Below, piece after piece: positions 1 through 53,826 of a stretch of 53,826 nt of DNA. The notes below the pieces were generated by a model, which saw nothing but the letters and a program-made list of their open reading frames with translations, made no database searches and was not told the origin of the DNA. The stretch covers positions 1 through 53,826 of the forward strand of contig JACSRE010000231.1 of NCBI GenBank assembly GCA_014879945.1. The letters run 5' to 3'. Made by a program: the position numbers and the translations under genes. This stretch comes from Myxococcus sp. Its GTDB lineage: Bacteria > Myxococcota > Myxococcia > Myxococcales > Myxococcaceae. Position 1 is the first letter of the stretch, and every line of letters starts with the position of its first letter.

Positions 1-797
1 ACCTTGCGTTGCGCGACGAGGACGCCCTCGCGGGCGGCCGAGTCGCCGACCCCCTCCACCAGCAGCTCGAGTTCGGCCTGAATCGTCGTCAGTGGTGTGC
101 GGAGCTCATGAGCGGCGTTGGCGGCGAAGCGCTGCGCCTGCGCGAGCGCGCGCTCGACGCGCACGATGAGCTGCACGATGGTCGTGCGCAGCGCATCCAC
201 CTCGGCGATGTGCTCCTCGTCACCGAGACTTGCCTGCGTCAGCGCGTCCACGTCGAGCTGCGCGATGCGCTCCCGAAGCCTCGTCAACGGGGCCACGAGG
301 CGTCGGGAGACCGGCCGGCTGGCGGCCAAGGCGAGCCCGGCGGCCAACAGGGCAGCGAGGAAGGCGGAGCCAGCGAGCAGTGGCATCGGCTGCGAATGCG
401 CGCCTCCGACGACAGCAAAGTGCCCGCTCGAGGACGACGCACGACACACACGCAGGTCCCTCGCGCCGAGGGTGGCGCAGCCAGGTGAAGCCGGCAGCTC
501 GGCAAGGCGCTCGCCCGCGACGAAGGCGCCGTCCTGGTCGTAGACGGCAAGGAGCATTCCCGTGTGCCCCAACTCCTCCGCTTCGTCGTGTTGGACGCGG
601 CGGACGGCTTCGAGGTCGTCGCCCTCCTTCGCAAGCTCCTCGGCGAAAGTGACCGCCGCCTCTTCCAGCCGACGGTCTTCGGCGCGCTGAAGGACGAGAC
701 TCGCCACGATGGTTGTCGTCAGGGCGACCAGCAGCGCCGCTGCCGAAGCGGCAAGTGCAGCCCCGAAGGCGACTCGCTGTACGATGCTAGCGGCCAT
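1..797 (-). CDS. sensor histidine kinase, C-terminus cut by the window edge
   Basis: This is the sensor partner of the adjacent response regulator. Only the first 265 codons lie in the window. Visible parts are TM1 (about residues 10-36), a short extracytoplasmic segment, TM2 (about 139-159), a HAMP-like linker (about 160-215) and the start of a HisKA dimerization domain with the H-box AANAAHELRTPL, phospho-accepting His230. The ATP-binding domain lies beyond base 1. The chosen ATG overlaps the regulator's stop by 11 bp and is preceded by GGAAGAAGG. As the last gene of the efflux operon it probably senses periplasmic metal, but the ligand cannot be read from the sequence. Confidence 0.88.
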   Translation of the reverse strand, partial: MAASIVQRVAFGAALAASAAALLVALTTTIVASLVLQRAEDRRLEEAAVTFAEELAKEGDDLEAVRRVQHDEAEELGHTGMLLAVYDQDGAFVAGERLAELPASPGCATLGARDLRVCRASSSSGHFAVVGGAHSQPMPLLAGSAFLAALLAAGLALAASRPVSRRLVAPLTRLRERIAQLDVDALTQASLGDEEHIAEVDALRTTIVQLIVRVERALAQAQRFAANAAHELRTPLTTIQAELELLVEGVGDSAAREGVLVAQRK

Positions 798-1458
798 GTC
801 GGCCTTCTTCCGCGAGCGCATACCCCTCACCTCGAAGGGTTCGAATCAGCTCCGCGCCCAACTTTCGGCGAAGCCTGCCGACGAGCACCTCGAGGCTGCT
901 CGCGGCCGTCTCGCTTGCCTCTCCCCAGACGCTCTCGAGCAGGTCGGAGCGAGAGACCACGCGACCCGAGCGTCGAACGAGGACCTCGAGAATCGACCAC
1001 TCCCTCGAGGTGATGGCGATGGGTTGTCCAGCGCGGGTCGCGTGGCGACCTGCGAAGTCGAGCCGCACGTCATCTCGCTCGTACGTGAGTCCGCGTGGCA
1101 ACGCACCTCGTCGGCCAAGGGCGCGGACCCGGGCCCGGAGCTCTGCGACCGCGAACGGCTTTGCGAGAAAGTCATCGGCCCCCGCGTCGAGCCCTTCGAC
1201 CCGGAGGGCGACCTGCGAGAGCGCGGTGAGCAACAGGATGGGAATCGAAGCCCCCTCCGCGCGAAGTTCCCGGCAGAGCTCGAGACCAAAACCGTCGGCG
1301 AGGCGGAGGTCGAGCACCAGCAGGTCGATGCCCTCGGAGACGCGCTGCCGCGCAGCCTGGAGGTCCTCTGCGGTGGTGACGGCGTGACCATCAGCCCGCA
1401 GCGCCCGCGCGACGACGCTCCGCACTTCGGCCTCATCGTCAACGACCAGCACCCGCAT
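787..1458 (-). CDS. OmpR-family response regulator
   Basis: A two-domain transcriptional regulator of 223 residues. The receiver domain (1-115) has the acidic pocket Asp7/Asp8, phospho-acceptor Asp50 in LVLDLRL, Thr78 and Lys100 in FLAKPF. The C-terminal winged-helix domain (about 125-215) has the typical ITSREWSILEVL and RTLRGEGYAL segments. It lies between a PepSY-like small protein and its cognate kinase, downstream of an RND efflux set, as in CopR/CzcR-type metal regulators. It probably controls this operon. No direct-repeat operator was identified with confidence in the intergenic region upstream of 7571. Confidence 0.93.
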   Translation of the reverse strand: MRVLVVDDEAEVRSVVARALRADGHAVTTAEDLQAARQRVSEGIDLLVLDLRLADGFGLELCRELRAEGASIPILLLTALSQVALRVEGLDAGADDFLAKPFAVAELRARVRALGRRGALPRGLTYERDDVRLDFAGRHATRAGQPIAITSREWSILEVLVRRSGRVVSRSDLLESVWGEASETAASSLEVLVGRLRRKLGAELIRTLRGEGYALAEEGRHGR

Positions 1459-1478
1459 CGGCTTTCCTCGTGTGCCCG

Positions 1479-1961
1479 TTAGCGCGCGGGGCCATTCCCG
1501 GCGTCGGGCACTGCACCGCGCTCGTCATAGACGATTTCGCGCAGTCCCCTGGCCGTTCGAACCTGAACTTCGTAGCTCGTCTTGCCGTCCCTGGTGAGGC
1601 GCTCGACCCCCATCACCGTGGCTTTGCTGAAGCGGGACGACCGGTGCGCCTCTTTGACAGGCGCCGGAAGTTCCTCGAAGCGGAGCTGCTCTTCCTCGGC
1701 GAGGATGACACCCTGTGACGAAACTTCGACGCTGAGTCGCCTCGTCTTGTCTCCCTCCTTGATCTCGAACTCGGCCTCGTACTGCACAGCAGCGCCGCGC
1801 CGCTCGCGCTCGAACACGCAGCTCGCCGCGTCGGGGTAGGCCTTGCTCACGGCAGCGCGTACGGCGTCTGGCACCTCGCTGTTCGCAAGTTTGTCTGCGG
1901 CGCGGCCAGCCAGGCTCCAGAGGCACGCGGTAGTAGCGACGACGACGAGTACAGTCTTCAT
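1479..1961 (-). CDS. PepSY-like small periplasmic protein
   Basis: A 160-residue protein with a signal peptide (about 1-22, ending GRAADK) and two repeated PepSY-like units. Each has the pattern of a helix with AVRAAVSKAYPDA or APVKEAHRSSRF, followed by beta strands ending in YEAEFEI or YEVQVRT. Proteins of this kind are common beside metal-responsive two-component systems and may act as periplasmic accessory or inhibitory sensors. The function is inferred. The start codon overlaps the stop of the upstream RND gene in an ATGA, so the two are translationally coupled. A 20-bp gap separates it from the regulator. Confidence 0.75.
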   Translation of the reverse strand: MKTVLVVVATTACLWSLAGRAADKLANSEVPDAVRAAVSKAYPDAASCVFERERRGAAVQYEAEFEIKEGDKTRRLSVEVSSQGVILAEEEQLRFEELPAPVKEAHRSSRFSKATVMGVERLTRDGKTSYEVQVRTARGLREIVYDERGAVPDAGNGPAR

Positions 1962-4900
1962 GAACGGCTCCTTGATGACGCGGTGTGGTGCTGCGACTCA
2001 TCCATCGAGTCCTCTGTGGGCTCACGCTGCGCGCCGAGCCACCCGTAGAGCGCCGGCGTCACGAGCAACGTGAGAACGGTCGAACTCACCAGCCCCCCAA
2101 GAATGACGACGGCCATCGGGTGCTCAATCTCGTGCCCCGCCTGTTGGCCCCCCAAGGCGACCGGCACCAGGGCGAGGCCCGTCGCCAGCGCCGTCATCAA
2201 GATGGGCGCCAGCCGCTCCCGCGCGCCGCGCACCACCAGTTCTGCGCTGAACGGGAGGCCCTCTTCACGCTCGAGATGACGAAAGTGCGAGACGAGCATG
2301 ATGCCGTTGCGCGCCGCGATGCCAATGACGGCCACGAGCCCAATCAACGTGCCCAGCGAGACGACGCCGGAGGCCGCCGCTGCGACAACGCCCCCTACCA
2401 GCGCAAAGGGGAGGCCGCCGAAGACCATGAGGGCGAGCCGGCCCGAACGGAAGTCGACGAGGAGCACGAAGAAGATCCCGAGCAGCGCCAGAGCCGCGAG
2501 GCTGAAGAGCCGGGTCCGCGCCGCCCGTCGCGCCGCACCCTCGCCGAGAATCTCCGCGTGGTGTCCCGACGGCAGTTGGAGGGCGGCCACGCTGGCCGCG
2601 ACGGCGCCGCTCACGCTCGACAAGTCTGCGTCCGGCGCGAGGTCCACCAGGACGTCGAGCTTCCGGGTCGTCGCGTCGTGGGCGATGGTGTTCGAGACGG
2701 GCACGACGCTCACGTCGGCGACGTCGCCGAGACGCGTAAGGGTGCGTCCGTCGACCGCGATGCCCAGGTCGCGCACGGCGGCGACGTCAGCGCGGCTCGC
2801 GTCGTTTCCCCAGACGACCACGTCGATGGGTTGCAGGCCTCGCACGAACTGCCCCGCAGTTTCGCCGGCGAGCAGGGTCGCCATGCGCGCGCGCACCAGG
2901 CCCGGCTCGATGCCGAAGGCTGCGCAGCGGTCCGCGTCGACGCGAACCTGGAGTTGGGGGACCAACACCTGGGCCTCGGGGTGCGCGTGCGAGACGCCGG
3001 GGACGGCCTCGAGCTCGTGGGAGAGTCGTCCCGCGATGCCACGAAGTGCCTCGAGGTTCTCGCCGCGCAAGCGGACGACGATGGCGCCGCCGCCTCCGCT
3101 CAGCACCTCTCGCATGCGCTCCTGCAGGTACGTCTGCACGTCACGGAAGACGCCCGGGTAGCCGTCCACGATGTCTCGCACGCGCTGTGACGTCACCGCG
3201 AGGTCTGCGCTCGGGTCGACACTGATCCACAGTTCCGCGAAGTTGGGGCCCACCACCTCGTCGGCCACCTCGGCACGACCGATGTGGGCTCCGAAGTTTC
3301 TGACGCCGGGAACGGTGAGCAACTCTGCGCGCGCGAGGTTCGCCGTTCGCGCCACGGCCTCCAGCGAGGTCCCTGGCCGCGCCACCCAGTGCATCAGGAA
3401 GTCGTTCTCTGCGAAGTGCGGGAGGAACTCTTCGCGGAGCGTCGACGCGAGCAGCGCCGTCAGGCCGAGTAGGCCAAGGGAACCGGCGAGCAGGCGTCGT
3501 GGGCGAGACATCGTCCACCGGAGCAACGGCTCGTACGCCCGCACCAGCGTCGTCGCGACAGGCGACTGGTGCTCGGTGCCGCGCGCGCGCCGGAGGAGCA
3601 GCAGCGCGAGCACCGGCGTGATGGTGAGCGCCGTGACGGTGCTCGCGAGGATGGCGAGCCCGTACGACAGGGCCAGTGGCCGGAAGAACTCACCAGCCAC
3701 GCCATCGAGAAAGAGAATGGGGACGAACACCAACAGGACGATGAGGCTCGCGAAGACGATGGCGCTGCGCACTTCCAGCGAAGCGTCGAGCACGACGCGC
3801 ATCGCGGTCTTCAGGCTGGGACGCTCCGGCAACGCGCTGAGCCGGCGATGAATGTTCTCGACGTCGATGATGGCATCGTCGACGACCTCACCGAGCGCAA
3901 TGACCAACCCTGCGATGACCATCGTGTCGATGGTTCTTCCCAGCAGCGTCAGGACGAACGCGGCCGACAGCAGCGACAGCGGAATCGCGAGCACGCTGAT
4001 GAGGGCGGTGCGGGTGTTCCAGAGGAAGAGGAACAGCACGGCGACCACGAAAGCGCAGCCGATGCCCATCGCATGGCCGAGGTTCGTCAGCGCGCGCTCA
4101 ATGAAGCTCGCCGGCCGGAAGATAGTGGCGTCCAGCTCGACGCCAGTCAGACCCGGGCGCAGCCGCGTGAGCGCCGCGTCGATGCCGGCCGTGACGTCGA
4201 GCGTGCTCGAGCCGGGTTGCTTCTCGACGATGAGGAGCAGACCGGTGCCGGTCGTCACCAGCGCATCGCCGATGGGCACGGCCGCGGCCTCGCGCACGTC
4301 TGCGACGTCGCCGATGGTCACCGTCCCACGGCCGAGCGTCGCCAGCGGCACTCGAGCCAACTCCTCTGCGTCGCGCACCATCGCGCTCTGCACGACAGGC
4401 AGGCGCGTCGTCGGCAGGTCGACCAGCCCGCCCGCGCGCGGCGTCACCGCGTCTCGGGCTGCGGTGACGAGGCGACTCAAGTCGACTCCATTGGCGACGA
4501 GCCTGTCGGGGTCGGCCTGCACCTCGATGCGTCGCCGGCGCTCCCCCCAGACGGCGACGTTGGCCACGCCGGGGACGGACATCAACGCCGGGCGCACTCT
4601 CCACCGCGCGAGGTCCGACAGCTCGGTCTGTGACAGCGTTGCCGACCACATCCCAATCTTCAGGATGCGGCTCGTCGAGGACAGCGGCGAGAGCAACACC
4701 GGCGCGCGGGCAGCCGTCGGAAGGCCTGGCGCGGCCCGGGTGACGCGCTCCTGAACCAGCGCTCGCGCCTGCAGGAGGTCGGCGCCGGCGGGGAACAGAA
4801 GCAGAATCGAAGACAGCCCCAGCACCGACTTGCTGCGAATGGCCGTGACGCCAGGCGTTCCCGCGAGTGCCGCCTCGAGCGGCGTCGTGACGAGCGCTTC

Positions 4901-5080
4901 GACCTCCTCACTCGAGAGCCCGGGCGCCTCAGTCTGAACTTCGACGCGCGGCGGGGCGAACTCCGGGAAGGCATCGAAACGCGCGCCCGTCAGGCTGCGC
5001 CCCGCCAGGGCGATGAAGAGAATGGCGAGGCCGACCACGACCCACCGCTGCTGAAGACACCATGCGACGAGCGTGCGCAT
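1958..5080 (-). CDS. CzcA/CusA-like heavy-metal RND efflux pump
   Basis: An inner-membrane proton-driven pump of 1040 residues, the usual length for the heavy-metal RND family. It has TM1 near the N-terminus (about 13-30), a first large periplasmic loop, TM2-6 (about 335-495), a second loop and TM8-12. The acidic TM4 signature reads [15 protein letters not shown]. It differs from both the CzcA (DFGxxVDGAxxxVEN) and CusA (AIGxMVDAAxxxxEN) signatures, so the substrate cannot be assigned by motif. It overlaps the adaptor gene upstream by 1 bp and the PepSY gene downstream by 4 bp. Confidence 0.93.
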
Positions 5081-6231
5081 CAGTGCCCCGGAGGAAACTC
5101 GGTGCCGAACAGCTCGACGGCGCCGACAGAGACGATGCAGGAGCCGACCGCGGGCCCGCGCGCCAACACCATGTCATCGCCTGCCCGACGCGCGGGATCC
5201 ACGCGCGCGCGGGCGTAACGGCCGTCTTCGCAACGATAGACCCACGCGCCTCCCCACGCGTCGAGCACCACCGCAGACGCGGGCACAACGAGCGCCGACG
5301 CGATGTCGAGAAGAGGCAGCTCCACCAGGATGCGCTCTCCAGGAGCGAAGCCCGCACTGGCCGGCAGCGAGAGATAGCGGTCGACGGTGCTCCGGTCCGG
5401 CTCGGCAGTCGGGGGCCCGGGGACGAAGCGCGCCTCCTCCGCGCGCGCCCCGCCATTCCGCCGCACGCGCGGAGCGGCAGTGGTGTCGAGGCGCGCGAGG
5501 TCGCCGGAGTACACGGGCACTCTCACCTGGAGGGCGTCCACGCCGACCAACTCGAAGAGCGGTGCGCCTGCGGCGACGGCCTGTCCTTCAGCGACGGCGA
5601 GCAGCCGGATGACGCCCTGCACCGGGGCTCGCACCAGCATCGCCACGTCAGACAGGAGCGGGTCGCGCGAGAGCGTCGTGGCGCGCGCCCTGGCTGCATC
5701 TGCGTCAGCCTGCGCCACGGCTCTCGCCGCGACGGCTTCTTCCAGGGCTCGGGCGCTCCCAGCGCCCTCGTCGATGAGCGCCTGGTTGCGGCTCACGCGC
5801 AGCTCGAGCGCCGCGAGGTTGGCTTCGGCCGCGGCGACCTCTCGCGCGACGCGCGCGCGGGTGTCGCGGTCGGTGGGCGCGATGGCCGTGAGCCGGAGGA
5901 GGCCCGCGCCTCGCTGCACGGCCGCGCCCGGGAGCAACGGCTCGCTGGTGACGAAATGCACCTCGCCCGCCACCGGTGCCGTCACGACGACGGTGCGACC
6001 GGGCGGAACGACGACTTCGCCTCCCACCAGGCGTGTCCGGGGGAGGGGGGCTGAGCGCACGTGGCTCGTCTGGAGCTGGAGCCGTGAGATGGCTTCAGGG
6101 GAGAGGCGCACCGTCGGCAAGTCGCCCTCCGTGACGGGGTGCGAGACCTCTGCGGCTGGAGCGCGGGCCGAGGGTGCCTTCGCCCCACAGGCCGCGAGGA
6201 TGAGCAGGAAGGACGGGACGAATCGAGTCAT
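5080..6231 (-). CDS. RND periplasmic adaptor (membrane fusion) lipoprotein
   Basis: This 383-residue protein should link the inner-membrane pump to the outer-membrane channel. The lipoprotein signal ends LILAAC with Cys15 as the lipidation site. A split lipoyl/barrel-sandwich domain (about 65-105 and 195-225) flanks a long Ala/Arg-rich helical hairpin (about 110-190), followed by a beta-barrel and membrane-proximal domain. No His-rich metal-binding extension is visible. It is the middle gene of the outer-membrane / adaptor / pump set and overlaps both neighbours by 1-4 bp. Confidence 0.9.
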   Translation of the reverse strand: MTRFVPSFLLILAACGAKAPSARAPAAEVSHPVTEGDLPTVRLSPEAISRLQLQTSHVRSAPLPRTRLVGGEVVVPPGRTVVVTAPVAGEVHFVTSEPLLPGAAVQRGAGLLRLTAIAPTDRDTRARVAREVAAAEANLAALELRVSRNQALIDEGAGSARALEEAVAARAVAQADADAARARATTLSRDPLLSDVAMLVRAPVQGVIRLLAVAEGQAVAAGAPLFELVGVDALQVRVPVYSGDLARLDTTAAPRVRRNGGARAEEARFVPGPPTAEPDRSTVDRYLSLPASAGFAPGERILVELPLLDIASALVVPASAVVLDAWGGAWVYRCEDGRYARARVDPARRAGDDMVLARGPAVGSCIVSVGAVELFGTEFPPGH

Positions 6232-7571
6232 CGGTCACCTTGTTCAGCGCCGACGCGTGACGCCACGTCGGTCGCGCTCTGCAGCCGTGCGCCCAGCGCC
6301 CGCTCGAGCTCACAGAGGGCCCGTCTCTGTTCCGCGAGCAACTCGGCGCGTCGAAGCCGGGCTTCCCCGACACGTCGCAGGACATCGAGCACCACGAGGT
6401 ACGGCTGGTCGCCCGTCTCGAAGCCGCGTCGCGCCTGGGCGAGTGCGTCCTCGAGCGCCGGGAGGACCTCGACCTCAAAGCGTCGTCGAGAGCGAGTCGC
6501 CTGCTCGAGGCGTGCAAGCGCGACGGTGACCTCCATGACGACGGTCCGCGCGAGCAGCTCGTGTTGCGCGACCGCCCGCTCGACCTCGGCGTCGGCGCGC
6601 CCGGTACCGCCCTGGTTTTGGTTGAAGAGGGGCAGGTCGAGCCGGCCACCGAGGCGGAGCGCAGGCCCCGCGGGCTGGCTCCACTGCGTCTCGACGAGGG
6701 CACCGAGGTTGACGATGCGGCTGCGCTCCCAGCCCGCGCGAGCCGTCGCCGCAGAAATGGCCAGGGCTGCAGACCGCGCGTCCGGCCGTGCGGCACGGGC
6801 AACGCCGATGAGTGACGTCAACGGCAGCGTCTGAGCAGGAGGGGATGAGAAGCGGGGCTGGGCCGGCACACCCGCGTCGTCCAGCGCGAGCGTCGCGACG
6901 AGCCGCGCCTGGGCCATCACCTTCTCGGTCTCGGCGAGGTCGAGTGCGTCGGCACTCGTCCGGGCGTCGGCCGAGAGGACCCGTTCCTCGAGCGGGCTGA
7001 TGTCACCCACCTTCACCCGCACGGCGGCCAGCCGGGCGACGTCTGCGGCCACCTTTGCCAACTCAGCGCGCACCGTCGCGCGGTCGAACGCGAGTCCCAG
7101 CTCGATGTGGAGCAGGCGGGCATCGCGCACGACGTCGAGCGCCCGCATCAGCACCGCCTCACCAGCCGCGTCTGCCTCTCGTGCAGCGACCTCGGTGCGA
7201 CGTGGCATCTGCCAAAGCGACTCGAGGGGAACCAGGAGCGTCGCCACGGCAGTGATGGGTCCAAATGGAGCCATGAGACTGAGCTGCGGATTGGCGGGGC
7301 GACGTGCTTCATCCAGCGTCGCCATCGCGGCGTCGATTCGCGTCAGCTCCGCGCGAAGCGCTGGGTTGCGGCAGAGCGCGGTGGCGACCACTTCACCTTC
7401 ATCGAGACCGTCATCGAGCGTGACATCTGTGGCGGCACCTGGGGACTGCGGGCAACCGCCAGCCCCCGTTCGCTCGAGGAACTCCCGCCCAATCCACGCG
7501 CGATCTCTGTTGGATGTCGCACAGCCAACGAGCCCCGCACAGCAACTGAGGAGGAGAAGACAACGGGTCAC
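6228..7571 (-). CDS. CzcC/TolC-like outer-membrane efflux lipoprotein
   Basis: An outer-membrane channel of 447 residues and the first gene of the minus-strand efflux operon. The N-terminal signal ends in a lipobox (LVGC, Cys17), typical of CzcC/CusC-like factors. Two repeated helical units (about 55-245 and 255-440) show heptad-like Ala/Leu/Arg patterns and segments such as RRPANPQLSL and LPLFNQNQGG, the usual repeat layout of the family. The stop overlaps the adaptor start in an ATGA. The promoter should lie in 7572-7686. Confidence 0.88.
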   Translation of the reverse strand: MTRCLLLLSCCAGLVGCATSNRDRAWIGREFLERTGAGGCPQSPGAATDVTLDDGLDEGEVVATALCRNPALRAELTRIDAAMATLDEARRPANPQLSLMAPFGPITAVATLLVPLESLWQMPRRTEVAAREADAAGEAVLMRALDVVRDARLLHIELGLAFDRATVRAELAKVAADVARLAAVRVKVGDISPLEERVLSADARTSADALDLAETEKVMAQARLVATLALDDAGVPAQPRFSSPPAQTLPLTSLIGVARAARPDARSAALAISAATARAGWERSRIVNLGALVETQWSQPAGPALRLGGRLDLPLFNQNQGGTGRADAEVERAVAQHELLARTVVMEVTVALARLEQATRSRRRFEVEVLPALEDALAQARRGFETGDQPYLVVLDVLRRVGEARLRRAELLAEQRRALCELERALGARLQSATDVASRVGAEQGDR

Positions 7572-7686
7572 GAAGATGGTGTCTCACGTGATGCCAAACG
7601 CAGCCTGAACGGCATCTGCGGCCCGGAGCCACGCCCGAGCCGTCCCGACTCGGCACCTTGTGGGTCTTTGCGAGACCGAGGCCCTG
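7572..7686. other. divergent intergenic region between the efflux operon and the glycosyltransferase gene
   Basis: This 115-bp region must hold promoters for the minus-strand efflux operon and possibly the plus-strand cassette. An imperfect palindrome at 7635-7653 (CCGAGCCG, 3-bp spacer, CGACTCGG, one mismatched pair) could be an operator or a hairpin. GAGG at 7678-7681 is placed correctly as ribosome-binding site for an ATG at 7687. I see no convincing -35/-10 pair. Confidence 0.4.
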
Positions 7687-8736
7687 ATGACTCAAGCTCA
7701 CCTTCTGCTTGTCTACCGAAACGTCGCAACCCGGAGTTCCCTCGGCAGCGCGATTGGGCTCGGGGTCAACGCGCTCCACTCGGTTCGTGTGCTGCGCCGC
7801 GCTGGCGTCGAAGTGGAGGCGACACCGGCGGCGGAGCCGCTTGAAGTTCACCGGGCGCTCATCGCGCGACCGAGGGTGACTCACTGTGTGCTCGAGGCAC
7901 CCTGGGTCAGCCGCACGCCGATGCTCGAGTTGCTGCAGGCGTTTCCCCACGTGCACTTCCTTGTGCGGAGCCACTCGCAGATCGGCTTCCTCCAAGTCGA
8001 GCCGTCGGCGATTCAACTGCTCCGCGAGCTCTTGGTCCTTCAGGAGAACTTCCTCAACCTCACGGTTGCGGCGAACAGCATCGAGCTGAAGCACTTCTTC
8101 GAGACTGCGTACAACGGCCACACGCTGTACCTCCCGAACCTCTACGATCTCGAACGCGTGCACCGTCGCCGCGGCCGCGAGCACGATCATCGGCTCCTCA
8201 GGATCGGCAGCTTCGGTGCGCTCCGGCTGCTGAAGAACCACACGACGGCGGCCGCGGCGGCGCTCATGCTCGCTCGCAAGCGGGACTGCGACCTCGAGTT
8301 CTCGGTGTCGGTCGAGAACGACACGATGGGTGGCGGCGCGGTGCTCGATGCGCTCCGGAAGATGTTCACCGGGCTCCGCTGGGCGCGGCTCGTCGAGCAC
8401 CCGTGGCAGGACTGGGCGAGCTTCCGGCGAACGGTCGGAGGGATGGACCTCTGCCTCCAGGTCTCGATGACCGAGACGTTCAACGTAACGACAGCCGACG
8501 CGGTCGCGGAGGGAGTACCCTCGGTGGTGAGCCCCACCATCGAGTGGGCGCCCGACTACTGGAAGGCCGACCCCGACCGCCTCGACGATATCGTGCGCAT
8601 CGGAGGGGCGCTGCTCTCGTGCCCAGATGCTGCCGAGGACGGGCTCGCCGCGCTCTCGTGCTTCACCGAAGACGCCGTGCGGCGATGGCTCGAGTACCTG
8701 TCGGGGCCTCCGGGCCGCCACGTCCGCGCCGCGTAG
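7687..8736 (+). CDS. glycosyltransferase-like protein (GT-B fold, GT4-like)
   Basis: A 349-residue cytoplasmic protein. The C-terminal half resembles the nucleotide-sugar half of GT-B glycosyltransferases: a RIGSFGALRLLKNH segment like the start of the second Rossmann domain (about 178-191), and SMTETFNVTTADAVAEGVP (about 259-277), which matches the conserved E-x-F-x3-x3-EA-x2-G-x-P donor-binding motif. The ATG at 7687 is chosen over a GTG 27 nt upstream because of GAGG at 5-nt spacing. It is followed 41 bp later by a tail-fibre-like gene, so it may modify that protein or a surface polysaccharide. The acceptor is unknown. Confidence 0.65.
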   Translation: MTQAHLLLVYRNVATRSSLGSAIGLGVNALHSVRVLRRAGVEVEATPAAEPLEVHRALIARPRVTHCVLEAPWVSRTPMLELLQAFPHVHFLVRSHSQIGFLQVEPSAIQLLRELLVLQENFLNLTVAANSIELKHFFETAYNGHTLYLPNLYDLERVHRRRGREHDHRLLRIGSFGALRLLKNHTTAAAAALMLARKRDCDLEFSVSVENDTMGGGAVLDALRKMFTGLRWARLVEHPWQDWASFRRTVGGMDLCLQVSMTETFNVTTADAVAEGVPSVVSPTIEWAPDYWKADPDRLDDIVRIGGALLSCPDAAEDGLAALSCFTEDAVRRWLEYLSGPPGRHVRAA

Positions 8737-8777
8737 TCCCCAAGGTGGGGCGCATCGGGCTTTGAACTGGCGCGCCC

Positions 8778-10673
8778 ATGGCTGACCGCCTCGACTACTA
8801 CTTCCGGCAGCGCGTCACCGAGGCCGAGCTCGACCTCGGCTTCAGCCTGCTCGAGAAGGCGCTCCACAACCTCGCGGCCGACCTGCGCATCTACGGCGTC
8901 GTCTCTGGCGGAGTCCCGTCGCCGCACTCGCCTGTCCCCGACCTCTCCATCGACCTGACCGCGCCCGCGCGCGCGTACGACAACCTCGGCCAGCGGCTCT
9001 TCTTCGGCACGGGCCAGACGGTGGACTGCTCGACGGACCTCTCGGGCATTCCCACCGACGTCTCGACCGCCGGCAACGAGCGCTGGCTCGGCGTGTTCCT
9101 TCGCTTCAAGCGGCTGCTCTCAGACCCCCGCACCGACGGCAACTCGCAACAGGTCTTCTTCCGCCGAGACGAGTCATTCGAGCTCGTCGTGCGCCAGGCT
9201 GCCGAGGGAGCGGCCGGCGCCGCACCGAAGATGGCGCTGCAGCCGGACGAGCTCCTCCTGTGTGATGTGCGGCGTCGACCAGGGCAGACGCAGGTCGTCA
9301 GCACCGACATCGACACCTCGCGACGCCAGGCGTTCGTCTTCGTGCAGGGCAGCTCCGTCGGTATCACGACGGTGGGCTGGAACGCGCTGAGCCCGGGCAC
9401 GCCGACGGTGCAGGCCGCGCTCGACGCGATCGACGCAGTGCTGACCGACCACTTCGACGGCACCGCGCACCGGCACGCCGCGACCAAGGTCGACTACGCG
9501 CCCCACGGGATGGTGGCGGCGACCACGGTGCAAGGCGCCATCGACGAGCTCGTCGACGACCTCGCCGGAGCGGGTGGCTCTGCGGCAGTCGGCGCCGGAG
9601 GAGTCCCAGGCAATCCGAACCCGCTCGGGCCCGGGTCGGTCGCCTCGCAACTCGGTGCGCTGCTGGGGCTGCTGAACGGCCATGTCGCCGCGGTCTCCGA
9701 CGCGCATCCCGCGAGTGCCATCTCGGCCACGCCGCACAGCTACATCACGACGACGAGCGTGCAGGCGCAGCTCCAGAGCCTGGTGGTCGCGCTCGCTGAC
9801 CAGACCGCCGCCGCCGCCGGCTCGACGCGTATCGGCTCGATGGCTTTCCCTGGTGCTCCCGTCGCGCTCGTCGCGAAGTCGGTCGCCGGCCAGCTCTTCG
9901 ATCTGCTCACCGCGCACAACGCCCATCTGAATGAGCTCTTCGCCGCACACCCCGCGAGCACCATCACCGTCCTCGACGCGGCGAACCGGCTCAACGCTGC
10001 CAACACCGAAGACGCGCTCGCCGAGTTGATGGCCATCTCTGGGGCTGACCACTTCCGCGCCAACGAGGCCGTTCCCGCGGGCATGCACCGCACCATTCGC
10101 CAGCCGCCCTTCAGCGGGAGCACCAAGGCGCTGCTCTGGGACGCACAGGGTACCGGCGCCGGTGTCGCGCGGTTCCGCGTCTACCTCGACGGCGACTCGC
10201 TCTGGCTCACGATGAACGCGAGTTGGAACGGCACGCAGTGGGTGAAGCAGGCGACCGGCAACGCGGCCGCGCTGAGGCTCGGCCGGAACACCTTCGAGCT
10301 CGTCCACGAAGGAACTCCCGCGACGCAATTCGCGCTCTGGACGCGAACGTGGAGGCTCCCCATCGACAGCAACGCGGTGAACTCGGCCTTCGAGCTCAGC
10401 GGCTCCGTCCGCGAGACCGGCTACTGCGGCGCCAAGATGTACAACCCCACGGGGGCGTCGCAGTTCATGATGCTCGGGAACGTCGTGAACTTCCGCAGCC
10501 GCTTCCCCGCGGCGCCGTCGTCCATCACGCTTGCGGTGCGCGACTCGAGCGCCGGCGTCCCGACGACGCGTGTGCAGAACGTCACGCGCGACGGCTTCGC
10601 TTTCACCATCGACGCAAACGTCGGCGCGAGCAACTGGTCGTACTGGTACGGCGACTACACCGCCATCGCGTGA
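8778..10673 (+). CDS. tail-fibre-like repeat protein
   Basis: A 631-residue protein with no signal peptide. The N-terminal ~200 residues form an uncharacterised globular part starting with YYFRQRVTEAELDLGF. Residues about 205-415 contain three degenerate repeats of ~65 residues with a TVQAALDAID or TTVQGAIDELVDDL helix and an H-(P/A)-A-(S/T)-x-I element (RHAATKV, AHPASAIS, AHPASTIT). The TVQxAIDEL element recurs in phage tail fibres and neck/baseplate proteins. The C-terminal ~200 residues are beta-rich. Phage origin, or a tail-like or adhesive structure, is inferred from the repeat type. There are no capsid, terminase or tail-tube genes nearby. Confidence 0.6.
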   Translation: MADRLDYYFRQRVTEAELDLGFSLLEKALHNLAADLRIYGVVSGGVPSPHSPVPDLSIDLTAPARAYDNLGQRLFFGTGQTVDCSTDLSGIPTDVSTAGNERWLGVFLRFKRLLSDPRTDGNSQQVFFRRDESFELVVRQAAEGAAGAAPKMALQPDELLLCDVRRRPGQTQVVSTDIDTSRRQAFVFVQGSSVGITTVGWNALSPGTPTVQAALDAIDAVLTDHFDGTAHRHAATKVDYAPHGMVAATTVQGAIDELVDDLAGAGGSAAVGAGGVPGNPNPLGPGSVASQLGALLGLLNGHVAAVSDAHPASAISATPHSYITTTSVQAQLQSLVVALADQTAAAAGSTRIGSMAFPGAPVALVAKSVAGQLFDLLTAHNAHLNELFAAHPASTITVLDAANRLNAANTEDALAELMAISGADHFRANEAVPAGMHRTIRQPPFSGSTKALLWDAQGTGAGVARFRVYLDGDSLWLTMNASWNGTQWVKQATGNAAALRLGRNTFELVHEGTPATQFALWTRTWRLPIDSNAVNSAFELSGSVRETGYCGAKMYNPTGASQFMMLGNVVNFRSRFPAAPSSITLAVRDSSAGVPTTRVQNVTRDGFAFTIDANVGASNWSYWYGDYTAIA

Positions 10674-10680
10674 GGCCCGC

Positions 10681-11088
10681 ATGCCAATCGAAGAGCTCAC
10701 GAACGAAGAGGTGCTCCAGCGGTGCTCGATGTGTCAGACGCCGACGCGCTCGAAGCTCGCAACGCTCTCGCTCGGTGTCGGGAGCACGGTCGCAGACGAC
10801 CTTGACGGCCGCGTCGTGCGCCTGCCTCCGTGTCCGAAGTGCAAGGCAGAGGAGTTCCTCATTCGATCCGACGCCACGCCCGCCGCGGCGCCCACGACCT
10901 ACGGCGACCTTCATCGCCTGCTCGTCGACCAGCTCCTTGCCTCGCTCGTGAAGAAGGGCCGGCTCGATGCGCGATTGAAGACCGTGCCGACGCTCAGCGA
11001 CCTCGACCCGAACCTCGTGAAGACGTTCTTCGCCGACGGGCTGAAGCTGCTTGCCGAGCCCCTCGAGAAGCTCGAGCCGCCCCCGTGA
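10681..11088 (+). CDS. small zinc-ribbon protein of unknown function
   Basis: A 135-residue protein that starts 7 bp after the repeat protein. Two Cys pairs (Cys15-x2-Cys18 in CSMC, Cys51-x2-Cys54 in CPKC) form a zinc ribbon across a ~32-residue insert. The C-terminal half is helical (LHRLLVDQLLASLVKKGRL) and ends in Pro residues. The tight spacing suggests cotranscription with the preceding gene. I do not recognise a family. Such ribbons occur in phage and plasmid accessory proteins. Confidence 0.55.
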   Translation: MPIEELTNEEVLQRCSMCQTPTRSKLATLSLGVGSTVADDLDGRVVRLPPCPKCKAEEFLIRSDATPAAAPTTYGDLHRLLVDQLLASLVKKGRLDARLKTVPTLSDLDPNLVKTFFADGLKLLAEPLEKLEPPP

Positions 11089-11136
11089 GTTCATCATTCG
11101 ACATCGCGATCGCTTCTTCGACTTGAGCTGTCTCGG

Positions 11137-11152
11137 GAAGGAAGCGTGTATG
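11137..11152 (+). promoter_or_regulatory. 16-bp repeated upstream element, copy 1
   Basis: GAAGGAAGCGTGTATG is present here and again, identically, at 12515-12530. Both copies have TTCTTC 23-24 bp further upstream with CTTG just after it. This fits a shared sigma-70-type promoter with TTGAGC (-35) and TGTATG (-10). This copy precedes the 88-residue gene at 11203. Confidence 0.4.
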
Positions 11153-11202
11153 GCTTTGCGAGCCGGGCGCACCGAAGGTTCCCACCCGGGCGGAGCCGCA
11201 CG

Positions 11203-11469
11203 ATGAAGGTGAAGGAGTTGATGGAAGTCCTGAAGGACCTCGAGCCCGACGCGCAGGTGCTCATCGCGTCGCAGCCGAACTGGCCGTTCGAGATTGAGCT
11301 CTCCGGCGTGGTGACGCGCGCCGAGTGTGACGCTCCCGACGAGGACGGCCGCGAGGAGCCGAGGCGCACCGACGCGGGACTCTCGCCCACCGACGTCTTC
11401 CTCGTTGAGGGACAGCAACTCCGCTACGGCTCGAAGACGCCGTTCCGCCTGGCGAGGAAGCACCGATGA
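11203..11469 (+). CDS. small phage/plasmid-type hypothetical protein (88 aa)
   Basis: It begins MKVKELMEVLKDLEPDAQVL, a short helix-plus-strand pattern often found in small phage and plasmid proteins of unknown role. It ends with a basic LARKHR tail. The ATG at 11203 is chosen over one at 11146 because the extra N-terminal residues are Arg/Pro-rich and unlike the rest, and CGGAG lies 7-11 bp upstream. Its stop overlaps the next start in an ATGA. No catalytic motif is visible. Confidence 0.5.
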   Translation: MKVKELMEVLKDLEPDAQVLIASQPNWPFEIELSGVVTRAECDAPDEDGREEPRRTDAGLSPTDVFLVEGQQLRYGSKTPFRLARKHR

Positions 11470-11633
11470 ACGAGGTGCTCGCCGACATCGCGAAGCGGGT
11501 GCTGAACATCGAGACGCTCGAGACGCGCAAGATGGACTCGCTCGACTTTCACGACGTCGCGGTCTGGCAGGTGAAGAAGGCGCTCGAGGCCGCGTTCCGC
11601 GCCGGCGCCGCGTCGGTCACTCCGACGAAGTGA
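11466..11633 (+). CDS. small helical protein, paralogue of the gene at 12213 (55 aa)
   Basis: A 55-residue protein overlapping the previous gene by 4 bp. The core VLNIETLETRKMDSLDFHDVA, followed by WQVKKALEAAFRAGA, is characteristic of a small domain common in plasmid and phage accessory operons (I believe DUF6900-like, from memory). The gene at 12213 has the same layout ([22 protein letters not shown]), so the cassette has two copies. The function is unknown. The reading frame is short but is supported by the coupling and the paralogy. Confidence 0.5.
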   Translation: MNEVLADIAKRVLNIETLETRKMDSLDFHDVAVWQVKKALEAAFRAGAASVTPTK

Positions 11634-11709
11634 TTCCCCAACACCCTCGGCCGCGAACGGGCCCGTGCCCGAGGGAGACGTGTACCCAGCGCCCGACGAG
11701 GTGATGCAC

Positions 11710-12213
11710 ATGGCAACGAAGGACAAGCTGGACGCGCTGCGACTCCCCGAGCTTCAGGCGCGCTTCAAGGAAGTCGTGGGCGAGGCGACGAAGAGCCCGA
11801 ACCGGAAGTTCCTCATTCGTCGCATCGAGGAGGCTCTTTCGAAGAAGGCCGAGGGGAAGCCGCGCGGTCGCTTCAAGGAACTCTCCGTCGAGGAGCTGCG
11901 CGCGAAGTACGTGGAGGTCGTCGGTCGGCCGAGCGGCTCCTCATCGAAGCCGTACCTGGTCTGGAAAATTCGCGAGGCCGAGAAGGGTCACGTGCCCGTC
12001 GGTCCGCGCACGTCGCGTCGGCGCGAAGGCGAGCCCACCGACATGCGCATCCTCCCGCTGCGGCTCGAGGCCGGCGTCGTCGACAAGATGGACGAGGCGT
12101 GGCGCGAACGCGACATCCCGAACCGCATGGAGTTCTTCCGCCGCGCGCTCGGCCACTACCTCAAGCACCTCGGCGCCACCGACGCGGCGCGCGCGTTCGA
12201 GCAGGAGGCGTGA
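11710..12213 (+). CDS. putative DNA-binding protein: two SAP-like repeats plus ribbon-helix-helix-like C-terminus
   Basis: A 167-residue protein with two tandem ~35-residue units. The first starts LDALRLPELQARFKEVVG and ends FLIRRIEEA; the second starts KELSVEELRAKYVEVVG and ends YLVWKIREAE. Both have the L-x3-EL-x-(A/R)-(K/R)-(F/Y)-x-EVVG form of SAP/HeH nucleic-acid-binding helices. The C-terminus (about 115-160: MRILPLRLEAGVVDKMDEAW, then NRMEFFRRALGHYL) resembles a ribbon-helix-helix. The ATG at 11710 has GAGG 8 bp upstream. DNA binding and regulation of the cassette are inferred. It is 1-bp coupled to the next gene. Confidence 0.55.
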   Translation: MATKDKLDALRLPELQARFKEVVGEATKSPNRKFLIRRIEEALSKKAEGKPRGRFKELSVEELRAKYVEVVGRPSGSSSKPYLVWKIREAEKGHVPVGPRTSRRREGEPTDMRILPLRLEAGVVDKMDEAWRERDIPNRMEFFRRALGHYLKHLGATDAARAFEQEA

Positions 12214-12437
12214 TGGGCACTTCGCGAACCTCAGAGGTCGCGCTCTCCGTCGCGCGCAGGTTCCTCGACATCGAGGACTTCGAGGTCGACGCCACCGACC
12301 TCGCGGGGCTCGCGGTGTGGTGCCCGAAGGAGTCGCTCCGTGCAGCGCTGATGGCCGCGTTCAGGGCCGGGAAACGGGCCGGCCACCCTCGCCGAAGAGC
12401 CCCGATTCTGCGCACTTCCCGGCGACCGAGGCGGTAA
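12213..12437 (+). CDS. small helical protein, second paralogue (74 aa)
   Basis: It shares its 1-bp start/stop overlap (TGATG) with the SAP-repeat gene. The order of motifs [20 protein letters not shown] and [13 protein letters not shown] matches the 55-residue protein at 11466, extended by a basic Arg/Pro tail. The duplication suggests a structural or adaptor role within this cassette. The function is unknown. Confidence 0.5.
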
Positions 12438-12514
12438 CTCCGCGGAACGCGGCACCATCCCAACCCGTCGAAATTACATCGGAATTCGACTTCTTCCGCT
12501 TGCTGAGGCGGGCC

Positions 12515-12530
12515 GAAGGAAGCGTGTATG
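12515..12530 (+). promoter_or_regulatory. 16-bp repeated upstream element, copy 2
   Basis: Identical to 11137-11152, with TTCTTC at 12491 and TTGCTG as a candidate -35. It lies 40 bp before the amidoligase start and is the best candidate promoter of the amidoligase/cyclotransferase operon. The ATG inside it is out of frame with the amidoligase, so the element is not conserved because of that gene's coding. Confidence 0.4.
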
Positions 12531-12570
12531 TCCCTCGCCGCGACACCAGCGCGGCGGAACGGGATCGCAC

Positions 12571-13494
<924 letters not shown>

Positions 13495-13505
13495 AGGAGA
13501 TGAAC

Positions 13506-13811
13506 ATGAAGGCCTACCGAGTCAGGCTGGCGCGGAGCCAGTACGGACATCCCGAGCCGCGCATCGAGGTGAAGTTCGCGCGGGGCACCAGCTTCCGCCG
13601 AATCCACGCGGCGCTCCACCTGCTGGCCGCAGCGGTCGAATTGGCGACGCCGGAGGCCGAGGGGTGGATCGCCCAGATGGTGGCGGCGAGCGCCGACGAC
13701 GCGGGCTGGGTGTACCTCGAGCTGCTCCACGCGACCGACGACGAGGCGCAGCGGGGGCTCTCTGTGCTCCAGCGCCTCACTGCCGAGCAGTACGATGGAG
13801 CGCGCGCATGA
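13506..13811 (+). CDS. hypothetical protein in the amidoligase operon (101 aa)
   Basis: An uncharacterised small protein beginning MKAYRVRLARSQYGHPEP, with a helical middle (IHAALHLLAAAVELA) and an acidic C-terminal half. AAGGAG ends 6 bp before the ATG at 13506 and favours it over an ATG at 13491 that overlaps the amidoligase stop. Its stop overlaps the next start in an ATGA. Position suggests a substrate, adaptor or regulator of the amidoligase. No family is recognised. Confidence 0.5.
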   Translation: MKAYRVRLARSQYGHPEPRIEVKFARGTSFRRIHAALHLLAAAVELATPEAEGWIAQMVAASADDAGWVYLELLHATDDEAQRGLSVLQRLTAEQYDGARA

Positions 13812-14254
13812 AGACGGTCCTCTACTTCGCCTACGGCTCGAACCTCGACGAGGGGCAGATGCTGGAGCGCTGCCCCGGCGCGAAGACGATGGGCCACGCG
13901 ACGCTGCCGAATCACGCGCTCACCTTCGGAGGCTTCAGCCACAAGTGGAGCAGCGCGGTCGCAAGCGTACGGCGCGCGGCCGGCGAGCGCGTCGAGGGAG
14001 TCCTGTACCGGTTGCCCGCCGACGACCTCGAGCGGCTTGACCGCGCGGAGGGCCACCCGCACGCCTACGTGCGCGAGACGCGCTTCGTGCTGACGAAGGA
14101 CGCGCGACGCCTGGCGCACGTGTACCTCCAGCCCGAGGAGACCTTCGAGGCCTGGACTCCGCAGCCGAAGTACTTCGCGGTGCTCGCGCGCGAGTACGCG
14201 CGGCGGGGCTTTGAGCTCGAGCGGCTCGTCGCGGCCATCGGAGGCGCATCGTGA
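13808..14254 (+). CDS. gamma-glutamylcyclotransferase-like protein 1 (AIG2-like)
   Basis: A 148-residue protein with the cyclotransferase fingerprint: [13 protein letters not shown] (residues 5-17) as the substrate-binding loop and RAEGHPHAY (about 78-86), which contains the conserved acid that acts as general base. The family cleaves gamma-glutamyl amides and releases 5-oxoproline. With the amidoligase 300 bp upstream, a make-and-break system for gamma-glutamyl or related amide links is plausible. It is coupled by ATGA to the preceding gene and by GTGA to the next. Confidence 0.78.
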
Positions 14255-14616
14255 CGCGCGTGTTCGTCTACGGGACGCTCCTCGCGGGCGAGCCGAACCA
14301 CCGCCTGCTTGCGAACGCCGAGTTGGTCGGCGCGGCTGTCACGAAGCCCGTGTTCGCGCTCGCCGACCTGGGTTTCTTCCCGGCGATGGTCGAGGGCGGT
14401 GACTCGGCCGTGCGCGGCGAGGTCTACGAGGTCGACCCACCGACGCTTGCGCGCCTCGACGTGCTCGAGGGGCATCCACGGTTCTATCGACGCCGGCGGC
14501 TCGTGCTCGCCGACGGCACCACTGCTGAAACCTACGTCCTCTCGCCCGAGCAGGCCGCAGGTCGACCCACCATCAGCTCGGGCGATTGGCGTGCGCGCCA
14601 GGGAGCGAAGTCATGA
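14251..14616 (+). CDS. gamma-glutamylcyclotransferase-like protein 2 (AIG2-like)
   Basis: A 121-residue protein with [14 protein letters not shown] (residues 4-17) and [13 protein letters not shown] (about 70-82), including the conserved catalytic-type Glu. It belongs to the shorter YtfP/AIG2 subgroup and is clearly divergent from the neighbouring AYGSNL-type copy. Two different cyclotransferases side by side suggest two substrates or two cleavage steps. It starts with a GTG overlapping the upstream stop, and its stop overlaps the next start in an ATGA. Confidence 0.78.
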
Positions 14617-14855
14617 AGATCATCATGCGGGACGACCGGGAATTCGTCGGCACGCCGGTTCAGATTGTGCGGGCGATGAAGGACATCGCCTTCGGCGTCG
14701 AACACCTCAACCTCGCGCAGTACATCGAGTGGGTGGTGGCCAACGCGAAGAAGTTCGAGGAGGTCGAGCTTGAGGTGAGCGGCAAGACCGACGACGAACT
14801 CTCCGCAGCGCTCGTCGACGAGATGGTCCGGACCGGACTTACCCGTCGCGCGTGA
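14613..14855 (+). CDS. small hypothetical protein ending the amidoligase operon (80 aa)
   Basis: An 80-residue protein starting [19 protein letters not shown], with a helical middle ([17 protein letters not shown]) and an acidic C-terminal part. It is coupled by ATGA to the second cyclotransferase. Similar small proteins follow amidoligase genes in other elements as far as I recall, but I cannot name a family. No signal peptide or Cys is visible. Confidence 0.5.
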
Positions 14856-14921
14856 CGCGATGAGCACGAGCGGCAGGTCCATCGACCGGTCGTGAGATTC
14901 ACAGGTGGCCGCAATGAGTGG

Positions 14922-15395
14922 CTACCGGCATCCCTGCCACTGCATCATTCCCCGCCCCGCCATCATCCCCATCATCGATTGGGTGCGGGTCATGAGGTGC
15001 GCTGTGTGGCCCATCATCACCTGGCGGTGACGCGCCATCTCCGCGCCGAGGTCTGCTGCGCCGCAGCCGTTCGCGAAGTGCGCGTCGAGTTCGCTCTGCA
15101 TGTCGCGTGTACCTCCCGCCATGTCCGCTTGGTCGCCGTGCCCCATTCCGCTCATGCAAGTGTCGAGACCAGGGCACATGCCACTCATCGAGGCGAGCAT
15201 TCGGTTTGCCGATTCGCGGTACGACTGCATCTCCGACGAACACGACGCGGGCGCAACCGACGCAGCGGCGCTGGTGTGACGCTCGACGAGAGCCTGGAGC
15301 TCCTGCGACGTCGCGCCCACCGAAGAGGCGTCGTCAGTGGTTGAAGGACCGCAAGCGGCGAGTGAAAGAAGACTGACAAGGGCAATTCGCAGCAT
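14922..15395 (-). CDS. Met-rich lipoprotein of unknown function
   Basis: A 157-residue secreted lipoprotein. The signal ends SLAAC (Cys15). After a Ser/Ala-rich linker there are paired Cys (ASCSSEMQSY, MCPGLDTCMSGM, NGCGAADL) and many Met and His. The C-terminus is very Met-rich (MMGHTAHLMTRTQSMMGMM), like periplasmic Cu(I)/Ag(I)-binding proteins. The ATG at 15395 follows a GAGG; an upstream-extended frame lacks a sensible signal. It diverges from the ECF sigma gene, so the two may share a regulatory region. Metal buffering is inferred from composition. Confidence 0.65.
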   Translation of the reverse strand: MLRIALVSLLSLAACGPSTTDDASSVGATSQELQALVERHTSAAASVAPASCSSEMQSYRESANRMLASMSGMCPGLDTCMSGMGHGDQADMAGGTRDMQSELDAHFANGCGAADLGAEMARHRQVMMGHTAHLMTRTQSMMGMMAGRGMMQWQGCR

Positions 15396-15491
15396 GATGA
15401 GCCTCCGTTGGACGGGAACCGACTGTCGTGCGAGCCCAGCCCCTCCCAAAGGATTCGCCCCAGCAACAGAAAGTGCCAGACAGTTTGAGGG

Positions 15492-15520
15492 TGTCACGCT
15501 TCGCCCTTCTCGCGCCTATT
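15492..15520 (+). promoter_or_regulatory. ECF-type promoter 1 (autoregulatory, before the sigma gene)
   Basis: TGTCACG (15492-15498), a 16-bp spacer, and CCTATT (15515-15520). The spacer ends TCGCG and T follows the -10, as at promoter 4. The sigma start codon lies 12 nt after the -10, so the leader would be only about 6 nt. Its presence before the sigma gene suggests autoregulation. Confidence 0.78.
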
Positions 15521-15532
15521 TCATCAGGTGCC

Positions 15533-16057
15533 ATGCCCGAGTTCTCAGACCTCGATCAACTGCTGAAGGCCCTCTCCGAGGGCAACCGCGAGGTCTTTAC
15601 TCGGGTCTTCGAGTTGCTGTGGGACCCAATCCTCAGGCTCTGTGTGCGCCTCATGGGCGAGCAGGAGGGCGTGGACGCGGCGCAGACCTCGATGCTGAGC
15701 ATCCTCGAGCGCGCCAACGAGTACGACTGGCACCGCCCCGCCTTGCCCTGGGCGCTCGCCATCGCCACATGGCAGTGCCGAACGCAGCTCAAGAAGACTG
15801 TGCGCCTTCGCGAGACGACCGACGAGAGGCCGAACGAGAGCGACGGCGGCGCCGCGGCGGAGGAGCAAGAGCAGCGGGTCCTCCTCAATGCGGCGATGGA
15901 GGCCATGGGCACGCTCTCCGAAGCCGACCAGCAGACACTCATCGCCACCTACTGGGAGACAGCGAGTTCCGTCTCCGGCGCAACCCTGAGGAAACGACGT
16001 GCCCGCGCGCTCGGCCGTCTTCGCGACGCCTTCCGGAGGCTCTATGGACTCGATTGA
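15533..16057 (+). CDS. ECF-type RNA polymerase sigma factor
   Basis: A 174-residue group IV sigma factor. Region 2 covers about residues 20-85 (FELLWDPILRLCVRLMG, DAAQTSMLSILERA, LPWALAIATWQCRTQLKK). An acidic linker (about 88-110) leads to a compact region 4 (about 118-172: GTLSEADQQTLIATYW, then basic LRKRRARALGRLRDAFRRL). It lacks the C-terminal Cys-rich domain of the myxobacterial copper sigma CorE, so metal sensing must lie elsewhere. The gene for a six-helix Cys protein overlaps its 3' end. The recognised promoter is inferred to be the shared TGTCACG-N16-CCTATT motif. Confidence 0.82.
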   Translation: MPEFSDLDQLLKALSEGNREVFTRVFELLWDPILRLCVRLMGEQEGVDAAQTSMLSILERANEYDWHRPALPWALAIATWQCRTQLKKTVRLRETTDERPNESDGGAAAEEQEQRVLLNAAMEAMGTLSEADQQTLIATYWETASSVSGATLRKRRARALGRLRDAFRRLYGLD

Positions 16058-16589
16058 CCTCGCCAGACTCTCGCGCCAAGCACGTGCTCGCTACGAGCGC
16101 GCGCGTTTGGGGCTGAGCTTCGCGGGCGCGGCCCCGGTGCTGCTCGTCGTCGCCGCCGCTGCGGTGCTGGGAAAGCGGCCCAGTTCGGTTGCCCTCTTCG
16201 GCGGGCTCCTCTTCGTGAGCGGCGTCGTCTTGCTCTGGCGCGGCCGCGACCTCCGGCTCGCGCTCTGGCCCGGCGTGCTCTCAGGACTCATTCCGCTCGT
16301 CTTCGCGCTCGTCGCGAACTACGGGCATGGGTGTTCAGGTGACCACTGCTCCTCGTTGTGCGTTCCCGCCTGCACAGTTGGTGGGGTGACTGCCGGCGTC
16401 GTCGTCTCGGTGATTGCGACGCGCCTGAAGCTCGGCTGGGGTTTCTGGCTCTCTGCTTCAGCCGTCTCCATGCTCACGGGGGCCATGGGCTGTGCCTGCG
16501 TCGGATACTCCGGCGTACTTGCCTTGGTAGGCGGCTTTGCAGTGGGGCTTGCCCCGCAGTTCGTGCGCAGAGTTTTCGCCTCGCATTGA
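16044..16589 (+). CDS. six-helix membrane protein with periplasmic Cys motif, candidate anti-sigma/sensor
   Basis: A 181-residue inner-membrane protein that overlaps the sigma gene by 14 bp, with GGAGG just upstream. A short cytoplasmic N-terminus (RQARARYERARL) precedes six predicted helices (about 22-42, 47-65, 73-92, 108-125, 131-150, 153-173). The loop after TM3 holds Cys97, Cys102, Cys106 and Cys110 with His95 and His101 in GHGCSGDHCSSLCVPAC. Cys150 and Cys152 follow TM5. With the N-terminus inside, both Cys sites face the periplasm. The layout recalls NrsF/DUF1109 membrane anti-sigmas, but I see no clear sequence match. The sensor role is inferred. Confidence 0.68.
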   Translation: MDSIDLARLSRQARARYERARLGLSFAGAAPVLLVVAAAAVLGKRPSSVALFGGLLFVSGVVLLWRGRDLRLALWPGVLSGLIPLVFALVANYGHGCSGDHCSSLCVPACTVGGVTAGVVVSVIATRLKLGWGFWLSASAVSMLTGAMGCACVGYSGVLALVGGFAVGLAPQFVRRVFASH

Positions 16590-16591
16590 CC

Positions 16592-16620
16592 TGTCACGCC
16601 GAGCGCCCCTCGCGCCTACT
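16592..16620 (+). promoter_or_regulatory. ECF-type promoter 2 (before the 12-residue peptide ORF)
   Basis: TGTCACG (16592-16598), a 16-bp spacer and CCTACT (16615-16620), one mismatch from the other -10 sites. Unlike sites 3 and 4 it has a real leader of about 36 nt with a strong ribosome-binding site. It lies 2 bp after the membrane-protein stop. Confidence 0.72.
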
Positions 16621-16662
16621 CAGAGTCCGGGAGTTCACTCGGACGAGGGAGGTGAGAGGCAC

Positions 16663-16701
16663 ATGAAGAAGAAGATCAAGGTTCGCCACTGCGGCATCTG
16701 A
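16663..16701 (+). CDS. 12-residue peptide ORF, MKKKIKVRHCGI
   Basis: A tiny ORF with a strong ribosome-binding site (GAGGGAGGTGAGAGG ending 3 bp before the ATG), placed between ECF promoter 2 and an 11-bp perfect hairpin. The peptide is very basic and carries a single His-Cys pair two residues from the C-terminus. It could be a leader peptide for attenuation of the oxidoreductase gene, a small metal-binding peptide, or a substrate of that oxidoreductase. The sequence supports translation but not the role. It is shorter than gene callers report. Confidence 0.45.
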   Translation: MKKKIKVRHCGI

Positions 16702-16716
16702 GCGCGTCGCCGCTCT

Positions 16717-16760
16717 CCGGCGACCGGTTTCCGGTCGCCGGTCTTTCCTTCGTCCCTTTT
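16717..16760 (+). terminator. perfect 11-bp hairpin with T-rich tail (terminator or attenuator)
   Basis: The stem is CCGGCGACCGG (16717-16727) with its exact complement at 16731-16741 and a TTT loop, followed by a T-rich stretch to 16760 that includes a run of five T. It begins 15 bp after the 12-residue ORF and ends just before the ribosome-binding site of the oxidoreductase. It could terminate a ~125-nt RNA or attenuate read-through. Confidence 0.65.
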
Positions 16761-16771
16761 TGGAGCCTTCG

Positions 16772-18112
16772 ATGCTCGACGTTCTCGTTGTCGGAAGTGG
16801 CCTGTGCGGAACCCTCGCAGCCAAGCACCTCGAGGGAAAGGGGCGCTCGGTCCTGGTGCTCGAAGGAGGGCCCGGACTCCCACCAGCTCTGCCTGGCGAC
16901 GTCGTCGGATTCCAGCGCGCGGTGGCGCCGATTGCACGAAGCGTGGACCAAGCCTGGGCCTTTCGTGCGCCCAAGGGGTACGAGTGGCATCGGGTTCGCG
17001 CGAGAGGAGGGCGGACGCTCCTCTGGGGTGGCTGGATGGAGCGCCCTCCGAAGGACTACTTCGATGCCCGCAGGAAAACGGGGGCAGCCTGGCCTCACAC
17101 GCTCGCTGTCGAGCTCGACGGGTGGATTCGCCGAGCAGAGAAAGCCCTCACCGTTCGAACTGGCCGACGTGGGCCCCTGCATCGCAAGCTGGCAGCGCTC
17201 GGCCACAAGGCAGCGACGAAGCGCGAGTCGGTCCTCATCGGACAACGGAGAATGCTCACCGCTGCCGACGTATCCCTCAGGAGCGAAGTTCGTTGCGACA
17301 GCCCGGTGGTGCGCATCGAGGCGACCTCGGAAGGGCTCATCGCCATCACCGCCTCGGGCGAAGCCCTCAGTGCCAGGCGCGTGGTGCTGGCTGCGTCACC
17401 CATCGAGACAGCGCGCATCCTCGAGTTCAGCCTCCCGGAGAAGCAGCGCCGCCGGCGCATCGACGTGTTCGACCACTTGATTGCCGGCGCCATCGCCATC
17501 GCGCCTCGAGAGCGAGCCGGAGTGCACCCACTCGACGCAGCGGAGCCCTCGGCCGTGATGCACCCTCCGCCGACCTCAAGAGCGCGCTTCACCACCGAAG
17601 TCCGCGGGCCCACGCCCCTCGAGAGCCTGGACGCCGAAGACCTCAAGAACCTCGGTTTCACCGTCGAAGAAGCCGCAAAGCACTCTTTTTACGTCGTCTT
17701 CGCGATGGGTGAGACTGACGCGGCGACCCCACGACAGGTTGAGTTCGACGCACGCTCACTCGATGGTCTCGGCCGGCCTTCGCCTCGCTTCGTCGCTCGC
17801 GCCCACACCCGAACCGAAGCGTCGCTCGGAAAGCAGATGAACCGACAGGTGCTCGGTCTCGCGCGACAGTTGGCCTCGAGCCGCGAACGCGCGTTCCTCA
17901 TCTACGACGCGCTCGATTTCTCGTCGGGCGGCCATGAAGTGGGCACCTGCCTCGACCGCATCGATGAAAACGGACATGTGACGGGCCTTCCCGGTGTGTA
18001 CGTCGCCGACGGTGCGGGGGTTCCCGCAGCGACTGACCGGCACCCGAGCCTCACGCTGGCCGCCAACGCGCTGCGTGTCGCAGACGCGCTGGCGCGGAGC
18101 ATGAAGAGCTGA
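16772..18112 (+). CDS. GMC-family-like FAD oxidoreductase
   Basis: A 446-residue flavoprotein. The N-terminal dinucleotide-binding motif is DVLVVGSGLCGTLAAKHLEG (residues 3-22), ending in a Glu for FAD ribose. The C-terminal GMC-type segment has HEVGTCL and GVYVADGAGVPAATDRHPSL (about 388-430), matching the family's flavin-closing region. The expected His/Asn catalytic pair is not clear. The ATG at 16772 has GGAG 6 bp upstream. It lies downstream of the peptide ORF and hairpin and upstream of the copper operon. The substrate is unknown; no cognate cytochrome is adjacent within the same operon. Confidence 0.75.
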   Translation: MLDVLVVGSGLCGTLAAKHLEGKGRSVLVLEGGPGLPPALPGDVVGFQRAVAPIARSVDQAWAFRAPKGYEWHRVRARGGRTLLWGGWMERPPKDYFDARRKTGAAWPHTLAVELDGWIRRAEKALTVRTGRRGPLHRKLAALGHKAATKRESVLIGQRRMLTAADVSLRSEVRCDSPVVRIEATSEGLIAITASGEALSARRVVLAASPIETARILEFSLPEKQRRRRIDVFDHLIAGAIAIAPRERAGVHPLDAAEPSAVMHPPPTSRARFTTEVRGPTPLESLDAEDLKNLGFTVEEAAKHSFYVVFAMGETDAATPRQVEFDARSLDGLGRPSPRFVARAHTRTEASLGKQMNRQVLGLARQLASSRERAFLIYDALDFSSGGHEVGTCLDRIDENGHVTGLPGVYVADGAGVPAATDRHPSLTLAANALRVADALARSMKS

Positions 18113-18132
18113 CTCCCCAAAGGGTCGGCCCA

Positions 18133-18161
18133 TGTCACGCCGAGCGGCTCATCGGCCTATT
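18133..18161 (+). promoter_or_regulatory. ECF-type promoter 3 (copper operon)
   Basis: TGTCACG (18133-18139), a 16-bp spacer and CCTATT (18156-18161). The first codon at 18168 lies exactly where transcription should start, so the mRNA is probably leaderless. This promoter would drive the ~15-kb run of overlapping genes from 18168 to 33434. Confidence 0.78.
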
Positions 18162-18167
18162 TGAGAC

Positions 18168-18713
18168 ATGGAGCTGCTCCCAGAACATCTCCTGCTGGTT
18201 CGTGCGCGGCGCGCCTATGAGTGGGGGCGCCTCCGTCGGGCGCTCCTCGGCGCGCTTCCGCTGGCGCTGCTGATTGGGCCCGCGTTGGCCCTCACCCCGC
18301 GAGTCGTGCCCACCATCGGCTTGGGCGCGACGTTGGTGCTGGCTGCCGTTGGGCTCTTGTGGTTCGGGCACGGGTTCCCTCGCGCGGCGCTCCTCGGGGT
18401 CGCGGCCGGCGCGCTCCCGCTCGGGCTGGTGCTCTGCTCGGCGCGGCTCGGTCACGCCTGCGCTGGCTCGATGTGCATGGAGTTCTGCTTCGGCACGAGC
18501 GCGCTCGGGGGCGCCGCAGCAGGAGCAGTCATCGGCTCGTGGGCCTTCGAGAAGCGCGTCTCAGCCCTCCTCCTGCTCACCGCTTCCGCCTTCGGGCTTC
18601 TCACTGGGGCGATGGGAAGCACCTGCGTCGGACTTCTCGGCGTCGTCGCCCTGGCCGTTGGATTCGGTCTCGGCGTCGCCGTGCAGTGGATTCGAAGCGA
18701 GGTCACTTCGTGA
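18168..18713 (+). CDS. six-helix membrane protein with Cys motif, paralogue of the sigma-linked protein
   Basis: A 181-residue membrane protein, the same length as the protein at 16044. It shares an N-terminal RARRAYEWGRL segment, the loop GHACAGSMCMEFC (Cys98, Cys103, Cys107) with identical Cys spacing, and LTGAMGSTCVG (Cys153). There is an extra Cys90 in TM3. It is the first gene of the copper operon, directly at an ECF promoter. As the sigma-linked copy is the likely sensor, this one may give feedback or act as a metal-binding transporter. That is inference. The stop overlaps the next start in a GTGA. Confidence 0.65.
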   Translation: MELLPEHLLLVRARRAYEWGRLRRALLGALPLALLIGPALALTPRVVPTIGLGATLVLAAVGLLWFGHGFPRAALLGVAAGALPLGLVLCSARLGHACAGSMCMEFCFGTSALGGAAAGAVIGSWAFEKRVSALLLLTASAFGLLTGAMGSTCVGLLGVVALAVGFGLGVAVQWIRSEVTS

Positions 18714-19330
18714 GCGCGCCAGGCGCAGGGCAGAGACTTCTCGCGGGCGTCGGCCTTCTCGCTCTGGTGGGAGCAGGCGTCCTCGCTGCCGCAGCAGCAC
18801 TCATGGTTCGCGGCGGCTTCTCGACACGGAGCCAACCGTCGACGCTGGAGGAGACTCTGGCGCGCACGATGCGCGGGCTGGCGATGACGCGAACTCGTTC
18901 GCTGAAGCCCGCGTCGACCGCGCCGCCGGACCTGAAAGCGGCGCGCGCTCATTGGGCTTCGCACTGCGCCATCTGCCACGGCGTCGGCGGCGCCGGCGAC
19001 ACCGACATCGGTCGAAACTTGTATCCCCCGGCACCAGACATGCGCGGCCAGACGACCCAACGTCTGAGCGACGGAGAACTCTACGCCGCAATCAACAACG
19101 GCATTCGTCTCACGGGCATGCCTGCGTGGGGTGCGCCGGGCGACGACGACGTGGAGACCTGGGGGCTCGTCGCCCTCATCCGCACGCTCCCCACCCTCGA
19201 CGAAGACGCTCGTGCAGACATTGAACAAAACCTCCCGAAGACGCCGCAGCAGCAGGCAGAAGACCTGGAGGAAGACGACTTCCTCCGCGGCGGCAGCCCT
19301 ACCCCTCACAAACCGGAGATGCACCCATGA
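18710..19330 (+). CDS. membrane-anchored c-type cytochrome
   Basis: A 206-residue protein with an N-terminal membrane anchor (about 9-32), a linker, and one class I cytochrome c domain (about 73-165). The heme attachment motif is CAICHG (Cys86, Cys89, His90) and the likely axial ligand is Met137 in GMPAWG. The tail is acidic and Gln-rich. It sits between a Cys membrane protein and a cupredoxin, so it may pass electrons to or from a copper protein during Cu(I) oxidation. The start is a GTG overlapping the upstream stop; the downstream overlap is ATGA. Confidence 0.85.
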   Translation: MSAPGAGQRLLAGVGLLALVGAGVLAAAAALMVRGGFSTRSQPSTLEETLARTMRGLAMTRTRSLKPASTAPPDLKAARAHWASHCAICHGVGGAGDTDIGRNLYPPAPDMRGQTTQRLSDGELYAAINNGIRLTGMPAWGAPGDDDVETWGLVALIRTLPTLDEDARADIEQNLPKTPQQQAEDLEEDDFLRGGSPTPHKPEMHP

Positions 19331-19881
19331 CCCGCGCTTCCTTCCTCGCCGTCCTCTTCATCTCGACTGCCGCGCTGGCGCACGGTGGCGGCCACCTCAA
19401 GGGCGTCGTCACCCAACTGACCGACACGCAGCTCACCGTCACCGCGGACGACAAGGACAAGGTCGTCATCAACCTCGACAAGAACAGTCGCTTCGAAAAC
19501 GACGGCAAACCCTCGACGGCCAACGCGCTGCCCGTCGGCTCTCGCGTCGTGGTTCATCTGAAGCCTGGGACCAAGCCGCAGCTTGCAGCGTTGGTGAAGT
19601 TCGTCGCGGCCGCGGCGACGCGAATCGACGTCGCGGTGACGAGCGATGGCTTCGTCGTCGCCAATGCGCCCACGCTGAAGGCGGGGCAACCCGTGACGTT
19701 GGTTGTCACGAGGTCAGTCGAGAAGACCTGCGCGACCGACATCGTCCTGAAGGAGTTCGGTCTCTCCCAACCCCTTCCGCTGAACAAGCCGGTTGAAGTC
19801 AGCTTTACGCCGAAGAAGGCAGGCGTCGTTCGGTTCGCCTGCGCGATGGACATGATCGCCGGCAGCCTCAAGGTGGAGTAG
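19327..19881 (+). CDS. periplasmic cupredoxin-domain protein
   Basis: A 184-residue exported protein. The signal peptide (about 1-18) leaves a mature N-terminus with AHGGGH. Residues 20-85 form a small beta domain like those called DUF5666 (GVVTQLTDTQLTVTA, LPVGSRVVVHL). The C-terminal cupredoxin domain (about 105-184) has KTCATDIVLKEFG and VRFACAMDM, where the Cys and Met residues resemble the copper site of the EfeO/cupredoxin-1 type. It probably binds periplasmic copper and delivers it to the CusCBA-type pump encoded next. Confidence 0.75.
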   Translation: MTRASFLAVLFISTAALAHGGGHLKGVVTQLTDTQLTVTADDKDKVVINLDKNSRFENDGKPSTANALPVGSRVVVHLKPGTKPQLAALVKFVAAAATRIDVAVTSDGFVVANAPTLKAGQPVTLVVTRSVEKTCATDIVLKEFGLSQPLPLNKPVEVSFTPKKAGVVRFACAMDMIAGSLKVE

Positions 19882-19883
19882 CT

Positions 19884-21269
19884 GTGCGCGGCCTCCCACC
19901 AATCGTCGGCCTCACCGTCTTGCTCCTGGCGCGCGTTTCTGACGCCCAGGGCGCCGACGGGATGCTGTCGGCCCTTGTGGACGACGCCATTGAGGCCCGG
20001 CCCGAACTCGCCCAGGCACGAGCCGAGGTACGTGCCGCTCAAGAGCGCGTCCCGCAGGCAGAGTCATGGCCTGACCCGATGCTGCAGGTGGGGGTGCAGA
20101 ACGACAGCTTCAACAAATGGCAGGTCGGCACGATGGAGACGAGCTGGCTGCTCTTCATGGCGTCGCAGACCATCCCGTTTCCGGGCAAGCCGGGCTTGCG
20201 AGGCGACGTCGCGAACGTCGAGGTGACCATCCGACGACTCGCGGTCGAGCGCGTGCGGCTCACCACCATCGCGGACGTGCGCCGCAACTACGTCGCGCTT
20301 CAGTTGGCGCGTGCTCGCCTTGACCTCCTCTCGAGGCTCTCTTCACTCCTGACGCTCGCTGTCGAGGTCGCGCAGTCTCGCTACGAGTCAGGTGAAGGCC
20401 CCCAGTCAGACATCCTCCGAGCTCGCCTTGAGCTTGGCCGCCTCGAGCAGCAGCGCGTCGTACTTCAGTCCGATGAGCAGTTGCAGCTCGAAGCACTCAA
20501 CCGACTTCGCGGCCACCCGCTCGACGAGAAGGTCGCCGCTCGACCGCTCGCACAGCTCACCTTCCCGCCGCCCCCCGACGAGGCCGAAGCAGCGCGTCAA
20601 ATCCTCGAGGCGAGCCCGGAGTATCTGGCGGCGCGCGAAGGGGTGAATGGCGCTCAACGCGTGCGTGAGCTCAGCCGGCGGCAGTACCTGCCGGATCTCA
20701 CCGTCGGGGCGGGTGTGATGGTCCGAGGCTCGCTTGACCCGATGTGGACGGTGACGCTCGGGCTCCCTCTCCCCGTCTTCGCGGGCACGAAGCAATCGCG
20801 GGCGGTTTCCGAGGCCGACGCAACCATCGACGCGACCGGCAGGAGCGTGGAGACAGTGGAGCAGTTGCTGCGCCTGCGAACCGCCCAACGGCTGTCGTAC
20901 TGGCGTGCCCTCGGAAAGATATGGCGCTCGTACCAGGACAGCCTGCTCGCCAACGCTGAGGCCACAGCCACCGCGACGCTGACGCAGTACCGCATCGGGA
21001 AGGTGCCCTTCGCCTCCGTCCTCGAGGCGACCTCAGCCACGATCGCCCTCGTCGATGCGTCCTACGCCGTGCTCGTTGATGCCTGGAAGCTCGCCATCGC
21101 GCAAGACGAGTCCTCCCTCGCCGAAGTCAGCGTGAATGGCGGAGGCATGGGCAGCGCCGTCCCGGGTGCAGGTGGTGGAGGCGGCATGTCCGGTGTTCGG
21201 TCGGCTTCGCCTTCGAACATGACCAGCGGAGCGGCTGGCAACTCGGCCAGCGGCTCGACAGGAATGTGA
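19884..21269 (+). CDS. CusC/TolC-like outer-membrane channel
   Basis: A 461-residue outer-membrane efflux protein, GTG start 2 bp after the cupredoxin stop. It has a signal peptide (about 1-21), and two helical-hairpin repeats that include ESWPDPMLQVGVQNDSF, SQTIPFPGKPGLRGD and VTLGLPLPVFAGTKQ. The C-terminal ~45 residues are Gly/Met/Ser-rich (GGGMGSAVPGAGGGGGMSG), an unusual tail that may bind Cu(I)/Ag(I) or be a disordered periplasmic extension. No lipobox is visible. It is the first member of the copper efflux set. Confidence 0.86.
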   Translation: MRGLPPIVGLTVLLLARVSDAQGADGMLSALVDDAIEARPELAQARAEVRAAQERVPQAESWPDPMLQVGVQNDSFNKWQVGTMETSWLLFMASQTIPFPGKPGLRGDVANVEVTIRRLAVERVRLTTIADVRRNYVALQLARARLDLLSRLSSLLTLAVEVAQSRYESGEGPQSDILRARLELGRLEQQRVVLQSDEQLQLEALNRLRGHPLDEKVAARPLAQLTFPPPPDEAEAARQILEASPEYLAAREGVNGAQRVRELSRRQYLPDLTVGAGVMVRGSLDPMWTVTLGLPLPVFAGTKQSRAVSEADATIDATGRSVETVEQLLRLRTAQRLSYWRALGKIWRSYQDSLLANAEATATATLTQYRIGKVPFASVLEATSATIALVDASYAVLVDAWKLAIAQDESSLAEVSVNGGGMGSAVPGAGGGGGMSGVRSASPSNMTSGAAGNSASGSTGM

Positions 21270-21270
21270 A

Positions 21271-22689
21271 ATGAGCTCCGAAACGAAGAAGAGCCGCAGC
21301 TGGCTTCGCACCATTCTCGTCATCGCCTTGACCGCCGCCATCGCTGGCCCGGTGGGAGCGCTCATCGCGACTTCGATGAAGGGGGCGGTGGCCGCGCCGA
21401 AACAGGCCGCGAACTACCACTGCCCAATGCACCCGAGCATCGTGAGCGACCACCCCGGCGAGTGCCCCATCTGCGGCATGAAGCTGGTGAAGCTCGAGGG
21501 GCCCGCGGCCGCTCCAACGACATCCGAGCGGAAGATTCTCTTTTACCGCTCACCGATGGACCCCCGGCAAACCTCACCAGGCCCGACGAAGGACTCGATG
21601 GGGATGGACTACCTCCCCGTCTACGAGGAGGACGCGGCGGGACACAGCGAGGTGGATGGCCTGGCCGAGGTCGAGCTCGACCCGACCCGGCAACAACTCA
21701 TCGGGCTTCGCACGGCGGTCATCGAGCGCGGGTCAGTGGGCGGCAATTTCCGAACGGTGGGAAGGGTCAGTGTCGACGAGACGAGGGTTCGCCGCGTCAA
21801 CGTCAAGGTGCCCGGCTACGTCGAGCGCGTACTCGTCGACTTCGTGGGGAAGCCTGTCCGCAAGGGCCAGCCGCTCTTCGCGCTCTACAGCCCCGAAGTG
21901 CTCGCAGCCGAGAACGAGTTTCTCACGGCCCTGCGGGCGCAGTCGGCGAGCCTCGTGTCCGCCGCGCGCAGGAAGTTGGAGCTCTGGGACGTGCCCGAAG
22001 CCGAGCTGCAACGCCTCGAGAAGGAGGGCACGGCATCTCGAGTCATCACCTTCGTCTCCCCAGTCAGTGGCGTGGTGACGCGCAAGGAGCTCGTCGAAGG
22101 CACTCGCCTCGAGGTGGGCGCGATGCCGTACGACGTCGTCGACCTTTCGACCCTCTGGGTGCTCGCCGACGTCTACGAGACAGAGCTTCGCTTCGTCAGC
22201 CCCGGCGTCCCCGCGCAACTCACCCTCAACGCCTTCCCGGGGCGCCTCTTCACAGGGAAGGTCTTGTTCGTCGACCCGCTCCTCGACCCGAAGACGCGGA
22301 CCGCTCGCGTACGCTTGAGCTTCGCCAACACGGCCGGAGAGCTGAAGCCAGAGATGTTCGGGGAGGTCGTCGTCGAGCGGCCAGCCCGCGATGTCCTTCG
22401 CGTGCCGTCTGACGCGCTGATTCGCAGCGGCGCGGAAGACGTCGTTTTTGTCGCGCGTGGCCAGGGCCGGTTCGAGCCGCGTCGGGTAACGCTTGGTGAG
22501 GTGGGTCGCGACTTCACCGAGGTCGTCGACGGACTGAATGTCGGCGACGCGGTCGTCACGCGCGCCAACTTCCTCATCGACTCCGAGTCGAGACTCCGTG
22601 CCTCCCTCGCGCGCCTGAGCACGCCCACAAGCCCGAAGGCACCGTCGGCTGACGCTTCGATGCCCGCAGGCCACGAGATGACTCAATGA
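21271..22689 (+). CDS. cusB: CusB-like periplasmic adaptor with two heavy-metal-binding motifs
   Basis: A 472-residue membrane fusion protein. One N-terminal helix (about 12-36) is followed by a heavy-metal-binding domain YHCPMHPSIVSDHPGECP (from residue 49) ending CGM, and a second CusB-type motif at about 92-120 (YRSPMDP, DSMGMDYLPVYEE). Then come the lipoyl, hairpin, beta-barrel and membrane-proximal domains (ALYSPEVLAAENEFL, LWVLADVYETELRF). Both metal motifs are typical of Cu(I)/Ag(I) adaptors. The stop overlaps the pump start in an ATGA. Confidence 0.9.
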   Translation: MSSETKKSRSWLRTILVIALTAAIAGPVGALIATSMKGAVAAPKQAANYHCPMHPSIVSDHPGECPICGMKLVKLEGPAAAPTTSERKILFYRSPMDPRQTSPGPTKDSMGMDYLPVYEEDAAGHSEVDGLAEVELDPTRQQLIGLRTAVIERGSVGGNFRTVGRVSVDETRVRRVNVKVPGYVERVLVDFVGKPVRKGQPLFALYSPEVLAAENEFLTALRAQSASLVSAARRKLELWDVPEAELQRLEKEGTASRVITFVSPVSGVVTRKELVEGTRLEVGAMPYDVVDLSTLWVLADVYETELRFVSPGVPAQLTLNAFPGRLFTGKVLFVDPLLDPKTRTARVRLSFANTAGELKPEMFGEVVVERPARDVLRVPSDALIRSGAEDVVFVARGQGRFEPRRVTLGEVGRDFTEVVDGLNVGDAVVTRANFLIDSESRLRASLARLSTPTSPKAPSADASMPAGHEMTQ

Positions 22690-25600
22690 TTCGCGCCATC
22701 ATCCGCTTCTCTGCGGAGCACCGGTACCTCGTCATCGCGACGTCCATCGTGGCGCTCGCGTTCTCCTGGTACTCGATGAAGACCATCCCCCTCGATGCTC
22801 TGCCCGACCTCTCGGACACACAGGTCATCGTCTATTCGAAGTGGGACCGCAGCCCCGACATCATCGAAGACCAGGTGACGTACCCCATCGTCACCTCGCT
22901 CCTGGGCGCACCCAACGTGAAGGCGATACGTGGCTTCTCCGACTTCGGGTTCAGCTTTGTCTACGTCATCTTCGAAGACGGCACCGACCCGTACTGGGCT
23001 CGGACTCGGGTGCTCGAGTACCTGTCGAAGATTCAGCCACAGCTCCCAAGCGGGGTGCGTACCGAGCTCGGCCCGGATGCGACGAGCGTCGGCTGGGTGT
23101 TTCAGTATGCGCTCGTCGACCGGACCGGAACGCACTCGTCGGACGAGCTGCGCAGCTACCAGGACTGGTTTCTCCGGTACTCGATTCAGTCCGTACCGGG
23201 TGTGTCTGAGGTCGCCACCGTGGGTGGGCAGGTGCGGCAGTACCAGGTCAACGTCAACCCCAACGCGCTGGCGGGCTATGGGCTGAGCCTCGAGTCCGTC
23301 ATCGCGGCGGTGCGCGCCGGGAACAATGATGTCGGTGGTCGCCTCGTCGAGCTTGCTGGCCGCGAGTACATGGTGCGCGGGCGTGGCTACGTGAAGCAGG
23401 TCGAGGACCTCGAGCAGCTCGTCCTGAAGAGCGAAGGTGGCACCCCCGTCACGGTGAAGGACGTGGCGACCGTGACGCTCGGCCCCGAGATGCGCCGTGG
23501 CATCGCTGACCTCGACGGTGAGGGCGACGTCGTCGGCGGAATCGTCGTGATGCGGCAGGGCGAGAACGCCCTCAACGTCATCACGCGCGTCAAGCAGCGC
23601 CTCGAGGAATTGAGGCCCTCGATGCCCGCAGGCGTGGAGGTCGTGACGACTTATGACCGCTCCGAGCTCATCTCGGCGGCCATCGAGACGGTGAAGGACA
23701 AGCTCATCGAGGAAATCATCGTCGTCTCCATCATCATCTTGCTGTTCCTCTGGCACTTCCCGTCGTCCATCGTCCCCATCATCACCATCCCGGTGTCGGT
23801 GGCGCTGGCCTTCATCCCGATGAAGCTCATGGGGCTCAACGCCAACCTCATGTCGCTCGCCGGCATCGCCATCTCCATTGGTGTGCTGGTCGACGGCGCC
23901 ATCGTCGAGGTGGAGAACGCCTACAACCGCATCCACCACTGGATACAGGACGGCAAGAAGGGGGACTTCCACCAGGTCCGTCTCGAGGCGCTGATGGAGG
24001 TCGGGCCGGGCGTCTTCTTCTCGCTCCTCGTCATCGCGGTCGCCTTCATGCCGGTCTTCACCCTGGTCGACCAGGAGGGCCGGCTCTTCCGCCCGCTCGC
24101 CTTCTCCAAGAACCTGGCGATGGCCATCGCCGCGCTGCTTGCCATCACGCTCGACCCGGCGATGCGCATGATGTTCGCCAGAATCGACCCCTTCACCTTC
24201 AAGCCGCGCTGGCTTGCCAGCATCGCGACGACGCTGCTGGTGGGGCGATATCGCGCTGAAGAAGCGCACCCCGTGAGCCGGCTCCTGCACCGCCTGTATG
24301 AGGGGCCCTGCCGCTTCGTGCTTCGCCACCCGAAGGCCACCGTTCTCGCAGCGGCACTCCTCGTCTCGACGACGGTGCCGCTGTACCTGGGACTCGGCTC
24401 TGAGTTCATGCCCCCCCTTCGCGAGGGGACATTGCTCTTCATGCCTTCAGCGGTGCAGCCCGGAATGTCCGTCGCGGAGGCCCAGCAAGTCCTCCAAACG
24501 CAAGACAAGCTCCTGCGCACCGTGCCTGAGGTCGAGCGCGTCTTCGGCAAGGCCGGCCGCGCGAACACCTCGACCGACCCCGCCCCTTTCACGATGATGG
24601 AGACCACCATCATCCTGAAGCCTGAGCGCGAGTGGAGAGAGAAGCCACGCTGGTACTCGTCATGGGCGCCAGAGTGGCTCAAGCGCCCGCTCCGTCCCTT
24701 CTGGCGCGACCGCATCACGGAGGCCGAGCTGGAAGACGAGCTCAACGAGAAGCTGCGCCTCCCTGGCCTCTCGAACGCCTGGACGATGCCCATCAAAGGG
24801 CGCCTCGACATGCTGTCAACCGGCATCCGCACACCGGTCGGCATCAAGATTATGGGGGCCGACCTCGCCACCATCGAGCGCATCGGCCTCGAGACGGAGG
24901 CGGCGGTCTCGAAGGTGCCGGGCACCCGGAGCGCCTACGCCGAGCGCGTGGCGGGCGGGTACTTTCTCGACTTCGAGCTCAAGCGCGACCAATTGGCGCG
25001 GTACGGCCTCTCGGTCGACGACGCGAACATGATGGTGATGAGCGCGGTCGGCGGTGACGTGCAGAGCGTCACCGTCGAGGGGCGCGAGCGCTACGGCATC
25101 AACGTTCGGTACGCCCGCGACTACCGCGAGGACGTCACGAGCCTGAAGCGCGTGCTCGTTCCGTTGCCCGGCGGCCGCGGCCAGATTCCATTTGAGGCCA
25201 TAGCGGAGGTGAAGCTGGCCACCGGGCCCTCGATGATTCGCGACGAGAACGGCCTGCTGGCTGGCTACGTGTACGTCGACTTCGACACATCGAAGGTGGA
25301 CATCGGCGGCTACGTCGACGAGGCCAAGAAGGCGGTCGCCAATCGAGTGTCGCTGCCTGCCGGCTATTCGCTGAGCTGGAGTGGGCAATACGAGAACATG
25401 CTGCGCGTGAAGGAGCGGCTGACGCTGATTCTGCCCATCACGCTGCTGCTCATCTTCGGCCTGCTGTACATGAATACGAAGTCGGCCTTCAAAGCAGCCG
25501 TGGTGATGCTCGCAGTGCCCTTCTCGGCAGTGGGCGCGCTGCTGTTCCTGACGATGCTCGGGTACAACATGTCCATCGCTGTCTGGGTTGGCCTCATCGC

Positions 25601-25970
25601 GCTCATGGGCCTCGACGCCGAGACGGGAGTGTTCATGCTTCTCTTCCTCGACCTCTCGGTCGAGGACTTCCGAAGGCGAGGTGCCCTCAACAGTCGCGGC
25701 GACCTCGTGGAAGCCATCGTGCATGGCGCCGTGAAGCGCGTTCGTCCCAAGGCGATGACGGTGTGCGCAGCGATGCTGGGGCTCCTGCCCATCATGTGGT
25801 CCACAGGCACGGGGGCCGACCTCATGAAGCGCATCGCGGCGCCCATGGTGGGTGGGCTGGTGACGAGCTTCATGCTCGAGCTTCTGGTGTACCCGGCCAT
25901 CTACCTTCTGTGGATTCAGCGGCAACTGCCCGAGCCTTCTGTGGCGCCCGGAGAGGCGGTGATGGTGTGA
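22686..25970 (+). CDS. cusA: CusA-like copper/silver RND efflux pump 1
   Basis: A 1094-residue inner-membrane pump, slightly longer than the ~1045 of E. coli CusA. It has the CusA-typical NAWTMPIKGRLDMLSTGI segment. Met in LLFMPSA, FTMMETT and DMLSTGI should correspond to the periplasmic Met triad of CusA. The TM4 signature is AISIGVLVDGAIVEVEN, intermediate between the CusA and CzcA types. The extra length includes a segment WREKPRWYSSWAPEW in the second periplasmic loop. It is coupled to CusB upstream and overlaps the next adaptor by a GTGA. Confidence 0.92.
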   Translation: MIRAIIRFSAEHRYLVIATSIVALAFSWYSMKTIPLDALPDLSDTQVIVYSKWDRSPDIIEDQVTYPIVTSLLGAPNVKAIRGFSDFGFSFVYVIFEDGTDPYWARTRVLEYLSKIQPQLPSGVRTELGPDATSVGWVFQYALVDRTGTHSSDELRSYQDWFLRYSIQSVPGVSEVATVGGQVRQYQVNVNPNALAGYGLSLESVIAAVRAGNNDVGGRLVELAGREYMVRGRGYVKQVEDLEQLVLKSEGGTPVTVKDVATVTLGPEMRRGIADLDGEGDVVGGIVVMRQGENALNVITRVKQRLEELRPSMPAGVEVVTTYDRSELISAAIETVKDKLIEEIIVVSIIILLFLWHFPSSIVPIITIPVSVALAFIPMKLMGLNANLMSLAGIAISIGVLVDGAIVEVENAYNRIHHWIQDGKKGDFHQVRLEALMEVGPGVFFSLLVIAVAFMPVFTLVDQEGRLFRPLAFSKNLAMAIAALLAITLDPAMRMMFARIDPFTFKPRWLASIATTLLVGRYRAEEAHPVSRLLHRLYEGPCRFVLRHPKATVLAAALLVSTTVPLYLGLGSEFMPPLREGTLLFMPSAVQPGMSVAEAQQVLQTQDKLLRTVPEVERVFGKAGRANTSTDPAPFTMMETTIILKPEREWREKPRWYSSWAPEWLKRPLRPFWRDRITEAELEDELNEKLRLPGLSNAWTMPIKGRLDMLSTGIRTPVGIKIMGADLATIERIGLETEAAVSKVPGTRSAYAERVAGGYFLDFELKRDQLARYGLSVDDANMMVMSAVGGDVQSVTVEGRERYGINVRYARDYREDVTSLKRVLVPLPGGRGQIPFEAIAEVKLATGPSMIRDENGLLAGYVYVDFDTSKVDIGGYVDEAKKAVANRVSLPAGYSLSWSGQYENMLRVKERLTLILPITLLLIFGLLYMNTKSAFKAAVVMLAVPFSAVGALLFLTMLGYNMSIAVWVGLIALMGLDAETGVFMLLFLDLSVEDFRRRGALNSRGDLVEAIVHGAVKRVRPKAMTVCAAMLGLLPIMWSTGTGADLMKRIAAPMVGGLVTSFMLELLVYPAIYLLWIQRQLPEPSVAPGEAVMV

Positions 25971-27091
25971 TCACAGGGAGACTCTGGAACTCGGCTAACG
26001 CGGTTGGCATCGCAGTGATGCTGGCCTCTGGGACATCGGGCGCCCAGGACGAGCCCTCCCATCATCAGCACCAACCTGACGCATCCGTCCAGTTCGGTTC
26101 GCCCAAGGGGTACGCGCCAATTGAGGTGCGAGATGGCTCGGTCGCAGGATTCTCGCTCGAGGTCGCCACTGTCCAGACCCGCTCGTTGAAGCGGACAATT
26201 CGCACCTTCGGCGTGGTCACATTTGACGAGACCAGGACCTCGCACGTTCACCCCAAAGTGCGCGGAACGCTCGAGTCAGTGTCGGCCAACTTCATTGGCA
26301 AGACGGTGAAGCAGGGGGAACACCTGGCTGAGATCTACAGCCCGACCGTCTATGCCGCACAGTTGGAGCTGGTCGCCGCCCTCAAACAAGCCCGCGGCGC
26401 TGGAGACCCTCTCGTCGAGAGTGCCCGAAGGCGCTTGCAGCTCTGGGACGTACCCACAGCCCAGATTGAGCGAACCGTCCAGGGCCAGAAGGCTTCGCGG
26501 ACCTTCACCCTCGTCGCACCGCGCTCCGGCACGGTGCTCGCGCGTCAGGCAATCAACGGCATGTATGTGAGCCCCGAGACGGAGCTGCTGGTGGTCTCCG
26601 ACCTCTCGGTGGTGTGGGTGCTGGTGGATCTCTACGAGACTGACGTTCCGTTCGTACGACCGGGCACGCCGCTGACGCTGACCATCGAAGGCGTGCCGAA
26701 CGGCCGCGAGGGCCAGGTCGCCTTTCTTCCGCCGACCATCGACGAGAGCACTCGAACCCTCAAGGCCCGAGTGGTGGTCGCGAACAATGAGGGCAACCTC
26801 CGGCCGGGGGCCTTCGTTCAGGCGACCCTGCAGGCTGACCTGGGCGATGCGCTCAGTGTTCCGACCCAGGCAGTGCTTCGCGCCGGCACCCGGGACCTCG
26901 TCTTCGTCGTCAGCGGTGAGCACGTTGAGCCTCGCGAGGTTCGGCTTGGCGCGTCCAGCGGGGAGTTCGTCCAGATTCTCTCAGGGCTGAAGGAAGGCGA
27001 GGCAGTCGCAACGAAGGCCCAGTTCCTGCTCGACTCTGAGAGCCGATTGCGAGCGACCAGCGGTCCAGGAGGCGGCCATGTCGGACACTGA
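25967..27091 (+). CDS. second CusB-like periplasmic adaptor
   Basis: A 374-residue adaptor with a GTG start overlapping the pump stop. A signal-like segment (about 8-26) is followed by a His-rich patch (SHHQHQPD, about 31-38) and the usual adaptor domains (VHPKVRGTLESVSANFIGKT, EIYSPTVYAAQLELVAAL, VVWVLVDLYETDVPF). Unlike the CusB at 21271 it lacks the CPMHP metal-binding domain. It overlaps the second CusA gene by 14 bp, so it is probably the dedicated adaptor for that pump. No second outer-membrane channel is present, so the channel may be shared. Confidence 0.88.
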   Translation: MITGRLWNSANAVGIAVMLASGTSGAQDEPSHHQHQPDASVQFGSPKGYAPIEVRDGSVAGFSLEVATVQTRSLKRTIRTFGVVTFDETRTSHVHPKVRGTLESVSANFIGKTVKQGEHLAEIYSPTVYAAQLELVAALKQARGAGDPLVESARRRLQLWDVPTAQIERTVQGQKASRTFTLVAPRSGTVLARQAINGMYVSPETELLVVSDLSVVWVLVDLYETDVPFVRPGTPLTLTIEGVPNGREGQVAFLPPTIDESTRTLKARVVVANNEGNLRPGAFVQATLQADLGDALSVPTQAVLRAGTRDLVFVVSGEHVEPREVRLGASSGEFVQILSGLKEGEAVATKAQFLLDSESRLRATSGPGGGHVGH

Positions 27092-30000
27092 GCCGCCAAC
27101 CGGCCTCATCGCTCGCGTCATCGACGTCTCGGGCAAACACCGCTGGGTGGTGGTGCTCGCATCTGTGGCGTTTGCGAGTGCCGGCGCGTGGTCAGCTCTG
27201 CACACCCCGCTCGACGCCCTACCGGATCTGTCGGACACGCAGGTCGTCATCGCTACCGAGTGGATGGGCAGAAACCCGACGCTGATCGAAGATCAGGTCA
27301 CGTACCCAATCGTCACGTCGTTCCTCGGTGCGCCCAACGTGAAGACCGTACGGGGCTTTACGATGTTCGGGATGTCGTTCGTCTACGTCATCTTCAAGGA
27401 CGGCACGGACCTCTACTGGGCGCGCTCGCGGGTCGTGGAGTACCTGTCGAAGGTTCGAGCCCGGCTGCCTCCTGGCGTCAACCCACAGATTGGGCCTGAC
27501 GCCACCAGCGTCGGGTGGGTGTACCAGTACGCGCTCGTCGACCCCACGGGCAAACACTCCCTCCAGGAGCTGCGTACCTTGCAGGACTGGACGGTGCGCT
27601 ATGCGCTGCAGTCCGTCGAGGGTGTCTCGGAGGTGGCGGGCGTCGGCGGCTTCGAAAAGCAGTACCAGGTGCAGGTAGATCCTGACCGCCTCAAGGCGTT
27701 CGGTGTGTCGGTGGGCGAGGTCGCAGCAGCGATTCGGAGCGCGAACGACGAAGTGGGCGGTCGGGTCATCGAGATGACCGAGCACGAGTACTCGGTTCGC
27801 GGCCGCGGCTACGTTCGGTCTGCGGAGGACCTCGAGCTCGCGGTGGTAGTGACGCGGGCCGACGGCATTCCTGTTCGCGTGCGCGACGTCGCCGCCGTCG
27901 CGATCGGCGGAAACATACGCCGAGGTGTGGCCGAGCTCGATGGAATGGGAGAGGTCGTGGCGGGCATCGTGGTGATGCGCTCCGGGGAGAACGCCCTCGA
28001 CGTGGCCCAGCGGGTCAGGACCAGAATCGACGAGTTGAGACCGACGCTGCCCGAGGGCGTGAAGTTGGTCACCGTCTACGACCGGAGCACGCTGATACTG
28101 GACTCGGTCCAGACGCTGACTGAGAACGTCACGCAAATCGTTCTCATCATCTTGCTGGTGATTGCTGTCTTCCTCTTCCATTTCCGCTCAGCGCTGGTGA
28201 ACGTCATCACGCTTGGCGTCGCGGTTCTCGGCTCGTTCATCGCATTCTACCTGCTGAAGATGACCATCAACATCATGTCGCTGGCGGGGGTGATTCTCGC
28301 CCTCGGCGACATGGTCGATTCGGGTGTGGTGCTGGTCGAGAACGCGCACAAGAAGATTGAAGCCGCTGAAGCCGACAAGAAGAGCATTGACCGAGGGGCG
28401 CTGATTCTCAGCTCAGCGAGGGAGTTGGGGCCGTCGATGTTCGGAGCGTTGCTCGTCCTCACGGTGGCGTTCTTGCCAGTCTTCGTACTCGAAGGAGAAG
28501 AAGGCCGGCTCTTCCGTCCGCTCGCGCTGGCGAAGACCGCGTCGATGGCAGTCGCTGCGGTGCTCTCCGTGACGCTGGTGCCAGCGCTGATGGTGCTGCT
28601 GCTGAAGGGCAAGATTCGGCCCGAAGAGACGAACCCTGTCGCACGCCTGTGCCGGAACGCATACCGCCCCGTCCTTCGGTTCTGCCTGGTTCACCGCTGG
28701 CCGATGCTCGTTGGTTCCGTGGTGGTGACGCTGCTTACCGCGCTCCCGTTCACCGGGCTGGGTTCCGAGTTCATGCCGCCTTTGTACGAGGGCGACCTGC
28801 TCTTCATGCCAATCACAGTCCCCTCGATTCCAGTCGAGCAGGCGCGCACCCTCCTGCGCTGGCAGGACGCGCAGATTCGTAGCGTGCCTGAAGTCGACCA
28901 GGTGTTCGGGAAAGCGGGCCGCGCTGAAAGCGCGTTGGACCCCGCGCCATTGTCGATGTTCGAGACGGTGGTCAGGCTGAAACCCCGGACTCAATGGCGG
29001 AAGGGGATGACCATCGAGAGCATCACCGCGGAGCTCGGCGCAAGGGTCACCAGTCCTGGCATTCAGGGTTCTTGGACGATGCCCATCAAGGCGCGCATCG
29101 ACATGCTGTCCACGGGCATTCGCACGCCGATTGGCGTCAAGGTGTTCGGCAAGGACCTCGCCACCATCTCTGAAGTGAATGACCAGCTCGAGCGCGTCCT
29201 GAGGACCGTTCCTGGTACCCGCAGCGTCTACGCAGAGCGAGAGCTGGGCGGGTTCTTCCTCGACATCACGCCCAACCGGGAGGCCATCTCCCGATACGGA
29301 GTGACGGTACGCGACGTTCTCGACGTCGTGGAGAGCGTCATCGGCGGGATGGACATCGCCACCACCTACGAGGGACGCGAGCGGTACCGGGTCAACGTTC
29401 GCTACCCGCGGGACCTGCGCGACGACGTCGACTCGGTCGGGCGAATTCTCGTGCCTGTTCAGGCGACTCCGGTGCGAAGGGCGGTCGCAGCGAGAGGGGC
29501 CGCGCGTCCTGAAGACCCGGACCCCATGAGCGGAGGCGCTGGCATGGGTGGCGTCGTCGGGGCGCAGGAAGAACAAGAGCAAATGGGAGGCGGCCCGATG
29601 TCAGCCAGTCCGCCTCCACTGGCGGGCAAACGTGCCTGGGTTCCATTATCGAGCCTGGCTCACATCGAGACCGTGATGGGCCCGCCGATGATCAAGAGCG
29701 AGATGGGCTCGTTGACCGGTTGGGTCTACGTGGACCTCGAGGGCCGAGACGTGGGTGGCTACGTCGACGACGCGAAGGCCGCGGTCGCCCGGGAGGTGAA
29801 GCTGCCGGCTGGCTACTCGCTGAAATGGACCGGGCAGTACGAGCTGTTGGAGCGCGTGCGGGCGCGGCTCGCCTTCGTCCTGCCGCTCACCCTCGCGCTG
29901 GTCTTCCTCATTCTCTATCTCAACTTTCGAGGTGTGATTCAGACGCTGCTGGTGATGAGCGGAGTGCCGTTCGCTGCCGTGGGCGCGGTCTGGACGCTCT

Positions 30001-30401
30001 ACCTGATGCGCTTCAACACCTCGGTCGCCGTGTGGGTCGGGCTGATCGCGTTGCTCGGTGTCGCGGCGGAAACCGCAAGCGTGATGGTCGTCTACCTCGA
30101 CGAAGCATGGAACGCGGGACGAGCCGCGGGGACCATCACCTCCGTTCCGAGCTTGATCGATTCGGCAGTGAACGCAGGAACGATGCGCGTGCGGCCGCTG
30201 CTCATGACCGTCGCGACCAACATCTTCGGCCTGTTGCCTCTGCTGGTCGACACCGGCGTCGGTTCGGACGTCGCCAAACGAATCGCCGCGCCGATGTGGG
30301 GTGGGCTCGTGTCGCTAACCCTCCTCACGCTGCTCATCATCCCCGCGGTCTACGTCGTTTGGCGCGCACCTCAACTGCGCCGTGTTGAAGGTGAGCCGTG
30401 A
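27078..30401 (+). CDS. CusA-like copper/silver RND efflux pump 2 with Gly/Met insertion
   Basis: A 1107-residue pump paralogous to the one at 22686. It has LLFMPIT, LSMFETV and [12 protein letters not shown], matching the Met triad positions of CusA. The TM4 signature is [18 protein letters not shown]. Residues about 793-854 form an insertion not found in E. coli CusA, with Arg/Ala-rich then Gly/Met/Glu-rich sequence ([21 protein letters not shown]), placed in the second periplasmic loop just before the PLSSLAHIE strand. It overlaps the adaptor upstream and the ATPase downstream. Confidence 0.92.
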
Positions 30402-32746
30402 TGAACCAGGGACCTCATGAGCACCGCGGTGGCCACGAAGACGCCAGCGCTTCGACGACCGACCCCGTGTGCGGCATGCACGTCGTACCCTGGCATTCGA
30501 AGGGTGGGACTTGTCGGTTTCAGGGTCGCGACTTCTTTTTCTGCAGCGAGAAGTGCCGCGAGAAGTTCAAGGCCACGCCGGACGACTACGTCGCCGCAAA
30601 AAACGACCCTTCGCCACCTGAGCCGACCGCCGAGACCGAATACACCTGCCCGATGCACCCCGAGGTCGTCCGGCAGGGCCCCGGAAGTTGCCCTCGCTGT
30701 GGGATGGCGCTCGAGCCGCGCACGGTCTCGCTCAGTGAGCGGAACCCGGAACTGGAGGACATGACGCGACGGTTCTGGGTCGCCGTTGCGCTCACGAGCC
30801 CCGTCTTCGCCCTGGCCATGGCCGAGCTGTTGCCGGGTCAGCCTGTTCATCACGCACTCGGCGCGAAGCTCGTCATCTGGGTTCAGCTCGCGCTGTCGAC
30901 GCCCGTGGTGCTTTGGGGGGGCTGGCCGCTCTTCCTGCGCGGCTGGGCGTCACTCCGAAACCGCAGCCTCAACATGTTCACGCTCATCGCGCTGGGGATC
31001 GGGGTCGCGTACGCCTACAGCCTCGTCGCAACGCTGGTGCCTGACCTCTTCCCACCTACGGTTCGGGGGCACGGCGGGCAGGTGGGCGTCTACTTCGAGG
31101 CAGCTGCTGGCATCACTGTGCTCGTGCTGCTCGGCCAGGTGCTCGAGCTTCGGGCACGGAGCAGCACCTCGAGCGCACTCAAGGCACTGCTTGGTCTTGC
31201 CCCGAAGACCGCTCGGGCTCTTCGCGACGACGGGTCCGAAGAAGACGTCCCGCTGCAGCACGTGAAGCCCGGCGACCGGCTGCGCGTTCGGCCCGGAGAG
31301 AAGGTGCCAGTCGATGGACTGATCGTCGACGGCGCGAGCTCGGTTGATGAGTCGATGGTCACCGGAGAGTCCATCCCGGTTGAGAAGGGTCGAGACAGCC
31401 GCGTGACCGGCGGCACCGTGAACCAGACGGGCGGCTTCATCATGCGGGCAGAGCGCGTCGGCCGCGACACGATGCTCGCTCAAATCGTGCGCATGGTGGG
31501 TGAAGCCCAGCGCAGCCGAGCGCCCATCCAGCGGCTTGCCGACGTGGTCGCCGCCTTCTTTGTTCCTGGCGTCGTCGTCGTGGCCATCGCGACCTTTGTG
31601 GTCTGGGCGCTCGTCGGGCCGGACCCGCGCATCGCCCACGCGCTCGTGAACGCGGTGGCAGTGCTGATCATCGCCTGCCCATGTGCGCTCGGGCTCGCGA
31701 CGCCCATGTCGATCATGGTCGGGACGGGGCAAGGGGCGCTCGCGGGCGTCCTCATCAAGCACGCCGAGGCCATCGAAATCATGGAGCGCGTTGACACGCT
31801 GGTGGTCGACAAGACTGGCACGCTCACCGAGGGCAAACCGCGCCTGATGTCAGTTGTTTCAGCGCACGACCTGGCGGAGTCGGAGCTCTTGCGGCTGGCC
31901 GCCAGCCTGGAGCAAGGCAGCGAGCACCCGCTCGCGGCCTCGATCGTCGCGGGTGCCAGGGAGCGCGGTCTTCAGCTCGCCGACCTCAGCCATTTCCGAT
32001 CGCTTTCCGGCAAGGGCGTCATTGGCTCGATCGAGGGACGAACTATCGCGCTCGGAAACCGGGGCTTGCTCGAAGAGCAGGGGGCTGCACCGGGGGTACT
32101 TGGCGAGCGAGCTGAATTGCTCCGCCGCGAGGGCCAGACGGTGGTCTTCATCGCCGTCGATGGTGCGCTCGCTGGACTCCTCGGCGTCGCCGATCCAATC
32201 AAGGCTTCGACCCCCGAGGCCCTTCGCCTGCTCCACGAGGCGGGCATTCGCGTCGTCATGCTGAGCGGCGATAGCCGCACCACCGCAAGTGCAGTCGCGA
32301 GGAGGCTCGGAATCGATGAGGTTGAGGCAGAGGTGCTGCCTGAACAGAAGCGCGACGTGGTGAAGCGCCTGCAATCTCAGGGGCGCACTGTGGCGATGGC
32401 GGGCGACGGCGTCAACGACGCCCCTGCTCTTGCGCAGGCGCACGTCGGCGTTGCCATGGGTACCGGCACCGACGTCGCGATGGAGAGCGCCGGCATCACG
32501 CTCGTGAAGGGCGACCTCCGAGGCATCGCGAAGGCGCGGCACCTCTCCCGGAGCACGATGCGGAACATCCGCCAAAACCTGTTCTTCGCCTTCATCTACA
32601 ACGCGCTGGGCGTCCCTGTTGCTGCGGGCCTTCTCTATCCGGCTTTTGGCCTCCTGCTCAGCCCGATGGTCGCGAGCGCCGCCATGGCCTTCAGCTCCGT
32701 CTCGGTCATCGGCAATGCGCTTCGGCTGCGGAGGGCTCGACTGTGA
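30401..32746 (+). CDS. copA: CopA-type Cu+/Ag+ P1B ATPase with YHS and heavy-metal-binding domains
   Basis: A 781-residue copper-exporting ATPase. It has no N-terminal HMA domain. Instead it has a YHS domain (about 21-64: [18 protein letters not shown]) and a heavy-metal-binding motif (about 81-105: [16 protein letters not shown]). It then has the TGES actuator loop (MVTGES), [11 protein letters not shown] in the transport helix, [11 protein letters not shown] phosphorylation motif, SEHPLA and [10 protein letters not shown]. The CPC motif assigns Cu+/Ag+ (P1B-1). GTG 30398 or ATG 30401 could start it; both overlap the pump stop. Confidence 0.93.
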
Positions 32747-32762
32747 GCCTCAGGGCTGCTCG

Positions 32763-33434
32763 ATGAGAAACCTCTACGCCGTGCATCGATGGCTGGGCCT
32801 CTTGGCGCTCGGTCAAGTCTCCATCTGGTTCTTCACCGGGCTGGTGATGTCGAGCCTGCCGATTGGACAAGTTCGCGGTGACGAGACCCGCTCGCCGCTC
32901 TCGGCACCGCCGATTGACTGGGAGCGCGTCGTGATGCTCCCAGGCGACGCAGCGAGCGGCGCCGAGGAGGTTTCGCTTCGGATGCTCGATGGAGTCCCTG
33001 TGTATGAAGTGCGTGGCAAGGAGGCCAGACTCCTGGACGCGACCAGCGGTCGAGTGGTCGAGGTGGATGCGGCCCGCGCTGGTCGCATCGCCCAGGCTGA
33101 CCAGCGGGGACCGCCGTCCGTCGTCGCCATTGAGCGCCTCGACGCGCCGACAGTCGAGTACCGCGAGAAGCCAGTTCCGGCGTGGGCGGTCCAACTCGCC
33201 GACGAGGCCCGCACCACCGTCTACGTCGACGCGCGAACCGGCAGGGTCTCGGCCCGCCGAAACAACTCATGGAGGGTCTTCGACTTCGTGTGGGGTCTCC
33301 ACATCATGGATTGGCGGGAGCGGAAGGACTTCAACACCCTGCTCCTCTCCGTTTTCGCTGCGGCCGCCCTGGCGATGGCCGTCTCGGGTGGGGCGATCTG
33401 GGTTTTCCGGGCTCTCCGACGACTTCGGCGCTGA
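32763..33434 (+). CDS. PepSY-domain membrane protein
   Basis: A 223-residue inner-membrane protein with an N-terminal helix (about 5-28: HRWLGLLALGQVSIWFFTGL), a periplasmic PepSY-containing region (about 60-165, with VYEVRG, TVYVDARTGRVS) and a C-terminal helix (about 195-215). Related proteins occur in copper and iron loci and in flavin/heme reductase-like systems. The specific role is unknown. It lies 17 bp after the copper ATPase and is the last gene before ECF promoter 4. Confidence 0.75.
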   Translation: MRNLYAVHRWLGLLALGQVSIWFFTGLVMSSLPIGQVRGDETRSPLSAPPIDWERVVMLPGDAASGAEEVSLRMLDGVPVYEVRGKEARLLDATSGRVVEVDAARAGRIAQADQRGPPSVVAIERLDAPTVEYREKPVPAWAVQLADEARTTVYVDARTGRVSARRNNSWRVFDFVWGLHIMDWRERKDFNTLLLSVFAAAALAMAVSGGAIWVFRALRRLRR

Positions 33435-33439
33435 AATGA

Positions 33440-33468
33440 GGTCACGGCTTCAGCCGCTCGCGCCTATT
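33440..33468 (+). promoter_or_regulatory. ECF-type promoter 4 (lipoprotein and multicopper-oxidase operon)
   Basis: GGTCACG (33440-33446, one mismatch), a 16-bp spacer ending TCGCG and CCTATT (33463-33468). The GTG at 33475 lies at the expected transcription start, so this mRNA would also be leaderless. The site begins 6 bp after the PepSY stop codon. Confidence 0.74.
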
Positions 33469-33474
33469 TCCATC

Positions 33475-33921
33475 GTGCGAATTTCACTCCTGACCTTTTC
33501 CTTCTTCGTCGTCCTTGGGTGCAGTCCTCTGCCGGAGCCCATCTCGACCTCCGATGCGGGCGCTGACGCGGGCACGGGAACAAGTGCCCCGGTCGACGCT
33601 GGCCCGACCGGCAGCGACGGGGGAGCCGACGCGGGCATCACCGACGGCGGAATCGCCCTTCCCGTCGTCAGCTCTGCGGTCGTCGTCACCCACGGTTCGA
33701 TTCGGGTGCAGTGGACCAACCCGAACCCCGCCTGTGACACCCTTACGTTGATGCGGTCGAAGGACGGGGCCGCAGCCGTGATTGCCAGCCAGCCCGCGTC
33801 GACCGCTACCGAGGTCGTGGACGCTCCGGGCCACGCGAGCGGCACCTATTGCTACTCGCTGAGTTGTTCGCGCGGCGGCGCCCCGCAGGGCACCTCGAAC
33901 CAGAAGTGCGCGACGCAGTGA
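33475..33921 (+). CDS. lipoprotein with Asp-Ala-Gly linker and Fn3-like domain
   Basis: A 148-residue lipoprotein with signal ending VVLGC, then a linker rich in Asp, Ala and Gly (about 25-60) typical of myxobacterial lipoproteins, then a small beta domain (about 62-148: VVTHGSIRVQWTNPNPACDT, YCYSLSCSRGG). The domain ends in paired Cys. The GTG start at 33475 sits at ECF promoter 4 and no Shine-Dalgarno sequence is visible, as expected for leaderless initiation. Its role in copper handling is inferred only from position. Confidence 0.68.
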   Translation: MRISLLTFSFFVVLGCSPLPEPISTSDAGADAGTGTSAPVDAGPTGSDGGADAGITDGGIALPVVSSAVVVTHGSIRVQWTNPNPACDTLTLMRSKDGAAAVIASQPASTATEVVDAPGHASGTYCYSLSCSRGGAPQGTSNQKCATQ

Positions 33922-33953
33922 CACCGTTTCTCTCTCAGCACGGAGTCTCACCC

Positions 33954-34280
33954 ATGAAGAAGCCGTTGATCTTGATGCTTGTTCTCGCGGGTTGCGGTTC
34001 GGCCGGCCCTCAGGCGCCGATGCTGAAGTCCGTCGAGAAGATGGACGGAGCCCTGATGCTCTACTGGACGAACATGGAGACGGGCTGCGTGACGGTCGAG
34101 GGAGAGCGGAAGGATGGCTCTGGCGCCTACGCGGTCGTCTTCTCGGTGCCGGGTGAGGTCGACAACAAGCACGACGCGACCGCGACGAAGGACACGACCT
34201 ACACGTACCGGCTCCGGTGCATGAAAGGCGACAAGGCCTCCGTCTACTCCGATGAGATGAGCATGAACCCCGTTCGGTAG
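33954..34280 (+). CDS. small lipoprotein, related to the preceding one
   Basis: A 108-residue lipoprotein: the signal ends LVLAGC, then a domain similar in outline to the previous lipoprotein (ALMLYWTNMETGCVTV, TYTYRLRCMKGDK), with a Cys pair in matching places but no Asp/Ala linker. The two form a tandem pair before the multicopper oxidase. The function is unknown. It ends with a Met-containing tail (DEMSMNPVR). Confidence 0.65.
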   Translation: MKKPLILMLVLAGCGSAGPQAPMLKSVEKMDGALMLYWTNMETGCVTVEGERKDGSGAYAVVFSVPGEVDNKHDATATKDTTYTYRLRCMKGDKASVYSDEMSMNPVR

Positions 34281-34283
34281 CCT

Positions 34284-35630
34284 ATGCGCTCACTTCTTGT
34301 TTCGCTCCTGGCGCTGACCGCCTGCGCCCCGTCTCAAACAGACCTCCCGACGCTTCCGAGTGTTGAAGACACGGACCCGTCATCATCCGTCGTGCACCTG
34401 GCGCTTCGAGCGCAGGTCGCGTCGGTGCGCTTCGGCGACGCCCCCCCGACCGAGGTCTGGACGTACAACGGCACGGTGCCGGGGCCTCTCATTGAGGCCA
34501 ACATGGGAGACCGCCTGGTGGTCGATTTTCAGAACGACCTCCCCGAGGCCACCACCATCCACTGGCATGGCGTTCGTGTGCCGAACTCGATGGACGGCGT
34601 GCCTTTGATGGACAATGCGGTGCCAGCCGGTGGCTCCTTCCGGTACGAATTCACGCTGAAAGACAGCGGCCTCTTCTGGTTCCACCCGCACGTGCGCTCG
34701 GCGATTCAAGTGCAGAAGGGGCTATACGGCGTGATTCGGGTCCGTGGTCTGGCAGAACCCTCATCAGACCTCGAGCAGGTCCTCGTCCTCGACGACATCA
34801 AGCTCCGCGCCGACGGCAGCATCTCAGAATACCTCGATGATGCTTCCGCCATGATCGGCCGCCAGGGCAACACCCTCCTCGCTAATGGGGTCGTGCACCC
34901 ACTGCTTCGGCTGCCCGCTGGGGGGGTAACACGTCTCCGCGTGGTGAACACCGCCAACGCAAGGTACTTCACGCTCGGCGCGGCAGGCTTGAAGTTCCTC
35001 GTCTTTGGAACTGACGGATCGCCGTACGCCAAGCCCTTTGAAGCGGAGACAGTGATGTTGGTGCCTGGTGAGCGCCTTGACCTGTTCGTCAAAGGGCCCG
35101 CCAGCGGTGATGTCGAGCTGATGGCGCTCCCCTACGAGCGCGGGCACATGACCGGGAACGCATCGCCGCTCGCAGTCGCCACGCTCCGCTTTTCAGGCAA
35201 GCCAAGCGCAACCGAGCTCCCTGCCGAACCAACTGACATCGAGGCACTGCCTGTGCCTGCGAGCCCGTCGTTTCGAATCGCCCTGAGCGAGCAGGCCGAG
35301 GCGGGGAACATCCGCTTCTTCGTCAACGAGAGGCAATGGCCCGACGTCGCCGCCTGGACGCCAGGGGCCGGCGTGAGCGTCTTTGAGGTCGTCAACGAGT
35401 CGGAGATGGATCACCCGTTCCACCTTCATGGCTTCTTCTTCCAGGTCCTGAGCAGAAACGACGTAGCTGAGGCCTCCGCGAGGCGCGTGTGGAAGGACAC
35501 CATCAACATCCCCGCGAAGTCGTCTATCAAGGCCGTCGTGCGCTTCGACGAGCCCGGCCGCTGGATGTACCACTGCCATATCCTCGAGCACGCGGAGGGC
35601 GGGATGATGGGAGAGGTCTCCATCCCGTAG
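34284..35630 (+). CDS. multicopper oxidase (CueO/laccase-like), lipoprotein
   Basis: A periplasmic copper oxidase of 448 residues that should oxidise Cu(I) to less toxic Cu(II). All four copper-binding motifs are present: HWHG (93-96), HPH (134-136), HPFHLHG (377-383) and HCHILEH (430-436) with axial Met441. The signal ends in a lipobox (LTAC). It is shorter than CueO (516) and lacks a large Met-rich insert. It starts 3 bp after the small lipoprotein and lies in the operon read from ECF promoter 4. Confidence 0.93.
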   Translation: MRSLLVSLLALTACAPSQTDLPTLPSVEDTDPSSSVVHLALRAQVASVRFGDAPPTEVWTYNGTVPGPLIEANMGDRLVVDFQNDLPEATTIHWHGVRVPNSMDGVPLMDNAVPAGGSFRYEFTLKDSGLFWFHPHVRSAIQVQKGLYGVIRVRGLAEPSSDLEQVLVLDDIKLRADGSISEYLDDASAMIGRQGNTLLANGVVHPLLRLPAGGVTRLRVVNTANARYFTLGAAGLKFLVFGTDGSPYAKPFEAETVMLVPGERLDLFVKGPASGDVELMALPYERGHMTGNASPLAVATLRFSGKPSATELPAEPTDIEALPVPASPSFRIALSEQAEAGNIRFFVNERQWPDVAAWTPGAGVSVFEVVNESEMDHPFHLHGFFFQVLSRNDVAEASARRVWKDTINIPAKSSIKAVVRFDEPGRWMYHCHILEHAEGGMMGEVSIP

Positions 35631-35637
35631 AAGCAAG

Positions 35638-36282
35638 GTGAGCGATGCGAGCATCGTCTTCGCCGACATTGCTGGCTTCACGGCCCTCACAGAGGCGCAC
35701 GGCGACGACCACGCCGCGACGATGGTCGACCAATACTACGCACTCGCTGCGGTCTCGCTTTGCGATGGCGCGCGGCTCGTGAAGCACATTGGCGACGCGG
35801 TGATGCTCTGGGCACCGACGCCGCTGGCAGCGGTGCGCTCAGCCCTCCGGCTGATGCGCTCGGTCGACAGCGAGCCAGGCTGGCCGGCGCTCCGTGTCGG
35901 CGTGCACGCGGGACCGGTCGTGGAGAAGTCGGGCGACTATTTCGGAACCACGGTCAACACCGCGGCACGAGTGGCTGCCCACGCGCATAGCGGGCAGCTG
36001 CTCTGCACGCGCTCCGTGGTTCGAGGTCTGGCGGCGACCGAGTTCGCTTTCCGGCCGCTCGGAGACCTCCATTTGAAGAACCTCCACGAGCCTGTCACCG
36101 TCTTCGAGCTCGCGGACGAGGCCTCGATGGCTGCAGCCGACGTCGATCCGGTGTGCCGCATGCGAGTTGACCGGGTACGAGCTCCGGCGCGGCTTCCCTT
36201 CCGTGGCCAGTCGTATTCGTTCTGTTCCCTGAAGTGCGCTCAGGCGTTCGCCGCCGATCCCCTGGGGTACATGAAGCCCTGA
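35638..36282 (+). CDS. class III adenylate/guanylate cyclase-like domain fused to a YHS metal-binding domain
   Basis: A 214-residue soluble protein. The cyclase domain (about 1-160) has the metal Asp in VFADIAGFT (Asp10), Lys49 and Asp53 in LVKHIGDAVML, and Asn107/Arg111 in TTVNTAARV, so the usual catalytic residues are present. The C-terminal YHS domain (about 168-214: DPVCRM, YSFCSLKCAQAF) is like those of copper ATPases. The fusion suggests that cyclic-nucleotide synthesis responds to copper or another soft metal. There is no receptor or membrane segment. The GTG start, with weak ribosome-binding site, is 7 bp after the multicopper oxidase stop. Confidence 0.8.
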   Translation: MSDASIVFADIAGFTALTEAHGDDHAATMVDQYYALAAVSLCDGARLVKHIGDAVMLWAPTPLAAVRSALRLMRSVDSEPGWPALRVGVHAGPVVEKSGDYFGTTVNTAARVAAHAHSGQLLCTRSVVRGLAATEFAFRPLGDLHLKNLHEPVTVFELADEASMAAADVDPVCRMRVDRVRAPARLPFRGQSYSFCSLKCAQAFAADPLGYMKP

Positions 36283-36303
36283 GATCGCGGATAGATTGCT
36301 CAT

Positions 36304-37167
36304 GTGGACCTACGAGAAATTGAAGAGGCTTGGCACGCGGGCGAGGTGCTGGTCGTCGTCCGACTCGCGACGGAGGCGCTCCAGCAGAACCCGACAGCGT
36401 TTGAGCCGGTCGCCTGGGTTGGGCTCACGCAGTGGTTCGAGGGCCAGGTGCCGGCGGCACAAGCCGCGCTGCGCGATGCTTTCGCGCGAGTACGCGATCG
36501 GCATGACGACGAGACTGATTGGGAACGCCACGCCTTCTGCAACAGACTGATCGAGGTGGCTGCCGACGGAGACCAAGTGGCGGTCGCACGGTTCATCGTG
36601 GAACAGCTGGCCGTCGAGCACGGGACCAGCTTGCGTCTCCTGGCTGAAGAAGCCGCGCCATCAAATCCGGTGGCGGCGCTGGCGCTCGTTCGGCGCGCCA
36701 TCGCAGCCGATCCTGCCGATGCAGAGGCGCACTACCTCGCTGCGAAGTTCTTCGCGGGATTGGGCAAGAGGCCGCTCACCATCAAGCACCTCGAGGCGGC
36801 CCTCGAGCACGGTGCTGGCGTGCTGGCGGTGCGCATCCTGGCGCGCGTGGACAGCGAGTTCGATGGGCTTCGCGCAGACGAGCGATTCAACGCTCTCATT
36901 GACCCACTTCCACAAGGGCCGCTCAGGCCACTCTACGCGGCGCTCGCAGCTGGCCGACTGAATGAAGTCGTTGCATTGGCGGCGACGCTCGAGCGCTCAC
37001 TCGACGTGCTGTACCCGCTGCGCGAGGCCCTGGAGAGGCTCATGGACGCCAGCGCGAACCCCAGCCCCTTCGACGAGATGCTGGTCGCGACGAATGACGA
37101 AATCGACGAGCGGGAAGATGCCGGTGAGGAAAGCGATGCGTACGCGAGGTACTGCGGTGAGAGCTGA
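36304..37167 (+). CDS. hypothetical TPR-like helical protein
   Basis: A 287-residue Ala/Leu/Glu-rich protein with repeated helical pairs of TPR outline (AWHAGEVLVVVRLATEALQQ, NPVAALALVRRAIAADPADA, EAHYLAAKFFAGLGKR, LDVLYPLREALERLMD). No signal peptide, membrane segment or catalytic motif is visible. The C-terminus is acidic. GTG 36304 is the only suitable start and lacks a clear ribosome-binding site. It ends 2 bp before the convergent peptidase gene, so there is no room for a terminator. It may be host DNA rather than part of the metal cluster. Confidence 0.6.
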   Translation: MDLREIEEAWHAGEVLVVVRLATEALQQNPTAFEPVAWVGLTQWFEGQVPAAQAALRDAFARVRDRHDDETDWERHAFCNRLIEVAADGDQVAVARFIVEQLAVEHGTSLRLLAEEAAPSNPVAALALVRRAIAADPADAEAHYLAAKFFAGLGKRPLTIKHLEAALEHGAGVLAVRILARVDSEFDGLRADERFNALIDPLPQGPLRPLYAALAAGRLNEVVALAATLERSLDVLYPLREALERLMDASANPSPFDEMLVATNDEIDEREDAGEESDAYARYCGES

Positions 37168-37169
37168 CC

Positions 37170-37829
37170 TCAGCGAGTGAACTCCCAGTGCCACGGCTCC
37201 CGCGGAATCGTCTTGAACCCGAAGCGCGCTGCGTTCGCTCTGAGCCACTGACTGGCGCCGGGGCTCGCACCGAGGTTGACGTCAACGGCGCGTCCCAGAC
37301 CGTGGTTGCTCGTGCCCGGACGAGCGGCGAGCCCAAGCTTCCCGTTCGGCTGGCGCACGCCGTAGATGCCCTTGCGGCGTGCGACGTCGACCTGTGCAGA
37401 GTAGCTGCGGTAGCTGTCGGTCAACTTGATGTTCACGCCGTCGCGACGAGCCGCGTCTCGCATCTGGCTGAAGGCTCGAGCGGCGTCGCCGTACATTTTG
37501 TGGCCTCCGCCCACGCTCGTCAGCGCGCTGCTCGGGATTCGCCCGTTGGCGTAGGGCACACGCTGCGAAGAACGCGACCCTACTGGTTGAGGCTGGGTGC
37601 GCGAGGCGTTTCGTGCGTGGGTGTGACCAGTCGCCGCGGGGCGTCCCGACCGTCGCGTTGGCGCTGCGTCGAAGCTGTCACGACTCCCAGGCAGCTGAAG
37701 CCGCTGACCCACCTTCAGGCTGCGCGGGTTGACTTTAGGGTTGGCCGCGCGCAGCCGTGCGAGGTCGATGCCTCGCCGCTTCGCGATGCCGTACATCGTG
37801 TCACCGCGTCGAACGCTCACTGTCGCCAT
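37170..37829 (-). CDS. LysM domain plus M15-type D-Ala-D-Ala carboxypeptidase-like peptidase
   Basis: A 219-residue protein. An N-terminal LysM (about 3-46: VRRGDTMYGIAKRRG, LKVGQRLQLP) should bind peptidoglycan, and a basic Ser/Arg/Gln linker follows (about 48-95). The M15 peptidase domain (about 96-219) has the zinc ligands in SNHGLGRAVD (His176, Asp183) and EPWHWEF (Glu211 as base, His214). No classical signal peptide is seen, which is like phage endolysins. It may be a cell-wall hydrolase of the host or from a phage. Confidence 0.82.
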   Translation of the reverse strand: MATVSVRRGDTMYGIAKRRGIDLARLRAANPKVNPRSLKVGQRLQLPGSRDSFDAAPTRRSGRPAATGHTHARNASRTQPQPVGSRSSQRVPYANGRIPSSALTSVGGGHKMYGDAARAFSQMRDAARRDGVNIKLTDSYRSYSAQVDVARRKGIYGVRQPNGKLGLAARPGTSNHGLGRAVDVNLGASPGASQWLRANAARFGFKTIPREPWHWEFTR

Positions 37830-37938
37830 AGAAACCTCCGAGAAAATCTCTTGGGTTGTCGGCGGTGGCTTCGCGCTGGACCGGCCCGAAATTGTAAAGC
37901 GGCTTCGTCATCGCCCTTCGCCGGCGAGCAGGCGAGCG

Positions 37939-38021
37939 CTCGCTGGAGGCCACAGCGTCGCCTCGAAGGGTCGAACTCCTCCGCCGAACTCGGGTGCCCA
38001 ACCGCTCCGTCTAGAATGACC
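37939..38021 (+). pseudogene. eroded remnant of a czcC-like gene
   Basis: Bases 37963-38003 match 43060-43100 inside the intact czcC gene in 40 of 41 positions, on the same strand. The reading frame gives LEATASPRRVELLRRTRVPN against LEALKSASSRRVELLRRTRVPN. After the match a small deletion and a 5-bp insertion precede a shared AGAATGAC. A stop codon follows. This is the trace of a lost second czcC copy. It lies in the gap between the peptidase gene and the hypothetical gene at 38011. Confidence 0.65.
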
Positions 38022-38928
38022 CGCCGCGCCTGACGCGGCGAACACGATGCACGGGTGGCGGGTCCCATCGAACGTGTCGCGTGGAACCCGGACGGAGTTC
38101 TTCGAGTTCCTCGAGCGAGACTTGCCGCGAAAGCGGACCCACCTCGAGTTCGTCCTCGCCTCGGAGCGTCGCGACGAGCTCGGCCCCGTGAAGAGCGAAC
38201 GGGATCCGCGCTGCGCCGAGCGCGATCGCCATCTTCACCGCCTCGAGCGCGAGCCCCTGGTTGCTGACCGACAGCGAGAATCGCCAGCGGCCGTCCTCGA
38301 GCGTCGGCGCGAGGTGAATACCGTGTGGATGCCCGAAGACGATCTCCCACGGGTGACTGCCCGACCAGGCCCGCGACTGGAACCAGCGTCGAAAAGCATC
38401 CGCGCCCGCGCGTGGCAGGTCGAGCAGTCCACCGTGTCGACCGTCTGCGCGACGCCGGTAGGCTGCAAGCGGAGAACGCCCACGCAGGTCGCGGAAGGCG
38501 GCTCCAAGGGCCACACTCGCAATCCGAAGGTACGCCGCGGCCGAGAGCTTCCTGAGCGCCGGCGACTCCGCGCCGCGCCGAACGGCGCGTTCGAGCCGGT
38601 CGAACCGCGCTTCGCTGAGCGGCGAAACCTGGTCCTCTGGCCATGCGTGCTTCCGGAGGATGTGTCCGGTGCGAGAGTTCAACGGGAGGCGTCTCGCGAC
38701 CCTCGCGTTGAACGCGCCTTCGCCGCGCAGCGCGCTCCGCAGCCTTCGCTCCAGCTGATCAAGCAGAGTCGCCCAGAAGCGAAGACCCGTCGGCTCCGGC
38801 AATCCGAGAAAGGCGCGCGGCTCGATCGTCACCTCCCCACCGACGATGTCCCAGACCAACTGCGCACGCCGGCTCCCCAGCTCGACTTCGACGTAACCGT
38901 CCGGGGATCGACGTCTTGACCAGCGCAC
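38011..38928 (-). pseudogene. hypothetical gene with IS66 insertion at its 5' end
   Basis: The reading frame encodes 305 residues of unknown family, with motifs such as VWDIVGGEVTIEPRAFLGLP and GIHLAPTLEDGRWRFSLSVS. The first ~12 codons are IS66 terminal sequence, so the native start has been lost or replaced. If the element and one copy of the 8-bp duplication are removed, the frame continues upstream as RYRERVFVEVELGSRRAQ, and a GTG is available as start. The gene may still be expressed from the insertion sequence. No signal peptide, membrane segment or catalytic motif is visible. Confidence 0.5.
38893..38918 (+). repeat. IS66 left terminal inverted repeat
   Basis: GTAACCGTCC, then seven variable bases, then ACGTCTTG. 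It matches the right end (41213-41238) in 22 of 26 positions when read inward. Confidence 0.85.
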
Positions 38929-38963
38929 AGCACGTCGCCTGAGCGACGGCCGCCGGCTCCACT

Positions 38964-40460
38964 TCAGGTAGCGTCTCCGGGCTCAGCGGGCGGCGGGCCG
39001 TGCCAGTTGTGCGGCAGCAGCTCATCGATGCGCGAGTTGGGGTGCGTGTGGACGCGGGTGAGCACGTCCTGGAGGTAGGCGAGCGGGTTGACGTCGTTCG
39101 CCTCGCAGGTGGCGACGAGAGAGTAGAGGCCGGCCAGGTTCTCTCCGGCCTCGTCATTGCCGACGAAGAGGAAGTTCTTCCGGCCCAGGGCGACGCGCCG
39201 AAGCGCGGCCTCAGCGGGGTTGTTGTCGAGCGGCACGCGGACGTTCTCGAGGAAGAGCCCAAGCTCGTCCCAGCGGTTGAGGGTGTAGCGAAGCGCGTCG
39301 CCCATTGGACTCTTAGGCGGATGTCGCGGCTGCTGGGCGTCGAGCCAGGCCTTGAGGGCGTCGCGGATGCCACGAGACTTCGTGCGACGGAGTTCGAGGT
39401 GCGCGGCGGTGCCTGCAATGGCCGCCTCGCAGGCGTCAGACTCGACGCGATACAGCTTCGCGATGAGGGCCAGCGCCTCGGCGGCCTCGGGCGCCGTCTT
39501 CATCGCGTCGAAGAAGTACCGACGGACGTGTGCGTGGCAGGCCCCGCGGTCGCGGCCATCCACATCCGTGACGGTGTTGTAGCCGGTGTACCCGTCCACC
39601 ATCAGGGCACCCTTCGTCCCGCCGAGGATGCCTCGCGGCGTGTCACCGCTGCGTGAGGGCGCGAAGCGGTAGGCGATGAGGGGCGCCGGCCACGTCGTGC
39701 GGAAGTTCCACACGAAGCCGTTGCGGCACTCGCCCTCCGCCTGCACCTTCAGCGATGTCTCGTCTGCGTGCACCACCTCGGACTCGCGAATGATGTCCAG
39801 CAGCCGCCTCGACAGCGGCTCCAGGACGTCGGCCGCGGTGTGGAAGAGGTCCGTCATGGTGCTGCGCGACAGCGGAATGCCCAGCCGCTGGAATTCCTTC
39901 TCCAGCCGGTACAGGGGGATGCTGTCCGCGCACTTCGCGGTGATGAGGTGCGCCACCATCGAGGGCGCGTAGCGGCTCTTCTCCTGCCAATTCACCGGCC
40001 CCTCGGCGGTGACGACGCACTCGCCGCATGCACACGCGAGCGTCTCGCGCACCTGGCGGTGGGCGATGATGCGTGCAGGCACGTACTCGTACAGCGTCGA
40101 CACCTTGCCCTCCCCGACGCGCTTCATGTCGGTGCGGCCGCACTTCGGGCACGTGCGTTGCGACTCCGCCACGGGGTGCACCGTCGTGATGGTCTCGAGC
40201 GCCGCCTTCTTCTTCTGGCGCTCGCGGCGCTTGCGTTGCACCGCTTCCCAGTCGGGCTTCTTCTCTTCGCCGGCGCCGGGTTCCTGGCCGACGGGCGGCA
40301 TCTTCTCGGACTTCGGGCCCAGCGTCCGACGCATCAGCGTGTCGAGTTGCTGCTTCAGCGACGAGAGCTGGCCCTCGACGACGTGGAGCTTCTCTTCGAG
40401 GGCCTCGGCCTTTCCGCGCCACTCGCAGTCGTGCGTCGCGCTGTCCGGGCCGGGCGCCAT
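38964..40460 (-). CDS. tnpC: IS66 transposase TnpC (DDE)
   Basis: The 498-residue transposase has an N-terminal leucine-zipper-like coil (KAEALEEKLHVVEGQLSSLK), a zinc-finger segment (CPKCGRTDMKRVGEGK) and the catalytic core. DDE candidates are the Asp of VVHADETSLK, the Asp of GALMVDGYTGYN and the Glu of NNPAEAALRRVALGRKNF. The length is normal for IS66 transposases (about 500). Its start overlaps the tnpB frame by 106 bp. Confidence 0.95.
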   Translation of the reverse strand: MAPGPDSATHDCEWRGKAEALEEKLHVVEGQLSSLKQQLDTLMRRTLGPKSEKMPPVGQEPGAGEEKKPDWEAVQRKRRERQKKKAALETITTVHPVAESQRTCPKCGRTDMKRVGEGKVSTLYEYVPARIIAHRQVRETLACACGECVVTAEGPVNWQEKSRYAPSMVAHLITAKCADSIPLYRLEKEFQRLGIPLSRSTMTDLFHTAADVLEPLSRRLLDIIRESEVVHADETSLKVQAEGECRNGFVWNFRTTWPAPLIAYRFAPSRSGDTPRGILGGTKGALMVDGYTGYNTVTDVDGRDRGACHAHVRRYFFDAMKTAPEAAEALALIAKLYRVESDACEAAIAGTAAHLELRRTKSRGIRDALKAWLDAQQPRHPPKSPMGDALRYTLNRWDELGLFLENVRVPLDNNPAEAALRRVALGRKNFLFVGNDEAGENLAGLYSLVATCEANDVNPLAYLQDVLTRVHTHPNSRIDELLPHNWHGPPPAEPGDAT

Positions 40461-40858
40461 CGGTCAGGAGAGATCAAATTCCCGGGGATTTGTCGATCCC
40501 CCACGACGACTTCCGGGCTCCACTTCTTCGGGCGGCGGACGTGGGAGACGTCGATGCCGTCCAGCAGCATGGTGAGCTGCGTCGAGTCCAGCTGGGCGCC
40601 CAGGGCATCGTCGTGGAAGGCGGGCAGGCGGAAGCGGCCCTGCTCGAGGCGCTTGTAGACGACGACGAAGCCGCCGTTGTCCCAGGTGAGAATCTTCACC
40701 CTGTCCCTGCGGCGGGAGATGAAGACGAAGAGGTGGCCGGCGTACACGTTCTCGTGCCAGCCCGAGCGCACCAGCGCCGACAGCGCATCGATTCCGCTGC
40801 GGAGGTCCACGGGCTTCGCCGCGAGAAGAATGCGGACCGCGCGAGGGATGGAGAACAC
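40355..40858 (-). CDS. tnpB: IS66 accessory protein TnpB
   Basis: A 167-residue form of the IS66 Orf2 protein, required for transposition in the family. The conserved core is residues 1-115 (RILLAAKPVDLRSGIDALSA, FVFISRRRDRVKILTWDNGG, YKRLEQGRFRLP). Family members are usually ~115-120 residues. Here the frame runs ~50 residues further and overlaps tnpC by 106 bp with an Arg/Ser-rich tail. This could be a natural extension or loss of the original stop. The gap to tnpA is 4 bp. Confidence 0.9.
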   Translation of the reverse strand: MFSIPRAVRILLAAKPVDLRSGIDALSALVRSGWHENVYAGHLFVFISRRRDRVKILTWDNGGFVVVYKRLEQGRFRLPAFHDDALGAQLDSTQLTMLLDGIDVSHVRRPKKWSPEVVVGDRQIPGNLISPDRWRPARTARRTTASGAERPRPSKRSSTSSRASSRR

Positions 40859-40862
40859 GCGC

Positions 40863-41180
40863 TCACCCGAGCGCCGCGACGAGTTCCGCGACGTAGCGGG
40901 AGTCCGTGCCGACTGCGAAGCGCACCAGGACGCCGCTGGTCAACGCGAGCTCGACCACCTCTCCCCGCGCCTTCGGCGCGGGCGAGGCTACCACCGTGAC
41001 CGGGAGGAACTTCGGCCGCGGTTTGGACTCGAGTTGCACACGCTTGGCTCGACGGTACAGCCAATACCGGAACGTCCCGAGCGAGATGTCGTGCTTCGCC
41101 GCGAACTCTTTCTGCTCGAGCGAGCTCGTCTGGAACTCCTCGAGAAGCTTCAGCCACTCTGCCGGGGTCGGGTAGCGCAT
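40863..41180 (-). CDS. tnpA: IS66 accessory protein TnpA
   Basis: A 105-residue Orf1 protein with a helix-turn-helix in the N-terminal half (EFQTSSLEQKEFAAKHDISL, TFRYWLYRRAKR), which is typical of IS66 TnpA. It probably binds the terminal repeats. The start is 33 bp inside the right inverted repeat. Confidence 0.9.
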   Translation of the reverse strand: MRYPTPAEWLKLLEEFQTSSLEQKEFAAKHDISLGTFRYWLYRRAKRVQLESKPRPKFLPVTVVASPAPKARGEVVELALTSGVLVRFAVGTDSRYVAELVAALG

Positions 41181-41212
41181 CGCGCGGAGATCGCCCGCCC
41201 GCCGCTCACGAA

Positions 41213-41238
41213 CAAGACGCCGTTCGTCGGACGGTTAC
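41213..41238 (-). repeat. IS66 right terminal inverted repeat
   Basis: Read inward on the minus strand it is GTAACCGTCC, seven bases and GCGTCTTG. It is followed by CTTCGACG, which repeats the 8 bp before the left end. Confidence 0.85.
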
Positions 41239-41516
41239 CTTCGACGAACACGCGCTCGCGATACCGAGGAAGCTGGTGGGCCACCAAGCTCGCGCCCGAG
41301 GAATGAAGTACGGGCCGAGCCAGAGCGTGTCGGAGTCGTCCCGAAGCGGCTCGAAGTGCTCGAGCAGACGAAGGACACGTCGAAGGTGAGGAACGAGGTT
41401 CACGCCAAGTTCAACGCGACTCTGAAACTTCCTGTGGGACAGCAGCACACCACGACGTCAACACCACTGGGGACGAATCAGCTGAAGGCCAACAAGCAAC
41501 GTGTCGATTCGGGATC
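41239..41516. other. gap between IS66 and the small lipoprotein gene
   Basis: 278 bp without a gene I can support. It begins with the second copy of the 8-bp target duplication. On the minus strand one frame joins the interrupted gene across the insertion; a different frame stays open for ~70 codons (LVPHLRRVLRLLEHFEPLRD) but does not continue into that gene. No promoter or terminator is clear. Confidence 0.5.
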
Positions 41517-41840
41517 ATGAGCGCTCGACCTGGGATTCTGCCGTTCCTCCTGTTGCTTCTCGCGTCGTGCGCAACGCCGGAACGCAAGCTCCTGGCGACA
41601 CTCACGAGCCTTGCGCACCATGAACACCTCCGGCAATTCGAAGGCGAGTGCCGGCTCAAACAATCTGGAGTCGATACCTTCGAGTTCGACTGCAAGGGAG
41701 TCGCCCCGGTGGTCGTTCGATGTTCGATTGCAGGCGCGGCTGACTGCTGCTGGGTCGTCGACGACAGCTCACCTCAACAAGAAGACCGTAAGTGCGGGGA
41801 ACGACGTGTCGCCTCAAGGCCCGCCCATCGCCCTCATTGA
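41517..41840 (+). CDS. small lipoprotein, hypothetical
   Basis: A 107-residue lipoprotein with signal ending LLLLASC and a domain with several Cys (GECRLKQSG, FEFDCKGVAPVVVRC, ADCCWVVDDSS). The last ~25 residues are Arg/Pro/His-rich and may result from an old frameshift. It lies 52 bp before the czc operon, and the TTGACA at 41837 overlaps its stop codon. The function is unknown. Confidence 0.5.
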   Translation: MSARPGILPFLLLLLASCATPERKLLATLTSLAHHEHLRQFEGECRLKQSGVDTFEFDCKGVAPVVVRCSIAGAADCCWVVDDSSPQQEDRKCGERRVASRPAHRPH

Positions 41841-41865
41841 CAGGCAGCCATCCACAAGCTTGAAA
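41837..41865 (+). promoter_or_regulatory. candidate sigma-70 promoter of the czc operon
   Basis: A perfect -35 TTGACA (41837-41842), 17-bp spacer and a weak -10 TTGAAA (41860-41865), 26 bp before the ATG at 41892. No palindromic operator is seen near it. The weak -10 lowers confidence. Confidence 0.4.
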
Positions 41866-41891
41866 CTGCGAAGCAGGTCGGTGCATTCTCC

Positions 41892-42233
41892 ATGAGCGTG
41901 ATGACGAAGGCCATCAGAGGGCGGTCGCTGCTCACCCGATGGGTCTTGGTCCTCATGCTCGCGTTTGTGACCCCAGCGGTTCAGGACGTGCTGACCGACG
42001 TGACGATGTGGGTGACTGGCCAAAGCTGTTGCCCCGACGACTGTGACGAAACGGGCTCGCGCTGCCCCCAGCAGTGCGCCCACTGCCCCTGCGGAAGTCT
42101 TCGCGCAATCACGCTTCACGGAGCCACTCCCCAGGCGCCTCTGATCGCCCGAAGCGAGCCCATTTTCACGGACAGCCTTTTGGCTCCGACGTGCACGACG
42201 CTCGACCCTCCGTTCCGGCCTCCGGTGAGCTGA
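41892..42233 (+). CDS. Cys-rich membrane-anchored protein leading the czc operon
   Basis: A 113-residue protein with one N-terminal hydrophobic segment (about 16-33: RWVLVLMLAFVTPAVQDVL) as signal or anchor. A Cys cluster follows (SCCPDDCDETGSRCPQQC, then HCPCG), eight Cys in about 22 residues, likely to bind metal in the periplasm. Small Cys-rich proteins of this kind often precede czc-like operons in delta-proteobacterial relatives as far as I recall. It lies 65 bp before czcC. The role may be metal buffering or sensing. Confidence 0.65.
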   Translation: MSVMTKAIRGRSLLTRWVLVLMLAFVTPAVQDVLTDVTMWVTGQSCCPDDCDETGSRCPQQCAHCPCGSLRAITLHGATPQAPLIARSEPIFTDSLLAPTCTTLDPPFRPPVS

Positions 42234-42298
42234 CGAAGAAGCTGTGAATGGCGCCCGGTGTCGGCGCCGCTCTTCGTCTCTTTCCGAAAGCCAATTCC

Positions 42299-43552
42299 AT
42301 GAAACTTGCCGTCACGCGAGGCGTCTGCCCGCGAATCTCGGCGCTCATCACCATCGCGATGGCAGTCAGCGCGCGAGCTGCTGAGCCCGACTGCAACGAG
42401 GGCCTCACCCGAAGCACGCTCACCACTTGTGGATTGAACAACAGCCCTGTCCTTGCGGCGGAGTTGGCGACTGTCCATTCGTCAACGGCCCGTCGCGAAG
42501 CAGCGCGCCCCTTCCTGCCGTCGAACCCCAGTGTCGGGGCGACGCTGGGCTCGAGAGCGACCGCAGATGCCCGAGCGACGAACTGGTCCGTCACGCTCGC
42601 GCAGGAGTTGGAGGTCGCCGGCCAAAGCCTGCTGCGTGTCGATGTGGCCGACGACGAACTCAGCGCCGCGAACGCCCAGCTGCGCGTGGTTCGCGCCGAG
42701 CTCGCAGAGCAGCTGTGGCTGGCCTGGTTCGACGCCATCGCCGCGCGAGAGCGCGTCAAACTGGCCAGCCGCCTGGAGCAAGCCACTGGAGATGTCGCGC
42801 GCACCGCACGAGGGATGGCATCGAACGGACTCTCGTCGACGGTGGACGCAGCCTTGGCGGACGCCGCGTGGGTGGCCGCCAGCGAACGCCGGCTCGAAGC
42901 TCAGCGCGAAGCTCGAGCGTCTCTCCTGCGCCTCCAGTCGCTGACTGGCGTTCACGTCGAGTTGGGTGGCGACGCTGACCTCGAGCCCTTGCGCGCGACT
43001 GGCAACGCAGAGGTTCGTCCCGAGCTGAAGGCTCTCGAAGCCCTGAAGTCGGCGTCGAGTCGAAGGGTCGAGCTCCTCCGCCGAACTCGGGTGCCCAACC
43101 CCACCATCACCCTGTTCGCTCAGAATGACGGCTTCAACGAGCGCGTGCTGGGCGTCGGCGTTGGCGTGCCAATTCCTCTCCCGCAGCCGGTCGGCAGAAC
43201 GAGGGCAGGTGAAATTGACGAAGCGCTCGCTGCGGAAGAGCGCCTGCAGGCCGAGCTCGGAGGAATGCTGCGGCGGCTCGCCACGGAGCGTGGGCTGGCG
43301 GACAGTGACACGCTCGCGGTGTCCGAGAAGCGCTCGCTCTTCACCGCAGAGCGCATCGAAACGGCCACCCGCGCCCTTCAGGCGCTCTCAACTCAACTGA
43401 GCGCCGGCCGACTCACGGTACGGGAGGCGCTCGTCTCCCAGCAGTCTTTCGTCGAATTGCTCCAGTCCGAACTCGCCATGCGTGAGGCTGCCTGCGTCGC
43501 CTCCGTGCGCGCCACCCGCGCCAATGGCCTCTCCCTCGAAGGTGACCTGTGA
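42299..43552 (+). CDS. czcC: CzcC-like outer-membrane efflux protein
   Basis: A 417-residue outer-membrane channel. The signal peptide (about 10-27: ISALITIAMAVSARAAEP) is followed by two repeats with FLPSNPSVGATLGSR, VTLAQELEVAGQSLL, VPNPTITLFAQNDGF and VGVGVPIPLPQPVGRTR, as in CzcC/CnrC proteins. The ATG at 42299 is preferred over one at 42248 because it gives a proper signal peptide. A 41-bp part of this gene recurs at 37963. It overlaps the adaptor gene in a GTGA. Confidence 0.87.
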   Translation: MKLAVTRGVCPRISALITIAMAVSARAAEPDCNEGLTRSTLTTCGLNNSPVLAAELATVHSSTARREAARPFLPSNPSVGATLGSRATADARATNWSVTLAQELEVAGQSLLRVDVADDELSAANAQLRVVRAELAEQLWLAWFDAIAARERVKLASRLEQATGDVARTARGMASNGLSSTVDAALADAAWVAASERRLEAQREARASLLRLQSLTGVHVELGGDADLEPLRATGNAEVRPELKALEALKSASSRRVELLRRTRVPNPTITLFAQNDGFNERVLGVGVGVPIPLPQPVGRTRAGEIDEALAAEERLQAELGGMLRRLATERGLADSDTLAVSEKRSLFTAERIETATRALQALSTQLSAGRLTVREALVSQQSFVELLQSELAMREAACVASVRATRANGLSLEGDL

Positions 43553-44703
43553 GTCCACGCCTCTTCCTGATGCTCGTCGTCCTACTCACTGCCTGCAAGG
43601 AAGCGCCGGTCGCCCCGGCAACCGAGGAACCCCACCGCGACGAAGAGACCCACGCAGAGCTGCCCCGCCAGGTAAGCCTCGACGCCACACAACTCACGCA
43701 GGCCGGGATTCAGACTGTCCCTGTCCGGAAGGCGGCCCTGCCGTCAACCTTGACGCTCACGGGGGAAGTCATCGCCGAGCCGGACCGGACCGCGCGACTC
43801 TCGTCGGCAACCGCCGGACGACTGGAGCAAGTCCTCTTCAACGAGGGCGCGACCGTGAAGCGCGGCGACATCCTCGCGACGGTGCGCGTCCCCGACGTCG
43901 GGCGACTTCGCGGGGCTTACGCTGCAGCGACGTCGCGCGCGCGTGCCTCGAAGCTGAACGCCGAGCGCCTCGAGGCCCTGAAGGCGAGCGGCCTCGGAGC
44001 GGAGCAGGCACTGGTTGATGCGCAGGCCGATGCTCGCGCCCAGGAGGCCGAGGCTCGGGCGCTCGGGGAGCAACTGACGGCGATTGGTGTCAACGCAGAG
44101 TCTGGAGGCTTCATCGTCGCGCTGCGGGCGCCCATCAGCGGCGTCGTCGTCTCGCGTGACGCCATCGTCGGCCAGCCCATCAGCACCGAGGCCGTCCTGG
44201 CCACCATCGTGGACCTGTCCGAGGTGTGGTTCCTCGGGCGCGTCTTCGAGAAGGACCTCTCGCGGCTGCGCGTCGGCACCAGCGCCGAGCTCGAGCTGAA
44301 CGCCTACCCGGGTGGGCACTTCCACGGCACCGTCGACTACGTCAGCCAGCAGATTGACCCGATGGCGCGCACGCTGACGGCGCGCATTCGGGTGGCCAAC
44401 GAGACGAGCCAGCTGCGCCTTGGGCTCTTCGGGCGCGCGCACGTCGACATTGGGGAGCCCGGCAAGCAGGCCACCGGCCTCGTGGTGCCCCGCGATGCAG
44501 TGCTGGAAGTGGCAGGGAAGAAGGTCGTCTTCGTGAAGGAGAAGGACGGCGACTTCGTGCTGCACGAGGTGACCGTCGGTGACTCGGCGATGGACGACGT
44601 GCAGCTCCTCAGCGGCGTCTCAGAAGGCGAAGAGGTGGTGTCGAAGGGCGGCTTCACGCTCAAGAGCCTGCTCCTCAAGTCGACGCTCGCGGAGGACGAG
44701 TAA
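43549..44703 (+). CDS. czcB: CzcB-like periplasmic adaptor lipoprotein
   Basis: A 384-residue adaptor with a lipobox (VLLTAC, Cys16) and His/Glu-rich N-terminal segment (EEPHRDEETHAEL). It has a lipoyl domain (GRLEQVLFNEGATVKRGDIL), a helical hairpin (ALKASGLGAEQALVDAQADA), and barrel motifs (VWFLGRVFEKDLSRL, NAYPGGHFHGTVDYV). It is clearly a divalent-metal CzcB type. The stop TAA is directly followed by the ATG of czcA. Confidence 0.88.
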   Translation: MSPRLFLMLVVLLTACKEAPVAPATEEPHRDEETHAELPRQVSLDATQLTQAGIQTVPVRKAALPSTLTLTGEVIAEPDRTARLSSATAGRLEQVLFNEGATVKRGDILATVRVPDVGRLRGAYAAATSRARASKLNAERLEALKASGLGAEQALVDAQADARAQEAEARALGEQLTAIGVNAESGGFIVALRAPISGVVVSRDAIVGQPISTEAVLATIVDLSEVWFLGRVFEKDLSRLRVGTSAELELNAYPGGHFHGTVDYVSQQIDPMARTLTARIRVANETSQLRLGLFGRAHVDIGEPGKQATGLVVPRDAVLEVAGKKVVFVKEKDGDFVLHEVTVGDSAMDDVQLLSGVSEGEEVVSKGGFTLKSLLLKSTLAEDE

Positions 44704-47700
44704 ATGCTCTCCCTCCTCTCGGCCATCGTCCGCTGGTCTCTCAAGAACCGCTCCGTCGTCCTCATCGCGACCGTCCTCTTCGTCGTCGTCGGCCTCCGCT
44801 CGGCGCTCCAACTGCCCATCGACGCGGTGCCCGACGTCACCAACATCCAGGTGCAGGTCATCACCGCAGCGCCGGCCCTCTCGCCCGTGGAGGTCGAGCA
44901 ATACGTCACCGTACCCGTCGAGCGGGCGATGGCGGGGTTGCCGAAGTCGACCGAGGTGCGCTCGGTGTCGAAGTACGGCCTCTCGGTCGTCACCGTCGTT
45001 TTCCGGGACGGCACCGACATCTACTGGGCCAGACAGCTCGTCAGTGAGCGCATGAGGGAAGCGCAGGAGGCGGTGCCCTCTCAATACGGCAAGCCCGAGA
45101 TGGGCCCCATCACCACGGGGCTCGGGGAGATTTTCCAGTTCGTCGTGCGCAACGACCAGCTGACGTTGATGCAGCTCGAGGAGCAACTCGACTGGTTCAT
45201 CGCGCCGCAACTGCGCATGGTGCCGGGCATCGTCGAGGTCAACAGCTTCGGTGGCGAGGAGCGGCAGTACCAGGTGATGTTGGACCCATCGCGCCTGCAG
45301 GCAACCGGCGTCTCCATCGCCCAGGTGGTGGACGCGCTGAACAAGGCGAACGCCAATGCCGGCGGCGGCTACATCGAGCACAACCGCGAGTACTTCGTCA
45401 TCGGCACGGATGGCCTGGTGAAGGACCTCGACGACCTGAACCGCGTCGTCATCGGCGCAACTCCTCAGGGCGTTCCCATCACCATCGCGACCGTCGGCGA
45501 GGTGAAGTTCGGGCCGCGCATGCGACGTGGAGCGGCGTCACGTAACGGCGAAGGCGAAGTCGTCGTCGGAGTCGCGCTGATGTTGATGGGGGAAAACTCA
45601 CGCACGGTCACCGAGGCGGTGAAGGCGAAGCTCGACGCCATCGCGCCGTCGCTCCCGCCCGGCACCACCATCGAGCCCTTTTACGACCGCTCGACGATGG
45701 TGGCTCGCACCATTCACACCGTCGGGAAGAACCTCCTCGAGGGCGCGCTGCTCGTCATCTTCGTGTTGCTCATCTTGCTGGGCGACCTGCGCGCGGGGTT
45801 GGTGGTGGCCATCACCATCCCGCTCTCGCTGCTGTTCGCCATCACCGCGATGAATCTCCTCGGCCTCTCGGGCAACCTGATGAGCCTCGGGGCCATCGAC
45901 TTCGGGCTGCTCGTCGACGGTGCCGTCATCATCGTGGAGAACGCGGTGCGACGCCTCGCGGAGCGACAAGCCGGAGCCCCGCCGCTGACTGACGCAGAGC
46001 GCGTCGACGTGGTTGAGAAGGCGACAATGGAGGTGCGGGCGGCGAGCGTCTTCGGCGAGGCCATCATCGCCATCGTGTACCTGCCAATCCTCGCGTTGGT
46101 CGGCATCGAGGGGAAGCTCTTCAGGCCCATGGCCACCACGGTGCTGCTCGCGCTCGCGGGGGCCTTCGTGCTGTCGCTGACTGTCGTGCCAGTGTTGACC
46201 AGCCTCTTCGTCAAGCCTGCTGGGCACCACCAGGAGACGTGGCTCCTCCGCAAAGCGCATGCCCTCTACGTGCCGCTCTTCTCGAAGGCGATGGCGAGGC
46301 GCGGCCTCACGGTGGGTCTCGGGGTGATGCTCCTGGCCGTCGCCGCAGGGCTCTTCACGCGGCTGGGCGCGGAATTCATCCCCCAACTCGACGAAGGCGA
46401 CCTGCTCATCGAGGCGCGGCGACTCACTGGTGCCGCCCTGACCGAGTCAGTCCGCACGGACCTCAACCTCGAGAAGGGACTGCGGGAAATTCCCGAAGTC
46501 CAACAGGTGGTGTCGCGCACTGGTGCACCGGAGGTCGCGACGGACCCGATGAGCCTCGAGCAGTCCGATATCTACATTCAGCTGAAGCCCCGCGACGAAT
46601 GGCGAAGCGGCATCACCAAGGCTGACATCGCGAAGCAAGCGGCCGAGGTCTTGGAGTCCTCGCCTGAGATTGGTGGCGCCGTCTCTCAGCCGATTCAAAT
46701 GCGGACGAATGAGCTCGTCGCTGGCATCCGCTCGGACGTCGGCGTGCTGCTCTACGGGCCCGACTTGTCCGAGCTCGCGAGGCAGGGCGAAGCGTACGCC
46801 GCGCTGCTCCGCCGGGTGCCGGGCGCAGTCGATGTGCGCGTCGAGCAGGTGGAGGGCCTTCGCTACCTCCGCATCACCCCGGACCGCACTCGGCTTGCGC
46901 GGTACGGCCTCACCGTCGAGGACATCAACCAGCTGACTGAGACCCTCTCAGTCGGCCACCGAGTCGGTGACGTGCTCGAAGGTGAGCGCCGCTTCGGCAT
47001 CATCGTCAAGGCCGCGTACCCTTTCACTGGAGACCTCGAGCCGCTGCGCGCCCTGCCCCTTCGTTCCGTCACCGGACAGGTGGTGCCGCTCGGCGACGTC
47101 GCCGACGTGGAGTTCAAGACAGGGCCCGCGCAGGTGAGCCGGGAGCGTCAGTCGCGCCGCATCACCGTCGAGTTCAACGTGCGAGGCCGAGACCTGCTCT
47201 CTGTCGTGAAGGAAGCCCAGGCCATCACCGCTGGCGTCAAACTGCCGGTCGGCTACCGCGCGGAATGGGGAGGCCAGTTCGAGAACTACCTCGAGGCGAA
47301 GGAACGCCTGTCCATCGTGGTTCCGCTCGCCCTCGCGCTCATCCTCTTCTTGCTGTGGCTCACCTTTCACTCGGTGAAGACGGGGCTCCTCATCTTCCTC
47401 AACGTGCCCTTCGCCATCGTCGGCGGCGTCATCGCGCTGTGGATTCGAGACATTCCCTTCTCAATCTCGGCCGGCGTGGGCTTCATTGCGCTGTTCGGCG
47501 TCGCCGTGCTGAACGGCCTTGTCCTCGTGTCGTTCGCGCGAGACCTCGAGGCGACCGGTCTCACGCGGCTCGATGCCATGAAACAGGCTGCGGAGGGTCG
47601 GCTGCGCCCTGTCCTGATGACGGCGCTGGTGGCGTCGCTCGGGTTCATCCCGATGGCGCTCTCGACGGCGCCCGGTGCCGAGGTGCAACGCCCGCTCGCC

Positions 47701-47823
47701 ACCGTCGTCATCGGCGGGTTGGTGTCGGCGACGCTGCTGACGCTCTTCGTCCTGCCAGCGCTCTACACGTGGTTCGGCCGCGGGAAACCTGCGGTCGCTG
47801 CGTCGCTCGCGGAGGCCCCTTGA
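44704..47823 (+). CDS. czcA: CzcA-type Zn/Co/Cd RND efflux pump
   Basis: A 1039-residue pump. The TM4 signature AIDFGLLVDGAVIIVEN is the classic divalent-cation form (DFGxxVDGAxxxVEN) of CzcA. TM1 is at about 12-30 and both periplasmic loops are complete, with GAEFIPQLDEGDLLIEARR in the second. It differs from the three other pumps in the window, which lack DFG in TM4. The start follows the CzcB stop with no gap, and the stop overlaps a TTG start. Confidence 0.94.
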   Translation: MLSLLSAIVRWSLKNRSVVLIATVLFVVVGLRSALQLPIDAVPDVTNIQVQVITAAPALSPVEVEQYVTVPVERAMAGLPKSTEVRSVSKYGLSVVTVVFRDGTDIYWARQLVSERMREAQEAVPSQYGKPEMGPITTGLGEIFQFVVRNDQLTLMQLEEQLDWFIAPQLRMVPGIVEVNSFGGEERQYQVMLDPSRLQATGVSIAQVVDALNKANANAGGGYIEHNREYFVIGTDGLVKDLDDLNRVVIGATPQGVPITIATVGEVKFGPRMRRGAASRNGEGEVVVGVALMLMGENSRTVTEAVKAKLDAIAPSLPPGTTIEPFYDRSTMVARTIHTVGKNLLEGALLVIFVLLILLGDLRAGLVVAITIPLSLLFAITAMNLLGLSGNLMSLGAIDFGLLVDGAVIIVENAVRRLAERQAGAPPLTDAERVDVVEKATMEVRAASVFGEAIIAIVYLPILALVGIEGKLFRPMATTVLLALAGAFVLSLTVVPVLTSLFVKPAGHHQETWLLRKAHALYVPLFSKAMARRGLTVGLGVMLLAVAAGLFTRLGAEFIPQLDEGDLLIEARRLTGAALTESVRTDLNLEKGLREIPEVQQVVSRTGAPEVATDPMSLEQSDIYIQLKPRDEWRSGITKADIAKQAAEVLESSPEIGGAVSQPIQMRTNELVAGIRSDVGVLLYGPDLSELARQGEAYAALLRRVPGAVDVRVEQVEGLRYLRITPDRTRLARYGLTVEDINQLTETLSVGHRVGDVLEGERRFGIIVKAAYPFTGDLEPLRALPLRSVTGQVVPLGDVADVEFKTGPAQVSRERQSRRITVEFNVRGRDLLSVVKEAQAITAGVKLPVGYRAEWGGQFENYLEAKERLSIVVPLALALILFLLWLTFHSVKTGLLIFLNVPFAIVGGVIALWIRDIPFSISAGVGFIALFGVAVLNGLVLVSFARDLEATGLTRLDAMKQAAEGRLRPVLMTALVASLGFIPMALSTAPGAEVQRPLATVVIGGLVSATLLTLFVLPALYTWFGRGKPAVAASLAEAP

Positions 47824-50270
47824 GCAAGCGAAAGGTGGAACTCAACCTCGTCCTTCCGGGCGACGCTGGCGAGTGCGAGGCGTGTGTGGCGCGATTGAGC
47901 GCCGCGGTCTCTTCCTTGCCTGCGGTGGGGAAGGTCCACGTCGACCGCGGGGACGCTGCGAGCCCCAAGCTGTGCCTCCACTACAACCCAGCCGCTCTGC
48001 GAGTCGAAGAGCTGGAGGCTGTCGTCGCCAGGACAGGAGCGACACTTGCTGCGCAGTACGCACACGTCTCGATTCCTGCAGTGGGCCTGCGGCACGAGCG
48101 TCAGGCCCGGCTTGTCGAAGGCGTGTTCACCCGACACCCCGGAGTATTGAGTGCCTCGGCGTCCTTCGGCGCGCGGCGCGTCTACGTGGAGTTCGACCCG
48201 GCGAAGACCAACCGGGAGGCCCTGGGCGCCGTCGCGGCGAAGGCAGGCATCACCTCGTTCGAGGAGCCGGCCAGCCCATCCGAGGCCGCCACCGAGCATG
48301 ACGAGCACGAGCATGCGCACGGCGGGCCTTTCGGTGAGCGCTCCGAGCTCGTATTCAGTCTCGCTTGCGGGGCACTCACAGGAGTCGGTTGGGCGCTCGA
48401 GAGGTTCGGAGTCTCGTGGGTCGCCGCGACAGGCACCTTCGTCGTCGCCTACGCCCTCGGCGCCTGGTTCACCCTGAAGGAGGTCGTCGTCGCGCTCCGT
48501 GCGCGAAAGTTCGAAATCGACTTCCTGATGCTCCTCGCGGCAATCGGCGCGGCGATCCTCGGCGAGTGGTTCGAGGGCGCTCTGCTCCTCTTCCTCTTCA
48601 CGCTCGGGCACGGCCTTGAAGGCTACGCGATGCGCCGCGCGCGCAACGCCATCAGCGCGCTCGCCAGGTTGGTGCCTGAGACTGCGTTCCGTCTCCTCGG
48701 AGAGGATGGTGGCGACGAAGAGGTGCCTGTGAGCGCGCTGGTCATCGGTGACCGCGTTCGGGTGAAGCCCAACACGCGCCTGCCTGCCGACGGGTTCGTC
48801 ATCGCCGGCTCGAGCAGCGTCAACCAGGCGCCCATCACCGGCGAGAGTCTTCCCGTCGACAAGCGAGCGGTCTCCGACGTTCCTGCTGCGATGTCCGCGC
48901 CAGACACTCTGGGGTCCGAGCATCGCGTGTTCGCTGGCACCATCAATGGCGCGGCGGCCCTTACCATCGTCGTCACCAGGGCTTCGGCCGAGAGCACACT
49001 CGCGCGCGTCGTGAAGATGGTGGCGGAGGCTGAGACGCAGAAGTCGCCAACGCAGCAATTCACCGACCGCTTCGAGCGCGCTTTCGTTCCGCTCATCCTC
49101 GCCGTCGTCGGCGCGTTGATGTTCGCCTGGCTGGTCGTCGACGAGCCATTCGCGCGGAGCTTCTACCGCGCCATGGCGGTGCTGGTGGCTGCCAGTCCGT
49201 GTGCGCTGGCCATCGCAACACCCAGCGCTGTACTGGCCGGTGTCGCTCGAGCGGCGCGCGCCGGCGTGCTGGTGAAGGGCGGCGCGCACCTCGAGTCCCT
49301 TGGGCTGGTTCGCGCCATTGCGTTCGACAAGACAGGCACCCTGACTGAGGGGAAGCCACGACTCACCGACGTCATCGTTGTGGATGGGACGTCGGAGGAC
49401 GAGCTGCTCGCCGTTGCCCTGGCGGTCGAGAAGCAGTCGGACCACCCCCTGGCCAGCGCCATCGTCGAGGGCGCCCGAGTGAGGCGTCCGGCCCTCGCCG
49501 AACTGGAGGCGTCGAGCGTCGAGGCGGTGGTGGGCTTCGGAGTTCGCGCGGTGGTCGGTGGGCGCCTCGTGGCGATTGGCAAGCCCGGCCTCTTCACTCG
49601 CGAGGGCGCGCTCGCCGAGTACGTGGCCGACGCCGTTGCGAGACTTCAGAACGAGGGACGAACCGTGATGGTCGTTCGCTCGGGCGACCGCTTCCTTGGT
49701 GTCCTCGGAGTGATGGACACGCCACGGGAGAGTGCTGGCGCGGTGGTCGCCGAGCTCCACGCGCTCGGCATCGAGCAGACCATTATGTTGACGGGCGACA
49801 ACCAGCGCGTGGCGGACGCCGTCGCGAAACACGTCGGCATTCGCACAGCACGCGGTGAGTTGCTGCCGGAGCAGAAGGTCGCAGCCATCGCAGAGCTGGC
49901 CAGCTCGAAGAGCAAGGTGGCGATGGTGGGCGACGGTGTCAACGACGCACCTGCGATGGCCAATGCCACGGTCGGAATCGCGATGGGCGCGGGAGGGTCT
50001 GACGTCGCCCTCGAGACCGCGGACGTCGCGCTCATGGGTGACGACCTTCGTGCACTGCCGTTCGCGGTGGGACTCAGCCGCGCCGCCAGGAGCATCATTC
50101 GTCAGAACCTCTGGGCCAGCCTTGGGATGGTGGCCTTCCTCGTCCCAGCGACCATCTTCGGCTTCGCCAAAATCGGCGTCGCCGTGGCACTGCACGAAGG
50201 GTCGACCCTGCTCGTCGTCGCCAACGCGCTGAGGCTGTTGGCCTACGAGCATCGCCGAACAGCGCATTGA
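47820..50270 (+). CDS. P1B-4-type metal ATPase (SPC motif) with two N-terminal HMA-like domains
   Basis: An 816-residue metal-exporting ATPase. The TTG start overlaps the czcA stop and has GGAGG 4 bp upstream. HMA domain 1 has GECEAC (Cys19, Cys22). HMA-like domain 2 (about 75-145) lacks the CxxC. A His-rich linker (EHDEHEHAHGG) follows. The core has ITGES, SPCALAIATP in the transport helix, [18 protein letters not shown] and [10 protein letters not shown]. The SPC motif with HEGSTLLVVANALRLL near the C-terminus is the P1B-4 signature, associated with Co, Zn, Cd or Fe export. Confidence 0.9.
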   Translation: MSKRKVELNLVLPGDAGECEACVARLSAAVSSLPAVGKVHVDRGDAASPKLCLHYNPAALRVEELEAVVARTGATLAAQYAHVSIPAVGLRHERQARLVEGVFTRHPGVLSASASFGARRVYVEFDPAKTNREALGAVAAKAGITSFEEPASPSEAATEHDEHEHAHGGPFGERSELVFSLACGALTGVGWALERFGVSWVAATGTFVVAYALGAWFTLKEVVVALRARKFEIDFLMLLAAIGAAILGEWFEGALLLFLFTLGHGLEGYAMRRARNAISALARLVPETAFRLLGEDGGDEEVPVSALVIGDRVRVKPNTRLPADGFVIAGSSSVNQAPITGESLPVDKRAVSDVPAAMSAPDTLGSEHRVFAGTINGAAALTIVVTRASAESTLARVVKMVAEAETQKSPTQQFTDRFERAFVPLILAVVGALMFAWLVVDEPFARSFYRAMAVLVAASPCALAIATPSAVLAGVARAARAGVLVKGGAHLESLGLVRAIAFDKTGTLTEGKPRLTDVIVVDGTSEDELLAVALAVEKQSDHPLASAIVEGARVRRPALAELEASSVEAVVGFGVRAVVGGRLVAIGKPGLFTREGALAEYVADAVARLQNEGRTVMVVRSGDRFLGVLGVMDTPRESAGAVVAELHALGIEQTIMLTGDNQRVADAVAKHVGIRTARGELLPEQKVAAIAELASSKSKVAMVGDGVNDAPAMANATVGIAMGAGGSDVALETADVALMGDDLRALPFAVGLSRAARSIIRQNLWASLGMVAFLVPATIFGFAKIGVAVALHEGSTLLVVANALRLLAYEHRRTAH

Positions 50271-50293
50271 TCGACCACGCAAAGGAGATCATC

Positions 50294-52423
50294 GTGAAGA
50301 ATGAAGCCACTCGCTTCGAGGTTCGAGTTCAACACCTCGACTGCGAGGACGACGCCGCGAAGCTCGAGGCTGGCCTGCGAAGCCACCAGGGCGTCGTCGA
50401 GACTCGTGCCTTCCCCAAGGCGGGCAAGGTCGCCCTGGCGTTCGACCCCGCGAAGACGTCACGCGAAGCCGTCGAGCACGAGCTTGCCTCGCTCGGGTTT
50501 CCGGTGGCCCGAGACACAGAGCGCGAAGCGCCATCATGGCGAAACCCCAAGGTCCTCGCCTCCGTCACGTCGGGTGTGCTCGTAGCGCTTGGCTGGCTGC
50601 TCGCCCGTGCGTTGCCTGCCACGGCGCCCAGCCTCGTTGCGTTGGGGCTCGCCATCCTGGTCGGAGGGTATTCCTTCGCGCGCGAGGGTCTCCAGAAGCT
50701 CGTCAGGAAACGAATCCTCGGCATCGAAGTGTTGATGTCGACCGCTGCTCTCGGCGCCGCGGCGCTCGGCGAGCCCCTCGAGGCTGCAATGCTGGTGTTC
50801 CTGTACTCGATCAGCGAGGCCGCAGAAGGGTTCACGGAGCAGAAGACTCGGGCTGCTGTGCGCGCGCTGATGAAGTTGGTCCCCAAGGTGGCGCTCGTGC
50901 GCCGCGACGGTGTCGACGTGGAAGTCCCGGTTGAGAGCCTTGCAGTCGGAGACACCTTCGTTGTGCGCCCCGGCGAAGCTGTCGCCACCGACGGCGAGGT
51001 GCTGAGCGGCGAGACGTCTATGAACCAGGCGCCTGTCACTGGCGAGAGTGTCCCTGTGAAAAAGGCCGCAGGCGACGAGGTCTTCGCAGGCACCATCAAC
51101 GCCGAAGGCGTCATCGAGGTGCGAGCGACGAAGACGTTTCACGAGAACACTGTCGCGAAGATCATCCACCTCGTGGAGGAGGCGCAGGAAAAGAAGGGCG
51201 AAAGCCAGCGTTTCATCGAGCGCTTCGGAGCGCGCTACAGCCCAGCCGTGCTCGTCGGCGGTCTGCTCATCGCTGCGGCGCTGGCACTCGCGTTTGACTT
51301 CGCCTGGTCGAGTGCACTGCACCGCGCGGTCGTCTTCATCGTGGCGGCCGCGCCGTGCGCACTCGTGATCTCAGTGCCGATCACCCTGGTCGCTGCCCTC
51401 GGGACCGGCGCCCGACACGGGGTCCTCATCAAGGGAGGCGTCATTCTGGAGCGGCTCGCGACGATTCGGACCGTCGCGCTCGACAAGACTGGCACCCTCA
51501 CTCGTGGAGAGCCCGTGGTGACAGACTTTGTTCGGCTGAACGCGAGCCCCTTTACTGAGCGCGAGACCCTCTCGCGGCTCGCGACCATCGAATCGCGAAG
51601 CGAGCATCCTGTCGCGCGCGCCATTGTGGCGCATGCTCGAGCTCTCAACGCACCGGTCCTCGAGGTGACCGGTGTCAGCGCACTGCCGGGCGCGGGCGTG
51701 GTGGCGACCATTGATGGAGTGGCGGTCCTGGCTGGTCGGCCTGGCCGCTTCGGTGTCGGTGCAGAGAACGAAGCGGAAGCGATGGCTGAAGTCCGCCGCC
51801 TCGAGGGGGACGGGAAGACCGTCATTGTCGCTGGGACGAACTCTCGCATCTGGTGCGTGGTGGCCGTGCAGGATGCCGTTCGTGATGAAACCCCTGAGGC
51901 CGTTCGCCTGCTGCGCGGGCGCGGCGTGGAGGTCATCGTCCTCTCCGGCGACCAGATGATCGCTGTGGAACGCGTCGCCTCGACGCTCGGTATCCAGCGG
52001 TTTCGGGGGGCCCTGACGCCCGAAGACAAGCTGACCGAGATCCGCGCGCTCGCCGAGCAAGGGCCCATCGCGATGGTTGGCGACGGGGTGAATGACGCCC
52101 CCGCCCTCGCTCAGGCGACAGTGGGAATCGCGATGGGTGCAGCCGGAACGGACGTCGCGCTGGAGACTGCCGACGTCGCCCTGATGGGTGATGACCTTCG
52201 TCGCCTCGCCTTTGCGCTCTCCCTGGCGAAGCGTACCCAACGGGTCGTGCGCCAGAACCTCGCTCTCTCGATCCTCGTGATCGGCACGCTTGCCATCGGC
52301 GCGGTTGCTGGTGTCTTCAGCCTTCCGGTGGCGGTGTTGGTGCACGAACTCAGCGAGTTCATCGTCATCGGCAGCGGCCTCAGGATGCTGCGCGCTCCCG
52401 CTAGAATGGACGCAAGCGCTTGA
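50294..52423 (+). CDS. P1B-type metal ATPase with APC motif
   Basis: A 709-residue ATPase. GTG 50294 is chosen because AAAGGAG lies 7 bp before it; a TTG at 50267 overlaps the previous stop but has no such site. The degenerate HMA domain (about 5-68) has HLDCEDDAAK, only one Cys. The transport helix reads AAAPCALVISVP, with the first Cys of CPC replaced by Ala. VTGES, DKTGTLTRGEP, SEHPVA and [10 protein letters not shown] are intact, and the C-terminus has HELSEFIVIGSGLRML. CadA/ZntA-like in overall sequence, but the metal ligands differ, so specificity is uncertain. Confidence 0.9.
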   Translation: MKNEATRFEVRVQHLDCEDDAAKLEAGLRSHQGVVETRAFPKAGKVALAFDPAKTSREAVEHELASLGFPVARDTEREAPSWRNPKVLASVTSGVLVALGWLLARALPATAPSLVALGLAILVGGYSFAREGLQKLVRKRILGIEVLMSTAALGAAALGEPLEAAMLVFLYSISEAAEGFTEQKTRAAVRALMKLVPKVALVRRDGVDVEVPVESLAVGDTFVVRPGEAVATDGEVLSGETSMNQAPVTGESVPVKKAAGDEVFAGTINAEGVIEVRATKTFHENTVAKIIHLVEEAQEKKGESQRFIERFGARYSPAVLVGGLLIAAALALAFDFAWSSALHRAVVFIVAAAPCALVISVPITLVAALGTGARHGVLIKGGVILERLATIRTVALDKTGTLTRGEPVVTDFVRLNASPFTERETLSRLATIESRSEHPVARAIVAHARALNAPVLEVTGVSALPGAGVVATIDGVAVLAGRPGRFGVGAENEAEAMAEVRRLEGDGKTVIVAGTNSRIWCVVAVQDAVRDETPEAVRLLRGRGVEVIVLSGDQMIAVERVASTLGIQRFRGALTPEDKLTEIRALAEQGPIAMVGDGVNDAPALAQATVGIAMGAAGTDVALETADVALMGDDLRRLAFALSLAKRTQRVVRQNLALSILVIGTLAIGAVAGVFSLPVAVLVHELSEFIVIGSGLRMLRAPARMDASA

Positions 52424-53040
52424 GACACACCGATCGAAACTACTGGGACAAGCATGCCAAGAACTACGACCGTTCGATGTCGCTTCTCGGAGGGCCACTC
52501 CCGCGGATGATCGAGCTCGCTGCGGAGGGGACTCGAGGCCTTGACCGAGTCCTCGAGGTGGCGGCAGGCACTGGCCTCGTGACACCTGCGCTTGCCGCCG
52601 GTGCACGAGAGGTCATCGCCACCGACTACTCAGCGCCGATGGTCGCATCGCTTGAGCGTCGCGTGCGAGACGCCGGTGTTCGGAACGTTGCTTGCGAGCA
52701 GGCCGACCTCTACGCCCTCCGGTTCGAGGACGCATCGTTCGACGGCGTCGTCGCGGCGAACGTGCTCCACCTCGTGCCGGACTTGCCACGAGGATTGGCA
52801 GCACTCCGTCGCGTGCTGAAGCCGGGTGGGCGACTCATTGTTCCGACCTTCTGTCACGACGAGACCGCGCTCTCGTGGGTCGTCTCGCGCGCGCTCGCGG
52901 TCACAGGCTTTCCCGGCCACCGACGCTTCACGGTGAAGTCGCTTCAGCTGGCGGTGGAAGAAGCGGGCGTTGTCGTTGGCCGAGCCGTGTTGCTGCCGGG
53001 CCTCATCCCCATTGGCTACGTCGAGGGCAGCTTCGAGTAG
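52420..53040 (+). CDS. class I SAM-dependent methyltransferase
   Basis: A 206-residue cytoplasmic enzyme with the SAM-binding motif VLEVAAGTGLVTPAL (about 43-57), the post-I acidic residue in VIATDYSAPMV, ADLYALRFEDASFDGVVAAN and LKPGGRLIVPTFC. It starts with a TTG overlapping the ATPase stop, so it is translationally linked to it. The substrate is unknown. Methyltransferases of this kind sit beside cadA-like genes in other bacteria as far as I recall, but no metal(loid)-specific Cys set as in ArsM is present. Confidence 0.82.
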   Translation: MRHTDRNYWDKHAKNYDRSMSLLGGPLPRMIELAAEGTRGLDRVLEVAAGTGLVTPALAAGAREVIATDYSAPMVASLERRVRDAGVRNVACEQADLYALRFEDASFDGVVAANVLHLVPDLPRGLAALRRVLKPGGRLIVPTFCHDETALSWVVSRALAVTGFPGHRRFTVKSLQLAVEEAGVVVGRAVLLPGLIPIGYVEGSFE

Positions 53041-53092
53041 ACGGGGTGTCTTCACCTTCGGTTGAACGCCAGTTTGTGTCACTCGCTGCACG

Positions 53093-53287
53093 ATGATCAC
53101 GGAAGAGAGCGACGAGACGTTGTTCGAACCTGACGTCCCGAAGCCGCTCGCGTTCGCCTTTGCCAGGGACATGAACGCGATGCGGATGGGCATTGAGTGG
53201 GGCGGCATTCAGGGCTGGACGGTGCGAACGCGAAGAGCCGTCCAGGTGCAACTCGCGCAACCCGCTGATTCGCGGAGGAGCCGATGA
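53093..53287 (+). CDS. small hypothetical ORF (64 aa)
   Basis: A possible 64-residue protein (starts MITEESDETLFEPDVPKPLA, with MNAMRMGIEWGGIQGW in the middle). Codon usage in the first two thirds has the GC-rich third positions of the neighbours; the last third is Arg/Gln-rich and less convincing. No ribosome-binding site is clear. Its stop overlaps the next short frame in an ATGA. Confidence 0.3.
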   Translation: MITEESDETLFEPDVPKPLAFAFARDMNAMRMGIEWGGIQGWTVRTRRAVQVQLAQPADSRRSR

Positions 53288-53400
53288 AGATGGACGGTGT
53301 GATTCCGGTTGAGGTGGCCAGTTTTAGGCTTGGAGAACGGTTGGTTTCGGGCGTACAATGCGGAGCTGAAGGTCGCCGTTCACCAACGGTCGCCTCATGA
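53284..53400 (+). CDS. short ORF (38 aa), doubtful
   Basis: A 38-residue frame, MKMDGVIPVEVASFRLGERL followed by 18 more residues, that starts in an ATGA overlap with the preceding ORF and ends 10 bp before a strong terminator. Base composition is lower in GC than the neighbours. The position between an ORF and a terminator is the only support. The same DNA might instead be an untranslated small RNA. Confidence 0.25.
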   Translation: MKMDGVIPVEVASFRLGERLVSGVQCGAEGRRSPTVAS

Positions 53401-53410
53401 AAGTTAACTG

Positions 53411-53448
53411 ACGGCCCCGCGGAGAAATCCTCGGGGCCGTTTGATTTT
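53411..53448 (+). terminator. rho-independent terminator
   Basis: A 9-bp stem (ACGGCCCCG with CGGGGCCGT), one mismatch, then GGA/TCC around a GAAA loop, followed by TTTGATTTT. The T-rich tail lies on the plus strand only. It could end the czc/ATPase/methyltransferase transcript or a small RNA beginning after a TACAAT at 53356. Confidence 0.82.
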
Positions 53449-53632
53449 CTGTCCACGTTCCCGCCGAGTTCGACGCTGCTTCGCTCGTGTCGCGCAGCTG
53501 GACGGAGCTCGTGCAGAGAGCGAACGAGCCGCTGCGTGCCTCACTTGCACGCGCGAGCGAGGTCGGGCCGACAACGATCTCGTTACCAAACTGCGAATGC
53601 CGTTAGAAACGGGCACTACCCTTCGAAACTCG
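53449..53632. other. intergenic gap, no feature seen
   Basis: 184 bp between the terminator and the convergent 3' end of the last gene. I see no ORF with coding character, no hairpin with T-run and no repeat here. Confidence 0.5.
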
Positions 53633-53826
53633 TTACTTCGCTGGCGCCTGAGGGAGCCCCTTCATGTGCGTCTTGACCGCCCGTTCCATCGCCTTCACTT
53701 CTTCTTCGGACAACATCGCGAAGTGCTTCTTACGCTTCGACATGGAGAGCCGACCGGCATTGCTCAGGCACAGCTTGATGAACAAGTTCATCAAGCGGTC
53801 CGGCAGCTCAACAATCGCCTCGAGCG
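53633..53826 (-). CDS. C-terminal fragment, possibly a Fic-family protein
   Basis: The last 63 codons of a gene that enters from the right edge. Readable pieces are LEAIVELPDRLMNLFIKLCL, SNAGRLSMSKRKKHF and LSEEEVKAMERAVK. The LPDRLxxLFIxLxxxNxGRLSKxKR pattern resembles the C-terminal helical extension of Fic-domain proteins, as far as I recall. The Fic catalytic motif would be outside the window. The gene is convergent with the terminator at 53411. Confidence 0.45.
   Translation of the reverse strand, partial: LEAIVELPDRLMNLFIKLCLSNAGRLSMSKRKKHFAMLSEEEVKAMERAVKTHMKGLPQAPAK

Follow-up and report, generated by a model that had tools for sequence, protein, structure and literature searches.

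A Myxococcota family of six-helix membrane proteins encoded with an ECF sigma factor and proposed to include its anti-sigma factor

The window analyzed here, a stretch of 53,826 nucleotides from Myxococcus sp. (contig JACSRE010000231.1), encodes two six-helix membrane proteins, 6TM-A and 6TM-B, that belong to an undescribed Myxococcota family absent from Pfam and NCBIfam. The gene for 6TM-A begins inside the 3′ end of an ECF sigma factor gene, and this protein is best read, from sequence and gene context, as the cognate anti-sigma factor. The gene for 6TM-B heads a pump operon in the predicted regulon of the same sigma factor (Table 1). We consider it probable that these parts form one circuit, in which 6TM-A would restrain the sigma factor and respond through cysteines at the periplasmic face, while 6TM-B would act on the predicted regulon as a feedback brake.

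Table 1. Features of the sigma/6TM module and its predicted regulon (positions are those of the window)
Feature	Position	Strand	Basis or remarks
Predicted autoregulatory ECF promoter, GTCACGC-N13-CGCCTA	15493..15518	+	Before sigma gene; own-genome pattern search and related loci
ECF sigma factor, 174 aa	15533..16057	+	Pfam/NCBIfam, alignment; region 2 below Pfam cut-off in this copy
6TM-A	16044..16589	+	Six membrane helices; proposed as the cognate anti-sigma factor; C97, C102, C106, C110, C150 and C152 at periplasmic face
Predicted sigma promoter	16593..16618	+	Before tiny ORF and GMC gene
Tiny ORF, MKKKIKVRHCGI, 12 aa	16663..16701	+	Conserved in six genomes
G+C-rich hairpin	16717..16741	+	Between tiny ORF and GMC gene; read from sequence
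FAD-dependent GMC-type oxidoreductase	16772..18112	+	Pfam/NCBIfam; weak MftG-like match
Predicted sigma promoter	18134..18159	+	Before 6TM-B operon
6TM-B	18168..18713	+	6TM-A paralogue; Ser replaces C110 and C150; keeps C97, C102, C106, C152 and N-terminal RxxYExxR
Cytochrome c (CBB3-type)	18710..19330	+	Pfam
Cupredoxin-like protein	19327..19881	+	Pfam
Outer-membrane efflux protein (CusC/TolC type)	19884..21269	+	Pfam
CusB-type periplasmic adaptor	21271..22689	+	Profile match
CusA/CzcA-family heavy-metal RND pump	22686..25970	+	TIGR00914, 1040 bits

The first-pass annotation had pointed to two 181-residue proteins with common cysteine motifs, and we found that these are true paralogues: both are exactly 181 residues long and align end to end with 36% identity (E = 9e-15). 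The motifs GHxC-x4-C-x3-C and LTGAMGxxCVG are common to the two, occurring as GHGCSGDHCSSLC and LTGAMGCACVG in 6TM-A and as GHACAGSMCMEFC and LTGAMGSTCVG in 6TM-B. The genome encodes one more copy (locus L005, contig C129), not mentioned in the first-pass annotation, whose gene again overlaps a sigma gene by 14 nucleotides and lies upstream of CopA and CusCBA genes.

A single-sequence scan gave just one related locus; wider sampling was by genome search within Myxococcota, and the resulting family set comprises 48 members. Searches of Pfam and NCBIfam with both window proteins and all 48 members returned isolated weak matches for single members only, and none of the 48 matched an anti-sigma domain (ASD) or zinc-finger entry of Pfam. 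Nothing was found for the family in the PDB by sequence profile, and neither 6TM-A nor an NrsF-like protein gave a match in a search of plasmids. The family columns conserved in at least 90% of members are R14, Y17, E18, R21, C97, C102, C106, and G154. Position 150 is a cysteine in all 43 members outside the B clade, while C152 is kept in metal-associated clades and is leucine or isoleucine in many others. Outside the cysteine sites, the short N-terminal RxxYExxR segment is the best conserved part of the protein, as expected for a partner-binding site.

To characterize the pairing of the family with sigma factors, we compared gene spacing and sequence divergence across loci. In 42 of the 43 loci scored for spacing, the 6TM gene begins before the preceding ECF sigma gene has ended, and in 37 of the 43, from lineages widely diverged in the tree, the overlap is exactly the 14 nucleotides seen for 6TM-A in the window. 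Sigma and 6TM identities are strongly correlated (r = 0.915 over 903 pairs, a value reached by 0 of 2,000 permutations), indicating that the two proteins evolve together, although this mirror-tree correlation partly reflects species descent. In addition, both proteins of the L005 pair resemble those of pairs from other genera (0.77 and 0.78 for L050) more than those of the window pair (58% for each), indicating that sigma factor and 6TM protein move as one module. The fixed overlap, the co-evolution, and the common autoregulatory promoter motif described below agree with the earlier suggestion that one of the two proteins may be the anti-sigma factor and make 6TM-A the likely one. Its Cys/His-rich membrane site, its efflux-gene neighbors, and the fusion of one B copy to an efflux gene (L001) could instead point to a metal transporter or redox protein that is co-expressed with the sigma factor. 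We consider this improbable, as the fixed overlap is with the sigma gene and not with efflux genes, despite quite different downstream genes, the RxxYExxR segment is conserved as described, and profiles of known transporter families gave no match beyond isolated weak ones for single members.

Region 2 of the window sigma factor scores 17.9 bits against a Pfam cut-off of 24 bits, whereas its orthologues at L005, L050, L061, and other loci are above the cut-off. The promoter motif GTCACGC-N13-SGCCTA has five exact matches in the 7.72-Mb genome from which the window derives and none in its reversed control, and all five precede genes of the window module or of the second sigma/6TM/copper module. 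The sigma/6TM-A operon, by this computational prediction, shares its autoregulatory promoter with the regulon. Genomes that carry the module have the motif at the module, except G150, where the exact motif was not found (L055); genomes without the module have 0 to 3 scattered matches. Both the low score of the window sigma factor and the missing exact motif in G150 count against the proposed circuit. The ATG of 6TM-B lies 8 nucleotides past the −10 element, so the 6TM-B mRNA may be leaderless. The predicted regulon also includes the conserved 12-residue ORF MKKKIKVRHCGI, and hairpins of other sequence occupy the same place between this ORF and the GMC gene in relatives.

A high-confidence AlphaFold2 model of 6TM-A, built with 48 family sequences (pLDDT 90.3, pTM 0.85), has six helices (residues 6 to 42, 46 to 66, 68 to 95, 103 to 127, 132 to 153, and 155 to 179), with about 20 residues preceding TM1. 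Of the two cysteine clusters, one extends from the TM3-TM4 loop into the start of TM4, where C102, C106, and C110 are spaced four apart along one face of the helix; the other is at the end of TM5. The mean of lysine plus arginine per segment is 3.8 for the N-terminus, 1.9 for loop 2, 2.4 for loop 4, and 2.0 for the C-terminus, compared to 1.0, 0.2, and 0.0 for loops 1, 3, and 5. This charge distribution supports an N-in topology with both cysteine sites outside, in keeping with their originally proposed periplasmic placement. Foldseek comparison of the model to the PDB gave no match at E ≤ 0.001, and neither the PDB nor the viral fold libraries gave a convincing match; the best VIA fold match was a designed protein (Z 7.7, 96 residues). 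Transmembrane domains of the AcrB type appeared among the fold matches at Z 5 to 6, which is background level for helical bundles, and were rejected.

The arrangement recalls NrsF (PF06532, formerly DUF1109), which is paired with the ECF factor SigF in Caulobacter crescentus. NrsF likewise has six transmembrane helices, a short cytoplasmic N-terminus, a gene adjoining that of an ECF sigma factor, periplasmic cysteines in two places, and a regulon linked to heavy metals and copper (PMC3511200, PMC8224329). Its periplasmic-side C131 and C181 are needed to restrain SigF (PMC3511200), and the SigF regulon is copper induced and needed for copper tolerance (PMC8224329). However, NrsF has two cysteines, whereas the 6TM family has C-x4-C-x3-C-x3-C plus C-x-C, and the predicted regulon in the window genome comprises CusCBA and CopA rather than bufferin-type genes.

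The first-pass annotation had described an NrsF/DUF1109-like layout without an obvious sequence match, and this proved right: hhalign probabilities against NrsF were 0.3 to 2.4% for all subgroups, compared to 99.7 to 100% between subgroups within the family, and detectable NrsF homology was thus rejected. PF06532 matched none of the 48 members, and a search with it in the genomes of 40 relatives found other loci but never the 6TM loci. The family could nonetheless have branched off from NrsF/DUF1109 (or CarR) and diverged until no sequence signal was left while keeping the fold and mechanism, a possibility we regard as somewhat doubtful. The model of the NrsF-like protein L037 also has six transmembrane helices, like the N-in model of 6TM-A; both have an invariant or near-invariant cysteine eight residues into TM4 (C110 and, in L037, C120) and a cysteine at the end of TM5 (C150 and C168), and genes of both kinds adjoin an ECF sigma gene. 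When a global profile alignment is forced, C150 falls on C168, although alignment of the 6TM clusters (up to four cysteines near the TM4 start and one or two at the TM5 end) to NrsF is not reliable. Apart from the absent profile similarity, what speaks against such kinship is that the 6TM family carries four cysteines at a place where NrsF has one and lacks both invariant histidines of the NrsF-like proteins.

Other known systems also resemble the window module in part. Class I anti-sigma factors (ASD/zinc-binding ZAS) resemble 6TM-A, in its proposed role, as negative regulators encoded beside a sigma gene but differ in the domain matches noted above and in the short segment before TM1. CorE and CorE2 are metal-responsive ECF sigma factors, and the metal dependence of CorE comes from its own C-terminal extension. 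The 174-residue window sigma factor lacks an extension of this kind and is encoded together with a membrane protein, although CorE, too, regulates copper genes in myxobacteria (PMC3107203). CarR, the anti-sigma factor of CarQ in Myxococcus xanthus, is likewise a six-helix partner of a myxobacterial ECF sigma factor, and carQRS responds to both light and copper (PMC9304148, PMC8156234); however, that operon includes CarS, which is not seen at the 6TM locus. The 6TM profile A3 found no second homologue in Myxococcus-like genomes, and a search for CarQ/CarR through sigma region-4 matches in one such genome found a single NrsF-type pair and no CarR/CarS locus.

Copper sensing by the family cysteines is plausible. 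The GHxC...C...C motif, however, is also conserved where the next gene encodes a PD40-like protein or nothing metal-related, and the presence of the same cysteines in members without copper neighbors suggests that copper may not be the family signal. Together with the dual response of M. xanthus CarR to copper and singlet oxygen (PMC9304148), this family-wide conservation makes general thiol oxidation or envelope stress a conceivable signal, to which we give some credence but less than even odds, as the predicted regulon in the window encodes CusCBA, a cupredoxin, and a cytochrome c, with CopA in the second cluster, and C152 follows the metal-associated clades. Of the original interpretation, the six-helix paralogous family, an anti-sigma factor (likely 6TM-A), and a feedback copy (likely 6TM-B) are supported by the genomic comparison, and Cu(I) is a plausible candidate for the signal.

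The five B copies form one clade (support 99/98), and all have serine at positions 110 and 150, so the cysteine loss was one ancestral event rather than five independent ones; all five retain an intact N-terminal RxxYExxR. Membership of 6TM-B in the regulon, loss of Cys110 and Cys150, and retention of the N-terminal motif suggest a signal-blind feedback anti-sigma factor, the likelier of the roles first proposed for it. Because 6TM-B heads a pump operon, lacks a dedicated sigma gene, and in L001/L048 is joined to the outer-membrane efflux protein by an in-frame fusion, it might instead be an effector that has lost sigma binding, such as a factor at the periplasmic face that binds metal for, or helps assemble, cytochrome c or CusCBA. 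We view this as possible, if not favored, since an effector would not need the conserved RxxYExxR.

In the circuit that we propose, translational coupling would link the sigma gene and 6TM-A as a sigma/anti-sigma pair. From its place in the inner membrane, 6TM-A would hold the sigma factor in the cytoplasm through a basic N-terminal helix (RxxYExxR). The periplasmic-face site formed by cysteines of the TM3-TM4 loop, early TM4, and the TM5 end would either bind a soft metal, with Cu(I) the likeliest, or become oxidized, and this change would loosen the N-terminus and free the sigma factor. The freed sigma factor would then drive the operon that encodes it and two more transcripts from the window, one for the tiny ORF and the GMC oxidoreductase and the other for 6TM-B, cytochrome c, cupredoxin, and CusCBA; with its paralogue, it would also drive the second cluster elsewhere, comprising sigma/6TM, CopA, and CusCBA genes. 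6TM-B, made during the response, would most likely serve as the signal-blind brake and provide negative feedback. More tentatively, the family may have no kinship with NrsF and may represent ECF anti-sigma factors in which a TM4-TM5 cysteine site serves as a membrane-embedded soft-metal or redox sensor, with a self-regulated, signal-blind duplicate that lost two sensor cysteines, producing a two-tier copper response.

To our knowledge, few multi-pass anti-sigma factors apparently sense through periplasmic cysteines (NrsF and perhaps CarR). With its roughly 50 natural variants, defined sigma partner, and sharp promoter motif for reporters, the 6TM family makes it directly testable which cysteines sense and how the sigma factor is released. 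The 6TM-B clade is a natural experiment in which two of the conserved cysteines were lost and the proposed sigma-binding motif was kept. If the proposal is true, the module would be a hard-wired two-tier copper response, with a signal-blind duplicate acting as a brake and itself controlled by the sigma factor that it restrains.

The two six-helix proteins of the window, 6TM-A (whose gene overlaps the ECF sigma gene) and 6TM-B (a paralogue heading the copper-pump operon), belong to a real, undescribed sequence family whose members are very probably anti-sigma factors. Both are 181 residues long, as the first-pass annotation had noted, and align end to end (36% identity; E = 9e-15); the motifs it described as shared, GHxC-x4-C-x3-C and LTGAMGxxCVG, were found in both. 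A third copy, on another contig of the same genome, lies behind an ECF sigma gene and ahead of CopA and CusCBA genes. Sampling Myxococcota genomes, we found members in 47 of 195 with a five-sequence profile and in 52 of 193 with a 48-sequence profile. Searches of Pfam and NCBIfam gave no meaningful match for any member, and a PDB sequence search gave no match for the family. The AF2 model of 6TM-A contains six helices (pLDDT 90.3, pTM 0.85); a structural search with this model returned no convincing match.

Features of the sigma/six-helix region
Feature	Position	Strand	Remark
Putative lipoprotein, Met/His/Cys-rich	14922-15395	-	Divergent from sigma gene
ECF sigma gene	15533-16057	+	
6TM-A, six-helix protein gene	16044-16589	+	14-nt overlap with sigma gene
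12-codon ORF, MKKKIKVRHCGI	16663-16701	+	
GMC-type FAD oxidoreductase	16772-18112	+	
6TM-B, second six-helix protein	18168-18713	+	
Second CusB/CzcB-type adaptor and CusA/CzcA-family pump	26063-29507	+	Directly after first set; without sigma motif

6TM-B is followed by genes for cytochrome c, a cupredoxin-like protein, an outer-membrane efflux protein, CusB, and CusA. The family search with the putative lipoprotein gave no match above the cutoff. In L203, a homologue is transcribed divergently from the tiny ORF/GMC pair even though the sigma gene is on a separate contig.

Computationally, the pairing with sigma genes is clear: in the loci fetched around members, almost every copy lies directly behind one. 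Of the 43 loci measured, 37 share an overlap of exactly 14 nt and five have an overlap of another length (4 to 29 nt); in one, the genes are 134 nt apart. The copies lacking their own sigma gene are five 6TM-B-type (B) copies, each inside a copper cluster. Four of these clusters (the window, L049, L001, and L055) also contain an A copy adjoining its sigma gene, and the contig of the fifth (L054) starts inside the copper cluster. Sigma and six-helix identities are correlated (r = 0.915, reached by 0 of 2,000 permutations), which is partly shared descent. Because the second pair of the same genome is nearer to a pair from another genus (0.77/0.78) than to the window pair (58%) in both proteins, the pair moves as a unit.

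A regulon motif is likewise evident computationally. GTCACGC-N13-SGCCTA precedes three gene groups of the window (at 15493, 16593, and 18134) and occurs five times in the 7.72-Mb genome, one of the other two occurrences preceding the second sigma gene and the other the second OEP-CusBA operon. The same pattern reversed, used as a control, had 0 matches in these 7.72 Mb, and chance predicts about one per genome (a hand estimate assuming 68% G+C), consistent with the 0 to 3 scattered matches in genomes without the module. Related modules also carry the motif, and a form one base shorter precedes many distant sigma genes. In the window, 6TM-B starts 8 nt beyond the -10 element, and the spacing in L001, L049, and L054 is similar; this position suggests a leaderless mRNA.

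The 12-codon ORF has a strong ribosome site and its own upstream copy of the sigma promoter. Six genomes from two genera, each with the sigma/6TM-A module, have it in the form MKKK[IL]K[VI]RHCG[IL], in most cases ahead of a hairpin and a GMC oxidoreductase gene; in L053, no GMC gene adjoins it on that strand. Its product could be a tiny peptide that binds metal or is modified, or it could serve as a leader peptide.

Other arrangements were also seen. In a Myxococcales MAG (L001:5597-7435, +), 6TM-B is apparently fused in frame to an outer-membrane efflux protein (612 aa). Downstream of the module in Myxococcus-like genomes come genes for a Cys-rich YHS/TRASH-like protein (assigned by eye at L057:7963-8391, +), an OEP-like protein, and an RND pump, which suggest a metal role there too. 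At L144 and L193, in a Myxococcus-like genome, an NrsF-type protein adjoins a sigma gene and lies in convergent or divergent orientation to a ZIP-like metal transporter. A distant family branch (L061, L065, L072, L075, and L083) precedes a PD40/TolB-like beta-propeller gene, not metal genes.

The family's topology and cysteine pattern were also established computationally. Conservation reaches at least 90% at R14, Y17, E18, and R21 of the N-terminal cytoplasmic helix and at C97, C102, and C106, and Y17 is invariant. All 43 non-B members have Cys at position 150, where the five B members all have Ser; position 110 is Cys in 41 of those 43 and again Ser in 5 of 5 B members. Because the B copies form a single clade (support 99/98), this loss was one event. 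On TM4, C102, C106, and C110 follow one another at four-residue intervals and, judging by this spacing, can form a common face; the TM5 end, with C150 and C152, lies on the same membrane side. At position 152, the metal-associated clades have Cys, and many other clades have Leu or Ile.

We liken the family's proposed mode of action to that of Caulobacter NrsF, a six-TM protein in which replacement of periplasmic Cys131 and Cys181 frees SigF (PMC3511200); the SigF regulon is copper induced and copper protective (PMC8224329). The myxobacterial NrsF-like model has its Cys120 eight residues into TM4 and its Cys168 at the TM5 end, positions similar to those of C110 and C150 in 6TM-A, the two lost in B. 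NrsF membership by sequence was rejected: the HMM-HMM check bore out the earlier description of an NrsF-like layout with no obvious sequence match, giving an hhalign Prob of only 0.3 to 2.4% versus NrsF-like proteins, and 99.7 to 100% between the family's own subgroups. In M. xanthus, the six-TM anti-sigma CarR has a link to copper (PMC9304148); the family profile found no additional homologue in Myxococcus-like genomes.

We infer sigma binding, cysteine chemistry, copper specificity, and feedback as follows. The 6TM-A N terminus would hold sigma and let it go when a soft metal or an oxidant acts on the cysteine site of TM4/TM5; free sigma would then transcribe its own operon, the GMC/tiny-ORF transcript, and the 6TM-B/Cus operon. 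It would probably also switch on the second copper cluster, in which the resident sigma gene has the same promoter motif. Members from other lineages retain the cysteines beside non-copper genes, so the family's signal may be broader than copper. Since 6TM-B, presumably made during the response, keeps the putative sigma-binding motif but lacks C110 and C150, we favor its reading as a signal-blind brake: a natural cysteine-loss paralogue controlled by the sigma factor.
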